Shown: positions 1-64,000, numbered from the stretch's first letter. The stretch is 64,000 nucleotides of DNA from Phycisphaerae bacterium (GCA_016782885.1 JADHXQ010000001.1:40732-104731); one strand, 5' to 3'. The notes: generated by a model not told the origin, from the sequence alone. Numbers and translations are program-made.

Positions 1-90
1 CATCTACGACCCGGAAATGCACAAAGACGCCGGACCCGTCCTGGGCGGCGTCAAGGCCCGCTACACGCCATGACAATGGAGAAGCACACC

Positions 91-1071
91 ATGACCGACG
101 AACGAACGCGACGAGAGTTCCTCAAGACAGCGGCAGCAACCTCCTCGGCGGCGGTGCTGGGCTCGATGGCCTCACCGATGCTCGGCGCCGAGGTGAAAAC
201 CACGACAAAACCGGCCGACGCCATGCCCAAACGCGTCCTGGGAAAGACGGGCATGAAGATATCGGTCCTGTCGTTCGGCGGGGGCAGCCAGTTCAAGAAG
301 AATAAAGACGGCGACTGGCAGCCGCTGCTCGAGCGCGCGATCGAACTGGGGATCAACTACTTCGATACGCATATGGACTACGGGACCGAGCAGCGATTCG
401 GCGAGATACTCCCAAAATACCGCAAGAAGATCTACATCGTCACCAAGTTCGACCCGCGAGACGAAGATGGCGCAATGAGGTCTTTCGAGGGGAGCCTCAA
501 ACGCCTCAAGGTCGATTACGTCGACGCCCTGCTGATGCACAATCTGGGCAAGGAGGACGATCTAAAGGCCTTCGCCAAGGGCACGTGGAAACGCATGCAA
601 AAACTCAAGAGCGAAGGGACCGCCAGGTTCATCGGCTTTTCCAGCATGAGAAGCGCTACGGCGTCAAAAAACTTCATCGAACAACTCGACCCGGACATCG
701 CACTGGTGGCCATGAACGCCACGCGCTACGCGGGATTCGCCAAATTGACGCTGAAACCGGCGGTGAAGAAGAACGTCGGAGTGATTGCAATGAAGACGAT
801 GCGGGGAATCGTCGGCCGCAAGGGAGTCAAGGCCGGCGACCTCCTGCAGTACGTCCTCGACCAGGAAGGCGTCGCATCGGCCGTCGTCGGACACTACGGG
901 ATGGACATCCTGGAAGCGAACGTAAAGATCGTCAAGCAACTGGCCCGACGCAAGAAGATGACCCCCGCGGCCAGGAAGAAACTCGAAGCCGCCTGCGCCC
1001 CATACGCCAATCCGAACGCCCTGGCATGGGCCAGAGCCGACTACCGCGACGACGGAATCTCATACGCGTAA
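91..1071 (+). CDS. Aldo/keto reductase family protein with Tat signal peptide
   Basis: RREFLKTAAATSSAAVLG twin-arginine leader; AKR pattern (YFDTHMDYGTEQRFGE, KRLKVDYVDALLMH). Confidence 0.85.
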   Translation: MTDERTRREFLKTAAATSSAAVLGSMASPMLGAEVKTTTKPADAMPKRVLGKTGMKISVLSFGGGSQFKKNKDGDWQPLLERAIELGINYFDTHMDYGTEQRFGEILPKYRKKIYIVTKFDPRDEDGAMRSFEGSLKRLKVDYVDALLMHNLGKEDDLKAFAKGTWKRMQKLKSEGTARFIGFSSMRSATASKNFIEQLDPDIALVAMNATRYAGFAKLTLKPAVKKNVGVIAMKTMRGIVGRKGVKAGDLLQYVLDQEGVASAVVGHYGMDILEANVKIVKQLARRKKMTPAARKKLEAACAPYANPNALAWARADYRDDGISYA

Positions 1072-1105
1072 GTGATTTCCATGAAAGACAGAAGAGCACG
1101 AAAAC

Positions 1106-1242
1106 CAGATGGGGATTACATGGATTTACGGATTACATGGATTAACGACTCTGATTCTGTAACGGCTGTATGTGTAGAAGTGTCGTTACCAGGATTCTGC
1201 CGTTAATCCATGTAATCCTTTAATCCATGTAATCCCCATCTG
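1106..1242. repeat. Intergenic long inverted repeat, copy 1
   Basis: Perfect 21-bp outer arms CAGATGGGGATTACATGGATT (1106-1126) / AATCCATGTAATCCCCATCTG (1222-1242), continuing into a second arm pair (1129-1147 / 1201-1219); core GATTAACGACTCTGATT shared with copy 2 at 60.8 kb. Confidence 0.9.
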
Positions 1243-1278
1243 TCGTTCGAATGCAAAATGGCGCCACCTGGGAAGAAC

Positions 1279-2733
1279 ATGAAGAGACGAGAATTCACGA
1301 GCATTACCGCCGCGGCGGCCGCCGGGTTTGCGATGGGGCTGAAGACTTCCTCAGCCAAAACGCCGGACGGCGGCGCCAAACGCAAGCCCAACATCCTGTT
1401 CATCATGACCGACCAGCAACACGCGGGCATGATGAGCTGTACGGGGAACAAGTGGCTCAAAACGCCTGCCCTGGATTCGCTGGCGGCATCGGGGGTCAGG
1501 TTCGAGCGGGCGTATGCGTGCAATCCCGTCTGCGTGCCGAGCCGCTTCAGCCTGCAGACCGGGCTGATGCCCAGCGCAATCGGTATGGGCAAGAACGAGG
1601 ATTCCGGGCGGTCGAAAGTGACCGACGCCATGGTGACCCAATCAATAGGGCCGCTCTTGTCGGCAGCCGGATACGAAGCGGTGTACGGCGGTAAAGTGCA
1701 CATGCCCAAACAGATGAACAACGTGAAGAACATGGCGTATCGCAACCTGACGGGCAACCCGCGCCGCGGTCTGGCCGACGCTTGCGCCGAATTCATCAAA
1801 GGTCCGCACGCCAAACCGTTCTTCATGTTCGCATCGTTCATGAACCCGCACGACATCTGCTACATGGCTATTAACGATCACGCCCGCAGCAGGGGCGGCT
1901 CGGCGCGCGGTAATCTCGACTCGAAGATCTGCGAGGGCCTCCTGAAAAAACCGCGGTCCGGCGACGTTGACGCCTTCGTGAAAACCAACTGCCCCCCCCT
2001 GCCCGTAAACCACAACGTGCCCGCGAACGAGCCGGAAGCTATAACCACAAGATACACAAATGCCAGAACGTTCAGGGCGTATGCACGAAAGAAATGGACC
2101 GAGAGCAAATGGCGCCTGCACCGCTGGACGTACTGCCGCCTGACCGAAATGGTCGACGCCCATATCGGCGTGGTGCTCGACGCACTGAAGAAGTCCGGGC
2201 TGGAAGACAACACCGTAGTGATATTCACCAGCGATCACGGCGACATGGATTCGGCCCACAAGCTCGAGCACAAGTCGATCCTCTACGAAGAAGCCGCCCG
2301 CATCCCGCTGCTCATGAGCCACAAGAACCACATCCCAAAGGGCGCAGTCGACGATATGCACCTGGTATCCAACGGACTTGACCTGATCTGCACGCTGTGC
2401 GACTACGCGGGGATCGAGGCGCCCAGGGGCCTTTCCGGCGCGTCGCTCCGCCCGCTGGCGGAAGGAAAGAAGGTGTCCGCCTGGCGAGAGAGCGTTGTCG
2501 TAGAAAGTCAGAACGGACGTATGCTCCGAACCGATCGCTACAAGTACTGCATCTACGATTCAGGCGCCAATCGCGAGCAACTGATCGACCTGAAAAACGA
2601 TCCGGGCGAGATGAAAAATCTCGCCGGCGACGCCGCATTCAAAACCGTCCTCGACAAGCACCGCAAACTCCTCGGCGCCTGGGTCAAACAGATTGACGAC
2701 AAGACCGGCGCCAAGTACGTCGACACCGCCTGA
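1279..2733 (+). CDS. Sulfatase (type I, formylglycine-dependent), Tat-exported
   Basis: MKRREFTSITAAAAAGFAMG leader; NILFIMTDQQHAGMM; CVPSRFSLQTG sulfatase signature (C-x-P-S-R); SDHGDMDSAHKLEHKSILYEEAARIPL. Confidence 0.92.
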   Translation: MKRREFTSITAAAAAGFAMGLKTSSAKTPDGGAKRKPNILFIMTDQQHAGMMSCTGNKWLKTPALDSLAASGVRFERAYACNPVCVPSRFSLQTGLMPSAIGMGKNEDSGRSKVTDAMVTQSIGPLLSAAGYEAVYGGKVHMPKQMNNVKNMAYRNLTGNPRRGLADACAEFIKGPHAKPFFMFASFMNPHDICYMAINDHARSRGGSARGNLDSKICEGLLKKPRSGDVDAFVKTNCPPLPVNHNVPANEPEAITTRYTNARTFRAYARKKWTESKWRLHRWTYCRLTEMVDAHIGVVLDALKKSGLEDNTVVIFTSDHGDMDSAHKLEHKSILYEEAARIPLLMSHKNHIPKGAVDDMHLVSNGLDLICTLCDYAGIEAPRGLSGASLRPLAEGKKVSAWRESVVVESQNGRMLRTDRYKYCIYDSGANREQLIDLKNDPGEMKNLAGDAAFKTVLDKHRKLLGAWVKQIDDKTGAKYVDTA

Positions 2734-2800
2734 GGCGATGACATTCAGGGTGACTCGTCCCAGCGGCGCGCAAAACCGAACGACGCTCAAAAACAACGAC

Positions 2801-2877
2801 GCGCGAAACCGCAAGCGGTTTTTGTGTCGGTGAACTAACAATTCACTCGCACCATAAAACCGTTTGCGGTTTCGCGC
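2801..2877. repeat. Long hairpin (22-bp inverted repeat, 1 mismatch)
   Basis: gcgcgaaaccgcaagcggtttt (2801-2822) and aaaaccgtttgcggtttcgcgc (2856-2877) between the sulfatase and MATE genes. Confidence 0.8.
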
Positions 2878-3098
2878 GGTGTTCGAGAATTCAAGGTTTA
2901 CAAATCCGTAATATCGCACGTCAGAGCAACCATCTATCTATCCCAGGCGAATCGATCACACCCAGTCGCATACCAAAACCATTCTTGCTTTCCGCCTATC
3001 ATTATCGTACACACAAAAAACCTGCTCATTCCCAACCGCCCCGCCAGCGGTTACTCTATTGTTCCCCCGTTCGATATAAGGATTATCCGGTAGGATTC

Positions 3099-4484
3099 AT
3101 GGACTTAGTACATTCAAGCAAGCCTGGCGCCGGCTTTACCGAGGTGCTGCGTATGGCCTGGCCGGCGAGTATAGCCATGCTCGGCACGACGATCATCAAG
3201 TTCATCGACGGGCTGATGGTCTCGAAGGTCGGCGCCGCGCCGTTCAGCGCGCAGTTCCTGGCGGGTATGTCCGCGTTCGTTCCCGAAGCGATGATCCTCG
3301 GTCTGCTGACGGTGGTCAATACGTATGTCAGCCAGAACGTGGGCGCCGGGCGATTCAAGCGGGCCGGTCAATACGCATGGGCGGGCATGGCTGTAGCATT
3401 CGGAGCGGCGGTTCTCATTTCCACACTGTGGTTCTTTTCCGATGCGATCTTCGGCTCGATCGGCCACGATGAGTGGGAACTCGAATCGATGTACTTCAAG
3501 TACATGATCGTCTCGGTCCTGGTGACGCTGCCTACTCGCGTTCTGGAGCAGTTTTTCTTTGGCGTCCATCGCCCGCGGACAGTGCTGTTTGCGTCCGTAG
3601 CGGCCAACGTGCTGAATATCGGTATCAACTACGTGTTGATCTTCGGTAAGCTGGGTATGCCCGCAATGGGTCTCCAAGGCGCCGCTATCGGATCAGTGAT
3701 CGCCTGGGCGGTCCAGTTCCTCATCCTGCTGTCGATATTCCTGTCTCCCGCCCTGCACCGCAAGTTCGCCACGCGCATGGTCAAGGCGACGCGGTGGCGG
3801 CACTGCAAGGACATACTCCGCGTGGGCTGGCCCGCGGGCGTCCAGTTGTGCAACGATATGCTGAGTTGGAGCGTGTGCGTAGCCGTCCTGGCCGGATCGT
3901 TCGGCGTGGCCCACCGGGCGGCAACTACCATCGCAATGCGATACATCGGTCTGGCGTTCATGCCCGCGGTGGGAATAGGTATCGCGACAACCGCACTGGT
4001 CGGAAGGTACATCGGGCTCAGGCAGCCCGACATCGCCCGCAAGCGGGCACACCAGGGCATTATCTCCGCAATGATATGGATGGGAATGTGCGGGGCGATG
4101 TTCTGGGCGTTCAGATACCCAATGGCAAGGCTATTCGCGACGACCGACCAGGCCGACGAGATTGTCCGCATCGGCGCGGGGATCATGATATGTGCCGCCG
4201 TCTTCCAGTTGTCCGACGCGGTGAGCATCGTTTACATAGGCGCCCTTCGCGGCAGCGGCGACACGAAGTGGCCGATGTTCGTCTCGCTTGGACTGAGTTG
4301 GAGCATAATCGTGGGCGGGGGCTTCGCGGCAGTGTCGCTGCTCCCTCAACTGGAATCCCTGGGCCCGTGGATAGCCGCCAGCATCTACGTGATAGTAATG
4401 GGGGCGACGATGGCGTGGCGGTTCGAGTCGGGCGCGTGGCGGAAGATTGACCTCCTGCGACGCGGAGGCGCCCGAGAAACCTAG
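3099..4484 (+). CDS. MATE family efflux transporter
   Basis: Multi-TM protein with MATE-like repeats (MAWPASIAMLGTTIIKFIDGLMVSKVG; RGSGDTKWPM). Confidence 0.88.
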   Translation: MDLVHSSKPGAGFTEVLRMAWPASIAMLGTTIIKFIDGLMVSKVGAAPFSAQFLAGMSAFVPEAMILGLLTVVNTYVSQNVGAGRFKRAGQYAWAGMAVAFGAAVLISTLWFFSDAIFGSIGHDEWELESMYFKYMIVSVLVTLPTRVLEQFFFGVHRPRTVLFASVAANVLNIGINYVLIFGKLGMPAMGLQGAAIGSVIAWAVQFLILLSIFLSPALHRKFATRMVKATRWRHCKDILRVGWPAGVQLCNDMLSWSVCVAVLAGSFGVAHRAATTIAMRYIGLAFMPAVGIGIATTALVGRYIGLRQPDIARKRAHQGIISAMIWMGMCGAMFWAFRYPMARLFATTDQADEIVRIGAGIMICAAVFQLSDAVSIVYIGALRGSGDTKWPMFVSLGLSWSIIVGGGFAAVSLLPQLESLGPWIAASIYVIVMGATMAWRFESGAWRKIDLLRRGGARET

Positions 4485-5920
4485 CCGACCTTCTTCCACG
4501 CGGATTTCAGCTTGGTCACTCTCAAAAACTTTATCGCGACCTGGTCGCCCTTTGCGTAAAGCTCCAGGGGCGTTTTCAGTTTTTTCGGAAGAAAGCAACT
4601 GGTCATCGAAAGCTCACCATCGTTGGCAAACACCTCGATCGACGTGCGGTCGATGAGTATTCGCAGCTTGAGCTTCCCGCCGATCAGACGCGCGGAACCC
4701 GAGGCGCCGAGGCAGGTAACCTTGCCCTTGGCGTATGTGATGGCGGTCTCGTGCAGACGCAGACCGAACTCGTCAGCTTTGCCCGGGGCGATCTCCATCT
4801 CGATATCGAACAGATCGCCGGACATTTTAAAAAACTTTGAAAGCGGATTATCGCCGGACGGCTTGAGGGCCTTGTCCGCCAGTTCAAACTTCTCGAGGTG
4901 AAGGCTGGCGATCTGCTTTACCGGATATCTGCACAGGCGCAGGCCCTCAGGAAGCGTTCGCAGCATCAGTTCACAGGGGAAACTCATCTGCTGGTTGAAT
5001 GGCATTTTCGGATACTTTCCGCGGTTCATCCAGGCTATCTGGGTCCGCCGGCCGGGGGCGTCGTTCCACGTTTGCGAAGCGTAGAAGTTCCTGCCAAAAT
5101 CGCCGCGCAGCGGACCGATCTCCGGCTTGAACGCCTTACCGTCGAAACTCCCGATCCAGTACTGGAACCGCGCGTCATAGATAATCCATTTCATATTCTT
5201 CTTGTTGTCATCGACCGCCATCTCGAACAGGTCCGGGCATTCGTGGAAACCGGCCAGTTTGACAACCACCGGCCGGCTCCATTTCTTCAGGTCGTCTGAG
5301 GTGAAAAAGTGCGCTTCGCCGCGCCTGACGTAGAGCACCATCACCCACTTCTTCGTCGGAGCGTGCCAGAACACCTTCGGGTCGCGATTGCTCCCGGCGA
5401 TCTGCTCGATGATGGGATTGCCCTTGTACTTCGTCCACGTCCGCCCGCGATCGTTGCTGTAGACCAGCGATTGCCCGAACGTCTTGGCGCCCGCCGATGT
5501 GTACGCCAGCACCAGGGTCTTCTCGTCGCCTGTCTGAAAACCGGTCGAGTTCTTCCAGTCGACCACGCCCGAACCGGACCAGCACGCTCCGAGTTTGTCG
5601 GGGATAACGGCAAGCGGCAGATGTTTCCAGTGGACCAGGTCGCCGCTGATCGCGTGGGACCAGTGCGACTGGTGACCGCTGCCCTTACCGCCGGGAAAGC
5701 CCGTCGAATACGGGTTATGATCGTTGAAAATATGGTACTCGCCCTTGTAGAACACCAGGCCGATCGGATCGTTGATCCAGCCCTTGACCATGGTGTAATG
5801 AAACTGCGGGCGGTATCGTTCGGTGAAGTCAGTCTTCGGTGTCGGAGTTATGGTCTGCCCCAGCGTGCTGACGGTAAGAAGCGTAACAATCAGTAGTCCG
5901 ACCGGTATCATTCTACTCAT
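4481..5920 (-). CDS. Exported glycoside hydrolase family 32 (levanase/fructanase-like)
   Basis: RPQFHYTMVKGWINDPIGLVFYKGEYHIF (WINDPxG nucleophile block), NRDPKVFWH (RDP motif), HECPDLFEM (EC motif); signal peptide. Confidence 0.93.
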   Translation of the reverse strand: MSRMIPVGLLIVTLLTVSTLGQTITPTPKTDFTERYRPQFHYTMVKGWINDPIGLVFYKGEYHIFNDHNPYSTGFPGGKGSGHQSHWSHAISGDLVHWKHLPLAVIPDKLGACWSGSGVVDWKNSTGFQTGDEKTLVLAYTSAGAKTFGQSLVYSNDRGRTWTKYKGNPIIEQIAGSNRDPKVFWHAPTKKWVMVLYVRRGEAHFFTSDDLKKWSRPVVVKLAGFHECPDLFEMAVDDNKKNMKWIIYDARFQYWIGSFDGKAFKPEIGPLRGDFGRNFYASQTWNDAPGRRTQIAWMNRGKYPKMPFNQQMSFPCELMLRTLPEGLRLCRYPVKQIASLHLEKFELADKALKPSGDNPLSKFFKMSGDLFDIEMEIAPGKADEFGLRLHETAITYAKGKVTCLGASGSARLIGGKLKLRILIDRTSIEVFANDGELSMTSCFLPKKLKTPLELYAKGDQVAIKFLRVTKLKSAWKKVG

Positions 5921-6299
5921 ATTCGTTTCCTTGTCTGGCGGGTCCAACAGCGGGTGAAAACAGCATTACGCGGCAGGCGACCGGTCCGATCAAGCAAATT
6001 CTGCAATTGACATGCCGCCGATAGCCGATATACTTCGTGTCTACACAACTTACAGGTGTGCAGAACGAGGTAATGTATGCGGACGACTCAGGACAACCTG
6101 AATGGCTTGCCGACGCGGGTGGGACCCGTGGCGGGCTGTGTCCGCGAAGGCATAATTGGCATACGCATTATCAACTGCATGCCTTAGGACCAGTGGCAGA
6201 CACATTCTGCATCTCGCGGCCTTGAGGCTTATTTTGGCTTCAAGGCTTGCATTGTCTTGAAACTTTTTGCAACACAACGACCACCACGGATCAAAGAAA

Positions 6300-9278
6300 A
6301 TGAGTGACGATAAAAAAAGCTATAAAGACACGTTGAACCTGCCCAAGACCGATTTCGACATGCGGGCCGGGCTGGTTAAGAAAGAGCCCGCGTTCCAGGC
6401 GAAATGGGCCGAAGAAGGACTCTACGAGCAAATCCGCGAAGCGCGCAAGGGCGCCCCCCGCTTCATCCTCCACGACGGACCGCCGTACGCCAATGGCAAT
6501 ATCCACGTGGGCACGGCGCTGAATAAAGTGCTCAAGGACATGGTCGTACGCATCAAAACGATGTGCGGTATGGACTCGCCATATATCCCGGGATGGGACT
6601 GTCACGGTCTGCCCATCGAAGCGAAGGTCATGGAAAAACTCGGCGACAAGGCCAAGGGCATGGACCCGACGGTTATCCGTAGAATCTGCACCGAATACGC
6701 CGCAAGGTTCGTGGACCTGCAGCGAACGCAGTTCAAACGCCTCGGCGTGATGGGCCAATTTGAAGATCCGTACCTTACGATGAATCCCGCCTACGAGGCC
6801 GCGGCGATGGAAGTGTTCGCACGCCTCGTCGAGCAGGGCCTGGTCTTCAGGCAACTCAAACCGGTTCAATGGTCGATCGCGAACCAAACCGCCCTTGCCG
6901 ACGCGGAATTGGAATACCACGACCGCGAAGACTCCAGCATTTTCGTGGCATTGGAGCTGGCGAGCGGCGCCGAAGCGGTCAAGCACGTCGATGGCGACAG
7001 GGTTTCGCTGGTGATCTGGACAACCACCCCCTGGACCCTGCCTGCCAACCGGGCGGTGGCGATAAGGGCGAGCTTCGAATACGCCTGCGTGCATGTCGAC
7101 ACCGACGACGGAGCGTTTACGTGGGTGGTGGCCGGCGGCAGGCTGGAAACGCTGCTGGAAACTCTCGCCGCGGCGCGCCCGGGCTGGGTGAAATCTCACG
7201 AAGTGCTCGCTCGCGTTACGGGGCAGGACCTGCTCGACGCGCCCGAGCCTCTGACGTACGCTCACCCGCTTACCGATGGGCTGACCTGCCCGCTGGTGGC
7301 CGCTGATTACGTGACGCTCGAGGACGGCACGGGGCTGGTGCATACCGCGCCGGGCCACGGCCTGGAAGACTACCATACGGGCCTGAGCAACAAGCTGGAC
7401 ATCTACTGCCCCGTACTGGCAGACGGCACGTTCGACGACACCGCCCCGCGGTGGCTCCGGGGCGTTGTGGTCTGGGACGCCAACGACAAGGTCGTCGAGC
7501 ACCTCCAGGCCCGGGGCACACTCCTGGCCGAACAAACAATCACCCACTCGTACCCGCACGACTGGCGATCGAATACGCCGACAATCTTCCGCGCCACCAA
7601 GCAGTGGTTCATCGGCGTCGACCGCCCGCTGGCAAGCACCACCCGAACGCTGCGCGAGATGGCCACTGAAGCCTGCGGCGCCGCGGCGGAAGAAGGCGGA
7701 GTGGACTTTGTACCCGCTTGGGGGCAAAACCGAATCGCGGGCATGCTCGACAGCCGACCCGACTGGTGCATCTCACGCCAGAGGAGTTGGGGACTGCCGA
7801 TCCCCGCGTTCTTCAACGCCGCGGGCGATCCGCTGCTGACACCAGCCAGCGTAAGAGCTGTCACGAAAACATTCGCCGAGCACGGTTCGGACGCATGGTT
7901 CACGCTCTCACCGACTGAATTGCTGGGCGATTACGATCCGGCCGACGACGAAGACCTGGACAATGCCGATCAGTTCGCGGTAGCCGACCTCGCCGCAGGA
8001 AGCGATATCTTTGATGTCTGGTTCGAATCCGGTTCGAGTTGGTTTGCGGTGGCGGTTGCCCGCGGACTGGTCGACGATATTCCGGTCGACATGTACCTCG
8101 AGGGCTCCGACCAGCACCGCGGATGGTTCCAGTTATCGCTGCTGCCGGCGTTGGGCGCCCGGCAGCGGGCGCCATTCCGCACGGTCCTCACACACGGTTT
8201 CGTCGTCGATGAAGACGGCAGGAAGATGAGCAAGTCCATCGGAAACGTCATCGATGTAATGCAGCAGCTCGACAAACGCGGAGCAGACATCCTGCGCCTC
8301 TGGATCGCCAGCCAGAACTACCAGGACGACGTCCGCTGCAGCGAGGACCTGATCGCGCAATCGGAAGATGCCTACCGCAAGATTCGAAACACCCTGAGAT
8401 TCGCCCTGGCCGCCTGCGAGGACTTTGACCCCGCGGCCGACTCGACCGAACCGGCCGCCCATTCGGTTGACCTGTGGATGAAGCTGCAGCTCGATGTGCT
8501 CGTGCGCGACGTGCGCGAGGCTCTGGATCGCTACGAATTCCACCGCGCGACGCGCCTGATCTACGAATTTTGCACCGTCCAGGCGTCGAACATCTACCTG
8601 TCGGCTGTAAAGGACCGCCTCTACTGCGACGCGGCCGATTCGCCCAGGCGCCGCGCGTCCCAGACGGTGATCCACAGGATGCTGATGACACTGGTGAAGT
8701 TCCTGGCGCCGATCATGCCGCATACCTGCCAGGAAGTCTGGGACCACATCCCAAATCGCGGCGCCGATGAGCCAACATCCGTACACCTTGCGCTGCTTCC
8801 GGAATGCGATCTCGCAACCCTGGACGCCGCCGAGGCCATCGCCCCGGTCACACCGGACGAAGCCGCCGGCTGGTCCTGGCAGTTGCAGGCAGGCCCGGCG
8901 TGGGTCTGGGAGAAGCTGATGGAACTCAGGCAGGCAGGTCTCCTGAAACTCGAAGCGTTGCGAAACGCCGGCGTGAAAAATCCGTTGGACGCGGAAGTGA
9001 TCTTCAAGATCGCCTCCGATAACGATCAGGCCGCCGCCCTGATCGAAGCCCACCTGGGCGAACTTGAAGACCTCCTTGGTGCGGGCTACGCGCAGATTGA
9101 GCATGTAGAGAAACTGCCCGAAGGCGAGGTTGTCGAGGTCGAGGTTCTTGACTCGCGCGAGAAATACGACCGGTGCAATCGGAGTTGGAAACGCCGCCCC
9201 GACGTGGGATCCGACAGCGACTACCCGGACCTCTCGGCGCGGGATGCGGCGGTTATGCGAGCCTTGTCGGAAACCTGA
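6300..9278 (+). CDS. ileS: Isoleucyl-tRNA synthetase
   Basis: DGPPYANGNIHVGTALNKVLKD (HIGH region), PGWDCHGLPIE, DEDGRKMSKSIGN (KMSKS). Confidence 0.97.
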   Translation: MSDDKKSYKDTLNLPKTDFDMRAGLVKKEPAFQAKWAEEGLYEQIREARKGAPRFILHDGPPYANGNIHVGTALNKVLKDMVVRIKTMCGMDSPYIPGWDCHGLPIEAKVMEKLGDKAKGMDPTVIRRICTEYAARFVDLQRTQFKRLGVMGQFEDPYLTMNPAYEAAAMEVFARLVEQGLVFRQLKPVQWSIANQTALADAELEYHDREDSSIFVALELASGAEAVKHVDGDRVSLVIWTTTPWTLPANRAVAIRASFEYACVHVDTDDGAFTWVVAGGRLETLLETLAAARPGWVKSHEVLARVTGQDLLDAPEPLTYAHPLTDGLTCPLVAADYVTLEDGTGLVHTAPGHGLEDYHTGLSNKLDIYCPVLADGTFDDTAPRWLRGVVVWDANDKVVEHLQARGTLLAEQTITHSYPHDWRSNTPTIFRATKQWFIGVDRPLASTTRTLREMATEACGAAAEEGGVDFVPAWGQNRIAGMLDSRPDWCISRQRSWGLPIPAFFNAAGDPLLTPASVRAVTKTFAEHGSDAWFTLSPTELLGDYDPADDEDLDNADQFAVADLAAGSDIFDVWFESGSSWFAVAVARGLVDDIPVDMYLEGSDQHRGWFQLSLLPALGARQRAPFRTVLTHGFVVDEDGRKMSKSIGNVIDVMQQLDKRGADILRLWIASQNYQDDVRCSEDLIAQSEDAYRKIRNTLRFALAACEDFDPAADSTEPAAHSVDLWMKLQLDVLVRDVREALDRYEFHRATRLIYEFCTVQASNIYLSAVKDRLYCDAADSPRRRASQTVIHRMLMTLVKFLAPIMPHTCQEVWDHIPNRGADEPTSVHLALLPECDLATLDAAEAIAPVTPDEAAGWSWQLQAGPAWVWEKLMELRQAGLLKLEALRNAGVKNPLDAEVIFKIASDNDQAAALIEAHLGELEDLLGAGYAQIEHVEKLPEGEVVEVEVLDSREKYDRCNRSWKRRPDVGSDSDYPDLSARDAAVMRALSET

Positions 9279-9659
9279 TACAAAAGGCAGCGGAACAATC
9301 CGCCGAAGGCGGATCCAGCACGGAATTTCCATCGACCAAAGTGTCCCTGTCGCACAATGACGCCCTGTCGAAAAAAGCGGATATCCCCGCCTCCGCAAAC
9401 CGTTCAAAACCCGATAGTTGCACGCCTGCCAAAAATCCGCTCGGACCGCGCGGGATAATTTGATCCAGGATCGAACCGCATCGATAATTCTCATGCAGCC
9501 GGTGGTAGAGAACTGGCTCCAGCAGGAGCCGCCACGAGGTAAAAACCGCCAGGCTGATTACGTCGCCGAGGACCTCCTCTGTCGGCCGACATCTGCGGCA
9601 GGAATCTCCTCCGCCTCGTGCGCCGGACATTGTGTGTTCTACTTCCGTTAATCTGTCGG

Positions 9660-9696
9660 AACCGCGGCGGTCCCTCCAGACCGCCGCGGTTGTTTT
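9660..9696 (+). terminator. Intrinsic terminator
   Basis: AACCGCGGCGGT-ccctccag-ACCGCCGCGGTT then GTTTTTC. Confidence 0.8.
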
Positions 9697-9755
9697 TCGC
9701 GCATTTCCAGTGCGGCGTTGACTCTTGCCGCCCGTAAAGGTCTAATCATGAGACG

Positions 9756-10373
9756 ATGGCAAGAATAAAGATAGCGGCACTGATCAGCGGCGGCGGGCGA
9801 ACCGTCCTGAATATCGCAGAAGAAATCAACGCCGGGCGCCTGGATGCGGAGATGGCGATCGTGATCGCATCGCGACAGTGCAAAGGCGTCGATCGCTGTC
9901 GGGAGGCGGGCATGGAGGTGCGTCCGGTAAACTACAAGGAAATGCCCGACACCCTGACGTACTCCAACGCAATAGCAGCCATCCTCGATGAGGCCGGCGT
10001 TGACCTGGTGATCCAGGCCGGTTTCCTGTCGCTCTGGCGGATACCGCGGAACTATGCGGGGCGGGTCATGAATATTCACCCCGCCCTCCTTCCAGGATTC
10101 GGAGGCAAGGGCATGTACGGACATCACGTCCACCAAGCCGTGCTCGAACGTGGATGCAAAGTCAGCGGATGCACCGTACACTTCGTTGATAACGAGTACG
10201 ATTCGGGGCCGATAATCGTACAGAAATGCGTTCCGGTCTACGACACCGACACCCCCGACGATCTGGCAGGCAGGGTCTTCGAACAGGAGTGCAAGGCGTA
10301 CCCGGAAGCAATTGCGATGTTTGCAGGGGGAAAGCTCACGATAGATGGACAGATAGTCCGAATAGCCAAGTGA
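9756..10373 (+). CDS. purN: Phosphoribosylglycinamide formyltransferase
   Basis: IAALISGGGRTVLNIAEEI, VMNIHPALLPGFGGKGMYG, VSGCTVHFVDNEYDSGPII. Confidence 0.93.
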   Translation: MARIKIAALISGGGRTVLNIAEEINAGRLDAEMAIVIASRQCKGVDRCREAGMEVRPVNYKEMPDTLTYSNAIAAILDEAGVDLVIQAGFLSLWRIPRNYAGRVMNIHPALLPGFGGKGMYGHHVHQAVLERGCKVSGCTVHFVDNEYDSGPIIVQKCVPVYDTDTPDDLAGRVFEQECKAYPEAIAMFAGGKLTIDGQIVRIAK

Positions 10374-10382
10374 TCCGGCGGG

Positions 10383-10757
10383 CTACCTCATGCAGACCAG
10401 ACACTCTCTGACCGAATTGAGCAGTTCATCGCACGTGAACGGTTTCGGCAAACGCCCGATTATGTAGCGCTCCAGATTTGAATCGTTGGGAGCCATGTCG
10501 TGCAGCGCCGAAAACAGACAGATCGCGACCCCGTCGACAAGGCCCTCTTCAACCATCACTCCAATGGTATCCCAACCGTCGAGGTCGGGCATCATTATGT
10601 CCATGAGAATCAGACCCTTGAACCCGTTTCGGACATCCTCGAGGCATTTTCGTCCGGAGTCAACAACGCTCAAATCATAACCCGCCTCCAACAAGAGGAT
10701 ACTAACCACCCGCTGAATAGCAGGGTCATCATCGACTAACATCACGCGTTCTACCAT
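10383..10757 (-). CDS. Response regulator receiver-domain protein
   Basis: VMLVDDDPAIQRVVSILLLEAGY, LILMDIMMPDLDGW, KPFTCDELL. Confidence 0.92.
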   Translation of the reverse strand: MVERVMLVDDDPAIQRVVSILLLEAGYDLSVVDSGRKCLEDVRNGFKGLILMDIMMPDLDGWDTIGVMVEEGLVDGVAICLFSALHDMAPNDSNLERYIIGRLPKPFTCDELLNSVRECLVCMR

Positions 10758-11017
10758 ACATCATTCTCCGGTAGCATCTGAAATATCATAGCGCCTCCAT
10801 GCATATTCGGTTGATTTTTGACCAAGACTCGTCTGAGCAAGTGCTACCCGCTCCTAATCGGCCTTTTCCGTAAATTCGTTGAGTTTTTGCCGATATGACG
10901 CAAACCAAGCTGTAACGCCCCCTTCCAGCGATGCGGCCGTAGAAACGAATGATTCGTTGAATATTCCCGCAGTAATTGCTATTCTGTCTTGTTGTTCAAC
11001 CAAAAAGGACTCGCATT

Positions 11018-12337
11018 TTGACCGAAATTGCCAAGCACAAGCTTCAGAACGTGGACGAACCTAATCTCTACCGCAAGGTGTTCCCGTATACGGAACTTCC
11101 GCAGGTGGTGTTCGAGGATTCGGCCCCTCCGATGGCGCCCGCCAAGGGAATATGGGTAACAGACACCACTTTTCGCGACGGGCAGCAGGCTCGACCGCCC
11201 TATACCACTGAACAGATAGTCAACCTGTTCAAACTCGTACACAAACTCGATGGTGGATCAGGACTTATCCGCCAGAGCGAGTTCTTCATCTATTCGGATA
11301 AAGACCGTCATGCCGTAGAGCAATGCCAATCCCTGGGATACAAGTTCCCGGAAGTCACCGGATGGATCCGCGCGGTGAAATACGACTTTGAACTGGTAAA
11401 GGCGATGCAGTTGCCCGAAACGGGTATCCTGACCAGTTGCAGCGATTACCACATCTTCCTGAAACTCAAGAAGAATCGTAAGCAGGTGCTCCAGCAGTAC
11501 CTTGACATTGTCCGCGCCGCGTTGGAGCAAAACATCCGCCCGCGATGCCACTTCGAGGACATAACCCGGGCCGACTTTTACGGATTTGTCGTACCGTTCG
11601 CCATCGAGTTGATGAAGCTGCGCCAGGAATCCGGTATCGATATCAAGATACGCCTGTGCGACACGATGGGATTCGGCGTACCGTGGGCCCAGGCGGCGCT
11701 GCCCAGGAGCGTCCCGAAACTCGTGCGAGGACTCATCGAAGAGGCCGGAGTACCGGGCAAGCTGCTGGAATGGCACGGGCATAACGATTTCTACAAGTCC
11801 GTGGTGAATCCTGAGACCGCGTGGTTATACGGATGCGCCTCGTGCAACGCGAGCCTTCTGGGAATCGGCGAGCGAACGGGCAATACGCCGCTGGAAGCCA
11901 TGGTAATCCAAGCCGCCCAACTCCGCGGTATGCACTCGAAGATCAAGTATCCCGTGATAACCGAGATCGCCGAGTACTTCCGCGATGAAATCGGGCACGA
12001 GATTCCCAGCAACCTGCCCCTGGTCGGGCGAGACTTCAACACAACCCGCGCGGGCATTCACGCCGACGGACTGCTCAAGTGCGAAGAGATATACAGTTGT
12101 TTTGACACCCAGAACATCCTCCACCGACCCGTCGCGGTCGCTGTTACCGACAAGTCGGGAGCCGCGGGAATCAAGCATTGGATCGATATCAACTACGGTT
12201 TGAACGTTCCAAAGGACGATGCACGCCTTCTGGCGATTCGCGATCGAGTTGAAGCCGAATACGAGATCGATCGAACTACAGCAATAAGTGATTCCGAAAT
12301 GCACGAGTGGTACGCCGAATCGTTCGACCGGGAGTAA
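11018..12337 (+). CDS. DRE-TIM metallolyase: homocitrate/isopropylmalate synthase family, Re-citrate synthase-like
   Basis: VTDTTFRDGQQARPPYTTEQIVNLFKLVHKLDGGSGLIRQSEFFIYS, EWHGHNDFYKSVVN, GERTGNTPLE. Start is probably TTG at 11018. Confidence 0.85.
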   Translation: MTEIAKHKLQNVDEPNLYRKVFPYTELPQVVFEDSAPPMAPAKGIWVTDTTFRDGQQARPPYTTEQIVNLFKLVHKLDGGSGLIRQSEFFIYSDKDRHAVEQCQSLGYKFPEVTGWIRAVKYDFELVKAMQLPETGILTSCSDYHIFLKLKKNRKQVLQQYLDIVRAALEQNIRPRCHFEDITRADFYGFVVPFAIELMKLRQESGIDIKIRLCDTMGFGVPWAQAALPRSVPKLVRGLIEEAGVPGKLLEWHGHNDFYKSVVNPETAWLYGCASCNASLLGIGERTGNTPLEAMVIQAAQLRGMHSKIKYPVITEIAEYFRDEIGHEIPSNLPLVGRDFNTTRAGIHADGLLKCEEIYSCFDTQNILHRPVAVAVTDKSGAAGIKHWIDINYGLNVPKDDARLLAIRDRVEAEYEIDRTTAISDSEMHEWYAESFDRE

Positions 12338-12486
12338 TTCTCATCTACATAACGGACCGGTCAAAACCCCCCGGTCCGTGCCATATTTGCCGTCGCCTTG
12401 CGTTTGTATAATATAGAGTGCAGACTGTGCAACCGCGGTCCGATAGTTGCCGATAAGTAACAGCAGGCCCGTACAATGACAGCGAT

Positions 12487-15400
12487 ATGACCACACTCCC
12501 AAGATATTACGGCGTTGACCAGGTTATCCGGCGATTGCAGACCGTTCACGTTCGCCGCCACACCATTCGAATGATGACGTTCGTCGCCGGCGTTTTCTCG
12601 GTGGTGATGGCCTCGCTGGTTTTGACCACACTTGCAGGAGGCTACTGGTCGGACCAGCCTCCAACCGCACTTCGCTGGGCACTGGGCCTCTTATGCCTGA
12701 CGCTCTGGGCGGGCGCCCTGGGCGTCTTGGTGATACGTGGCGTGTTGTGGCGACAGACACCCGCACAGACCGCTCGATTTGTCGAAGAAGCCGCTCCCTC
12801 CCTGCGGAACAACCTGATTAACTCGATTCTGCTTGCCCGCGACACCGATCAAGTCAGCCCTGAACTGGTTCAGCAGGCAATCAGCGAAACAGTCGCAGCG
12901 GCCGAAAATACCGACCTGTCCGAAAGCATATCGTATCGGCTGTTGCAGCGATGGGGGCTGGGGGCGATGCTTGCGGGTATGCTGGCGGGCTTGATGGTAA
13001 TCCTGCAACCAGGCCCGTTTCAGCGAGGTCTTACCGCCGCTCTGATGCCCTGGAAATACGTGCCTCGCGTCAACGAGATCGGCGGGGTCACGATCTCGCC
13101 AGGTGACGCGACAATTCTCGCGGGCCAGCGCCTAGTTATAACGGCCGACATCCCCGCTCTGGACGATCGTGGAATGGACCAAACCAAACTCGCGTCGGCG
13201 CTTGCAAGACTCAAGCCTCGAGTAATCGTCGCCGGAAGAGAGACGCACCTGCTCATGCTCGGTGGAACAAGCGGAAAGTTCACCTGTGACCTGAACGCCA
13301 TAATGAGTGATCTCGACTACGCCGTCGTTGTGGGAACAGATCGCTGGCCCGAAGACAAACCCTATTACAGCATCAAGGTGGCCAGAGACATCAAAGTCAA
13401 AAGTCACATCATGGTATACACTTTCCCCCCCTACACGCGTAGAGAGCCCCGGAAAGTCGCCGACAGCGGTGGGATCATAGAAGCCCCCATAGGCTCGACA
13501 GTCCGCATGACGGTAGTTCTGTCGAATCCCGTACCGGAAATATCACTCGATATCAAGGGCAAGGCTGCGACCCGGATGCAACCGTCTGCTGACGGAAGAA
13601 CATTCACCGCAACGTTGCCCGTGGACGCCGACGGCGGATATCGCATGTCATTGCGGGACGAACAAGACCGCACCATTCTCTATCTGCCCGATCCGGCTGC
13701 AAGCCAAGCCGACGCCCCCACGCCCGCCGCCGGGAAGATCATGGACGGTTACTATCCCATCCGGGCCATTCCCGACGCACCTCCGAAGATCACGTTCCTC
13801 CTTCCGGGACGCGACCTGACAGTAGCCCCCGGAACCAAGGTGCGAATGAAGATCAAAGTCACCGACAAGTTCGGTCTGGAGAACATGACACTGTTCGTCG
13901 GGAAGTCTGACGGAAAAGTCGCCGGCGTGCTCTCTCGCGATCTCAAAGGCGTCCCGGACGAACTGATTGAATACGAGTACACCGTCGCGGCGAATCTCCC
14001 CGATGATGGAACGGTAGTGCTCGGATACAACGCGACGACCACCGATCAGCGGAAACTGCCCAAACTCAAACTCGGACCCCAGACTTCATCCTCCAAGACA
14101 TTCAAAATAACCGTACAGGACGCGACAAAACTCGCCGAACAAACCGCCAAACGATACCAGGAGTTACGTAAGAAACTCCTGGAAATACTCAGAATCCAAC
14201 TCTCGCAACGTGTAAACACCGCCATCTGCAAGACCCAACACACCAGGCTCCCGAATATCAACAAGACGGGCAAGGAGATATTCATCGGACAAAAGGCGGT
14301 GCGAGACGGTATGCTCTGGCTGCTGACAAAGCACAAATTCGACCAGGACATGCTCGCGATCCAGCAGGAAATCGCTCGCCTGTTCACAAACGAAGCCAAG
14401 ACCGCAATCGACCAGGCCCAGATACTCGTCACTCTCGGCGCTATGGGCCAGCGAAACAAGGCGTGCGACGATCTGGCGGGCTCACAAAACAGGATAATCG
14501 AGGCCATCCAGTCAATGCTGGCGATAATGCCCGAACTGGTCGGTAAGAAAGAGAAAAAAGCCACCTCCGCCAACGACCTTCCGCCCGACGTGCAGGCAAA
14601 ACTCGCGGAACTCAAGACCAAACTCGAACAGTTCGCCGAAGGCCAGAAAAAGGTAATAGAAGCGGCCAAGCGACTGACAAAGGCGCCTGTTGATACTTTC
14701 CAGGGAGAAGACGAAAAAATTCTCAACGATCTCAAAACCGCCGAAGATAACTGGGAAAAGTTCATCAATGAAGCACTGGCAGACTTCTCCAAACTGGCTG
14801 AGCAGGACTTCTCGAACCCCGCCATGCTCAAAGAACTGCTGTCGGTCAAGTGCGACGTGACGATGGCCAAGGACGCCCTGTCCAAGAAGGCCGCCGAAAT
14901 CGCCGTCGCCGCCGCGGGCTCGGCGAAAACCAAGGCCGAAAAGGAAATGGACAACCTCGAGAAGTGGCTGCCCGACAAACCTGACCGGGAAAAGTGGTCC
15001 ATGGAGGCCCCCGCCGGCGGGCAGGAGAACATCGAAATGCCCGATCTGCCCGACGAACTGGAAGACCTCGTCGGCGACCTGCTGGAAGAAGAGGAAGACC
15101 TTTTCGAGGAGATGGCCGACGTATCGGCCAAAGCCACCGACAGCGGCGAAAAAGGCCTCGGTTGGGACGCACTGGACGGACCGATATCCAGCATGGCCGC
15201 AAAGGGAGTAACGGGCAACCAGCTCCCCAATCCCTCTGAGATATCCGGGCGATCGGGCGAAGGCAGGCAGGGGAAGTCTACCGGCGAATTCGTCGAGGAC
15301 AAAGCAGTCGGTAAGGGTGGGCGACGCACACCGACGCGTCTGACGCCGGAACCTTTCTCGAAGGGAGAAGTCGATGACAAGGGTTCCGAGGCCGAGGGCG

Positions 15401-15849
15401 GTTCGACCGGTGGCGGAAAGATTTCAGGCAGCGGCGCCGAGGGGCTCGAAGGGCCCCTGCCGCCGGAAGTCAAGAAAGACCTCAAACGCCTGTCCGGAAA
15501 ACAGGCAGCCCTGATAAACAAGGCCGAGCAGATTCGAGCACAGTTCAAGGTGACCGATCATTCAAACCTGCGGCTCTTCCAGGCAATCACCCTCATGAAT
15601 CGCGTCAAGGACGATCTGGACAAGTTCCGCTACCACAATGCTCTGAGGGCCCGCAAGGAAGTGGTCGGAGCACTACAGGACACCGCAATGCTGCTGTCGG
15701 GCGACGTGGACGTTCAGGCCGACGCCACCTCCTCGATGCCGAAATACATCCGCGACGACATCGCTGATGCAATGAACGGTACGCTGCCTGAAGAATTCCG
15801 AGAAGTACTCAAGCAGTACTATCACAGACTTAACCAGGAAGGCAAGTAA
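12487..15849 (+). CDS. Large membrane-anchored protein, DUF4175-like, coiled-coil C-terminal half
   Basis: Two N-terminal TM segments, then a long extracytoplasmic and Lys/Glu-rich helical region; family assignment tentative. Confidence 0.55.
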   Translation: MTTLPRYYGVDQVIRRLQTVHVRRHTIRMMTFVAGVFSVVMASLVLTTLAGGYWSDQPPTALRWALGLLCLTLWAGALGVLVIRGVLWRQTPAQTARFVEEAAPSLRNNLINSILLARDTDQVSPELVQQAISETVAAAENTDLSESISYRLLQRWGLGAMLAGMLAGLMVILQPGPFQRGLTAALMPWKYVPRVNEIGGVTISPGDATILAGQRLVITADIPALDDRGMDQTKLASALARLKPRVIVAGRETHLLMLGGTSGKFTCDLNAIMSDLDYAVVVGTDRWPEDKPYYSIKVARDIKVKSHIMVYTFPPYTRREPRKVADSGGIIEAPIGSTVRMTVVLSNPVPEISLDIKGKAATRMQPSADGRTFTATLPVDADGGYRMSLRDEQDRTILYLPDPAASQADAPTPAAGKIMDGYYPIRAIPDAPPKITFLLPGRDLTVAPGTKVRMKIKVTDKFGLENMTLFVGKSDGKVAGVLSRDLKGVPDELIEYEYTVAANLPDDGTVVLGYNATTTDQRKLPKLKLGPQTSSSKTFKITVQDATKLAEQTAKRYQELRKKLLEILRIQLSQRVNTAICKTQHTRLPNINKTGKEIFIGQKAVRDGMLWLLTKHKFDQDMLAIQQEIARLFTNEAKTAIDQAQILVTLGAMGQRNKACDDLAGSQNRIIEAIQSMLAIMPELVGKKEKKATSANDLPPDVQAKLAELKTKLEQFAEGQKKVIEAAKRLTKAPVDTFQGEDEKILNDLKTAEDNWEKFINEALADFSKLAEQDFSNPAMLKELLSVKCDVTMAKDALSKKAAEIAVAAAGSAKTKAEKEMDNLEKWLPDKPDREKWSMEAPAGGQENIEMPDLPDELEDLVGDLLEEEEDLFEEMADVSAKATDSGEKGLGWDALDGPISSMAAKGVTGNQLPNPSEISGRSGEGRQGKSTGEFVEDKAVGKGGRRTPTRLTPEPFSKGEVDDKGSEAEGGSTGGGKISGSGAEGLEGPLPPEVKKDLKRLSGKQAALINKAEQIRAQFKVTDHSNLRLFQAITLMNRVKDDLDKFRYHNALRARKEVVGALQDTAMLLSGDVDVQADATSSMPKYIRDDIADAMNGTLPEEFREVLKQYYHRLNQEGK

Positions 15850-15944
15850 ACGTGCAATCAGGCTCCGTCTGGGCACACGACACCATTGGCGCCGAATTGC
15901 CCTGATACGCCCGGCCGGTCAACTTCATGAGATAGTATCGCGGC

Positions 15945-16388
15945 ATGACGCTTTTTACCCGAAAGACACCATGGTACTCAGGCGGTCTGGCATTCGAATG
16001 TCAGGGGTGCGGTGGTTGCTGTGCCGGACCGCAGGAGGGCTATGTGTGGGTGACTCAAGACGAAGTTGAAGCTATCGCCGCACACCTGAGGATCACTCCC
16101 GGGGAAATGATGGACAAGTATGTCCGCCGGGTCGGCAGGCGGATGAGCCTCAAGGAAGTAAAGCCGACCATGGACTGTATTTTCCTGGAAACCGACAATG
16201 ACGGACAGAGGGCATGCAGAATATACAGCTTCCGCCCCACGCAGTGTCGAACCTGGCCGTTCTGGAAGTCCAACCTCGTGAACTCCGACAACTGGGCGAT
16301 GGCGGGAATTCGGTGTGTCGGAATTAACCGGGGCAAGCTGTATAACCTCGAAGAGATCGAGACCCGCCGCAATGCCACCCGAGAATAA
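15945..16388 (+). CDS. YkgJ-like cysteine-cluster protein
   Basis: FECQGCGGCCAGPQEGYVWVTQDEVEAIA, CRIYSFRPTQCRTWPFW. Confidence 0.85.
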   Translation: MTLFTRKTPWYSGGLAFECQGCGGCCAGPQEGYVWVTQDEVEAIAAHLRITPGEMMDKYVRRVGRRMSLKEVKPTMDCIFLETDNDGQRACRIYSFRPTQCRTWPFWKSNLVNSDNWAMAGIRCVGINRGKLYNLEEIETRRNATRE

Positions 16389-16875
16389 TCTCCAACCCAC
16401 CAACGCCCGCGGACTGGCGCAAGCGGTCATGCAATGCCGGCGGAACAATTCGTTCTTGCGGGCAATACTCGATGTTTACGAAGACCTCGATCGGGCAACC
16501 GGAGGAGACAAAAATAAAAAGCTCTGTTTGGGCGGTGGGGCCTGCTGCAGATTCGATCTGTTTGACCACCGCCTGTATGCGACTCTCGGAGAACTCGCCG
16601 TGCTGAAGCGAGCCCGAATGGTCGATCCTTCACGTACGGCGCGCAATCGATGCCCATACCAGCAGGGTCCGAAATGTCTGGCCCGACTGAATCGCCCGCT
16701 GGGATGCCGAGTCTTCTTCTGCCGCGAAACCCGCGAAAAATCCGATATAAATAACAATGGCGTTTACGAAACGTTTCACCGGCGAATTTGCGACTTGCAC
16801 GCGAGACACAATATTCCTTATGCATACATCGAGTTGATTTCGGGTTTGAAGATATTACACGAGTTTTGCCGTTGA
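16372..16875 (+). CDS. Second cysteine-cluster (YkgJ-like) protein, overlapping the previous gene
   Basis: LCLGGGACCRFDLFDHRLYATLGELAVL, CPYQQGPKCLARLNRPLGCRVFFC; start codon overlaps the preceding CDS by 17 nt. Confidence 0.75.
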   Translation: MPPENNLQPTNARGLAQAVMQCRRNNSFLRAILDVYEDLDRATGGDKNKKLCLGGGACCRFDLFDHRLYATLGELAVLKRARMVDPSRTARNRCPYQQGPKCLARLNRPLGCRVFFCRETREKSDINNNGVYETFHRRICDLHARHNIPYAYIELISGLKILHEFCR

Positions 16876-16900
16876 CACCGCCTCGGAAAGGTTTTATTAT
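16872..16900 (+). promoter_or_regulatory. Sigma70-type promoter
   Basis: TTGACA-N17-TATTAT upstream of the small lipoprotein gene. Confidence 0.6.
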
Positions 16901-16961
16901 TCTGCGAGAGTGCAGACCGCGATGGAGCGGGTCTTCACTGACCGTGTACTCATTGAGGTTA

Positions 16962-17189
16962 ATGGACATGAATAAGCATTGCATTCTACTGGTGCTTGTA
17001 TTGTTGGCGATGGTGTTTGTCTCCGGGTGTCTCGGGCCCAATACGGGCGAAACGGGTCAAGAACGGTCCTGGCGGATCACCCAGGGTTGGAAACTGGACC
17101 GGCGCATGCTCGCCGACGACTGGGATTACATCATGCTGATAAACAAGAACTCCACGTTGTCGCAGTGGCATCAACGTATGGGTTACTGA
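16962..17189 (+). CDS. Small lipoprotein
   Basis: MDMNKHCILLVLVLLAMVFVSGC lipobox. Confidence 0.7.
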   Translation: MDMNKHCILLVLVLLAMVFVSGCLGPNTGETGQERSWRITQGWKLDRRMLADDWDYIMLINKNSTLSQWHQRMGY

Positions 17190-17222
17190 TCTGATCCGCC
17201 CTGCCTGATTGTTCCAAGACCC

Positions 17223-17262
17223 TCCGACACGCCGCCAGAAGCGCCGCGTCGGCGGGTTTTGT
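17223..17262 (+). terminator. Probable terminator after the small lipoprotein gene
   Basis: GC-rich imperfect hairpin ccgacacgccgcc...gcgccgcgtcgg followed by cgggttttgtt. Confidence 0.45.
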
Positions 17263-17337
17263 TGTCTGGTCCCTCAAACCTGAAACCGCTCGAAAACCCG
17301 CGGCGGCCTCAAAGACAGAAGTATCGGAGCGACAGTC

Positions 17338-17853
17338 ATGAGCAAAGCAAACCGACTGGCCGTTTTCCCAGGTACGTTTGACCCGATCACTAACGGTCAC
17401 CTCGATGTTATCAAACGAGGCATGCGACTCTTTGACGAGTTGGTGGTGGCTGTCGGTAATAATCCGGAAAAGGCCGCCATGCTGGACGCCAAAACGCGGG
17501 TGGAGGTCGTCAGGCAATCTACGGTCGACATTCCCGGCGTGCGAGTCGAGATGTTCTCGGGGCTCACCATCGACTTCGCCGCAAGCGTCTCGGCCACGGT
17601 GATACTGCGTGGTATTCGCGACTCGAGCGACCTCCACTTCGAGTACGATGTGGCATTGACTAATCGCGTGGTAGCTGGAATTGAAACGGTCTTTATAATC
17701 CCCAGCACCGAGCACGCCTTCACTTCATCGAGCCTGATCAAGCAGATTGCAAGAATGGGTGGCGACGTTTCTGCAATGGTGCCGCCCGCGGCCCTGCCTC
17801 ACTTGAAAGCATGCTGCAATGCGCCCGGACCGGACAACACCCTGAACGAATGA
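17338..17853 (+). CDS. coaD: Pantetheine-phosphate adenylyltransferase
   Basis: AVFPGTFDPITNGHLDVIKRG, ILRGIRDSSDLHFEYDVALTNR. Confidence 0.96.
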   Translation: MSKANRLAVFPGTFDPITNGHLDVIKRGMRLFDELVVAVGNNPEKAAMLDAKTRVEVVRQSTVDIPGVRVEMFSGLTIDFAASVSATVILRGIRDSSDLHFEYDVALTNRVVAGIETVFIIPSTEHAFTSSSLIKQIARMGGDVSAMVPPAALPHLKACCNAPGPDNTLNE

Positions 17854-17858
17854 GCCTA

Positions 17859-17906
17859 CACGGCAAACGGATCAACAGCCGGCACGGCAAACGGATCAAA
17901 AGCCAA
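17859..17906. repeat. 24-bp tandem duplication (x2)
   Basis: cacggcaaacggatcaacagccgg cacggcaaacggatcaaaagccaa. Confidence 0.7.
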
Positions 17907-18001
17907 CAGCTAACAAGAAACGTCCGAATTTCAAGTAACGGACAACGGCAACGATACCTGCCATTGTCGTCGCCGTAGCCGCTCAACGTGCGCAAAAAAC
18001 A

Positions 18002-18060
18002 AGGCGCCAGGAGAGGGGGGCCTGGCGCCTCAAACTCGGTCAAGAGGGAATATGACCGAG
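18002..18060. terminator. Two adjacent hairpins between convergent coaD and nadD
   Basis: aggcgccagg-n9-cctggcgcct (18002-18030), then ctcggtca...tgaccgag. Confidence 0.55.
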
Positions 18061-18186
18061 GAGCCTCATAGTTACCAAACATTATAATAAGCGATTACCT
18101 ACCAATATGTCAAGCAAAGAATATTTTTTTCTGACCATTCCCACACCGCCCAATTGCAAGTCCACAACAACTGAAGATAACAAAAC

Positions 18187-18858
18187 TTACCGGTCGCCAT
18201 CCGCACCCCCGCCGCAAACCGGGCCGCTCGATCCGTCGCGGAGGTACAAACCTCGCGATCTGATGTACTCCTCGACCGCATCGGGCACCATATACCGGAC
18301 CGGTAATCCCGCGGACAGACGCTCTCGAATTGCTGAAGATGAAATATCGATCAGAGGTGTTGTACATATCCCAACTATCAAATCTGCCGCCAGACGCTTG
18401 CCAAAACGCTCAACCAGTAGAGCGGATATCGCCCCCATCTTCTCATGCCACGGGGGACGGGCCGCTATCACGAACCGCGCCAGTTTCACAACGTCGTCCG
18501 CCCTGTACCAATCAGGCAGATCCGCCAGCATGTCAGCGCCTACCACCAGGTCGATCGGCCTGTCATCACCGCAAGCCTCCCGAATCTCCAGCAACGTATC
18601 AAATGTGTAGCTGGGGGCTGCACGCTGGAGTTCAGTTTGCGATACTTCAAATAAATCGTCGCCCTTAACGGCAAGGTTCAACATTTCCAGTCTGTCGGTG
18701 TCCGGCGCGGCGGCCGGGCCTTTGTGAGGCCCCCTGCCTGATGGAACAAGCGTAACACGTCGATATCCACGCTCCTCGGCCACTGCCCGCGCAGCAATCA
18801 GGTGCCCGTTATGCACCGGGTCAAACGTTCCGCCAAACAGTACGATCCGTTCAGTCAT
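18187..18858 (-). CDS. nadD: Nicotinate-nucleotide adenylyltransferase
   Basis: VLFGGTFDPVHNGHLIAARAVAEE; DISSSAIRERL; start placed at MTERIV inside the longer ORF. Confidence 0.93.
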   Translation of the reverse strand: MTERIVLFGGTFDPVHNGHLIAARAVAEERGYRRVTLVPSGRGPHKGPAAAPDTDRLEMLNLAVKGDDLFEVSQTELQRAAPSYTFDTLLEIREACGDDRPIDLVVGADMLADLPDWYRADDVVKLARFVIAARPPWHEKMGAISALLVERFGKRLAADLIVGICTTPLIDISSSAIRERLSAGLPVRYMVPDAVEEYIRSRGLYLRDGSSGPVCGGGADGDR

Positions 18859-19030
18859 CATGGTTTTCCGGGCGAGTTCGACACATCGTCTTGACTCCAA
18901 GCCCGCTTTATTGTATAAGTTTTGGCCCCCAATAGCGAACTCTTGTGTGTCCGACTCCCGGTCACCGAGACTCGCCATGACAAACGCTACCGCACGGGCG
19001 AATCCCTGCGAAAGCAAGAATGGAAGACCA

Positions 19031-20878
19031 ATGGAACAGAAGCACGCTGACATACTGACGGGTACAATCGACGCCGAGTCGCTGGCAAAGCTTGAGGCTC
19101 TGGACAACGACAAGGCAAACGCCTTTATCGCCGACGCCGTGGCGTTGTGCAAACCGCGGACGGTGGTGGTCTGCAATGACGATCCGGGCGACATCGCGAT
19201 GATCCGCCAGGCAGCCATCGACAACTGCGAAGAGAAGCCCCTGGCGATGGAAGGGCACACCCTCCATTTCGACGGGCCCGGCGACCAGGCACGCGACAAG
19301 AAGGTCACCAAATACCTCGTGCCCGAAGGCGAGCACCTCGACGAAAAACTAAACTGCACCGATCGCGAAGCCGGACTGGCCGAGTTGCGCGAAATATTCG
19401 ACGGCTCCATGGCCAGCAGGACGATGTACGTCCGCTTCTTCTGCCTCGGTCCGGTCGACTCGCAGTTCAGCATCTCCTGCCTGCAGCTTACCGATTCGGC
19501 TTACGTCGCCCACAGCGAAGACATGCTCTATCGCGCCGGTTATGAGCAGTTCAAGCGACTCGGACCCGACGGCGAGTTCTTCCGCTACCTGCATACCGCC
19601 GGGCGCATGGAAAACAACGTTTCGGTCGACGTCGACAAGCGCCGCATCTACATGGACCACACGCAGAACACCGTATACAGCACCAACACGCAGTACGCCG
19701 GCAACACTGTGGGCCTCAAGAAGCTCTCGCTGCGTCTGGCGATCCGCAAAGCCGACCGCGAAGGATGGCTGGCAGAGCACATGTTCATCATGGGCGTCAA
19801 CGGACCGTCCGACCGCGTGACCTACATCGCCGGGGCATTCCCCAGCGCCTGCGGAAAGACCTCCACGGCGATGCTGCCGGGCGAGACCATCGTCGGCGAC
19901 GATCTGGCGTACTTCAAGGCTATCGACGGAAAAGCCATCGCAGTCAACGTCGAAGCCGGAATTTTCGGCATTATCGCCGACGTGAACGCCGAAGACGACC
20001 CGGTCATCTTCGACGTCCTGACCAGCCCGGGCGAAGTTATTTTTGGTAACGTCCTGGTAAAAGACGGCGTCCCGTACTGGATGGGCATGGGCGCCGACCT
20101 GCCCGCTGACGGAGTTAACTACCAGGGTCAGTGGACCTCGGACATGACCGACGTGAACCCCTCGCACAAGAACGCCCGCTACACCGTGCGAATCAACTCG
20201 CTGGCCAACGCCGACGTCAAAGCCGACGACGCCGACGGAGTCGAACTCGGCGCGATCGTTTACGGCGGACGCGATTCAGACATCTCCGTACCGGTCCAGC
20301 AGAGCTACGACTGGGCACACGGAATAATGATCGGCGCGTCGCTGGAATCGGAAACCACCGCAGCCACCCTCGGCGCCGAGGGCGTACGAACGTTCAATCC
20401 GATGAGCAACATGGACTTCCTGTCCATGCCGCTGAGCCGGTACATAGGCAACAATCTCGACTTCGCCAAGAAGCTCGACGCCGAGCCGATGATCTTCGGC
20501 GTGAACTACTTCCTGAAGAAGGATGGCAAGTTCCTCAACGGTAAGCTCGACAAGGGCATCTGGGTCAAGTGGATCGAGCTTCGGATCCACGGCGAGGCGG
20601 ACGCAATTCCCGCGCCCACCGGACTGATACCAAAATATGAAGACCTCGCCGATCTCTTCAGGCGGTATCGAGATTTCGAGTACACCCGGGAGATGTATGT
20701 CGAACAGTTTACGATCCGAATCCCCGAGAACATCGCCAAGCTTGACCGTATCGGAGCGATCTACGCAGATACGCCCGACACGCCGCAGGCGTTGACCGAT
20801 GCAATGGACGCACAGCGCAAACGACTGACGGACCTCCAGGCCGCCAAGGGCGACTACGTATCACCGCTGGACTTGTAG
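19031..20878 (+). CDS. pckG: Phosphoenolpyruvate carboxykinase (GTP)
   Basis: AGAFPSACGKTSTAMLPGETIVGDD kinase loop; FFLGPVDSQFSI-like N-terminus; GTP-type PCK architecture. Confidence 0.95.
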   Translation: MEQKHADILTGTIDAESLAKLEALDNDKANAFIADAVALCKPRTVVVCNDDPGDIAMIRQAAIDNCEEKPLAMEGHTLHFDGPGDQARDKKVTKYLVPEGEHLDEKLNCTDREAGLAELREIFDGSMASRTMYVRFFCLGPVDSQFSISCLQLTDSAYVAHSEDMLYRAGYEQFKRLGPDGEFFRYLHTAGRMENNVSVDVDKRRIYMDHTQNTVYSTNTQYAGNTVGLKKLSLRLAIRKADREGWLAEHMFIMGVNGPSDRVTYIAGAFPSACGKTSTAMLPGETIVGDDLAYFKAIDGKAIAVNVEAGIFGIIADVNAEDDPVIFDVLTSPGEVIFGNVLVKDGVPYWMGMGADLPADGVNYQGQWTSDMTDVNPSHKNARYTVRINSLANADVKADDADGVELGAIVYGGRDSDISVPVQQSYDWAHGIMIGASLESETTAATLGAEGVRTFNPMSNMDFLSMPLSRYIGNNLDFAKKLDAEPMIFGVNYFLKKDGKFLNGKLDKGIWVKWIELRIHGEADAIPAPTGLIPKYEDLADLFRRYRDFEYTREMYVEQFTIRIPENIAKLDRIGAIYADTPDTPQALTDAMDAQRKRLTDLQAAKGDYVSPLDL

Positions 20879-20901
20879 TCTCCAACCGGCTCAACAAACT
20901 G

Positions 20902-20942
20902 AAAAGCCTCACCGGACACAATACCCGGTGAGGCTTTTCTTG
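20902..20942. terminator. Bidirectional intrinsic terminator
   Basis: aaaagcctcaccgg (20902-20915) / ccggtgaggctttt (20925-20938), perfect 14-bp arms between convergent genes. Confidence 0.9.
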
Positions 20943-20957
20943 TTTGTTCTGCTCGCG

Positions 20958-23390
20958 TTATTCATACTTCAGCACCCATTTGACGTCCACATTAGCGGCC
21001 GCGGAGAGTATCAAGCAACTGAGGCCTTCAACCGGGTGAGGTTTTAGCTGCGCCTTACCGCCTTTTGCTTCCGCCGAGATCGCCTTGGCTGCATTGTTGG
21101 CGACAACGATCTTAAAAGGTTCGCCTCCGATGACGTGAGCGGCGCCGCTCAACGTTTTGGCTTGGGCGTCCCAGCGGACATCTGACAAATCGACCCAACC
21201 CTGAAGGACATGCCTGTCGGTGCTGATTACCTGGGGATGAGCTTGAACCTTACGCAACGAGATCATGGCGCAGCAGTTGGGATTCAATTCCCGCTCGATG
21301 CGCGCCGTTCCGGGTAGTTTACCCAGGTATTTGTCAGTCCAAAATTCATAAGCGTGATAGTGGGCGGACGCATCCAGGCCGATGGCGTTGCCCACGCGAT
21401 CGCCACTGATGTTTGTGGATACAACGGCTTTTTCTTTTCCCGTGTTGTACAGGGCGATCTGGCGCCAGTCGGGCGTCAGTTCCAGGTCATAGACCTGCGG
21501 GTCGAGTACGCCTGTGAAAGCATCGAGCGGGCGAGCCGTCCTGGGCTGGGGATAGTGCGGGTAAGTGCGAGAAACATCGTGGGTGATTTCCGGCGTGAAC
21601 AGCGAGAAAGAAGTCGACAGATCGAGTCGGCCGCTGGTAAGAAAGACCATCGTGAGCAGGGACTTCCGGATTTCCGGTGAAACATTGTGAACGGCCTTTG
21701 TGTCCGGGTAGTAGTTGAACACTGTTCGATTCTTGTACCATCGAAGCCCGCTGATGGAGATCATCCCCGGGGCGTATTTGTTGGAATCGCGCCAAGTTCG
21801 CTGGGTGTCTACAAGTCCGGCGGTTACATCCAGGCAGGGGCGCGAGGATTCGCCCATGTTTCGCTCATCGATGAGACCGTCTTTTCCCATCGCCTCGCGC
21901 AGCAGTTTGAAAGCCCGGCGGTATGCGCCGTTGGTGGTGGAGTAACGGTCATCAAAACCTCCCTCGCATCGCCACGCCGTGGCGGGGTAATCGGCCTTCA
22001 CCCCGCGAATACCGTCTTGGCGCAGCTTGCTCCAGACCTTTACAAAGTGTTTTGAGAACTCCTTGTCGGTGTAGTCGTACGTCACGTATGGCTGGTGGTG
22101 CGGATGCTTGTGCCTCCACTTCTTGTTGGGGGTCCGCTTGTCAACTTCGGAGCCATCATTGAAGAGCATGTACTGCGGATATTTCCGGACGAAATCATCA
22201 GACGGCATGCCAAGCTGCATGTAGATGTAGGGAACTCCGCTTGCGGCGTTCATCGCCCGGCTCCACTTGGCGATGGAGTCGTAGGGCGCCACCAGGTGCT
22301 TGAACTTGCGCATGTGGGCGTCGTCCCACCAGCCTTGTTCCGTGTCGAGGTGGTATTTGTCCGGTTCCAGGCGGAGCGATACTTTCGTGTATTTTGTCAA
22401 TCCGCACTTGTTGGCATGCTTGAGTTCTCCAATCAGTTTTGTCGAATTGTTGACCCCGGGCAATTTGCTGAGCACGCCGGTGCTCCATCCGCAGAGCACG
22501 GGAAAATCGTAGACGTTGGGGCGCGCCTTGTTTGCAGTCCGCACCGCCAGGCCATAGCGTTCCAATGCTTCGAACGGCTCGCGGGTATGAACATCCAGAT
22601 AAAAGGTGTCGGCGGCGATATAGGTCTGGTCCTCATCGACCAGCTTTCCGACAGGGTCATCGGCGTAAAAAGTCGGCGATCCATCCCGCAGGACCGCGAA
22701 CTTGCCAAACTCGTCATTGGCCAATCCGCCCCAAACCGCCGTGCGGCGTTTACCGTCAACCACTCCTGTCAGCATCAGGCTGTTTGCGCTGCGACGCGTT
22801 AAACCGGCGGCGACGAGTGTCTTTTCCGCACCGGCCGAACCGTTCAGCGTCATCGGTTGTTTCATCTCCTTACCGCCAAAGAACACCCCGCCGCCAAGCG
22901 GCGTGCTTTCCCGCAGTCTAAAGCTGAGATAATTCGGCATCTTAACGCCAAAACCGCATACCAGGGCGGGATGATTCGCATAGAGGCAATAGGAATACAG
23001 TAAATGGGCATACTGGCGATTGGGCCGGCCTCGGTAGCCCAACTCGTTGAAGTCCGCAACTTCCAGTGTGACGCGTTTTCCAACTCCAAGCCCATCGCGT
23101 ACATCATCGGCATACATCTTCACGACAGCGCCGCGTTTTCCTCGCGCCAAACCAAAACGCGCATCCGACAGCAAGGCCTCGTTGCTCGATGCATCGTGGA
23201 TGGAGAATCCACCTTGTTTATCAAACACGACGGAGATGATCCCGTTGCTTAATCGCCCATCCGCGTACGTCAAGGATTTCTTGGCGCCGTCAGCCCGAAG
23301 CCGCCCGCATGTCACGGACAACAACAAGACGACTACCGCCAGGCCAAAACGTCTGAAGAGACTGTTGGTTTTCTGTTTGCAGTACAGCAT
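20958..23390 (-). CDS. Exported alpha-galactosidase-like (clan GH-D) glycoside hydrolase
   Basis: Signal peptide; GIRGVKADYPATAWR (nucleophile-like KxDY); N-terminal beta-sandwich then TIM barrel; family uncertain. Confidence 0.6.
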   Translation of the reverse strand: MLYCKQKTNSLFRRFGLAVVVLLLSVTCGRLRADGAKKSLTYADGRLSNGIISVVFDKQGGFSIHDASSNEALLSDARFGLARGKRGAVVKMYADDVRDGLGVGKRVTLEVADFNELGYRGRPNRQYAHLLYSYCLYANHPALVCGFGVKMPNYLSFRLRESTPLGGGVFFGGKEMKQPMTLNGSAGAEKTLVAAGLTRRSANSLMLTGVVDGKRRTAVWGGLANDEFGKFAVLRDGSPTFYADDPVGKLVDEDQTYIAADTFYLDVHTREPFEALERYGLAVRTANKARPNVYDFPVLCGWSTGVLSKLPGVNNSTKLIGELKHANKCGLTKYTKVSLRLEPDKYHLDTEQGWWDDAHMRKFKHLVAPYDSIAKWSRAMNAASGVPYIYMQLGMPSDDFVRKYPQYMLFNDGSEVDKRTPNKKWRHKHPHHQPYVTYDYTDKEFSKHFVKVWSKLRQDGIRGVKADYPATAWRCEGGFDDRYSTTNGAYRRAFKLLREAMGKDGLIDERNMGESSRPCLDVTAGLVDTQRTWRDSNKYAPGMISISGLRWYKNRTVFNYYPDTKAVHNVSPEIRKSLLTMVFLTSGRLDLSTSFSLFTPEITHDVSRTYPHYPQPRTARPLDAFTGVLDPQVYDLELTPDWRQIALYNTGKEKAVVSTNISGDRVGNAIGLDASAHYHAYEFWTDKYLGKLPGTARIERELNPNCCAMISLRKVQAHPQVISTDRHVLQGWVDLSDVRWDAQAKTLSGAAHVIGGEPFKIVVANNAAKAISAEAKGGKAQLKPHPVEGLSCLILSAAANVDVKWVLKYE

Positions 23391-23554
23391 TTTGAATTCC
23401 TGGGACGTCTGGATTATTGGTTTTCTCTTCTTCCATGGGCCTCTTGGGCCTGCCTGCCGAAGGCACGGCCGCGCTGCAATTCGGGGAAGATCCATGTCCA
23501 CCAGGCTTTGTCGTTAACTGGAACCCGGAGCCCTGCGTCTGAAACCCGCCGTTA

Positions 23555-24931
23555 TTACAGCTTCCAGGGCGCACGCAGCGTGCGAGTGAGCATTCTTGAG
23601 GCCTGGGCGTCGCCGATGAAGTCTTCAGCTTTCGGGTCCCATTTCATCGGGCGACCGGTGCGAATCAGTATGTCGCTTATGTGGCTTATCGTGTCGCTTC
23701 GGATCGCCGATTCGACCGGGTTGATCGTCGCCTTGCGCGACTTGACGGAGTCCAGGAAGTTGCGGTCCTGGCCGCGGCTGGCGATAAGGTGGATCTCGTT
23801 GGTTCCGATCTTGACTTTCAGCAGTTTCGGATCGCCGGCGTAGATCCCGCCGCGGTCGACGCTTACCCAGCCTTTTGTTCCGTGGAATGTAGTCCCGTGA
23901 TCGCACCAGCGTTTGCGGTATTTCATGACCACGGGCCGTGCGACGCGGTGGCCCATGAATCGCATCTTCACGCCGTTTGCGTAGGTGCAGTACACGTCCC
24001 ATGAATCGATGGTGTCGTACAGCCCCCGGGTCGGCAGCGAGCCCTTGCCTTCGTAGCTTACCGGGCAAGTGTCGTCTGCGTTCATGCCCCATTGGGCGAT
24101 GTCCAGCGGGTGGGCGCCCCACCCGGCGATGAATCCCAACGCGTAATCGTAAATGTGATACGTGCCCCAGTTCCTGCACCGATCCGGCGTGTAGGGCTTC
24201 ATCGGCGCCGGTCCGATCCAGAGGTCGTAGTTCAGGTCCGCGGGGACTTCAGCCTTGACCACCTTTCCGTACTCGGGCCCCTTCCCGTCGCCCCACTTCT
24301 TGCCGCTGTTCGGGACCTGCGAGTCGATATCCGGGCACCACGCGTCGATCGTCTTGATCTCGCCGATGTATCCGTTTCGCACCAGTTCGCAAGCGAAGCG
24401 GAACTGCCTGCCTGACCGCTGCTGCGTCCCGTACTGGAAAATATTCCCGTATCGCTTGATGGACTTTCGCAACTCCATGGCCCATGCCATCGACACGCCC
24501 AGCGGTTTCTCGACGTACATGTCCTTGCCGGCCTTCGAAGCCGCCATCGCCAGCGGAACGTGCCAGTGATCCTGCGTGCAGATCGCCACCGCGTCGATAT
24601 CGTCCCGCTTGAGAACTTCGCGGAAGTCGGCGCAGGGCTTGACGGTATTGCCGCCGCCGTATTTCTTGTTAAACCTCGCCGCAAGCCGCTCGCGCCTGGA
24701 CTTGAACGGGTCGCAAACGGCGAGATACTGCACATCTTTATGCCTGACAAACCCGCCCGAGACCGCAGATCCCCTGCCGCCGCAACCAATCTGGGCCATG
24801 CGGATTCGCTTGCTCGGAGCCTCGGCGCCAAAAACGCTGGAAGGCACGATCGCCGGAAGCGCCACAGCACCGACGCCAGCAGCCGAAACACCCTTCAGGA
24901 AACCTCTTCTGGTGACATTCGTTGTGCTCAT
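23555..24931 (-). CDS. Gfo/Idh/MocA family oxidoreductase with Tat signal
   Basis: RRGFLKGVSAAGVGAVALPAIVPSSVFG; RMAQIGCGGRGSAVSGGF; YVEKPLGVSMAWAMELRK. Confidence 0.93.
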   Translation of the reverse strand: MSTTNVTRRGFLKGVSAAGVGAVALPAIVPSSVFGAEAPSKRIRMAQIGCGGRGSAVSGGFVRHKDVQYLAVCDPFKSRRERLAARFNKKYGGGNTVKPCADFREVLKRDDIDAVAICTQDHWHVPLAMAASKAGKDMYVEKPLGVSMAWAMELRKSIKRYGNIFQYGTQQRSGRQFRFACELVRNGYIGEIKTIDAWCPDIDSQVPNSGKKWGDGKGPEYGKVVKAEVPADLNYDLWIGPAPMKPYTPDRCRNWGTYHIYDYALGFIAGWGAHPLDIAQWGMNADDTCPVSYEGKGSLPTRGLYDTIDSWDVYCTYANGVKMRFMGHRVARPVVMKYRKRWCDHGTTFHGTKGWVSVDRGGIYAGDPKLLKVKIGTNEIHLIASRGQDRNFLDSVKSRKATINPVESAIRSDTISHISDILIRTGRPMKWDPKAEDFIGDAQASRMLTRTLRAPWKL

Positions 24932-25119
24932 TTTCTTGTCCTCTGGTCAAACGTTATCTGGCGTATTTGCTCGATCCGCATCGAGACTGAATGGTAAGGA
25001 TTTCGGCATCCTGACACAACATCGTATCCGAAATATCCGGGCGATGTTTCCTGCTGGCCTCACGTCCCCAACATGCCGATATCTATAGTGGCGTGACATG
25101 AACCCCACGAAGGGCTGAA

Positions 25120-25680
25120 GTGTATAGAACAAGAAATCTCATCAGATCTTCGACAATATTGGTTGGAATCGTATTGTCTATCGCTTCCGGAGCAGGCGGA
25201 CGTAATGCAGCATATGCAACATCTACAGTAACCGCATCGATAAAACCGTTTGTCATCGTCAGCCCGGAAACAGCCGCCGTAAACGTCGCGGTTTCAGACG
25301 TGGGCCTCATCAGCGCGACCGTGACATTTCACGTTATCGCAAACACCGCGACCGTTAGCATGGCTGCGACCGCCACTGCACTTTACCGGACCGACGATCC
25401 AAACGCCCAGCAAGCCACGCCAATTCCCCTCCATCTCGCAAGCGGAGCATCAATCACCCCCGACAACACCGGAACGATCGCGCGAGCCGGTTACGTTAAC
25501 GACACAATGCTCGACGGCATGCCCGCAAAGAGCACGAGCGTTATCTCATTCCAAAGCAATCAGGAAAACCGATTCCGTGAGGATGTAGGGGTAACGGTCA
25601 CATGGAACCAATCCGATCCGACCAGACCAAGGGGACTGTATCACGGTAAAGTGAAATTGACGGCCCTGGTCATGCCATGA
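25120..25680 (+). CDS. Putative fibre/pilus subunit (paralogue of 31133-31720)
   Basis: Signal peptide; C-terminus RFREDVGVTVTWNQSDPTRPRGLYHGKVKLTALVMP parallels HFSQNVRLTVTWNQDDPEKPTGEYSGKVKLTALLLP. Confidence 0.6.
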   Translation: MYRTRNLIRSSTILVGIVLSIASGAGGRNAAYATSTVTASIKPFVIVSPETAAVNVAVSDVGLISATVTFHVIANTATVSMAATATALYRTDDPNAQQATPIPLHLASGASITPDNTGTIARAGYVNDTMLDGMPAKSTSVISFQSNQENRFREDVGVTVTWNQSDPTRPRGLYHGKVKLTALVMP

Positions 25681-25779
25681 TACCGCAGCCGATCTGAAAT
25701 ATCTGTACAATTGAGTATGGGGGATTGCAGGCGTATAATAGATTGTAGTGAATGAGTTGCCGCTACCGAGAGCACCACC

Positions 25780-26784
25780 ATGTACGCCACCGGAAAAACA
25801 TCTTTGCTTCTCACCGCCATATGCTGCTTTGCGGGCTGCACCAAGACCATTGAGATCCGCCACTACCCCGCCTTCTACACGCCCGATCTGCAATCGGTAG
25901 CTGTCCTGCCGTTTGACAATGACACCCTGGACGTTCGCGCCGGACAATACCTGGCCGAGCGACTCGCCAGGTCCATGAGGATAAATGGCACGTATAAGAT
26001 AGCGGGACCGCGCGAACTCGCCGCCCGTCTCGGCGCCGAAGAGTTGAAGAAATTCCCCCCCGCCGACAGACAGGCAGCGGCCAAGCTGCTCGGAAAACTC
26101 GACGACACGCAGGCCTTCATCACTGGTACGGTCACAACCTTCACGTCAACCGGGTACACCTACAGATGGCGAAACAGAGGTTACGGATATTCATGGTACG
26201 TCTACGATCCCTATCTGTACTACCCGATCAATTACTGCTCGCACAACGAAGGCCGCGTAAGGGCTCACGTAAGCCTCGTTCTTATCGCCGATGGCTCGAT
26301 CGTATCTGAGACGGCGATACATGTAGGCAAGACAGTGTTCTCCGACGGTGACCCGCCGCATATGACGCCCGACGAATGCCTGATCGAAGCGGCCAGGCGC
26401 GTCGTTAACAGACTTGTCGATCGGTTCACCATTGTCCGCAAGCGAGTAAAAGTGCCGCTTGACAAAGCATTGCAGACAGCCGATGGCAGGGACGGGGACA
26501 AATGGCGGATCACAGATCGCTTCGACGCAAACAGCGAGGGCATACATGCCGTGGTATCCCTGCCGCCCGAATGCAATGGAAACCAATTTCGTCTGGAAGT
26601 AACCGAGCCCGGGGGGACCGAAGTCCTGGTCGACAGGGAATTCGTCTGGTCTAACCGCCAAAGCGAATACGAATTTGTCTTCACCCCGCGGAAACTGAGC
26701 CCCTCACCGGCCGGACGGACGTTCGTAATCACGCTCTATTTGGATTCCGAGCAAATCAGATCGCGAAAAATAACTATCAAATAG
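25780..26784 (+). CDS. Lipoprotein, GNA1162/CsgG-like (TolB-N-like fold)
   Basis: CCFAGC lipobox; SVAVLPFDNDTLDVRAGQYLAERLARSM; ITGTVTTF. Confidence 0.65.
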   Translation: MYATGKTSLLLTAICCFAGCTKTIEIRHYPAFYTPDLQSVAVLPFDNDTLDVRAGQYLAERLARSMRINGTYKIAGPRELAARLGAEELKKFPPADRQAAAKLLGKLDDTQAFITGTVTTFTSTGYTYRWRNRGYGYSWYVYDPYLYYPINYCSHNEGRVRAHVSLVLIADGSIVSETAIHVGKTVFSDGDPPHMTPDECLIEAARRVVNRLVDRFTIVRKRVKVPLDKALQTADGRDGDKWRITDRFDANSEGIHAVVSLPPECNGNQFRLEVTEPGGTEVLVDREFVWSNRQSEYEFVFTPRKLSPSPAGRTFVITLYLDSEQIRSRKITIK

Positions 26785-29700
26785 CACCTCGAGCAGCGTC
26801 TTGTCTGTTTTCCACGCTCTCTCCATCGTCTCGATCTCCCCCGTGGGGAAGCTCTTGGCGATGAACGGTGGGAGAGTCACTTCGCTGAATTCCTTTTTGG
26901 GCGTGACGGTCACATCCCGTTGTGTTTCGATCAGCCCGTATTGGCTGGGAAGAGTTTTCGTATCCACTTTCAGCACGAATCCGCCCGGCTTCACTCCGCC
27001 AAGATAGTAGCTTCCGTCACCGGCTGTGACCGAGTCGACAACGATCTCGCCGGTCTTCGAATCGACCAGAAAGACCCTGACTCCCACGATGGGTTTTGGT
27101 GCTGCGCCGTTAACATAAAGGACCTTTCCCGTAATCGCGATGAACGGCGTCAGCGCAAAGTCAACCCTCGTCAACCGGTTCGGCATGACGCACACCATCT
27201 GCGTCCCATGCACAACGGAGTAGTCGGCGGGCACAGTATCCATTTCCAGCGATACACGTACGGTCCTGTCCCGTCCGACCGTGGACAGCAGGAATCGCCC
27301 CCGCTCGTCGGTAATGTCCTCTGCCACCGTGCTCATCCGGACCTTGATTTCCTTGACGCCTGGTTCGCCTTTGTCCCTTGTGGCGTTTGCGTTATAGTCG
27401 ACAAAGACCGTACCGTGGATCGCGCCGCGGTCCGGATTGACCCGCCAGTTTGTGACGCGGCGCGGGCGCATACCGTCAAATGCGAAGAGATTGCTGAGAT
27501 TGACGTAGGCAATGGCCGTCCACTCCTCCCGCTGGTAGCGAGTTTGCAGACCAATGCGATTCCGCCCTGTACGATCCGTCAGCAACTCGCAGCGGTTTTC
27601 GAAGAACGCATCTCCCCGGTTGCTTCTGTGATCGATATCCCAACCGACTTCCGTACGCAACTGCACGCTGCGCTTGCCCGTAGTACGATACGAATGGAAC
27701 ACAGAGTGCCTGGTTTCAGTCTCGTCGCCCCGGTAGGAAACGCCAACGGACTGCCGGTCGGAAATTGTCTTGCGGGCCGTAAGCGCCACCGTCGGCTGGC
27801 GACCCGTGGTTATTCCAGGCAATTGCAGCCCCGACAGGAAATCCGAATAGTCGCCCATTGACAGAGCATCACCGCTGGAAGCATCGGCCATCAGGGTCAG
27901 GTTCCTGAACGGAGTGGCCCTGACTCTGACCCGGTAAATGGTCAGCGGATTCTCCGCCCAGCTTTGGTCCAGGCGGTTGGCCTCCAGTGACACGGAAGTC
28001 CGGGGAATCGCCGAGGTGCTTACCGCCAGCCCCTGGTAATTCGTACGAAGCGTCTCGCTCTGGCTGCCGTCAAGGTTGTTCCATATCGTCCCTGCCGAAA
28101 AACGCGCTCTCCACTTCCTCGATATACGCCAACCGCTTGTGATTGTCGCGCCCCGGCGATCCCGCAGATCGGGATTCACGCCATCGAAAAAATCCGTACC
28201 GAAGCTGAAAATCTGCGAACGGATTGTGACGTTGCGGATAGGGCAAATGTCTGCTTTGAACTTAAGGGCCAGATCATTGTACTGGTCTTCGGGCCCCTGC
28301 CCGTCTTCGTCCCTGCCTGCGCTGGCGGCCATGTCGCCGGACAGCAACACCTTGTCCATCGCCAGCCAAGACACTTGTGCCCCCCCATTGATTCCGGACT
28401 TCGGATAACTGCGTCCATCGCGAACATATCTCCTTTCAAGGTACTCACCCCAGAAGTCCTTGTGGACCGCCAGCGAACCGCCAAGCGTCACATTGGGCGT
28501 CAGACCGTGCAGCACGCGTCCTACCGCCATACCGCCGTCGGCCTCAAACCTGGTCGAGCGCCTCCTGGTTCCCGCCGCACCCAGGAACGCCGTTTCGCCC
28601 TGCGTCAGGAGCACCGCGCTGCCCATGATCTCCTTTTCCAGCGTACTGGTCAAACCGTCGGGGTCAGTTATCACAATTCGAATCTCATTCAGGACACCGG
28701 GAGTCAGGTTAATATCTTCAAACACATAGCTGCCGAACCCGGGCTTGGTCGGACTGTCCGGAAGAACCTCCAGAGTATCGATGCGCCGGTCGTTGATAAA
28801 CAACTCCACTGTGGAACCAGCGCGGGCCTGCCCCTCGAAAACGTGGGGTTGGAGAAAGTAAGGACGAAGCCCGTAACCGCGTTTGCGAGATCGGGCAGGA
28901 TCGCTGCGACCGGTAAATCCGTTGACGCGGACCCCGGTCATCCTGATGCTGGGCATGTTGATATCATTCAGTCCGAAAACGGAATCTCCGACCGCCAACT
29001 CAGCGTTGGCGAACCGCCGGGACCATTGGAGCCAGTCCATCTTGACTGCATCCTGTCCGTCACGAAAGAGACCGCCATACTTATCCATCACATATGACGG
29101 TTCGGATAGCCTGACCTTGTATCCTCCCTGGGCGAGGCTGCCCCAAATTGTCTGAGTCACACCGCCGAGAGTTCCGCTGTGAGTGGCGGATCTATCCTTC
29201 TTGGATTGCAACCGGTAGGTTCCCCTGGCGTCGAGCCTCATGAAGTGAACGCCATCTTTTTTGGGTATGGCCTCTCCGTGAACTTCGGGCAGTTTCGGGC
29301 CCGTATCTTCGGTGGGAACACCCAACAGCGATGCCCTCTTGCGAATCTTCCATATCGCCAGTGTTCTGCCCGTCTTACCGCTGACCTCATAGTTGGCTTC
29401 ATCCCACGCCAATGGGATATCCAAGATGCCCGACACCGACGCGGGCAAGATAAAGACGTCCTGCCTCTGCGTCATCTCAGAAACCGTTACGATCATCTTC
29501 AAGGGCGCAGACTTGCCACCGCGTTCCATCATCCCCCGCTCGGTATCGATAACCGTGTGACCTCCAGGGCCAAACGTAAACGATACCTGCCCCTCTTTTC
29601 TCATAACCTTGACGCCCAGCCGTTCGAGTATCCTCACCAACGGTATGAACCGCCGCTTGGAAGGCGTCAGGATCGAGTCCATGTCCAGGATCACCACCTC

Positions 29701-30075
29701 CTGCCCCCGACGAGGACCGCGCAATGTGAATCCAACAACTTCGCGTTCAAACCCCGCCTGAGCGGGCCGGCTCGTGGGACCGGACGCTGCACCTTTCGCA
29801 GGCGACGGACGTGTAGTTGGACCTCGACCGACAGGACGTGTGGTTGGACCTCGATCGGCAGGACGTGTGGTTGGACCTCGACCGGCAGGACGTGTAGTTG
29901 CAGCCATCCCGTGGACCTGAATCGACACGAGCCATCCTGCTGCAACCAGAGCCAACAAGGCCGGCGAAAAACGGCGCCGGCCCGACCGACTACTGTACCT
30001 GCCCTTTCTTTGCGGACGCCGGGGCGCGATCAGTTGCAAGAGGCTCGTCTGATGTATTGCCCTTGCCCTTGTCAT
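26704..30075 (-). CDS. Usher-like outer-membrane beta-barrel protein with C-terminal Sdr/CarboxypepD_reg-like domains
   Basis: FEGQARAGSTVELFINDRRIDTLEV...GSYVFEDINLTPGVLNEIRIVITDPDGLTS (usher-like plug/middle domain), long barrel-like region, GTVFVDYNANATRDKGEPGV and GKVLYVNGAAPKPIVGVRVFLVD C-terminal domains. Confidence 0.6.
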   Translation of the reverse strand: MTRARAIHQTSLLQLIAPRRPQRKGRYSSRSGRRRFSPALLALVAAGWLVSIQVHGMAATTRPAGRGPTTRPADRGPTTRPVGRGPTTRPSPAKGAASGPTSRPAQAGFEREVVGFTLRGPRRGQEVVILDMDSILTPSKRRFIPLVRILERLGVKVMRKEGQVSFTFGPGGHTVIDTERGMMERGGKSAPLKMIVTVSEMTQRQDVFILPASVSGILDIPLAWDEANYEVSGKTGRTLAIWKIRKRASLLGVPTEDTGPKLPEVHGEAIPKKDGVHFMRLDARGTYRLQSKKDRSATHSGTLGGVTQTIWGSLAQGGYKVRLSEPSYVMDKYGGLFRDGQDAVKMDWLQWSRRFANAELAVGDSVFGLNDINMPSIRMTGVRVNGFTGRSDPARSRKRGYGLRPYFLQPHVFEGQARAGSTVELFINDRRIDTLEVLPDSPTKPGFGSYVFEDINLTPGVLNEIRIVITDPDGLTSTLEKEIMGSAVLLTQGETAFLGAAGTRRRSTRFEADGGMAVGRVLHGLTPNVTLGGSLAVHKDFWGEYLERRYVRDGRSYPKSGINGGAQVSWLAMDKVLLSGDMAASAGRDEDGQGPEDQYNDLALKFKADICPIRNVTIRSQIFSFGTDFFDGVNPDLRDRRGATITSGWRISRKWRARFSAGTIWNNLDGSQSETLRTNYQGLAVSTSAIPRTSVSLEANRLDQSWAENPLTIYRVRVRATPFRNLTLMADASSGDALSMGDYSDFLSGLQLPGITTGRQPTVALTARKTISDRQSVGVSYRGDETETRHSVFHSYRTTGKRSVQLRTEVGWDIDHRSNRGDAFFENRCELLTDRTGRNRIGLQTRYQREEWTAIAYVNLSNLFAFDGMRPRRVTNWRVNPDRGAIHGTVFVDYNANATRDKGEPGVKEIKVRMSTVAEDITDERGRFLLSTVGRDRTVRVSLEMDTVPADYSVVHGTQMVCVMPNRLTRVDFALTPFIAITGKVLYVNGAAPKPIVGVRVFLVDSKTGEIVVDSVTAGDGSYYLGGVKPGGFVLKVDTKTLPSQYGLIETQRDVTVTPKKEFSEVTLPPFIAKSFPTGEIETMERAWKTDKTLLEVLFDSYFSRSDLLGIQIERDYERPSGR
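29807..29900. repeat. 27-bp tandem repeat (about 3.5 units) in the usher-like gene
   Basis: ggacgtgtrgttggacctcgaycgrca units at 29807, 29834, 29861, 29888; encodes (TTRPxxRGP)n. Confidence 0.9.
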
Positions 30076-30979
30076 CAGGCTGATCCTCAGGTGGTTTCAT
30101 TTTGCCCTTCTCAGGGCTCGTAATGGTCGGTTTGGTTTTCGCTGTCGGCTCGGTTTCAGGGGGCGCCGCGGGTTTGTAGGCCAACGTGAATTCCTCTGAA
30201 AGCCCTGCCTTGAGTTGAGGCGAGGTATAATTGATCTTCACTCTGTAATTGCCTTCAGGCAGCTTTGCCTTCACGTCAGTCTTGAAATTTCGCGCCGACT
30301 CCCGGAGAACGTAGCTGTATCCCAAGTCGCCTTTTTCGAGGGACTCTCCCTTTTCGGACAGTATCTCGTACTTCCCCCGCACCAGAAATCTGCCATTGCC
30401 CTTGTTGACAATGCTGCAGGTAAGCTGCGGCCCGTTCTTACCGCTCTTGAGCGTGGCTCCGTCCAATGAGCCCTGCACATTGACCTTACCTGACTTCCCG
30501 AAAATGGGCACGAGTATCGATGAGACCACTTCAATCTTCAGGTCGCGCCCACCGCCATCTTTAGTTTTGGACACGGTTGTCTTGAGTGATTCAAGTTCCA
30601 GACCCGCCCAGTACTCCCCATCCTTCCGCTTGCCTCTGGAAAGGATTACAAAGCGGATAGTCCGGCGGGTCTTCGGGGCGAGGGTCAGCTCCCTGGGGTT
30701 GAACTTGATCTGCGTAGCCAGCGATTTGTCATCCGGCTTGACCTCCCGCAGACCGCCGTCGCGAAGGAGTTCAAAGTGAATCACCCGAACGCGAAAACGT
30801 TCCTGGGCGTCTCCGGGGTTGGATATCACCAGAGACCCCGCCGGACGTCCCTTATCAAGCTCAATATCGATAAAAGCCGGCCTGATCGACACCGCACCCC
30901 GGAGCGAACCGGTCAGAAGAACAATGATCAGACCCACCACACACGCGATCACCTTTACACCACGGAAGTTTTTCTTCAT
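29990..30979 (-). CDS. PapD-like periplasmic chaperone-type protein
   Basis: Signal peptide; SIRPAFIDIELDKGRPAGSLVISNPGDAQERFRVRV...IKFNPRELTLAPKTRRTIRFVI (two-Ig chaperone pattern). Confidence 0.65.
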   Translation of the reverse strand: MKKNFRGVKVIACVVGLIIVLLTGSLRGAVSIRPAFIDIELDKGRPAGSLVISNPGDAQERFRVRVIHFELLRDGGLREVKPDDKSLATQIKFNPRELTLAPKTRRTIRFVILSRGKRKDGEYWAGLELESLKTTVSKTKDGGGRDLKIEVVSSILVPIFGKSGKVNVQGSLDGATLKSGKNGPQLTCSIVNKGNGRFLVRGKYEILSEKGESLEKGDLGYSYVLRESARNFKTDVKAKLPEGNYRVKINYTSPQLKAGLSEEFTLAYKPAAPPETEPTAKTKPTITSPEKGKMKPPEDQPDDKGKGNTSDEPLATDRAPASAKKGQVQ

Positions 30980-31132
30980 AACAGGTATCCTTGGTAACAC
31001 GCACAGCGAACATATCGGATCTGTCGCCGCAAGTACGACAACAGGCAAAACTCGGCAGAAACAATAAACGGGCAATTGGCACGAACGTACGGTAATTCAG
31101 TCAGAGACGGTTGGCCGACTGACACAACAGTA

Positions 31133-31720
31133 TTAAGGTATCGACGGCGACGCCGGGAGCAGAAGAGCCGTCAACTTGACTTTTCCGCTGTACTCTCCGG
31201 TGGGCTTTTCAGGGTCATCCTGATTCCAGGTGACCGTGAGACGAACGTTCTGACTGAAGTGGTTGTTCTGGCTGCTCTCGAACGTAATCTGTTCGGTGGG
31301 CACGCCAGGAAAACCATCGATATCTTCGGTGGCGCCGCCGATGAGGAAGGCCGCAACCTGGCTGCCGCCCCCGAGAGGGTTGGCATTGTCCGGGTCAATC
31401 TCAATGCCCGCGGTCACATTCAGGGGTATCGGCTGAACTTCCGTACCCAGGGGATCGTCACCCTTGAACAACGGGCTGGCCGCCGCATAAAGCGTAACGA
31501 CCTGGAGGTTCGCGTCTACGCGGAAATCGATAGTAGCCGTGAAGTCACCGGTCTGAACCGTCCCGGCATTAACAATCGCGGTACTGGCTTGAACGCCGAC
31601 ATTGGGGTCAACTTTCACAAATACATGGGCGGAGGCAGATCCTTCGGTATCACCACGGACTACCACCACCATCCCGGTGAGCATCACGCCCACCACTAGA
31701 AGTAGAAATAACTTTTTCAT
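31133..31720 (-). CDS. Putative fibre/pilus subunit (CFA/I- or archaic-like)
   Basis: Signal peptide MKKLFLLLVVGVMLTGMVVVVRG; SASAHVFVKVDPNVGVQ...GEYSGKVKLTALLLP; adjacent to chaperone and usher-like genes. Confidence 0.6.
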   Translation of the reverse strand: MKKLFLLLVVGVMLTGMVVVVRGDTEGSASAHVFVKVDPNVGVQASTAIVNAGTVQTGDFTATIDFRVDANLQVVTLYAAASPLFKGDDPLGTEVQPIPLNVTAGIEIDPDNANPLGGGSQVAAFLIGGATEDIDGFPGVPTEQITFESSQNNHFSQNVRLTVTWNQDDPEKPTGEYSGKVKLTALLLPASPSIP

Positions 31721-31951
31721 AATGTGTTCCTTTCGGTTAAATTACCACACCGTCAGAGCGACCGTTCATTAACCGTCGTCCGCACCAAATTGCCCGTCAA
31801 TACGTAAAATCAAATCCATCTGCATTCGAACATCGTAAAAACCTTGATAATCTGCAAAATATCAACAATCTCCTTGATATGCTCCTTTCCCTTGCCGATA
31901 ATGAAAATGCCACGGGGCGGTGGACGCATAGCGCCCACCATCCCCAGGCCT

Positions 31952-32001
31952 GTGGACCAGCGAGACCCGGCAAGGTTATCCGCTGGTCCACTCTCTTTTA
32001 T
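31952..32001 (+). terminator. Strong intrinsic terminator, + strand, with no annotated + gene upstream
   Basis: GTGGACCAGCG (31952-31962) / CGCTGGTCCAC (31981-31991), then TCTCTTTTATTTTTTC. Confidence 0.8.
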
Positions 32002-32290
32002 TTTTTCATTCTCGCCGACACGCACGACCCGATCGTCTGGAACCCGCGCCAACGAGATTACGCCATCCAAACCACCACTTTATCCTTCTTCCGTTTGACC
32101 TGGCCGTCATCTCCGTTTTTGAAAGGAGCCTCCATGCGCCTTGCACAACAAGACACCGAGACGAAAATGCCCCCACTTACCAGCCACAATAAACGTCTCG
32201 GGCCTATAACATTTGAACTTGACCTGCAATAGTAGGCATCCATCTCGACGTGTGTCAACAAAAATGTCGCCTTTTTAATATTTATTTTTC

Positions 32291-32320
32291 ATTTGATTTT
32301 ATGCGACTCGCGTATATATA
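32291..32320 (+). promoter_or_regulatory. Sigma70-type promoter upstream of the PEP-CTERM gene
   Basis: TTGATT-N18-TATAAT. Confidence 0.6.
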
Positions 32321-32478
32321 ATCAGCGCGTGGAATTGGGCTCGTTTTAAGTTCCGCCGGCAGGAAAGTGACAGTTTCAGTGGCAGGGAAGCCCCAATGCT
32401 CAGCTCGAACGCTTACGTCCGTTAACGGATACCTCTCTGTTGATAAAAGGAGTTCATGGTAAGAGAAAGGAGATCGTC

Positions 32479-33528
32479 ATGAAAACTTCTAATAACCTTA
32501 CGCTTGCGCTCGTATGCCTGATCGCCCTTGTGCTCGCGGGCACAACCCCACCGGCCATGGCCGCACTTTGGACCATCGAACAAATCACAGATAACGAGGT
32601 CAATGACCGTTATCCACAGCCCAGTGGTTCCGACATAGTCTGGCAGAGACATGACGGCGCCGACTGGGAGATCATCCTTTATCACTCAGGCGCCGAACTA
32701 CCTCCCCTGACGAATAACGCCACCTCCGACGAGTACCCCACCATCTCCGGCGATAACGTTTTTTGGCAGCAATGGGATGGAAACGATAACGAACTCTTCC
32801 ACTACAAAATATCAACCACAGTCATCCAACCGTGGACCAATAACTCGCGACACGACCAGTATCCGCACGTTTCGGGCGACACACTGGTCTGGGAGGGTTT
32901 GGACGGACAATTGGACGGAAACGACTGGGAGATATTCAGCGACGATATCGCCAACGGACCGGGAGAAACGCGGGTCACCAACAATAGCGTTCTCGACAGT
33001 GATGCTCGCGTCAGCGGCGACCGCATCGTATGGGAGGGATGGGACGGCGGCGATCTGGACATATTCCTGTCCGACGGCGGCGTCATTTCGCAACTGACCA
33101 CAAACTCCGTGAACGATTCCAACCCGGACGTCAGCAGCGGAGCGGTAGTCTGGCAGCGAAGCGATGGCGATGCGGAAATCATGCTCTACGATGGAATTCT
33201 CACGTCTCCGATCACGGGTGATGATCGCTTCGACGTTAACGCGGTAGTCTCCGACACGTTGCTTGTCTGGCGACATCAGGACGCCACCACCGCCGCCGAC
33301 TACGAGATCATGATGCTCGCGGTCGGCAACGTCTATCAACTGACGGACAACGACTTCCCGGACGGCCAGGCGGACATCGACGGTGATACAATTGTCTGGG
33401 AGGGATGGGACGGTCACGATTGGGAAATCTTCACAACCACCATCCCGACGGCCATCCTACCCGAACCATGCACAATAACGCTGCTTGCACTGGGATCTTT
33501 GGCGGTACTCAAACGCCGGCCGACATAG
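32479..33528 (+). CDS. PEP-CTERM protein with beta-propeller (TolB-like) repeats
   Basis: Repeated 'YPxxSGDxxVWxxxDGxDWEIF' units; LPEPCTITLLALGSLAVLKRRPT C-terminal sorting signal. Confidence 0.85.
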   Translation: MKTSNNLTLALVCLIALVLAGTTPPAMAALWTIEQITDNEVNDRYPQPSGSDIVWQRHDGADWEIILYHSGAELPPLTNNATSDEYPTISGDNVFWQQWDGNDNELFHYKISTTVIQPWTNNSRHDQYPHVSGDTLVWEGLDGQLDGNDWEIFSDDIANGPGETRVTNNSVLDSDARVSGDRIVWEGWDGGDLDIFLSDGGVISQLTTNSVNDSNPDVSSGAVVWQRSDGDAEIMLYDGILTSPITGDDRFDVNAVVSDTLLVWRHQDATTAADYEIMMLAVGNVYQLTDNDFPDGQADIDGDTIVWEGWDGHDWEIFTTTIPTAILPEPCTITLLALGSLAVLKRRPT

Positions 33529-33558
33529 GAAGCTGACACTACAGACACTCTCAGGCAG

Positions 33559-34284
33559 CTACCGCTTCTTGACCGTCATGCTGATTCCGAAACTCTCCAT
33601 CATAATGAACGACGTGTCCAGATCGGGGTTCTTGGTAATAGCTTCAATGTAGCGAGGATCGGGCATTGGAGGGTGCATGTCGTGTCCCAGGATCAGTCCG
33701 CCGGGGCGGACCAGCGGCAGGAGCTGGGCGAGATAGTCGACGTAGCCCTTTTTCTCGGCGTCGAGAAACACCGCGTCGATCTGCCCTTTGTCTTTGTGCT
33801 GTTTGACCGTCTCGTGCGCGTCGCCTTTGATGATAGTGATCAGGTCGTCGACTCCGGCCTTCTTGAAGTTTGCGCGCGCTATCTTGATCTTTTCGGGATC
33901 GATCTCGTGCGTGAAGACCTTCCCGCCGACGGCGCGGGCTCCCATCGCCAGCCAGATCGTCGAATATCCGCTCGACGTACCGATCTCGACGATACGCTTG
34001 GCCCCCGTGGTCTCGACCAGTTGCCGCAACACGCGTCCTTCTCTGGTGGTGATGTTGAGATACCATTTACCCTTGGCCATCTCCGCCAGCGCCGCCAGGG
34101 CCTGCTTCTCTTTGTCGTCTTTGGGCACCGGCGGAGCGTCGACCTTGGGCTTGCCCCCGTAGTTGAAGCCCATGCGATCTGATCCGTCCCCGGGGCTCTT
34201 CCTCGCCTTGGCGAGTTCAGCGAATCCGCCTGCGACCAGCAAGGTCGCTGTGACCCACAACACGATCATTACATTTCGCAGCAT
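33559..34284 (-). CDS. Exported O-methyltransferase (class I SAM-dependent)
   Basis: KRIVEIGTSSGYSTIWLAMGARAVGGKVFTHEIDPEKIKIARANFKKAGV; IDAVFLDAEKKGYVDYL; signal-like N-terminus. Confidence 0.88.
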   Translation of the reverse strand: MLRNVMIVLWVTATLLVAGGFAELAKARKSPGDGSDRMGFNYGGKPKVDAPPVPKDDKEKQALAALAEMAKGKWYLNITTREGRVLRQLVETTGAKRIVEIGTSSGYSTIWLAMGARAVGGKVFTHEIDPEKIKIARANFKKAGVDDLITIIKGDAHETVKQHKDKGQIDAVFLDAEKKGYVDYLAQLLPLVRPGGLILGHDMHPPMPDPRYIEAITKNPDLDTSFIMMESFGISMTVKKR

Positions 34285-34488
34285 CCTGAATCTCCTTACG
34301 GTTAGTATCCTTGTCCGTGAGACCGAACGATCGGCGCGGCCCCTCAACGATGATTGTACCCAAACTGCCCCCTCGAGCAAGACCGAATCGAACGTATCGC
34401 ACCGGAACAGTACTGGATGTTTGAACCGGATCAGATTATGGTATTCTACGAAAGTCAGTTGAGTGTCCTTATTGAGCGGAGTGTCAGC

Positions 34489-35772
34489 ATGATTTCAGAA
34501 AAAGACAGAAACATCATTCGCCAACTGGCCGCCAAGTGGATGGAATTCGCGTCGCTGCCTGTGATGAACGAGCGGAAGCGGCTGTGGAAGGCGGTTCATG
34601 ACCTCCAGGCCGAGCGGCCCGTGATCCTCGTTGAGACCGCCTGGATCGAGGACTTCGTTTCAGCATCCGAAATCCTCTGCGAGGACCCGTTTCTGAGAAC
34701 CGTCGAGCAGAACATGCGAATCACCCTGCGACAAGCCGAGGAACTCGAAGACGATCTGGTCATAGAGCCCTATTACAGGATGGGGTGGAAGATGATCTTC
34801 TCCGACTACGGCGTCCCGGTGGAGATTCACTCCTCGATACAACAGCCGGAATCCATAGCATACCGTTTTAATTTCCCAATCGCGGCCCCCGAGGATATCG
34901 GTAAGCTTAAGAAAAGGGTTCTCGGCGTCGATCGGGAAAAGACCAGACGCCTGACCGAAACGCTGGAAGACGTGATGGGCGATATCCTGCCGATCGTGCC
35001 CGGAAACTACGATCCTTTCGCCTACGAATTTGATGTCGGGGAGTTTGGGGATCTGGGGTTCAACGGTACGTTTTTCTTCGGGTTGACCTGGCAGCTCTAC
35101 AGGTTCATCGGAAACGACAGCCTGTTCCATTGGGTATACGACGCCCCCGAGGCGATACACGATCTGATGTCTTACATGCTCGACGACCGGATCGCGTTGT
35201 TCGAGTTTTTCGAGAAAGAGGGTCTTCTCGCGTTGAACACGGACAACCAGATGGCCGGTCCCCGCAGCTACGGGTACGTCTCCGACCTGCCCGAGCCGGA
35301 CTCGACCGGCGAGGTGAAGCTGAAGAACCTGTGGGGATGGGCCGAATCGCAGGAAGCCGAAGGCATCTCGCCGGAAATGTATGGGGAATTTGTTCTACCG
35401 TACCTGGCGAAGTTGAGCGAGAAGTTCGGACTGATCTACTACGGGTGCTGCGAGGGGGTGGACAACAAGCTTGAAATGATCATGGACGCAATCCCGAATC
35501 TCAGGAGCGTCTCGGTTTCCGGGTGGTCTGACTTTGCAAAGTGCGCCGAGATGCTTGGGAAGAACTACGTTTATTCGCGCAAACCTGTTCCCGCCCACAT
35601 AAGCGGGCCGAATCCCCACTGGGATCTCATGGAAAAGGACATGAAGGACACCTGCGCCGTCGCCAGAGACTGCAATGTGGAAATCCTTTACAGGGATGTC
35701 TATACAATCAACGGGGACAGGAGGCGTCTCAGGAAGTGGGTTGACATGACAAAATCCATCTTCCAGATGTAA
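34489..35772 (+). CDS. Uroporphyrinogen decarboxylase (URO-D)-like protein, methyltransferase-type
   Basis: URO-D-like architecture (YYGCCEGVDNKLEMIMDAIPNLRSVSVSGWSD). Confidence 0.7.
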   Translation: MISEKDRNIIRQLAAKWMEFASLPVMNERKRLWKAVHDLQAERPVILVETAWIEDFVSASEILCEDPFLRTVEQNMRITLRQAEELEDDLVIEPYYRMGWKMIFSDYGVPVEIHSSIQQPESIAYRFNFPIAAPEDIGKLKKRVLGVDREKTRRLTETLEDVMGDILPIVPGNYDPFAYEFDVGEFGDLGFNGTFFFGLTWQLYRFIGNDSLFHWVYDAPEAIHDLMSYMLDDRIALFEFFEKEGLLALNTDNQMAGPRSYGYVSDLPEPDSTGEVKLKNLWGWAESQEAEGISPEMYGEFVLPYLAKLSEKFGLIYYGCCEGVDNKLEMIMDAIPNLRSVSVSGWSDFAKCAEMLGKNYVYSRKPVPAHISGPNPHWDLMEKDMKDTCAVARDCNVEILYRDVYTINGDRRRLRKWVDMTKSIFQM

Positions 35773-35812
35773 TCCGCCCTTACTTATTGCATCGAGCGGT
35801 ACAGCCCTTGTC

Positions 35813-36037
35813 AAGAAGGCGGGAATCCGGTACCTTGCGTTCATCTACTATTACACGAAGCTGAATGGCCGGTCGCCGGCCGAGCATGATATGGCGCGGT
35901 ACTTCGATGTCTCGCCGCCGAGCGTCCACCAGATGGTCGTAACGCTGGAAAAAGGTCGTCTGATCGAGCGCACCTCAGGACAGGCCCGGTCCATCAGACT
36001 ATTGCTGGGGCGACAAGAACTGCCGGATTTGGAATAA
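35813..36037 (+). pseudogene. LexA-DBD-like HTH protein fragment without start codon
   Basis: RYLAFIYYYTKLNGRSPAEHDMARYFDVSPPSVHQMVVTLEKGRLIERTSGQARSIRLLLGRQELPDLE*; no in-frame ATG/GTG/TTG in the upstream part. Confidence 0.6.
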
Positions 36038-36159
36038 GACCCTGCCTCGCGGTGTGCAGTGGTCTACCGCAGAAAGTTCACAAAGAAACCAGGCAACGAG
36101 AAGGATGCCCCATGATCTACTCCGCACATCGTCCTGACGGAGACCGAAGACGAGGTGAT

Positions 36160-36360
36160 TCACGCCTTGCGCAGCTCGTGCAAAACACTCAGCGCGTGCT
36201 CTTGGACACTCAGCAGGGTTTTGTCTATGATTCGCTCCATCTTGGCCGCGATGCGCTCGGCAATCTCGCTGGTATCCTGGTAGATTTCGCAGAAGATTTG
36301 CACAACGGCACCGGGATAACCCCCGCAAAGTCGAGCATAAACAGAGTAGCCAACTGCGAT
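36160..36360 (-). other. Possible coding remnant directly after the Fic stop codon, same frame
   Basis: IAVGYSVYARLCGGYPGAVVQIFCEIYQDTSEIAERIAAKMERIIDKTLLSVQEHALSVLHELRKA*. Confidence 0.35.
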
Positions 36361-37509
36361 CTATCCACCAATCCTGGCGGGTTCATCGAGAATGGTCATC
36401 AGTTTCTTGGCACAGTACACCCGACCGCGATGCGCGTCGCCAGTCTGCTCCAGTACACCCAGAGATCGCAGCTTCTCGATGGCGCGCTGGGCGGTTGTGT
36501 AGGCCACGTCCAGCCGCTCGGCCGCCCTGTTGATTGTCCAAAACGGGTTCTCGGCCAGCAGGTCCACCAGCATTGAGACGCTCTTGGAGGCACTGCCGGC
36601 GACTTGGGATCGCCAAGCTGTCAGCAGACCATTGATGCGTTCGGCCCGGCGCAGGGCGTCAGCAGACATCCGGGCCACGCCGTTGAGGAAGTACTCCAGC
36701 CAGTTGGCCCAGGCGGCATTGTGTGAAACGGCCGTGAGGCGGTCGTAGTAGTCCGACCGAGTCGCCTCGAAAAACGCACTGAGGTACAGCAGCGGCGTCG
36801 GCAGGATGCCCCGCTCGATCAGAAACAGCGTGATCAGCAATCGACCGACACGACCGTTACCGTCCAGAAACGGGTGGATTGCCTCAAACTGGTAGTGCAA
36901 CATTCCAACCTGGATCAGCGGGGGCAGGTTGCGGTCATGCAGAAAGTCCTCCCACTGGCCGAGGCAGTCGGTCAGACGGTCCGCCGGCGGTGGGACGAAA
37001 CTAGCGTTATTCACCGTGCAGCCGGGCGGACCGATCCAGTTCTGGCTGCGCCGAAACTCACCCGGCGCAGCCTGGTCACCGCGAACGCCCTGCATGAGTT
37101 TCTCGTGCAGTTCGCGGATCAATCGAAGCGACAGCGGCAGGGAATCCAATCGGGCCATGCCGTACTCGAGGGCAACGACGTAGTTGCCCACTTCCCGAAG
37201 GTCGTCCGGGCTGCGCTCGACGGCCGCACCGGCGTCGGACGCCAGCAATTCGCCAAGGGTCGCCTGCGTACCCTCGATCCGACTGGATAGCACAGCCTCC
37301 TGCGTCACGAAAGACCGCATCAGCAAGTGTGGGTTCGGTAGGCTTCGCCCCTCGCCTGCAAGCTGCCCCACAAGCCGGTCGGCCTCGGACAACGCTCGGA
37401 GCAAACGCGGAGTCATCTCGATCTCTGGCGGAAGAGGGTTCGGAACGAAGGCCTCGTATCCGCCGGGACACTTGACCAACTTGCCGGAACTGTGCAGTCT
37501 GCTCTGCAT
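36361..37509 (-). CDS. Fic family protein (class II-like, N-terminal inhibitory motif)
   Basis: HPFLDGNGRVGR catalytic motif; SSRIEGTQAT inhibitory-type motif; C-terminal winged helix. Confidence 0.92.
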   Translation of the reverse strand: MQSRLHSSGKLVKCPGGYEAFVPNPLPPEIEMTPRLLRALSEADRLVGQLAGEGRSLPNPHLLMRSFVTQEAVLSSRIEGTQATLGELLASDAGAAVERSPDDLREVGNYVVALEYGMARLDSLPLSLRLIRELHEKLMQGVRGDQAAPGEFRRSQNWIGPPGCTVNNASFVPPPADRLTDCLGQWEDFLHDRNLPPLIQVGMLHYQFEAIHPFLDGNGRVGRLLITLFLIERGILPTPLLYLSAFFEATRSDYYDRLTAVSHNAAWANWLEYFLNGVARMSADALRRAERINGLLTAWRSQVAGSASKSVSMLVDLLAENPFWTINRAAERLDVAYTTAQRAIEKLRSLGVLEQTGDAHRGRVYCAKKLMTILDEPARIGG

Positions 37510-38002
37510 GTCCAAAACATACACGCCGAAGCGAAAACAAGCAAGTCTCTTATTTTCACAATACCCACAAATCGAAAATAACAACCGGCCTTATTTGCGG
37601 AGATGAAAACAGACGCCAGCTTCCGGCCGCACGTAATCGCGGTGTACAGCGCCCAAGAGGCAACCAGAGAAAGACACATGGATCGAGAACCCGTCGAGGA
37701 CATCGTCGGATCGCTGAAAAGGGCGCACTCGGACGTTCCATCTCAGCCTTCTCGTCCAGTATTGATGGCGGACTCGCCATCCGCGGGTCGAGGCGATCGG
37801 CATGCGCCAGAAACCACATTCGCGGTCCAGCGGCTCAGATGCCTCCTGACCCAGCAGGGAACACTATACTGTAATCATCATCTTAATTACGCGGTTTGAA
37901 AAGTTTGGGGCGCCGACCAAGAGCTTGCGTTTTCCTTAACCGGTGCCCCGCAGTTTTCACAGTCAATTCACTCCATGGTCACCTCCTTTCTGAAAGCGTC
38001 CC

Positions 38003-38212
38003 TCACGCACGGGAGGAACGCTCGTATTCTTCGATGTCCTGGAGGCGAAATCGGCGTGTCCCACGCGGAACGGCCCCCAGGTAATAAGATTCGATTCCCA
38101 CACGATCGCAGATAGTCCTGGCGCCGGTCACTGACACCTGCCATCGCCTGGCCAGCGTTGCGAGTGAGACAAATTGCTCTTGTAGATTCTTGTTGTCTCT
38201 GTCATCTGTCAT
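38003..38212 (-). CDS. Small HTH (MerR/excisionase-like) DNA-binding protein
   Basis: FVSLATLARRWQVSVTGARTICDRVGIESYYLGAVPRGTRRFRLQDIEEYERS. Confidence 0.65.
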   Translation of the reverse strand: MTDDRDNKNLQEQFVSLATLARRWQVSVTGARTICDRVGIESYYLGAVPRGTRRFRLQDIEEYERSSRA

Positions 38213-38648
38213 TGTTTTCTTGCTCCAGTTTGTCTGCTAGCTGCTTGGCGACCTTTACAGCTTCCTGCACTTCGTCGAGGAGGTAGATATCGGCCGTGGC
38301 GATTCATGTGTGTCCGAGCAGGACTTTGGCTGCTTCTTTGCCGAGGATTGACCGAACTCCCGTGGCCTTGGTCCGTCGAAGATCGCACCGCTCCACCGGG
38401 AACGCTCTTGCATCAGGGCTCGCATCCTTGTAAACTCTACCATCGGTGATGCGATAAGGTACGCCGGTTTTGCTTTTCTCGATGTGTCCTTCAGATAACT
38501 GTAACAGAAACTGTAACAGAATGAGCGGTTTTTCGTGTCCAATAGGGGCACGTCGGGGCACATCGGGGCGGGACAACAGAAAGCACTGAACACCCTGCAA
38601 ATACAGGTGATACCAATAGCTAAACCACAAAGCACTGTGGTAAAGCAC
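38202..38648 (-). pseudogene. Tyrosine recombinase/integrase C-terminal remnant with in-frame TGA
   Basis: DLRRTKATGVRSILGKEAAKVLLGHT*IATADIYLLDEVQEAVKVAKQLADKLEQ: Arg box, LGH box and catalytic-Tyr context interrupted by TGA at 38304-38306. Confidence 0.8.
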
Positions 38649-38651
38649 CTT

Positions 38652-38735
38652 GCCGGAGTGGCGGAATTGGCAGACGCGCGGGATTCAAAATCCCGTTATG
38701 GCAACATAGTGTGGGTTCGAGTCCCACCTCCGGCA
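38652..38735 (+). tRNA. tRNA-Leu(CAA)
   Basis: GCCGGAG...CTCCGGC acceptor pairing, GGGATTCAAAATCCC anticodon arm, GTGGGTTCGAGTCCCAC T-arm, long variable arm. Confidence 0.95.
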
Positions 38736-38795
38736 GTACTCGACACGGGACGCCTAAGAGCGTCCCAACTGGAAGAAGAAGAACCAATCATCAGT

Positions 38796-39836
38796 TCAAC
38801 ATGAGAACCGATAGAGGGTAGTTTGGTTGTACTCCTGGCCTGGTTTCAAGATGACCGACGGAAATGCCGGAATGTTCGGGGAGTTGGGAAAATGCTCGGT
38901 CTCCAGGCATAACCCCGAATGCTTCTCCAGCTTTCCGCCATCGCGTGAGGCAATGGTTTCATCAAGGTAGTTCCCGCTGTAGAAGAGAAGTCCGGGCTGT
39001 GTCGTTAACACCTCCATGATCCGGCCGCTTACCGGGTCGGTAAGTGTCGCGGCCAGTCCGTATTCACCCATCTCCTTGTCGATAATCCAGTTGCAGTCAT
39101 ATCCCTTGGCCCAGTGGAGAAGATTGTAATCGGCGCCAATCCGCTGTCCTATCGCCGTAGCCCTGCGGAAATCCATCGGCGTTCCTTCCACGGAAAGGAT
39201 ATCGCCGTTGGGAATGGACTCGTCGTCAGCGAAGGTGATCCGGGAGGCCGGGATTTCCATCTTGTGGTTCAACACGTTGCCCGAACCGGCGAGGTTGAAA
39301 TAAGTGTGGTTCGTCAGGTTCACAGGAGTGTCCGCGTCGGTAACGGCGTGGTATTCAATCTTGACACCGGCGGCGTTTTCAATTGAGTACGTGACGGTGG
39401 TCTGGAGGTTGCCGGGATACCCCTCGTCGCCGTCAGGGCTGAAGTATTTCAGCACGAGACTCTCGCCGTCAACAACGGCGTCCCACAGCACCTTGTCGAA
39501 TCCCTTTACTCCGCCATGGAGATGGTTGTTCCCGTTGTTCGCCGCCAGCTTATACGTTTTTTCGTTAAGCGTGAACTCGGCTTTTCCTATCCGGTTGCAG
39601 CACCTTCCGGTAATGCATCCGAAATAGGGAGTCTCGTCGGTGTAAGAGTCAAATTCATCGTATCCAAGAGTCACTTCTCCGGGCGTTTTATCCTTGTCCG
39701 GCGCCAGTATACTCGTAATGATTCCGCCGTAATTGGTTATCTTGACCTGGAAGCCGTCACTGCCCGATAAGGTAAAAAGAGTCACCTCTCGGCCGTCATT
39801 GAACTCGCCCCATTTTGTCGCTTCTATCATGTCCAT
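38796..39836 (-). CDS. galM: Aldose 1-epimerase (mutarotase)
   Basis: ITNYGGIITSILAPDKD, GCITGRCCNRIGKAEFTL, NLTNHTYFNLAG. Confidence 0.92.
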   Translation of the reverse strand: MDMIEATKWGEFNDGREVTLFTLSGSDGFQVKITNYGGIITSILAPDKDKTPGEVTLGYDEFDSYTDETPYFGCITGRCCNRIGKAEFTLNEKTYKLAANNGNNHLHGGVKGFDKVLWDAVVDGESLVLKYFSPDGDEGYPGNLQTTVTYSIENAAGVKIEYHAVTDADTPVNLTNHTYFNLAGSGNVLNHKMEIPASRITFADDESIPNGDILSVEGTPMDFRRATAIGQRIGADYNLLHWAKGYDCNWIIDKEMGEYGLAATLTDPVSGRIMEVLTTQPGLLFYSGNYLDETIASRDGGKLEKHSGLCLETEHFPNSPNIPAFPSVILKPGQEYNQTTLYRFSC

Positions 39837-39855
39837 ATCAAAAACTCCTTCGGTG

Positions 39856-40632
39856 TTACGCGTGGTCTCTCAGACCGCCGTTAACGTTAATAATTGTCCC
39901 GGTCACCTGGCTGGACAGATCGGACAGCAGGTAATTGGAGGCCCCGATAAAATCGTCCCCCACCTGCAGGCGCCCCATGGGCACACACTCGCCCCCCCAC
40001 TTGTTCAGTTCGTCCAGGCTCATTCCCATGCTCTCCCTCAAGGCGATCTCGCCCGGAGTAGCCATCCATCCTATTTTGATCTGGTTGCACCTTATCTGGT
40101 TTTCCGCGTAGTTACGGGCTATATGTATGGTCAACGTCCGCAGCGCGCCCTTGGATACCGAGTAGGCGGCGCGGTCGATCTGCCCTCCGCTGGCGTGCGG
40201 GGAGCCAATATGAATAATAGAACCGCCGCCGCTTTCAAGCATGGCCTTGACCGTGAACTTCGAGCAGAAAAAGGCGCCCCTGACATTCAGGTCAGCGACA
40301 TTGTTATAGACATCTTCGTCCGTATCAAGGAGGGAAGCGGCCGGGAGGATTCCCGCGTAGTATATCATGCCGTCAATTCTTCCGAGATGGTCCAGAGCTT
40401 TCGTAATGAGATCTTCGGCGGCGGAGACCTCCGTAAGGTCTCCCACCACATAAATGGCCTCCTGTCCGGAAGCCTCGAGGATTTCGGCTACGGCGGCTTT
40501 GCCCGGTTCTTCATGCCAGCAGCCGACAACAATACGGGCTCCTTCTTTAGCGGCGGCAATGGCCATGTCTTTTCCCAGCCCGCTGTCGCCGCCTGCTATC
40601 ACAACGCCTTTACCTTTTAATGAATCGCCCAT
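39856..40632 (-). CDS. SDR family oxidoreductase
   Basis: GVVIAGGDSGLGKDMAIAAAKEGARIV; YSVSKGALRTLTIHIA. Confidence 0.9.
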   Translation of the reverse strand: MGDSLKGKGVVIAGGDSGLGKDMAIAAAKEGARIVVGCWHEEPGKAAVAEILEASGQEAIYVVGDLTEVSAAEDLITKALDHLGRIDGMIYYAGILPAASLLDTDEDVYNNVADLNVRGAFFCSKFTVKAMLESGGGSIIHIGSPHASGGQIDRAAYSVSKGALRTLTIHIARNYAENQIRCNQIKIGWMATPGEIALRESMGMSLDELNKWGGECVPMGRLQVGDDFIGASNYLLSDLSSQVTGTIINVNGGLRDHA

Positions 40633-40676
40633 TTCTACTTCCTTTCGGGTGGCGCGGATCGAACCGCGCCTTTCAG

Positions 40677-41321
40677 TCAATCTGTTTTCTTTTGTAATCC
40701 TACTAGAATGTCCGCGACATCTTTGTCTTCCAGTGTCTCGGGGGCAAGTATTTCATATAATCCCGGAATCGCAAGAACCTTTCCGACAAATTCTCCCGGC
40801 AGGCGCCTGAGGACTTCGGCGAAACTGACGTGGGTGGCCCTTGAAATGCCCTCGAACTGCTCCCGCCCTATCCGTTGAGGCTCTTTTCTGTGGGCGGGAT
40901 AACCCGCGGCGGATTCAACGCAAAGCAGCCTGTCAAAGATAGTGTAGAGGTTCTCGTCGCTGGCCCATCCATACCCGAGGTTGAGTGTCAGTGAAATGCA
41001 GTTACCCCCGTTTATCTGGGTAAATAACCACCCATCCAGCGGGGTCATAATATGCCCGCATGAAATCCCGGGATACTGAAGAACGGAATTCATGAACCCC
41101 TGCCCGGTACTGCATCCGCCAACGACAAAATCGACTCGTTTCGTATTGAGCAGGAGAGCGCCCAGGAAAGCAGTCTCGTTATAATTAAGCTCCGGGACGT
41201 CTTCCTTGTCCTTCATACCGAAATTGATAATCTCGTAATTACCCTCCTGGGCTTCCAGGGCTTTCATGATGTCCTTGTTTCTTTCGACCGTACTGATCTC
41301 TGTAACAACTGCTATTTTCAT
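40677..41321 (-). CDS. RpiB/LacA/LacB family sugar-phosphate isomerase-like
   Basis: RVDFVVGGCSTGQGFMNSVLQYPGISCGHIMTPLDGWLFTQINGGNCISLTL. Confidence 0.8.
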   Translation of the reverse strand: MKIAVVTEISTVERNKDIMKALEAQEGNYEIINFGMKDKEDVPELNYNETAFLGALLLNTKRVDFVVGGCSTGQGFMNSVLQYPGISCGHIMTPLDGWLFTQINGGNCISLTLNLGYGWASDENLYTIFDRLLCVESAAGYPAHRKEPQRIGREQFEGISRATHVSFAEVLRRLPGEFVGKVLAIPGLYEILAPETLEDKDVADILVGLQKKTD

Positions 41322-41338
41322 TTCTCTATTCCTTACCG

Positions 41339-42274
41339 TTAAATGTTGCGCATTACCTTTTTTGCTATTCCTTCGGCGTCCAGTTCATGCTTGTCGAGAA
41401 GTTCAGCCGCCGTCCCCGATTCGCCAAAATCGTCCTTGATACCTTCCCTGGCAACGATCGCCTTGTCGATCACTTTCATCTCGGCTACGGTTTCGGCAAC
41501 GGCGCTTCCCAGACCGCCGTAAACACTGTGCTCCTCCACGACGACCAGGACGGGGTATTTCTCGGCGGCTTTCATAACGCCCTCGGTGTCCAGAGGTTTG
41601 ATTACGGGTATGTTAATCACGCCCGCCGAAACACCATCCTTTTCCAGCAGATCGGCTGCCTCGAGCGCGTGGCCAAGGATCGGTCCGCACACGACTATCG
41701 CGACGTCTTGGCCTTCCTTGAGCTCGACGGCCTTGTAGATATCGTGGGCGTAACCTTCTTTATAAATGTTCTTGCAATTATACCGTGACAGTCTCAAGTA
41801 GACCGGGCCCTGATGCTCGTAAGCCGCTCTGACCGCCGCTTCGGTCTGGGGTCCGTCGGCCGGGACGATAACCACCATGTTCGGCAACGTCCTCATCAGG
41901 GATACGTCAAGCACTGCCTGGTGCGTCGCGCCGTCCGGCCCTTGCGTCAGTCCCGCGCTGGAACCGCAGACCTTTACGTTCAGCCGCGCCAGTGAGAGTT
42001 GTTGACGGATCTGGTCGAAACATCTGCCGGTGGCGAATACGGCGAAGGTGTTGGCGAAGACGATCTTGCCTTCGTGAGCCATTCCGGCGGCGGTCGATAT
42101 CATGTCCTGTTCTGAGATGCCCATCTCCAGAAACCGGTTCTCATCGGCTTGGGTGATATGAAACGACCTGGTGGATCGGCCGAGGTCGCAGTCCAGAGCG
42201 ACCACGTTCTTGTCTTCCCTGGCCAGTTGGAGCAAGGCCTCCCCGAAACGGTCTCTGGTGGCTTCTTCACTCAT
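41339..42274 (-). CDS. Transketolase, C-terminal subunit
   Basis: GISEQDMISTAAGMAHEGKIVFANTFAVFATGRCFDQIRQQ (Pyr domain) plus C-terminal domain. Confidence 0.92.
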   Translation of the reverse strand: MSEEATRDRFGEALLQLAREDKNVVALDCDLGRSTRSFHITQADENRFLEMGISEQDMISTAAGMAHEGKIVFANTFAVFATGRCFDQIRQQLSLARLNVKVCGSSAGLTQGPDGATHQAVLDVSLMRTLPNMVVIVPADGPQTEAAVRAAYEHQGPVYLRLSRYNCKNIYKEGYAHDIYKAVELKEGQDVAIVVCGPILGHALEAADLLEKDGVSAGVINIPVIKPLDTEGVMKAAEKYPVLVVVEEHSVYGGLGSAVAETVAEMKVIDKAIVAREGIKDDFGESGTAAELLDKHELDAEGIAKKVMRNI

Positions 42275-43107
42275 TCTTGTTCTCCGTTGGGAATGGCCAG
42301 TTCATCACAGGCGTCTTTGTATTCTTCTTCCGTCAACGCGTAATTATGTCCCCTGAAGGTCCCTTCAATAGAGGATATGCCTTTTCCCTTCACCGTTTCA
42401 GCTATGATGATGCAGGGCTTGTCTATGTTGTCGGTCTCATCCAGGGCTCGGCATATCTCGGACAGATCGTGTCCGTTAACCCGCGTGGCGTGCCAACCGA
42501 AACTCCGCCATTTCTCTTCGAGCGGTTCGATGGCCAGACTTTCTTGAACGCATCCCTGGCTCTGATAACCGTTGAGGTCAATGACGGCCCTGATGTTATT
42601 GATCCGGTAGTGGCTTGTCGTCATCGCCGCTTCCCAGACCTGGCCCGACTGCAATTCGCCATCGCCCATCACGACATAAATATTGAAATCGTTCCCGTCA
42701 AGCCGCGCCGCCATGGCTATTCCGTTGGCGTACGACAGGCCCTGTCCCAACGAACCGGTGGGGGCCTCGATACCCGGGGTCTTGTTAATGTCCGGATGGC
42801 CCTGCAGCATCGCTCCCAACTGCTTGATCTTTCTGAGTTCTTCCGGCGGGAATAAGCCCAGCATGGACAGGATAACATACTGGGTGGGGACTGAATGCCC
42901 CTTGCTCATGATGAACCTGTCCCGCGTTGGAGAGTCTTTTTGTTCAAACGAATAGTTCATTTTGTAGAAATAGAGCGCCGTCAAGATCTCCACGCAGGAC
43001 AGAGATCCGCCAAAGTGATGGGTCTTTCCGCTGCCGAACATCTGGAGCAGTTCAAACCTGATTTCTTTCGCCTTGGCCTCAAGGATCGCCAATTGTTTCT
43101 CTTCCAT
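42271..43107 (-). CDS. Transketolase, N-terminal (TPP-binding) subunit
   Basis: MGDGELQSGQVWEAAMTTSHYRINNIRAVIDLNGYQ; GSLGQGLSYANGIAMA. Confidence 0.92.
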   Translation of the reverse strand: MEEKQLAILEAKAKEIRFELLQMFGSGKTHHFGGSLSCVEILTALYFYKMNYSFEQKDSPTRDRFIMSKGHSVPTQYVILSMLGLFPPEELRKIKQLGAMLQGHPDINKTPGIEAPTGSLGQGLSYANGIAMAARLDGNDFNIYVVMGDGELQSGQVWEAAMTTSHYRINNIRAVIDLNGYQSQGCVQESLAIEPLEEKWRSFGWHATRVNGHDLSEICRALDETDNIDKPCIIIAETVKGKGISSIEGTFRGHNYALTEEEYKDACDELAIPNGEQE

Positions 43108-43109
43108 TT

Positions 43110-44122
43110 TTATCTCACTGCCATTTTCGGTTTATACCGCACTTTCTGGGCTTCAATTATAAGGGCCGCCAAAATGATAAGTCCCCTGACAGACCTGACG
43201 GCATTAGGATTCATCTGCATCAGGTTCAATCCATTGTCAACGACAGACAACAGCAAAACTCCCGCAAAGGCGCCCAGGATCGTACCGCGCCCGCCCGACA
43301 AAGCGATTCCGCCTATCACCGCGGCGGCAACGGTTTCGATGGTAAATCCGGACCCCAGGAAGATCGTTGATTCCCCGACCCGACCCAGGAGCATCCATGC
43401 GGCAATGGCGGCCAGGAATCCGCTGATCATATAGGCCCTGATTATTGTCTTGCCGGGTCTGAAACCAGACGCGTAAGAAGCATGAGGATTTCCGCCGGTC
43501 GCGTAGAGGTCCCTACCGAAAACAGACACCCTGTAGTAATAATAGAAAGCAGCCACAAACAGAAGTGTCACTATGACCTGCACGGGTATCGGACCGGCTT
43601 TACCGGTCCCCAAATACCTGAAGGCGTCGGGAATGTCCGCGATATTCCGGCCCATGCAGAGGGTTAAAGCCAGTCCCCTCAACGTCAACTGCATCGCCAG
43701 GGTAACTATGAAATTGTTCATCTTGAGACGGGCTATCATCTGCCCATTCAACCAGCCGATTCCGGCCCCGAGGAACATTATTATGAAAATCACCAGCACC
43801 GGGTTTACGCCCCAACCACTGCCGCTATCAAAGGTATTAGCACCCCCCCCGCATTGGCGCTTCCCATAAGCCACGCCGCGACAACCGTCAGAAGAGTGAC
43901 AGTACCCTCCGCCGAAAGATCAAAATTACCGCTTAAGAGGCAGGTGGCCTGGCCCAGGACCAGAAGGCCAAGAACACTGGCATGCAGGAGAATATTCATC
44001 ATGTTGGTGGGAGCGAGAAAACTGCGGGCGAATATTGAAAAGAAAGCAAACACAAGAATAATGACGAACCAGAGAAAGCGGTCCAGAACAAACTTTCTGT
44101 AATCCACTGGTTTTCTATCCAT
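43110..44122 (-). pseudogene. Sugar ABC transporter permease (RbsC-like), frameshifted into two ORFs
   Basis: N-part MDRKPVDYRKFVLDRFLW...AAWLMGSANAGGVLIPLIAAVVGA* and C-part ...GVNPVLVIFIIMFLGAGIGWLNGQMIARLKMNNFIVTL continue the same domain in different frames near 43805-43850 (C8 homopolymer present). Confidence 0.75.
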
Positions 44123-45626
44123 CGCAGCCCTCGCCCTCGATGGCAAGCACAATATTTTCCGGGGTCATTTCCCGATCCCCTTTATGAAACTCTTTCACTA
44201 TGCGCCCCTTGTACATGACAATGACCCGATCGCATATTCCCGCCTGCTCTCTTGCCTTACTTGAAATAACAAGGATCGCGCTTCCTCTGGACGCCAGGTC
44301 TTCGACTATCTTGAAAATATCCTGCTTGGCCCGGATATCAACTCCCGTCGTAGGTTCATGAAGGATGAGGACGGAGGGGCTGACCGCAGCCAGTTTGGCA
44401 AAAACTACTTTCTGCTGGTTCCCCCCGCTCAACTGTCTCACTATCTCTTCCCGGTCGGGCGTTTTAATTCCCAGACTCTCGATGTATTCGTCCACGAGAT
44501 CTGCTTCTTCCTTAAGCCGAATCACTCCCAGGAAATTCTTGATCCTGTCCAGGACCGTATAGGTGACGTTTTCCCGAACGGACCTCAAACCAACCGTACC
44601 GTATTTAGTCCTGTCCTGAGGAAGGAGCGCCAGCCCCTGGTCAAAAGCCTCTTTGGGGCTGCGGGCGGTAAATGGCTTTCCATTAATGGTAACAGAGCCC
44701 ACGCCGCGGCGCTCCATACCAAACAAACCAGCCGCCAGATCTTCAGCACCGCATCCCTGGAGACCAGACAGACCGACAACCTCACCCTCATGCAAGACCA
44801 GATCAATGTTTTCATAGGACCCGCGGCGCGAGAGTCCTTCTATTTTCAGAACGGGCTTGTCCTTGATTACCGAAGCGGCCCGTTCATACTCCTTAACGTC
44901 TTGGCCCGCTATCAAGTGAGACAGCTTGTCCATATCCAGGTCGGCGGCATGGTAAGTTCCCGCCCCGATACCGTCTCTCAGCACCGTCACCCGGTCACAT
45001 ATCTCAAAGACCTCTTCAAGATGATGTGATATATAGATAAAAGCAACCCCCTGAACTTCCAGGGACTTGATAAAATTGAAAAGAAGCTCGATATCGGTAT
45101 GAGGAAGCGGAGCGGTGCATTCATCAAGGACAATAAGATTCGTGTTGCCGAACAGGGCCTTGGCGATCGCAAGCATTGTTTTTTCCGCGACCTTGAGTCC
45201 TTCCGCGGGCTTGCGGACATCCAGGTCCAGCCCCAGCTTCGCGAGCCTGTTTTCCGCTTCCCGGTATACCTCTTTCCAGTTGACAAGACCAAGCCTGTTG
45301 ACCGGCATGTCTCCGGCGAGAATGTTTTCCGCCACAGAAAGACTGTCCATCATGTTGACGATCTGGGGAACGTAAGCGACACCCGCCTGGAGCGCCGCGC
45401 TTGAGGCCATCCGTTCATGCTTATTTCCGTCAATCGTGATTGTCCCCGCGTCGGGCGTCTGCAAGCCCATAAGGATACGGACCAGGGTGGATTTCCCCGC
45501 GCCATTCTTTCCAACAAGCCCCAGGACTTCTCCTTCATATACCTCCAGGTCCACGTCTTTCAGGGCCTGAACGCCCGGGAAGGCCTGGCACATCCCTTCC
45601 ATTTTGAGTATGACCTTATTATTCAT
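44115..45626 (-). CDS. Sugar ABC transporter ATP-binding protein (RbsA/MglA-like, two ATPase domains)
   Basis: GLVGKNGAGKSTLVRIL Walker A; LSGGNQQKVVFAK signature. Confidence 0.95.
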   Translation of the reverse strand: MNNKVILKMEGMCQAFPGVQALKDVDLEVYEGEVLGLVGKNGAGKSTLVRILMGLQTPDAGTITIDGNKHERMASSAALQAGVAYVPQIVNMMDSLSVAENILAGDMPVNRLGLVNWKEVYREAENRLAKLGLDLDVRKPAEGLKVAEKTMLAIAKALFGNTNLIVLDECTAPLPHTDIELLFNFIKSLEVQGVAFIYISHHLEEVFEICDRVTVLRDGIGAGTYHAADLDMDKLSHLIAGQDVKEYERAASVIKDKPVLKIEGLSRRGSYENIDLVLHEGEVVGLSGLQGCGAEDLAAGLFGMERRGVGSVTINGKPFTARSPKEAFDQGLALLPQDRTKYGTVGLRSVRENVTYTVLDRIKNFLGVIRLKEEADLVDEYIESLGIKTPDREEIVRQLSGGNQQKVVFAKLAAVSPSVLILHEPTTGVDIRAKQDIFKIVEDLASRGSAILVISSKAREQAGICDRVIVMYKGRIVKEFHKGDREMTPENIVLAIEGEGCDG

Positions 45627-46726
45627 TTGGCGCCTTGCGCAAGTGATCTATTGATATTGAGATAGTCGTCCGAGAGCCCCACCAGGCTCTTTGAGAGCTG
45701 TTCCTTCAGAGTTTTCCTGGCAAGATAACGGTTCTTTAAGGCATCAAGCAGGATCGCCAGGAGAAGCAGCCCACCGAGGATAGCGTCTATTATCCATGGA
45801 GATGCCTGGACGATAAGAAGCCCCGTATCAAGGACCCCCCAGAGAATAACTCCTCCCATCGCGCCAATCATATTGCCGCGTCCTCCTTTCAGGCTGATCC
45901 CGCCGATAATGGCCGCCGCCTGTATGGAGAAAATCCAGTGGTATCCAGTTTTCATCGTCGCGCTGTCCATTCGCCCCGCCAGCACCCACGCGGCCAGTGC
46001 GGCACAGAACCCGGAAATTGTGTAAACAGCGATAATGATTCGCTCAGACCTGATCCCAGCCGCCTCGGCAGCGGCCCTGTTGGCGCCAACGGCGTATATG
46101 TTCCGTCCAAAACGCGTGTACCGGGTGATAATGTGGACCGCGGCGAAAATGAGAAAAAAGAACAAAAGGCTTACCGAGACCCTTACAGGTTTTCCGTCAA
46201 CCATAACGGTGAAAAGACTTCCGCCCCCCAACCATCCGAATCCATCACCGAGACCGCTGGCGCTGGTGGCGGGAGAAATGAGATAAGAAACGCCTCGAAG
46301 TGTTATCAGCACAGCTATGGTATAGACAAGATTGTTGAGTTTGAGTTTCGTTATCATCAGCCCGTTAAGCATGCCTATCAGCACCCCCGCGCCCAGCATA
46401 AGGACTATCACCATCCCGCCGGGCAGCATGGTCCCCCAACCACCCAGTTCGGGTGAAGCGATGAGTAACGTCGCCGAAAACGCCGTCAGCCCCAGCACCG
46501 ACTCCGAAGAGAGGTCAAAGTGCTTCGTGAGCATCACAAAAGACTGCCCGATGACAAGGATCCCGATTGGCGCTACCCGTGGAATTATGCCTAACAGGGT
46601 ATAAGGCCTCAGGAACCGGCCCGAAAGCAAGGAGAACACAATCACGGAAACCGCGACAAGCAACCAGGCTATGTTATTGAGAAGAAGAAACAGAACGCGA
46701 TTCAGATAATCTCCTCGTTTGTTCAT
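45623..46726 (-). CDS. Sugar ABC transporter permease
   Basis: RbsC-like TM protein (GQSFVMLTKHFDLSSESVLGLTAF; GGISLKGGRGNMIGAMGGVI). Confidence 0.92.
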   Translation of the reverse strand: MNKRGDYLNRVLFLLLNNIAWLLVAVSVIVFSLLSGRFLRPYTLLGIIPRVAPIGILVIGQSFVMLTKHFDLSSESVLGLTAFSATLLIASPELGGWGTMLPGGMVIVLMLGAGVLIGMLNGLMITKLKLNNLVYTIAVLITLRGVSYLISPATSASGLGDGFGWLGGGSLFTVMVDGKPVRVSVSLLFFFLIFAAVHIITRYTRFGRNIYAVGANRAAAEAAGIRSERIIIAVYTISGFCAALAAWVLAGRMDSATMKTGYHWIFSIQAAAIIGGISLKGGRGNMIGAMGGVILWGVLDTGLLIVQASPWIIDAILGGLLLLAILLDALKNRYLARKTLKEQLSKSLVGLSDDYLNINRSLAQGAK

Positions 46727-46750
46727 TTTCTCTGCTGCGTCCACTGGGAC

Positions 46751-47797
46751 TTACTGGTTTCCCCACAGGCGCTTGTCGTCAACGTTGTCTTTAGTCACGA
46801 CAGTCGTGGCAAGGAGCATCATTAAACCATTATCAGCTTGAAAGATTCTTGCCGGGGACCAGAGGGCTCCTTCTTTAATGAAAGGACCTGTTGCTATGGT
46901 TTCTCCTTTCAAAACTTCCTTTTCCACAAAGTCCAGGACGATACCGCAATCCGTACATGGCTGACTGTATGACGCATCCTGCCATCCTTCGCGGACCGCT
47001 TTGAGCCCGGTGGGACTACCGTCGATCGCCCCGTACCAGATATGCCCCTTCTGGCCTGCTTTGATCTTTTTTCCCAACTGGGCCAAAGCCGAGAGTATCG
47101 GGGTAGTCCCTATCACGTCGGTGTGGCTGAAAATCGCGTCCACCGACTGGGAACCGACAACATCCAGCGCGCCTTTAAAGAACTTGTCCTGGTCCCACTC
47201 AGTAGGCTTCGATAGAACTTTAATATTGGGGTATTTGGCCATATGTTCGTTAAAGCCTTTGTTCCTCATCTGCGCCACACTGGAGGCCATGTCTCCCTGC
47301 AATTCCAGAACTACCCCCTTGTGCTCGCCATATTTTTTCTTCAAGAAAGCCACCGCCCCCACCGCCGCCTGGCGCCCCCCCATCTCGTTATCGGCCTGAA
47401 CCGTCATATTAAGCGGTGTTCCAACTGTCGAGCGATCTACTCCATAGACCGGGATTCCCGCATCTCGCGCTTTCTTAACACCGGAGCCTATCGATTTAGC
47501 ATCGATGGGACAGATAAGAATCGCGTCAACCCCTAAAGCAATCAGGCTTTCCATCTGGTCGAGCTGTTTCTCGGCGCTGGTGCCGGCGGAAAAGTTTATG
47601 ATTTTCCAACCTTTTTCCTCAGCCCGTTTATCGACACTGTTCTTTATCGCTGAATGAAAAGCATTCATCTCGGGATGCAGTGCTCCAACGGTAAAGACCT
47701 TCTCACTTCCATCTCCCTGCTTGCCGCATCCGCAAACCAAGATCATTGCTGAAAAAAATCCGACAGCATAAAAGCAGAATGTTCTTCGGTCTGTCAT
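46751..47797 (-). CDS. Sugar ABC transporter substrate-binding lipoprotein
   Basis: MILVCGCGKQ lipobox; periplasmic-binding fold (FSAGTSAEKQLDQMESLIALGVDAILICPID). Confidence 0.93.
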   Translation of the reverse strand: MTDRRTFCFYAVGFFSAMILVCGCGKQGDGSEKVFTVGALHPEMNAFHSAIKNSVDKRAEEKGWKIINFSAGTSAEKQLDQMESLIALGVDAILICPIDAKSIGSGVKKARDAGIPVYGVDRSTVGTPLNMTVQADNEMGGRQAAVGAVAFLKKKYGEHKGVVLELQGDMASSVAQMRNKGFNEHMAKYPNIKVLSKPTEWDQDKFFKGALDVVGSQSVDAIFSHTDVIGTTPILSALAQLGKKIKAGQKGHIWYGAIDGSPTGLKAVREGWQDASYSQPCTDCGIVLDFVEKEVLKGETIATGPFIKEGALWSPARIFQADNGLMMLLATTVVTKDNVDDKRLWGNQ

Positions 47798-47991
47798 CGC
47801 ACCACCTTTCTATTTGTGACTCGCTAACATGGTAACATACGAACCATAAGGAATGAGTCTATCCACGGGGCAAGAAGAAGTCAATGTCAGAGATGATGAC
47901 GGCAGCTCTTATTACAAAGCCACGTGAAAACGCCATGGTATTACTCGGTTTTAGGGGAATTCGCAGTACTGCTGTTTTTTCGCTTACCTGC

Positions 47992-48020
47992 TTGACTAAT
48001 CGAAGCAGTTTGAATATAAT
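47992..48020 (+). promoter_or_regulatory. Strong sigma70-type promoter
   Basis: TTGACT-N17-TATAAT, ~200 nt upstream of the 48219 CDS. Confidence 0.7.
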
Positions 48021-48218
48021 ACTTTAGTCGTGTAACCTACCGAACCAAGGGATAAGCAGGACGACCGGCAGGATGCCCAAAGGCGTCTACCGCCAACCAG
48101 ACAAGAGAGAAAGGGTTTTCAAAAAGCCTTAGTCCGCGGGCTTGCAGTTTAAATTTTCGCACGCTGCGGCTGACGGAGTGCCCCCCGCCCCGCCATAACC
48201 ACCGGATTACAACGTACA

Positions 48219-49502
48219 GTGAACTCGACGAAACGCAAAGTCATGCAACCGGAAGCGTCAGCGCCCCGAAACAATACCGCCAGAACCGGGCACTCGTTCA
48301 AGAGAGGCGCCGCGGCAGTCGCAATTGTCATGGTTGCGGCGCTGATTCCCTGCGTGGTGATTCTGCGAAACAGCATGTCGAGTTCCGCGCACACAAACCC
48401 GGACGCCGCCTCATCGCCAGTCGCCAAACCGTGGGGACAACTGGAATACACGCCCATCGTTATCGCCCCGCCACTGGAATTCGTACCCGATCCGCCGATC
48501 GAGTGTTATTCCGAGGATACTGTATGGCACTTTTCGGAGCTTGGCCCGGACGGTCTATCGATCCTTCTCCAGAAAACAGGTCTCTCGGCGCCGTTTAGCG
48601 AAAAGTTGCTTTCCATGGCCGTTCCCAACGAAGCAATCGGCGGTATGAGCATCCATCCTCACAGGCAATTCGTATTGGATATAAGCCCCAAAGATCGTGC
48701 TGCACTCTATATCGCGTTGTATGACAACCGGCAGAACATCGATCAACAGAATCTGTTTCGGTTTCACGGGAGTTCACCCGACGATTGGTTCGCCGGTTCG
48801 GAGGTCTCTCCGGCAGTCAGAAAACTCGTCGATCCATTGATTTACCGACGCGGAGAGTTCATGTATTTCGCCGATATCCGAAGCATCGGGTATATCGCTT
48901 CGCGCACGAAACGTTTGAATCTGTTGAAGGCACTTAAGCGCGACGCGACGTTTCTCGCTCATCTGAAGATATCGCCTGATTCGGATATCGAAGCCCTGGT
49001 CAAATACTGGGGGCGCGGGGGCAGGGAAAATGAGGTGCGGCCGATCCTGGAAGCAATGATGCAGCGGGGAGGCGAGCAGTCCATCAATATCACGCATCTC
49101 CTGCCCGCCCTCGCCCGGCAAAGGCTGTACACCTATCCGAAACGTTCGGACTCGGACATTATGGTCTACCGTCGCGATTGTCACTGGACCTCACTGAACT
49201 TTTTCAACGAAGTGCCCGACGACAGCTTGAGCTTAGCCGACGGCAAGAACGCCTTTACCGCAATTACGACCAACTATTACCAAATCAGCGGTGGTCTTCG
49301 ATTGGGCGATATAATCGTGTTCGTCAACCCGCAGAGGCTTGCTATACATTCGGCAGTATACATCGCCGACGACGTCTTTTTCCACAGATGCGGAGCCCAA
49401 TCCTGGGCGCCATGGGCGCTGACGCGACGGAAACACCTCGAGCACTACTATCCTTCGCATAAGAAATACAAAATACGCTACTTTCGGCACAATAGCCTGT
49501 AA
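48219..49502 (+). CDS. Membrane-anchored protein with probable C-terminal NlpC/P60-like papain-fold domain
   Basis: N-terminal TM; RDCHWTSLNFFNEV...LRLGDIIVFVNPQRLAIHSAVYIADDVFFHR (Cys...His layout). Confidence 0.5.
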   Translation: MNSTKRKVMQPEASAPRNNTARTGHSFKRGAAAVAIVMVAALIPCVVILRNSMSSSAHTNPDAASSPVAKPWGQLEYTPIVIAPPLEFVPDPPIECYSEDTVWHFSELGPDGLSILLQKTGLSAPFSEKLLSMAVPNEAIGGMSIHPHRQFVLDISPKDRAALYIALYDNRQNIDQQNLFRFHGSSPDDWFAGSEVSPAVRKLVDPLIYRRGEFMYFADIRSIGYIASRTKRLNLLKALKRDATFLAHLKISPDSDIEALVKYWGRGGRENEVRPILEAMMQRGGEQSINITHLLPALARQRLYTYPKRSDSDIMVYRRDCHWTSLNFFNEVPDDSLSLADGKNAFTAITTNYYQISGGLRLGDIIVFVNPQRLAIHSAVYIADDVFFHRCGAQSWAPWALTRRKHLEHYYPSHKKYKIRYFRHNSL

Positions 49503-49710
49503 GGGACAAGTATCCGTCACTCCCCGACGGATACGTGCGCTCAGACGTCGCATATCTTGACGGCCTGGGCGAGTGACGCCGCCGAATCCCGTTTGGGTAC
49601 GAATTCATGGGCGACGTGGGCGCGAGAAACGAGCCCGCAATCAGCTGAGATCAGGAGGCTTCTTACGGACTCGTTTCGTCGCGGTGTAGCGGACACCGGG
49701 AGTAAATTCG

Positions 49711-49959
49711 TTATTTTTCGGCCTTGTCACGCCGGTGCCTGGATTTCTCGTGGGCCTTGCGGCGGTCTGACATCTGTTCCTTGAACCGGGCTTTCTGCTC
49801 GTCGGTCAGGACGGCGTCGATTTCCTTGCGCATCTCAGCACCGCCGCCGTGCCGCCTGGCTTTGCGGTCGCGCTTGGGGGCTTCATCCCGCGCGATGACC
49901 ACTCCAGACACTACCGAGAAAACCAGCACAATTGCTCCAAGCATCACAAACTTCTTCAT
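49711..49959 (-). CDS. Small exported basic/helical protein (Spy/CpxP-like)
   Basis: Signal peptide; EIDAVLTDEQKARFKEQMSDRRKAHEK. Confidence 0.55.
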   Translation of the reverse strand: MKKFVMLGAIVLVFSVVSGVVIARDEAPKRDRKARRHGGGAEMRKEIDAVLTDEQKARFKEQMSDRRKAHEKSRHRRDKAEK

Positions 49960-50187
49960 TTCCATGCTCCCGGGATCCATTGGGTCCGCTTTGAGATAAT
50001 TGAACTACTCAAAAAACGAGTCTATTTGTAACTCTTCGTCCTTAGCTTGTTGAACGGTCGGGGCCTTGGATTATTGCAGAAATTGATCTCATCAAGTTCC
50101 ATCGGGCACGTCGCTGCGATCAAAGCTGAAAGGAAACTCCAATACACCCTTGCTCATCGCGGGGTATCGCAGATATGTTGGTGTCAT

Positions 50188-51147
50188 ATGGAAGGTAAAT
50201 ACGAACAATTCGACCCCGCCAAACTGAACATCCTCCCCCTGGACCAACGCAGGAATCTCGTCACGCTCGACGACGTTCTCCATGTCGGGGACATGCCGAT
50301 ACCGCTGGATAACGACGAGATCACCCTCGTCGCCGACGCCATCACCACCGCAAACAAACGCGGTGCGGCAGTGGTGATGATGATGGGGGCTCACACGATC
50401 AAGCAGGGCCTAAGCCGCTACCTCATAGACTTCATCCGCCGCGGATGGATCTCGGTAGTCGCCTGCAATGGCGCCTGCGCCATACACGATTACGAACTCG
50501 CGAGGATCGGCGCAACCTCCGAATCGGTAGCCGACAACATCGGCGCCGGGCAATTCGGCATGTGGCGGGAAACCGCCGAACTCAACGATATCGTGGCGGC
50601 CGGGAATGCGGACGCCCTCGGTTTCGGACAGTCCGTCGGACGCGCAATCTCGCAAAGCCAACTGCCCCACAAGGACGTATCCATATTCGCAGCCGCGTGG
50701 GAAGCCGGCGTACCGGCGACCGTCCATGTCGCAATCGGGCAAGACATCCTCCACCAGCATCCCAACTTCGATCCGGGCGCCGCGGGCGAGTCAAGTTACA
50801 GGGATTTCCTGATCCTCACCAGGGTCATCGAGAACCTCTCCGGCGGCGTACTGCTCTGCTTCGGTACGGCGGTGATGGGTCCCGAAGTGTACCTCAAGGC
50901 CCTGTCGATGGCCCGAAACGCCGCTGCCGCCGAGGGAAGGGAGATCCGGGATTTTACTTCGGCGGTATTCGACCTGGTCAACCTGACCGGCGACCTGCGA
51001 ACCGAGGCGCCCAAAGATTCGCCCGAGTACTACTACCGCCCATTCAAGACCATCCTGGTAAGAACGGTCCGCGATGGCGGGCGGAGCTTTTACATCCGTG
51101 GCGACCACCTGGCGACAATACCGGCGCTCCACAAACTCCTGACCTGA
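50188..51147 (+). CDS. Deoxyhypusine synthase-like family protein
   Basis: MMGAHTIKQGLSRYLIDFIRRGWISVVACNGACAIHDYELARIGATSESVADNIGAGQFGMWRET resembles the DHS NAD-binding core. Confidence 0.7.
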   Translation: MEGKYEQFDPAKLNILPLDQRRNLVTLDDVLHVGDMPIPLDNDEITLVADAITTANKRGAAVVMMMGAHTIKQGLSRYLIDFIRRGWISVVACNGACAIHDYELARIGATSESVADNIGAGQFGMWRETAELNDIVAAGNADALGFGQSVGRAISQSQLPHKDVSIFAAAWEAGVPATVHVAIGQDILHQHPNFDPGAAGESSYRDFLILTRVIENLSGGVLLCFGTAVMGPEVYLKALSMARNAAAAEGREIRDFTSAVFDLVNLTGDLRTEAPKDSPEYYYRPFKTILVRTVRDGGRSFYIRGDHLATIPALHKLLT

Positions 51148-51408
51148 CCGCCCCGCCGGCGCACGGGGGATGTCACAAATGGTTCACAGTTCTGGACAAT
51201 GTGAACATCACAACAATCCGGGACACATGGACCCATATCAACTATATCCGCCTTAAAAAACAGAACTTACTTGCAATTTCAGCATTCCATAAAGCTGTTT
51301 CCCGCTCGCCGCGGCCTGTTCCAGTGTGACATATGCGTCTCTGGTGTCGATCGGAGCACGATGGATATTGAGGACGCAAATAATCGCTAAATTAAGTTTG
51401 GAATACTC

Positions 51409-51438
51409 TTGACAGGCCTGTGGGCTTCCGGCTAGGCT
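51409..51438 (+). promoter_or_regulatory. Probable promoter of the cold-shock gene
   Basis: TTGACA-N18-TAGGCT, leaving ~135-nt 5' UTR before 51578. Confidence 0.5.
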
Positions 51439-51577
51439 CTGTGGCAAGTATAAGTGCTAATGGGTTGGCGGGCTGATTGTGGAAGCGTTTCCCGTCCCGC
51501 TGAGAAGGTCTGGGGTAACATCCGGACGTTATTGCTGAATGCAAATCCGACGCGCTAGTTTATGAAGGAGCCATGAG

Positions 51578-51778
51578 ATGGCTAACGGTACTGTGAAGTG
51601 GTTTAAGGACGAGAAGGGCTTTGGTTTTATCGAGATGGAAGATGGTACGGACGCTTTCGTACACCATAGCGATATCGCGGGCGAAGGTTTCAAGTCGCTG
51701 TCTGAAGGCGATGCGGTAACCTGTGACGTGGTCCAGGGCGAAAAAGGCCCCCGGGCGACAAACGTACAGAAGGTCTAA
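51578..51778 (+). CDS. Cold-shock domain protein
   Basis: [66 protein letters not shown]. Confidence 0.97.
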
Positions 51779-51846
51779 GCCCGTCCGTATTGGACTAGAT
51801 CATCGGCGCCGTCCTTTTGGGCGGCGCTTCTTTATGCGCGATGCGG
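51721..51846. repeat. Direct repeat copy A (csp 3' end + terminator)
   Basis: Near-identical to 57792-57918. Confidence 0.95.
51806..51834 (+). terminator. Cold-shock gene terminator
   Basis: GCGCCGTCC-tttt-GGGCGGCGC then TTCTTT. Confidence 0.8.
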
Positions 51847-51869
51847 GACGTACCTGAAAAAACAATGAT

Positions 51870-54800
51870 CTATTCTATAATCGTTATCAGGTTGCTGTCG
51901 GAGATCGCCTCGATGAACGGGGAGTACATTGCCTCGCCGGACGTGGGCAGCACTCGGAACGTGCCCGGCTGCTCGCAGCGGAGCTTGTAACTGATCGACC
52001 GCTTGCCCTCGGGCATCCACGTGGCGAAGAATACCACGCGCGTGTCGCGCAGCTCCATGTTCGCGTACACCCCGCCGCCGTACGTTCCGCCGCTGCGGAG
52101 GCGATGCGGCTCGCAACCGGCCGGCTTGGGGTCCTCGAACATCATGTACTCGAAGTTGTGATCGGTGGTGATGTTCAACTGCACCTCGATCAACTCGCCG
52201 CTGGCGATCTCGTCGCCGAACTTCATCGGAGTCTTCTTGTACCGCGTGTCGGGGAACTTTTCGGAAACGTGCTTGCCGTCCCTCCAGACACTCCGCGTGT
52301 TGGTAAACTTCTCGCGAGTGAGCTTGAAGTACTTGCGATCGATCGCCATCTGGTTCCCTCCGCCCTTGATGCGAGCGGCTGTGTCCACGTAACGCAGATG
52401 AGCGCCCCAGTACAGCGCACCTTTGCCCTTGCGGACGATCTTTACGGTGTGCTTGCCCGGAGCGAGGGCTTCAGCGTCCAGGACGATACGGTCATCGAAG
52501 GTGAACACGTTCTTTCGAGTGACGCGGACGGTGCGGCTGACTTGCCCGTCGACGGTGATCTCGTAGGTCTGATCGCAGTCGAGTTCGCCGCTCTGCTTGG
52601 CGTAGCGAGCCAGCGCCAGGACCGCCATCGCGGTGCTCTTGGTGTTGCGCCAGTACAGTCCGCGCCGGCTGCGAACGAGGTAGTTCACCGCCAGCGGCAC
52701 GTACTTGCTTTTGGGATTAACGGTAAGCATTGCCTGGAGAACCCACGAGGTGGACTCATCGGCGCCGTGCCACCAGTACCACCAGCCGCTGGCACGCCCC
52801 CAGTGGGCGTCGTTGTGCTTGGCGTTGAAGCTGGCGGTATTATCGAAGTTTTCGATGATGATCTTCGCATCCTTCTTCCGCCCGGCGGAGTGCAGCGCCA
52901 TCGCCAGATACGCCCGACCGTAATCGGTAAGCTCGTCGCGGGCCTCGAATATCCGGTCGAGATGCCCCGCCAGGGCCTTCTGCTTCAGCGCCGCGGGGGT
53001 GATCTTACCGATAACGAACAGCGAGTATATCCGCGAGTTATCATTGTCCAGGTGGCGATACCACCAGCTTGCCTTGTCGTCCAGTTTGGGCTTTGACGCC
53101 TCGCGCACCAGGTAAGCTGCGCCGCGCTGGATCATCCCCTCGTCGATCTTGATATCGCACGCACGGGCGGTAGACAGCCCGTACAGCACGTACGCCGTCA
53201 TGTACCCGTTACCGCTGTCGTGGCGCCACCAGCCCCAACTGCCGTCGCCGTGCTGGAAGCTCTTGATCCGCTTGAGACCCGCGGCGATCATCCTGCCAAC
53301 CTCGGCGTCGGAATATACCGGGCTCTGGTGCATCCGCTTGCGAATGAATCTGTACCGCGCGGCGAGTTTGGGGTCCTTGGCGCTCTCGCTGTCGATGAAC
53401 TGGCGGATCTCGTCGAGTTTTACTCCCGAATCCTGGAGCGTTTTTTTCATGACCACCAGCGGAAGGAAGCGAGACATGGTCTGCTCGACGCAGCCATATG
53501 GGTATGCCGCCAGGTAAGGCAGGGAGTCCATCGCCACTGCCGCGATAGACGGGTTCAGCGTGACGGTGAGCGACTGCGAGCCGCCCTTGATGGCCTTGGG
53601 GACGGTTACGTTGAACTGCCTTGACTGCGTCGAGACGTCTTTTGGTTTTTTCCCGCGCAGCGTCCCGGCGTTTGAAACGATTTTCCCGGCGCCCCATGGG
53701 ACGATGGGCTTGATCAGTTGTATGGCGTCTGACTCGCGGACGCCGCGCGCCCGGGCGGTCATCGTGACGTCGCCGGGCGACTGGGCGGTGGTCCTGAAGT
53801 CGATGCGCACCTCGCCGGCGGCGGGAACGCTTACCTTGAGCCCCTGTCCGGAAGTGTAATCGATCCACTTTCCGGCGACCTTGGCCTTGCGGAGTTTCAG
53901 ATTGCCCTTGACGGCGAGGTCTATCGTGAGGTCCTGGGCCTGCTTGAAGTAGTTGTGTGCGATAACGGTGACGTATGAGTGGTCGCCCTCGGTGAAGAAC
54001 CGCCCGCTCTCGAGCCTGCAGATGATGCGTTTTGCGGTGATGATGTCGGCGCGGGCCTGCCCGACGCGGGTCTCCTTGTCGATGGCGATCGCGTGGAGGG
54101 CGAATGTCGTGAGCTGGTCGGGCATCGCCACCTCGACCTTGGCGCGTCCGTCCGCGTCGGTGGTCACCATGCCCGTCCAGAGCACAGTATCGCGGAACCT
54201 GCTGCGGACGATGGTCTCGGCGAGCTTCGGCTCTCCCGCCTTCTCCGATTCCTTCTTCATATCGAGGCTTTCACTGAGCTCGTCCTTGACGGACTTCAAC
54301 GCCCTCACGGCACCGGGGGCGGCGGGGTATATACCGCCCTCTCCCCCGTACCCGTAGTACCCGCTCCACGGCGTGAGATACGCCGGTCCGTGATAGCTGC
54401 CGGTGGTCGAGACGCGCTGATACCGCGAGAAACCGTAGAAATCCTTCTCGATGGCCTGGCGGAACTCGTCCTGGATGTAGTAGACGCTGGCGTCGACGAG
54501 CATCAGGGCGGCCTGCCCGGAGATGGGCTTCTTCGTGTGCATGTCGGTTATCTTGACGTTCAAAGTGGTCTTCTCGCGCGGCTGGTACGTGCTGTCCTTG
54601 CCTCCGCCCATGGAGCCCTTGTCGGCGGCGACTTCGACCTTGAGGAACCGGTGGGTCGGGGGAACGATGATCTTCTTGACGTCGGAGACGATCTTGTTGT
54701 CGCGGATCTGGGTGGCCGTCAGGAAGAAGTTGGGGCTGTGCGAGTCGTCGATGGGTATCGACACGAGCTTCGAGTTCTTCTCGACGTAGACCACGCGGTG

Positions 54801-57650
54801 GAAGATGAGGGCGTCGGCCTCGCCGGTGAGCAGCACGCGGGTGTTGGGCTTGTTGGTGTTGATGAGAACCTTGAGCGTCTCGCCGACTTCGTACTGGTCT
54901 TTGGCCGGGACGATCTGCAGCGCGTTGTAGGCGTAGTGCGCTTCGGCGCCGGTTTTCGACGCGATCCAGAGCGTGCAGGAGCCCTCGACGGGCTTGGTTT
55001 TGTCGTCGGCGAGGACCTGGCGGACGATGATTTTGATATTCCCGGTAACGTCGGGCACGAACCGCACAGCCGCTCGCCCGGTGGCGCCGATATCGACGGG
55101 TTTGTCGTACAGCTTCTGGACGGGTTTCTCCTCGAACTTTCCGTCGGCGTTCTGCGCGCGCTGGAGGCGCCAGGCCTGGACGTTGAACTTACCGGCCACG
55201 GGCTGCTTGTTGGGGTTCTCGGTCTTGATGTTGATCTCGACGCTGTCGCCGGGCCCGTAGACTGACCAAGCGGGCTTGGGATAGATGAAGAACGGCGAGT
55301 GGGTGACCTTGACCTCGCCGCTGCCCTTGATGACGCGGCGGGAGGAATCGGTAACGGTCGTCGCGACGGTGAACTTCAGGTCGAGCGATTCGTGCCCCTT
55401 GAACGGGGTTGCCTTGACTACAACGAACGCCTCTCCGCGAGCGTCAGTTTTAACCGTGCCGGAGGTCACCGCCTCGTCGAAGCGCGGATACCACCACGGG
55501 CGATGGGGCCTGTAGTAGCCGGGGCGGTACGGCCCGCCGAAACCGTGGTAGACGCTGTCGTAGTACCACCGCCAGGGTCTGGGCCACTGGAAGCGATGGC
55601 GGTAGTCCTGCTTGCGGATTTCGTATTTGACCTCGGCGCCGGCGACGGGCTGCCCGTAGTAGTACTTCGCGGCGATCTTGATCTTCATCTCGTCGCCGAC
55701 GCGGTAGTCGGGCTTTGCGGCCGAGACGGTCACCTTGAACTCCGGCTTCTTGTATTCCTCTACGCGGAAGCGGTTGCCCGGGCAGTACGTGTTGGAACCT
55801 CCGACGGTCACCTGGATCGAGTACACGCCCAGGGGCGGTTCGGCTTTGAGCTTGAAGTCGCCCTCGACGCTGCCGAACTCGTCGGTTACCAGGTCCTTGG
55901 CGTAGATCGTGACGCCTTTGGTGTCGCGGACGGTCACGCGGACCTTCTGGTTGGGCAGATTGGTGTACTTACCGTTATTGTTCCGCCGCACGGTCTGCTT
56001 GAAGTGCACGGTCTGGCCCGGGCGATAAACCGGGCGTTCGGTAAACCCGTATACCTTGTACGCCTGGGAGTAGCCCCACCACGACCACGAGTAATTCCCC
56101 GCGGTGCATAGGGCCTGGTTGTCGCCCTTGCGGACGGCCGCGACCCACTGGCACCAGTTGCGACGCGCCAGCTTGCTGAAGTCGATCAGGCCCGCATCGT
56201 TGGTCTTGCCCGATGCGTGGTCGGCTGTGCGGTCATTGTGCCCCCAGTAGCGTGCCACCGCCGCGCTGGCGCCGCCTATCGACGCGCCGGATTTGCTGTC
56301 GGCGACGAACAGGACGGTCTGGTCGGCGTCGGTCTTGGCGACGGCGGTGATCTTCGATATCACGACCAGGCAGTGCGCCGTTGCGCCCTTGCCGTCGGGG
56401 TTTGACCCGGTGGCGGTGACTGCAAACGCCCCGAGCTTCTTAAGCGGAACGCCAATCGCGGTGGTCGTCTGCTTCTGGTTGGGTGCGTGCTGATGGTAGA
56501 AGTGTTTGGCCTGATCGGGCGTGTCGAACTTCCACGTCGCGGCCGGTTTGGCGCCCGCCGCCGCCGCGACAATGTGTGACAGCAGACGATTGCGATCGGG
56601 TCGTCCGATCTTCTCGACAGCCTTGACCAGGTCCACCGGGCGGGCGGTTATGTGAAGCGTCTTGATGTTGCGTGTTCGCCAGAATATCTGCGGCTTTTCA
56701 CCGGGCCCGAAGGCCTTGGTGATATAGAGATTCAACCGCGGATTCTTGATCTCGGCGATCCGATCGCGTGCGTTTTTTACCATATCGCTGCGGGGGAAGT
56801 TCTTGAAAACGAGCTGGTACTCCTTGACGGCCTGGACGAACTTGTTGAAACGCTTGTATACATCGCCGATCTGGTACTGCGCGTTGGGCGCCTGGGCCTG
56901 CTTGGGAAACTCCTTTATGCAGCGCCGGTAAAGGGCGATACCCTTTTCGACGCGGTCCCACTGTCCCTGTTGGCATGCTTTGGCGCCGGCCTGGTACAGC
57001 GCCCTGGCTTTGCGGGCGTCGTCGACCTTCATCTCGACGATATGGTCGTAGATCTTCAGTACGGCGTGCAGGTTGACTTTCTGGCGATTCGCCCAGTCCT
57101 TGGGCCAGTCGACCATCTTGTCGCCGACCGGGCCCTGCTGCTGGGAGATCATCTCTCGCGGCTGGATGCGTTGGTAGCCTCCGAGTGCTTCGGCGGCTTT
57201 GAACCAGGCGTCGGCGGCGACGGTGATCTTGCCCGCCCGCTCGTAGAGTGTGGCGGCCTTGAAGTAGCCCTCGTAACCTTGATACCTGCCGTACCGCCGC
57301 TCGCGTCCGTAACCGATGGTATACCACAATTCGGCGTCGAGCTTGAACGGCTCGTGCTCGCTCATGATCTCCTTGGCGTACTTCGCGCCGCCAACGCGGG
57401 TGTACTTGCACATCGCCATCGCCTTGACTCGCTGGGCGGCGCGCAGGGCGGCGCCCCTGGGCTCCCTTTTGAGCAGCGTGTCGGCGTACTCGATGGCCTG
57501 TTTGTAGTTGTGACGCCCGTAGGCACGCGCGGCGAGGTCCTGAAGCTCCTTCGCCGACGGAGCGGCCAGGATCACCGTACCGGCCAGAAAAACAAAAACC
57601 AGAACTACAGAAGGAATCAACGTTCGTGGGTAGCGGCGAATCGTTTTCAT
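51870..57650 (-). CDS. Alpha-2-macroglobulin family protein with N-terminal TPR-like region
   Basis: YPYGCVEQTMSRFLP thioester CxEQ motif; FVEDYKKPEFKVTV-type MG domains (RVEEYKKPEFKVTVSAAKPDYRVGDEMKIKI); GDGSWGWW. Confidence 0.93.
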   Translation of the reverse strand: MKTIRRYPRTLIPSVVLVFVFLAGTVILAAPSAKELQDLAARAYGRHNYKQAIEYADTLLKREPRGAALRAAQRVKAMAMCKYTRVGGAKYAKEIMSEHEPFKLDAELWYTIGYGRERRYGRYQGYEGYFKAATLYERAGKITVAADAWFKAAEALGGYQRIQPREMISQQQGPVGDKMVDWPKDWANRQKVNLHAVLKIYDHIVEMKVDDARKARALYQAGAKACQQGQWDRVEKGIALYRRCIKEFPKQAQAPNAQYQIGDVYKRFNKFVQAVKEYQLVFKNFPRSDMVKNARDRIAEIKNPRLNLYITKAFGPGEKPQIFWRTRNIKTLHITARPVDLVKAVEKIGRPDRNRLLSHIVAAAAGAKPAATWKFDTPDQAKHFYHQHAPNQKQTTTAIGVPLKKLGAFAVTATGSNPDGKGATAHCLVVISKITAVAKTDADQTVLFVADSKSGASIGGASAAVARYWGHNDRTADHASGKTNDAGLIDFSKLARRNWCQWVAAVRKGDNQALCTAGNYSWSWWGYSQAYKVYGFTERPVYRPGQTVHFKQTVRRNNNGKYTNLPNQKVRVTVRDTKGVTIYAKDLVTDEFGSVEGDFKLKAEPPLGVYSIQVTVGGSNTYCPGNRFRVEEYKKPEFKVTVSAAKPDYRVGDEMKIKIAAKYYYGQPVAGAEVKYEIRKQDYRHRFQWPRPWRWYYDSVYHGFGGPYRPGYYRPHRPWWYPRFDEAVTSGTVKTDARGEAFVVVKATPFKGHESLDLKFTVATTVTDSSRRVIKGSGEVKVTHSPFFIYPKPAWSVYGPGDSVEINIKTENPNKQPVAGKFNVQAWRLQRAQNADGKFEEKPVQKLYDKPVDIGATGRAAVRFVPDVTGNIKIIVRQVLADDKTKPVEGSCTLWIASKTGAEAHYAYNALQIVPAKDQYEVGETLKVLINTNKPNTRVLLTGEADALIFHRVVYVEKNSKLVSIPIDDSHSPNFFLTATQIRDNKIVSDVKKIIVPPTHRFLKVEVAADKGSMGGGKDSTYQPREKTTLNVKITDMHTKKPISGQAALMLVDASVYYIQDEFRQAIEKDFYGFSRYQRVSTTGSYHGPAYLTPWSGYYGYGGEGGIYPAAPGAVRALKSVKDELSESLDMKKESEKAGEPKLAETIVRSRFRDTVLWTGMVTTDADGRAKVEVAMPDQLTTFALHAIAIDKETRVGQARADIITAKRIICRLESGRFFTEGDHSYVTVIAHNYFKQAQDLTIDLAVKGNLKLRKAKVAGKWIDYTSGQGLKVSVPAAGEVRIDFRTTAQSPGDVTMTARARGVRESDAIQLIKPIVPWGAGKIVSNAGTLRGKKPKDVSTQSRQFNVTVPKAIKGGSQSLTVTLNPSIAAVAMDSLPYLAAYPYGCVEQTMSRFLPLVVMKKTLQDSGVKLDEIRQFIDSESAKDPKLAARYRFIRKRMHQSPVYSDAEVGRMIAAGLKRIKSFQHGDGSWGWWRHDSGNGYMTAYVLYGLSTARACDIKIDEGMIQRGAAYLVREASKPKLDDKASWWYRHLDNDNSRIYSLFVIGKITPAALKQKALAGHLDRIFEARDELTDYGRAYLAMALHSAGRKKDAKIIIENFDNTASFNAKHNDAHWGRASGWWYWWHGADESTSWVLQAMLTVNPKSKYVPLAVNYLVRSRRGLYWRNTKSTAMAVLALARYAKQSGELDCDQTYEITVDGQVSRTVRVTRKNVFTFDDRIVLDAEALAPGKHTVKIVRKGKGALYWGAHLRYVDTAARIKGGGNQMAIDRKYFKLTREKFTNTRSVWRDGKHVSEKFPDTRYKKTPMKFGDEIASGELIEVQLNITTDHNFEYMMFEDPKPAGCEPHRLRSGGTYGGGVYANMELRDTRVVFFATWMPEGKRSISYKLRCEQPGTFRVLPTSGEAMYSPFIEAISDSNLITIIE

Positions 57651-57791
57651 TACTGCTGTCTCCAAGTCGCGTTCGTGCGGGACCGCTGTCCTGTCACCGC
57701 CTTAGACGACCGAACCGGCGTCGAGTTCCCGACAAACCCCACAGCCCGCAAAATCCCCAAGCGGGTGCCGGTAGCCCCCCCCAGCATCCCA

Positions 57792-57918
57792 CTGTGATAT
57801 AGTCCAGAGCGAAAAAGGCCCCCGGGCGACAAACGTACAGAAGGTCTAAGCCCGTCAGTATTGGGCTAGATCATCGGCGCCGTCCTTTTGGGCGGCGCTT
57901 CTTTTTTGCGCGATGCGC
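57792..57918. repeat. Direct repeat copy B (truncated csp 3' end + terminator)
   Basis: TGT GAT ATA GTC CAG AGC GAA AAA GGC CCC CGG GCG ACA AAC GTA CAG AAG GTC TAA = [18 protein letters not shown], then the same terminator as copy A. Confidence 0.95.
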
Positions 57919-58950
57919 AAAGCAACGGCGTTTGCGCAGTGCGGCCAGGCCCCCGAAAGCCAATAGAGTCAGCGTCGCCGGTTCCGGGACCCGGGCGAGG
58001 CGAAAACCGACCTCACCGCTCTCGTGCGTCGGGGCACCGCGGTCACGGTGCGACGCTTTCAAATAACCGACGGTATCGTCGAACGATCCGCCACGCAAAC
58101 CGCGATATATCGGTTGCCCGTTGTCGTCGTCGACCACTACCTCGTTCCACTCCAGCACGTTACCCCCCTGGTCGAACGTACCGCGGGGGCTTTCGGACAA
58201 CTCGTGGGCGCCGACCTCGCTGCGCCACTGCGGGCTGCCGATCGTGTAGTCGTAAGCACCAACCCTGAACGTCGCGTTGTTGCCATCGTCGGGATCTACA
58301 AGATCATTGCTCGGTATGCTGTCGCTACCGGTCGGGTAATCCCAATATCCCGCGTCAGTCCCGCCGCCCTTGTAGTAGGCGGCTTTGTACCACTCGTCCT
58401 CGGTCGGGATAACCCATGTCGCATCAGGCTCGCGCTCGACAGCCAGAAGACCCGCATCACTCGTGGCGCTCTTGAGGTCGTACGAACCCTTATCGATCTC
58501 CAGCGACTGACCGTTGTGCATCCAGTTGGCAAATCTCGCCGCGTCGCCCCAGGAGACGAAGTTCACCGGGCGATTGGCCCAGTCGTCCGCCACGCGGTAC
58601 TTGTAGGGATTCTCCGCCGTCCCACTACCGTCGTAACGCTCGATCTTGCAACCGTAACTGCTCAACCACATGCTTGTGTTGTACAGCCCGTAGGGGTCCG
58701 TACCGGCCGCCGCGTTCAGGAATACACCGTACTGCCCCGCCGTCACTTCGTACATGCCGATCTCGTAATCGTAATCCACGGCGCCGCAGACACGGTCCGG
58801 ACCGTATCCGCCGTAGCTCTCGCCCGACCACTCGCCCGTATTTCCTTCGTCGCCCACGATAACGGTGTCGATCTCCACGGAGGCAGTCGCAGACGCACCG
58901 GTAACCGCGACAATCGCGACCACGCAAATCGCAGAAATTGCATTCCTCAT
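57871..58950 (-). CDS. SUMF1/FGE-sulfatase-domain PEP-CTERM protein
   Basis: YEIGMYEVTAGQYGVFLNA...GGNVLEWNEVVVDDDNGQPIYRGLRGGSFDD...GFRLARVPEPATLTLLAFGGLAALRKRR. Confidence 0.88.
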   Translation of the reverse strand: MRNAISAICVVAIVAVTGASATASVEIDTVIVGDEGNTGEWSGESYGGYGPDRVCGAVDYDYEIGMYEVTAGQYGVFLNAAAGTDPYGLYNTSMWLSSYGCKIERYDGSGTAENPYKYRVADDWANRPVNFVSWGDAARFANWMHNGQSLEIDKGSYDLKSATSDAGLLAVEREPDATWVIPTEDEWYKAAYYKGGGTDAGYWDYPTGSDSIPSNDLVDPDDGNNATFRVGAYDYTIGSPQWRSEVGAHELSESPRGTFDQGGNVLEWNEVVVDDDNGQPIYRGLRGGSFDDTVGYLKASHRDRGAPTHESGEVGFRLARVPEPATLTLLAFGGLAALRKRRCFAHRAKKKRRPKGRRR

Positions 58951-59225
58951 GTCACTCACTCCAGATTCGACCGGCTCAGGTCGAATGCAGCCCATCGCTC
59001 CACTCCAGATCGAGTTGGGAGTTGGCAAACGATTGTAGCACAATACACTGGTTTCTCCAAGCAAAAAGCAAGAAACGTCAACACCGATTCGCCAGATCCA
59101 CGCCCTGTCGCCTTCGGCGGGGAAATCTCGCTTGGGCAGGCGGGTCCTGTTACAATACCTCTCGGAAATAATGGAGATTGCGGGTGCCTGGTTTGGCCAG
59201 GTTTAACAGAAATGGAGAGATCAAT

Positions 59226-60617
59226 ATGAAGAGACGAAGCTTCCTCAAGTATGTCGGCCTCGGCGCCGCGGCGATGGTTCTGCCCCCAACCGCCCAAGCC
59301 GCCCCCGCCATCAAACCAAATATCATATACGTCCTCGTCGACGATATGGGATACGGTGATCCAAGCTGCTTCGGTCAGAAAAAGCTCAAGACGCCCCACC
59401 TCGACGCCCTGGCCGCGGCCGGGCTGCGCTTCACCAACCACTATGCGGGCTCCACCGTCTGCGCCCCGTCCCGCTGTGTCCTCATGACAGGCCTCCACAC
59501 CGGGCACTGCACCGTCCGTTCCAACGGAAACGTCAAACTCGCCAAAGACGACATTACCGTGGGGCAGGTCCTGAAGACCGCCGGATACAGCACCGCCTGC
59601 ATCGGCAAGTGGGGAGTAGGCCGCCCCGGCCTCAACGATCCCAACGAACACGGGTTTGACTACTTCTACGGTTATATCTGCATGAACCACGCCCATAACT
59701 GCTACCCTGAGTTCGTTATCAGGAACGGCAAGAAGGTCCCGCTGCGAAACGTGCTGGAAGAGAGATGGAAGAAGCGCAAAGTGCCCGACGGCGCCGGAGT
59801 GGCTGAAAAGAAGGTCGACTTCGTCCCCCACCTCTGCCAGAAAGAGGTCATCGCCTTCATCGACAAGAACAAGAAGGCGGACAAACCGTTTTTCCTCTAC
59901 TACGCGCTGAACATACCCCACGCCAATAACGAAGGCGGCCGCAATGGCATGGAGGTCCCATCTCACGGTAAGTACGCCAAGGAGGACTGGCCCGACGCGG
60001 AAAAAGGGTTCGCAGCCATGATCAGCTATATCGACGGATACATCAAAGAGATACTCGCCAAGCTGAAAACCGACGGTCTGGATAAGAACACGCTGGTAAT
60101 GTTCACCAGTGACAACGGTCCGCACCAGGAAGGCGGGCACAGAATGGAGTACTTCGACTCCAACGGGCAGTTCCGCGGTATGAAGCGGGACCTCTACGAA
60201 GGCGGCGTTCGCGTACCCGCAATCGCCAACTGGCCGGGCGTTATCAAACCGGGCCGCCAAAGCGATCACGTGTCGGGCTTCCAGGACATCATGCCCACGT
60301 TTGCCGAACTCGCCGGCGCACAGTGCCCCAAAACCGACGGGATATCGATGGCGGCGACATTACTCGGCAAGGGCGGCCAGAAAAAACACGCTCACCTTTT
60401 CTGGGAGTTTTACGAGGGCGGCGGTAAGAAGGCGGTCCTCAAGGGCAAGTGGAAAGGCATCCGCCTGAACACCTTCCGGAAACCGGACGGACCGATTCAG
60501 CTTTACGATATCACCAAAGACATCTCCGAACAAAAGGACCTGGCATCAGAACACCCCGATATCGTCGCGGACATGGCAAAGATCATGAAAGCAGAACACG
60601 TGGATCGAAAGAAATAA
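59226..60617 (+). CDS. Arylsulfatase, exported (Tat-like leader)
   Basis: MKRRSFLKYVGLGAAAMVLPPTAQA; NIIYVLVDDMGYGDPSCFG; CAPSRCVLMTGLHTG. Confidence 0.94.
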   Translation: MKRRSFLKYVGLGAAAMVLPPTAQAAPAIKPNIIYVLVDDMGYGDPSCFGQKKLKTPHLDALAAAGLRFTNHYAGSTVCAPSRCVLMTGLHTGHCTVRSNGNVKLAKDDITVGQVLKTAGYSTACIGKWGVGRPGLNDPNEHGFDYFYGYICMNHAHNCYPEFVIRNGKKVPLRNVLEERWKKRKVPDGAGVAEKKVDFVPHLCQKEVIAFIDKNKKADKPFFLYYALNIPHANNEGGRNGMEVPSHGKYAKEDWPDAEKGFAAMISYIDGYIKEILAKLKTDGLDKNTLVMFTSDNGPHQEGGHRMEYFDSNGQFRGMKRDLYEGGVRVPAIANWPGVIKPGRQSDHVSGFQDIMPTFAELAGAQCPKTDGISMAATLLGKGGQKKHAHLFWEFYEGGGKKAVLKGKWKGIRLNTFRKPDGPIQLYDITKDISEQKDLASEHPDIVADMAKIMKAEHVDRKK

Positions 60618-60779
60618 CCGACAGGAAAGGGGCAGGCCGTATAATGGATTGAACGTCACCCGGTGGTGTGGCCGGGCACGATTGTCCGGAATATCCGGGA
60701 AAACCCGTGAAAGGAGCCCATCTTATGAACATCCGTTCAGTAAACCACTCTGTAGTAACGCCTTTTTGCTTTCGCACGA

Positions 60780-60910
60780 CAGATGGGGATTACATGGATT
60801 TTGGGGATTAAGGGATTAACGACTCTGATTTTATAACCACTGGTTCACTGAAGTGACCAGTCCATGGGTTTTAATCCATGTAATCCAGAAATCCATGTAA
60901 TCCCCCTCTG
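60780..60910. repeat. Intergenic long inverted repeat, copy 2
   Basis: CAGATGGGGATTACATGGATT (60780-60800) / AATCCATGTAATCCCCCTCTG (60890-60910), core GGATTAACGACTCTGATT identical to copy 1. Confidence 0.9.
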
Positions 60911-60940
60911 GTTTTCGCACTGTTCAATCTTCCTTGGGAA

Positions 60941-61873
60941 TCACTTGGCGGACGGGCGGGAGGCGGGTTTGGACGGCGGCGGTTCGGCGACAACCATCAC
61001 GCGAAAACCATAGTTGTAGTGGCGGTAGTTCGGTCCGCACCAGCTATTGCGGGCCGCGGAGCGGCAGTGGACCTCGCCGTTGTACCACGAACCGCCGCGG
61101 ACGCAGCGGGTCTTGGTTTCTTTGGTGTACTCGGGATCGACGTTCTTTCCGCCGGCGTAGAAGTCTTTGGAGTACCAGTCGCGGCACCATTCCCAGACGT
61201 TTCCGTGCATGTCGTACAGGCCCCATGCGTTGGGCTTCCTCAGGCCCCCCTTGCGGGCGTATGACTTTGCCTTGTCATTGTCGATCATATTCCCGAACCA
61301 CCAGGCGTAGTCGCCAACCTTCTTCTTGTCGTCGCCATAACAGTACTCCGTGTCGCTTCCGGCGCGGCAGGCGTATTCCCACTGGGCCTCGCTGGGAAGG
61401 GCGGCCGTCTTGCCGATCTTCTTGGAGAGCTTGCTGCAGAACTCCGTCGCTTCAGTCCAGTTAACCCAACTGACCGGATAGTCCGGTCCGATTTTCGTCA
61501 GCATCTTGCCGTCGTACGGCTTGGCGTCCATCACCGCTTCCCACTGGGACTGGGTGACCTCGCAGATTCCCATGTAGAACGGCTTGCTGATTGTCACTTT
61601 GTGGCGGGGATGCTCGCCGGCGTAGTGCGCCTCTTTCCCGCCGTAGAGCTTGACGGCCTGGGCGGGAGTAAACTTGCCGCCCATCATGAACTCACCTGCC
61701 GGCACGAGCGCCAGCTTCATCGTAACGCCCTTGCCGAGTTCCAGCGTCATTTGCTTCGGGCCGGCAGTCTTGGGTTTGGCGTTGCTTTTGGCCTGCGCGC
61801 CGACGGAGCATCCGACGGAAAACACCAGGGTAAGGGCAAGGCACGCTGTCAATATGATCTCAAACCGCTTCAT
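60941..61873 (-). CDS. Formylglycine-generating-enzyme (SUMF1) family exported protein
   Basis: LVPAGEFMMGGKFTPAQAVKLYGG, LPSEAQWEYACRAGSDTEYCYGDD, GLYDMHGNVWEWCRDWY, RCVRGGSWYN; Cys after signal (VGCS). Confidence 0.92.
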   Translation of the reverse strand: MKRFEIILTACLALTLVFSVGCSVGAQAKSNAKPKTAGPKQMTLELGKGVTMKLALVPAGEFMMGGKFTPAQAVKLYGGKEAHYAGEHPRHKVTISKPFYMGICEVTQSQWEAVMDAKPYDGKMLTKIGPDYPVSWVNWTEATEFCSKLSKKIGKTAALPSEAQWEYACRAGSDTEYCYGDDKKKVGDYAWWFGNMIDNDKAKSYARKGGLRKPNAWGLYDMHGNVWEWCRDWYSKDFYAGGKNVDPEYTKETKTRCVRGGSWYNGEVHCRSAARNSWCGPNYRHYNYGFRVMVVAEPPPSKPASRPSAK

Positions 61874-61897
61874 CAGAAATCTCCAGGATAAGTTCGC

Positions 61898-63241
61898 TCA
61901 AGGTGCTTCCATGAGCACGATGTAACCGCCCCCTGCCAACAGGAGAACGTCGGCCTTCCCGTTACCGTCGAGATCCGCACGCCGCCGACCCGCCGACTCG
62001 ATACCCAGCGGCATGGCGCCGATCCCGACGACGGCGTACAGTCGCTTACCCGCTCCGTTCCAGACCTCCCAGGCGCCTGCACCACCGCGGGCGAGGCTGA
62101 CCATGATTTCCGTCGTCTTGTCGCCGTTCCAGTCCCCGCAGGCCACCCATCCGGCGGGAATGTCCTTGCGCCAGGCGTGCCTGCCCGCGGCGCCCCACAT
62201 TATCAGTCCGCCCAAGCCGAGTTTCTTTCCGACGGCCGCCAACTCCAGCCCCCTCCGCGACGGGTCGAAGTCCCCCAGCGTCGCCCTCTGGAGGTGGTCC
62301 TTGCCCGGCCGCGCGCAGGTCCACTGACGCTGGACCTTGCCCGCGGTCCCGTCGACGCAGACGATCGGGCCGCGCCTGGCAGTGCAACCGTCGCGATCGT
62401 AAACGATCTCTCGATCTCCGTCGCCATCCACATCGCCGCAGAGGATGAAGTCGCTGTGGTTGCGGCAGGTCGAGTCGGACCAGCGCAACTTACCGTCGCC
62501 CCCCAAAGCCAGAAACTTACCGTTCAGCGACACGTACACTTCGTCCAGCCCGTCGCCGTCGGCATCGCAGGAGACCATCTCGTGCCCGTAGAGGTCCTTG
62601 TTGTCGATGCTGTGCGACCAGATCTCCCTGCCGGAAGCATCGTAGCACGTCACGTCGCGGGCGACCCGGCATACCACCGACATGCGCTTGCGATCGAGGA
62701 AGTGCCCCACCACCGAGGCCTGGTAATTGTCGCGGCACTCGGGCAGGTCGATTTTCCACTTCGTCCTGCCCGTGTCCGCGTCCATGCACCAGAGCTGGCG
62801 ATGAACGTTGAAGACGACTTCGTACTTCCCGTCGCCGTCCAGGTCTTCGATCGCCAGACCGCTCTCGTGGCCCAGACCGCCGTTGATCCGCTCGCTGCTC
62901 CATATCCGCCGCCCATCCTGTGTGTATCGGGCGACGCGGCGGATGCCCTTCGTCTCAACCCCGGCGACCAGGTCGATCTTCCCGTCGCCGTCGAAGTCGC
63001 GGGCGTTGCCCAGCCACGAGGCGTTCGGGCCGCGAAGATTCCACGCGATCTTGACGCCCGGGACAGCCCTCAGATCCGCGGCCGACTTGACCTTCTTCAT
63101 GTCCACGCGATAGACCACTCCGAACTTGTCGTTGACAATGGTGAAGGCCTTACCGCCCTCTTCCGCCCCCGCCGGCGCGGTAGAAGCCAGCGACACGATC
63201 AGGCAGGCCGCCCGCAATATAACTTCGTCTCGTCTGGTCAT
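61898..63241 (-). CDS. Exported FG-GAP/VCBS-repeat protein
   Basis: Repeated DxDGDGxxE motifs (DFDGDGKIDLVAG, DLDGDGKYEVVFN, DADGDGLDEVYVS, DVDGDGDREIVYD). Confidence 0.85.
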   Translation of the reverse strand: MTRRDEVILRAACLIVSLASTAPAGAEEGGKAFTIVNDKFGVVYRVDMKKVKSAADLRAVPGVKIAWNLRGPNASWLGNARDFDGDGKIDLVAGVETKGIRRVARYTQDGRRIWSSERINGGLGHESGLAIEDLDGDGKYEVVFNVHRQLWCMDADTGRTKWKIDLPECRDNYQASVVGHFLDRKRMSVVCRVARDVTCYDASGREIWSHSIDNKDLYGHEMVSCDADGDGLDEVYVSLNGKFLALGGDGKLRWSDSTCRNHSDFILCGDVDGDGDREIVYDRDGCTARRGPIVCVDGTAGKVQRQWTCARPGKDHLQRATLGDFDPSRRGLELAAVGKKLGLGGLIMWGAAGRHAWRKDIPAGWVACGDWNGDKTTEIMVSLARGGAGAWEVWNGAGKRLYAVVGIGAMPLGIESAGRRRADLDGNGKADVLLLAGGGYIVLMEAP

Positions 63242-63483
63242 TACTGCTCCTCGAAGACCGCGCACCCCCGCGGGCTGTCAAGTGATACTATCGATGTCGC
63301 CGGGTAAACTCAAACCAGTTTTCGGGAAAGGAGAGAAGAGACTGCCACCGAAGCAAAGACCAATATCGAGCGGACAGGACTGGCGGGAATTGGCGTGTTA
63401 GGTGAGTTTTGCTTGACATCGTCCGGTGCGCCGGCGATAATGCTTTCACTTCGGGCCGCAGCGTGCTGCGGCCTGAATAGCTA

Positions 63484-63558
63484 CGGGGCGTAGCTCAGCT
63501 TGGATAGAGTGCTTGACTGGGGGTCAAGAGGTCGCTGGTTCAAATCCAGTCGCCCCGA
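63484..63558 (+). tRNA. tRNA-Pro(GGG)
   Basis: CGGGGCG...CGCCCCG acceptor, CTTGA CTGGGGG TCAAG anticodon arm, CTGGTTCAAATCCAG T-arm. Confidence 0.95.
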
Positions 63559-63571
63559 CTTGGAAGAGAGT

Positions 63572-63621
63572 GGAAAAGAGTGGAAGCCAAAAGGCTTTAG
63601 CTCTTCTCCGCTCTTTTTTTG
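63572..63621 (+). terminator. Probable terminator after tRNA-Pro
   Basis: aaaagagtgga...tccgctctttttttg hairpin with T-tract. Confidence 0.6.
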
Positions 63622-63689
63622 TGTGGAAGCCAGTAGAAGGCAAAAGAGCCTAAACGAACGAGAAATGGGGGAATAGCGGGGGAGCCTTA

Positions 63690-64000
63690 TCACGCTGACT
63701 GCCTCCCCTGAGCGCCTTGGGCCTGTCCTGCGTCCGTGGGCTGGATGCTCTCGACGGCGTTCCGCAAATTCGATATGCGAATATCCGTGTAGACGCCGCT
63801 GGTCAATTTGGGGTCGCTGTGCCGCATGAGTCGCTGTGCGTCCCTCAGGTCAACGCCTGCGGCCTTGAGCCACGTGCAGAAGCTCATTCGGACACACTTG
63901 CGGTCAAGTCGCCTGCCGCGCTCGTCAACGTATCCCGTGTAGGTTTCCTTGCCGCTCTTTACGTGTCGAGTGATGATCCCCGCCCGTGCAAGGTCGCGCT
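63690..64000 (-). CDS. Tyrosine recombinase/phage integrase, C-terminal part (runs off window)
   Basis: MSFCTWLKAAGVDLRDAQRLMRHSDPKLTSGVYTD (HxxR...Y region); frame remains open to the window end (RDLARAGIITRHVKSGKETYTGYVDERGRRLDRKCVR). Confidence 0.85.
   Translation of the reverse strand, partial: RDLARAGIITRHVKSGKETYTGYVDERGRRLDRKCVRMSFCTWLKAAGVDLRDAQRLMRHSDPKLTSGVYTDIRISNLRNAVESIQPTDAGQAQGAQGRQSA

Follow-up and report, generated by a model that had tools for sequence, protein, structure and literature searches.

A putative divergent chaperone-usher fiber assembly locus in a Phycisphaerae bacterium

Archaic and alternative chaperone-usher systems anchor their subunits through a super-conserved arginine in strand F1 of the chaperone (Arg89 in CsuC/EcpB numbering), and the carboxylate of the subunit is held by an arginine/tyrosine pair in the second chaperone domain (Arg174/Tyr196 in CsuC and Arg148/Tyr169 in EcpB). 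Known systems with a subunit-chaperone-usher gene arrangement polymerize their subunits. Chaperone-usher pili have been described from Proteobacteria, and the archaic forms are distributed among Proteobacteria, Cyanobacteria, and Deinococcus-Thermus (PMC4654587). Planctomycetota are not among the phyla listed there, and our literature search found no report of a chaperone-usher system in this phylum. A single proline that kinks chaperone strand D1, Pro59 in CsuC, is invariant across the whole superfamily (PMC4654587).

We analyzed a 64,000-nucleotide stretch of a Phycisphaerae bacterium genome (GCA_016782885.1, JADHXQ010000001.1:40732-104731), referred to here as the window, in which positions are counted from the first letter. 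An initial annotation proposed that five genes between positions 25120 and 31720 form a complete but divergent fiber assembly system. The locus very probably represents a chaperone-usher fiber assembly system of a divergent branch, with two small proteins, S1 and S2, as its subunits, and the gene set very probably builds cell surface protein fibers by this route. This reading rests on the chaperone fold, the homology of the usher plug and first C-terminal domain (CTD1), the two subunits, and conserved synteny. The divergent core of the proposal therefore holds, whereas its completeness is unproven, given an usher barrel modeled at a pLDDT of 38 and an usher N-terminal domain that does not match the known one.

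All five reading frames are open. The minus strand carries a subunit-chaperone-usher operon that opens with S1 (31133 to 31720), a secreted fiber subunit of 195 amino acids identified from its reading frame, orthologues, and model. It is followed by the chaperone (29990 to 30979), a periplasmic two-Ig protein of 329 amino acids with a proline-rich C-terminal tail, and by the usher homologue (26704 to 30075; 1,123 amino acids), which was recognized by profile alignment to Escherichia coli ushers and by PF00577 matches in relatives. The plus strand carries S2 (25120 to 25680), the second fiber subunit, of 186 amino acids and outside the operon, and a lipoprotein gene (25780 to 26784).

The C-terminal block that the two small secreted proteins had been noted to share is real and lies within a homology that extends over their full length. 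A search with S1 retrieves S2 (E = 2.4e-32, 39% identity over about 180 amino acids), so the common block is not a matter of chance. S1 is modeled with pLDDT values mostly between 70 and 90, and its C terminus ends in a strand (residues 153 to 163 by DSSP). This strand, YSGKVKLTALL (31163 to 31195, minus strand), belongs to a block conserved in the family alignment and is a putative strand F beside a missing strand G. The N terminus of S1 is unpaired and of low confidence in the model, with the first strand starting at residue 18. The mature N-terminal extension, DTEGSASAHVFVKVDPN (31601 to 31651, minus strand), is a putative donor strand with alternating hydrophobic residues, and a segment of this kind (ASAHVFVKVDP) is kept in S1, S2, and their orthologues in the family alignment. 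To judge from these sequences, an alternating-hydrophobic N terminus combined with a C-terminal strand is as expected for donor-strand exchange, which is itself a prediction here. The proline that closes the N-terminal segment of S1 and S2 recalls Pro13, where the extension of CfaB of the CFA/I system ends (PMC6760452), and serves as a lead only. The C-terminal motif of S1, G-Y-S-G-x-V, resembles the G-x-W-S-G-x-V of EcpA, and comparison of the subunits with known pilins gave no significant sequence match. Elsewhere, at a locus in genome G015 (L046:4031-8190), Ig domains like those of the chaperone are part of a long protein, and a nearby gene encodes a secreted protein of 346 amino acids whose N-terminal half looks by eye like the S2 core (LHLAANCNHGRLVMTTT versus FHVIANTATVSMAATAT).

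Because the S1 and chaperone genes are in one frame, both could be modeled with AlphaFold as a single chain by reading the DNA from 31651 to 30155 through two stops, which is a modeling device and not biology; chaperone residues are numbered as model number minus 224. Outside the linker, pLDDT was mostly 80 to 90. The pTM of 0.72 is higher than would be expected from a free two-domain chaperone, which makes up about half of the chain, and so suggests that the model places the subunit on the chaperone. A search of the PDB with the chaperone model retrieved CsuC (2.8e-10), WxLIP of Enterococcus faecium (4.3e-10), and CfaA (1.0e-8), followed by Caf1M and FimC. Structure prediction and fold search thus agree on the two-Ig protein of PapD fold that the initial annotation had suggested for this gene. 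In this search, the Gram-positive WxLIP (PDB 9i1y) scored only slightly below CsuC, a hint that the two tandem-Ig families share an origin. No significant direct family call was obtained for the chaperone or the subunits in Pfam, NCBIfam, or PDB sequences, with either single proteins or profiles. Since EcpB, an established chaperone of the same type, likewise falls below the PapD_N cutoff, the missing Pfam match of the chaperone is no counterevidence. Compared with E. coli K-12 EcpB/EcpE, 2 of 100 shuffles were as good as the chaperone, versus 23 of 100 for the classical chaperones, a weak result.

Several of the residues that define known chaperones can be followed into this family. P95 is invariant in the seven chaperones that cover the region (7/7) and is located at the D1 break between strands 91 to 94 and 97 to 100, and it corresponds to the superfamily-invariant proline. 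The model shows G1 as one strand of 18 residues (146 to 163; 30491 to 30544, minus strand), which is the putative donor strand. With the register taken from CsuC and EcpB (PMC4654587), the donor residues P0 to P3 would be I155, S153, V151, and I149, and small donor residues in G1 are likewise found in EcpB. At the Arg89 position in F1, all seven chaperones have a tryptophan (Trp124), in a register from the EcpB alignment that could be off by one, and there is no arginine next to Trp124. In domain 2, R197 and Y223 are invariant (8/8); R197 aligns with EcpB Arg148 and Y223 falls next to Tyr169, which makes them candidates for the carboxylate-anchoring pair.

The 1,123-residue protein was initially described as having an usher-like middle region, an N-terminal low-complexity TTRP region, and Sdr- and carboxypeptidase-regulatory-like C-terminal domains unusual for ushers. 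The TTRP region is present, as are the C-terminal Pfam matches to SdrD_B and CarboxypepD_reg. For the middle region, the Usher model PF00577 gives a sub-threshold match in the window protein (E = 0.013, residues 463 to 540) and matches four of the seven family members, with a best E value of 6.2e-6. Alignment to FimD by hhalign gave 45.2, compared to 18.7 ± 2.7 for shuffles (maximum, 26.8) and to 26, 16, and 18 for the unrelated barrels LptD, FhuA, and BamA, respectively. Residues 358 to 531 align with FimD 259 to 410, a segment that runs from the last pre-plug strands through the plug to the first post-plug strands; the pre-plug strands and plug occupy residues 358 to 500 (28576 to 29004, minus strand). 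The plug segment reached 37.5 versus 13.5 ± 2.3 for shuffles, with none as good among 60 to 100 shuffles (K-12 ushers). For the second half of the barrel, the comparison with FimD gave no sequence support. The AlphaFold model contains many beta hairpins at a pLDDT of 38, too poor for a fold search, and the 24-strand barrel is therefore a prediction. The N-terminal domain (residues 105 to 250; 29326 to 29763, minus strand) is not recognizable as PapC_N, with no PapC_N match in Pfam and 3 of 60 shuffles as good in hhalign, and two relatives show a weak Cu_amine_oxidN1-like match in this domain.

The C-terminal domains are not foreign to ushers. The SdrD_B-like domain (residues 870 to 978; 27142 to 27468, minus strand) aligns with FimD CTD1 at 32.7 versus 11.7 ± 2.1 for shuffles (probability, 76%; 0 of 60 shuffles as good) and by this alignment is the usher's own CTD1; a colinear PF00577 match in L041 agrees with this assignment. 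The following CarboxypepD_reg-like domain (residues 976 to 1075; 26851 to 27150, minus strand) stands in place of CTD2 by position only, with no sequence support in hhalign against PapC_C. The C terminus of E. coli K-12 EcpC also matches CarboxypepD_reg (E = 1.2e-4). We therefore reject the idea of an extra Sdr domain added to an usher.

Our survey covered about 400 genomes of the class and 392 of the phylum, plus whole families around the relatives. The system was present in eight Phycisphaerae-type genomes from four families, all of the window's class, and its distribution across families is patchy. Synteny is conserved, as the initial annotation had proposed should be checked: the subunit-chaperone-usher order on one strand is found in five of the eight (the window's genome, G076, G264, G306, and G786). 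In G359, a chaperone-usher pair lies at a contig edge; in G138, a subunit adjoins the chaperone, another subunit gene is present, and the usher is convergent; and in G007, subunit and chaperone share one contig and the usher is on another. S1 orthologues adjoin the chaperone gene in G076, G264, G306, G138, G007, and G786. Exactly two subunit genes, one within the operon and the other elsewhere, occur in five of the eight genomes. The divergence of the seven-member usher alignment was too high for a pattern scan, and a pattern from a three-member alignment matched only three relatives, all Planctomycetota/Phycisphaerae metagenome assemblies. No usher above the PF00577 cutoff was found in the 392 genomes of the phylum. 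The system is so diverged that standard protein family models miss it.

The lipoprotein gene is indeed located between S1 and S2 but falls outside the conserved set. Of 40 relatives, 15 carry it, and most of these lack the fiber system. In G002, a genome of the same genus without any fiber genes, the lipoprotein gene comes immediately after a Gfo/Idh gene (89% identical); S2 does not intervene, and neither the chaperone, the usher, nor S1 lies downstream. We therefore rejected the lipoprotein as a component of the system, and the G002 layout together with the gene's occurrence in relatives indicates that the fiber genes are a patchy set around a resident lipoprotein gene. The otherwise colinear G002 region also lacks a gene for an 847-amino-acid protein (20958 to 23501 in the window, between 20878 and 23555). 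On the other side of the locus, positions 32440 to 33528 encode a secreted protein with SGDxVVWxxxDG-type repeats and a PEP-CTERM-like C terminus, and a distant relative of this protein adjoins the remote S2 gene in G306 (L078, 6287 to 7357).

A search of 397 genomes turned up a related gene set, with a two-Ig chaperone homologue and an usher-like barrel, in two, both of the window's class (G273, L044:3616-10869; G249, L045:3233-7353). The sister chaperones show clear homology to the chaperone family described here (84.8; shuffles, 14.9 ± 2.4) and reach 27.5 against classical K-12 chaperones (shuffles, 13.7 ± 2.5; maximum, 20.3), and the group as a whole is thereby tied to chaperones of PapD type. 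In both genomes, a long outer-membrane-like protein can be aligned with the usher across 444 columns that span barrel and C terminus (48.1 versus 19.2 ± 2.9). This protein bears Ig repeats at its N terminus and CarboxypepD_reg domains at its C terminus, and no plug was detected in its sequence between the GD motif and the following strands. L044 additionally encodes small secreted beta proteins with alternating-hydrophobic N termini, and the N terminus of the long L045 protein appears to be split over two open reading frames. At a further locus (G101, L043:4386-9323), a weakly chaperone-like two-Ig protein adjoins two small secreted beta proteins; its neighbors include a secretin-like protein (467 amino acids), with no usher nearby, and this set may represent a further route by which Ig subunits are exported.

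By homology the system belongs to the chaperone-usher superfamily, but none of the three named pathways accommodates it, because it lacks Arg89, the TcfC/CooC_C domains, the R8/K112 residues, and PapC_N/PapC_C. The archaic (sigma) CsuA/B-CsuC-CsuD system is alike in chaperone fold, with CsuC as the best PDB match, in the Pro59 equivalent, in the candidate domain 2 Arg/Tyr pair, and in small subunits with a C-terminal strand, but differs in the invariant tryptophan in place of Arg89 and in the usher N-terminal domain. Among alternative (alpha) systems, CFA/I (CfaA-B-C-E) provides a top chaperone fold match in CfaA, and ECP (EcpA-E) shares the gene order ecpA-ecpB-ecpC and the CarboxypepD_reg-like usher C terminus. 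In contrast, the TcfC plug and CooC_C domains found in EcpC occur in none of the usher family members here, Arg89 is absent, and no tip-adhesin-like gene was found in the system. Relative to classical FimD/PapC (PF00577), plug and CTD1 align in register with FimD, but PapC_N and PapC_C are undetected, nothing in the window usher exceeds the Pfam cutoff, and the basic R8/K112 positions of classical chaperones are F/Y (position 36) and P (position 158), in a register set by hand. These comparisons bear on a narrower form of our reading, in which a true archaic or alternative system was acquired from Proteobacteria and evolved fast. The CsuC and CfaA fold matches, the ECP gene order, and the patchy spread would suit such an origin, yet we consider it unlikely, in view of the tryptophan at the Arg89 position, the missing TcfC/CooC_C domains, a usher profile nearer to FimD-type ushers, and the lack of any Pfam-detectable usher in the 392 phylum genomes. 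A bolder reading, that Planctomycetota own a deep branch of the superfamily outside the three pathways, with a new usher recruitment domain, tryptophan for arginine, and a plugless sister form bearing N-terminal Ig repeats, is a tentative proposal that falls somewhat short of an even chance.

An usher-related pore could secrete small folded Ig proteins singly, without polymerization, and the presence of just two small subunit types without an adhesin gene, the predicted status of the N-terminal donor strands, and the usher N-terminal domain unlike PapC_N would all agree with this. We regard it as very improbable, however, because the alternating-hydrophobic extension is kept in S1, S2, and orthologues, the usher plug is conserved, and subunits polymerize in known systems of such arrangement. 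A WxL-like surface complex, in which a WxLIP-type scaffold binds small surface proteins beside an unrelated barrel with Sdr-type extensions, was rejected as the main reading and seems hardly credible: although WxL clusters (WxLIP, DUF916-DUF3324) have a tandem-Ig fold similar to that of the chaperone, WxLIP is its second-best distinct fold match, and weak WxLIP Pfam matches occur in the distant two-Ig relatives of L043 and L044, the window proteins have no WxL domain and no WxL or WxLIP Pfam match, the operon holds an usher homologue with plug and CTD1, the chaperone retains the superfamily-invariant proline, and WxL proteins are surface proteins that bind peptidoglycan (PMC10599100).

Under the chaperone-usher reading, the system is probably functional. 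S1 and S2 would be exported to the periplasm, where the chaperone would hold them by donating G1 to a subunit Ig fold without the last strand, and Arg197/Tyr223 of domain 2 may bind the subunit C terminus. The complex would then dock on the outer membrane usher, each incoming subunit would use its N-terminal donor strand to displace the chaperone strand on the previous subunit, and the fiber would grow out through the usher barrel with the plug as its gate. Donor-strand exchange, the barrel, fiber formation, and an adhesive role are predictions from this comparison, and S2 may act as a tip, base, or minor subunit.

A divergent planctomycete branch would extend the known range of chaperone-usher assembly. 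The branch also tests which parts of the machinery are essential, as the plug, CTD1, the D1 proline, and perhaps the domain 2 Arg/Tyr pair are kept, whereas Arg89 and PapC_N are not. If Planctomycetota do own a deep branch, it could show an ancestral form of the chaperone-usher pathway. For the organisms themselves, the system offers a handle on planctomycete attachment and aggregation.
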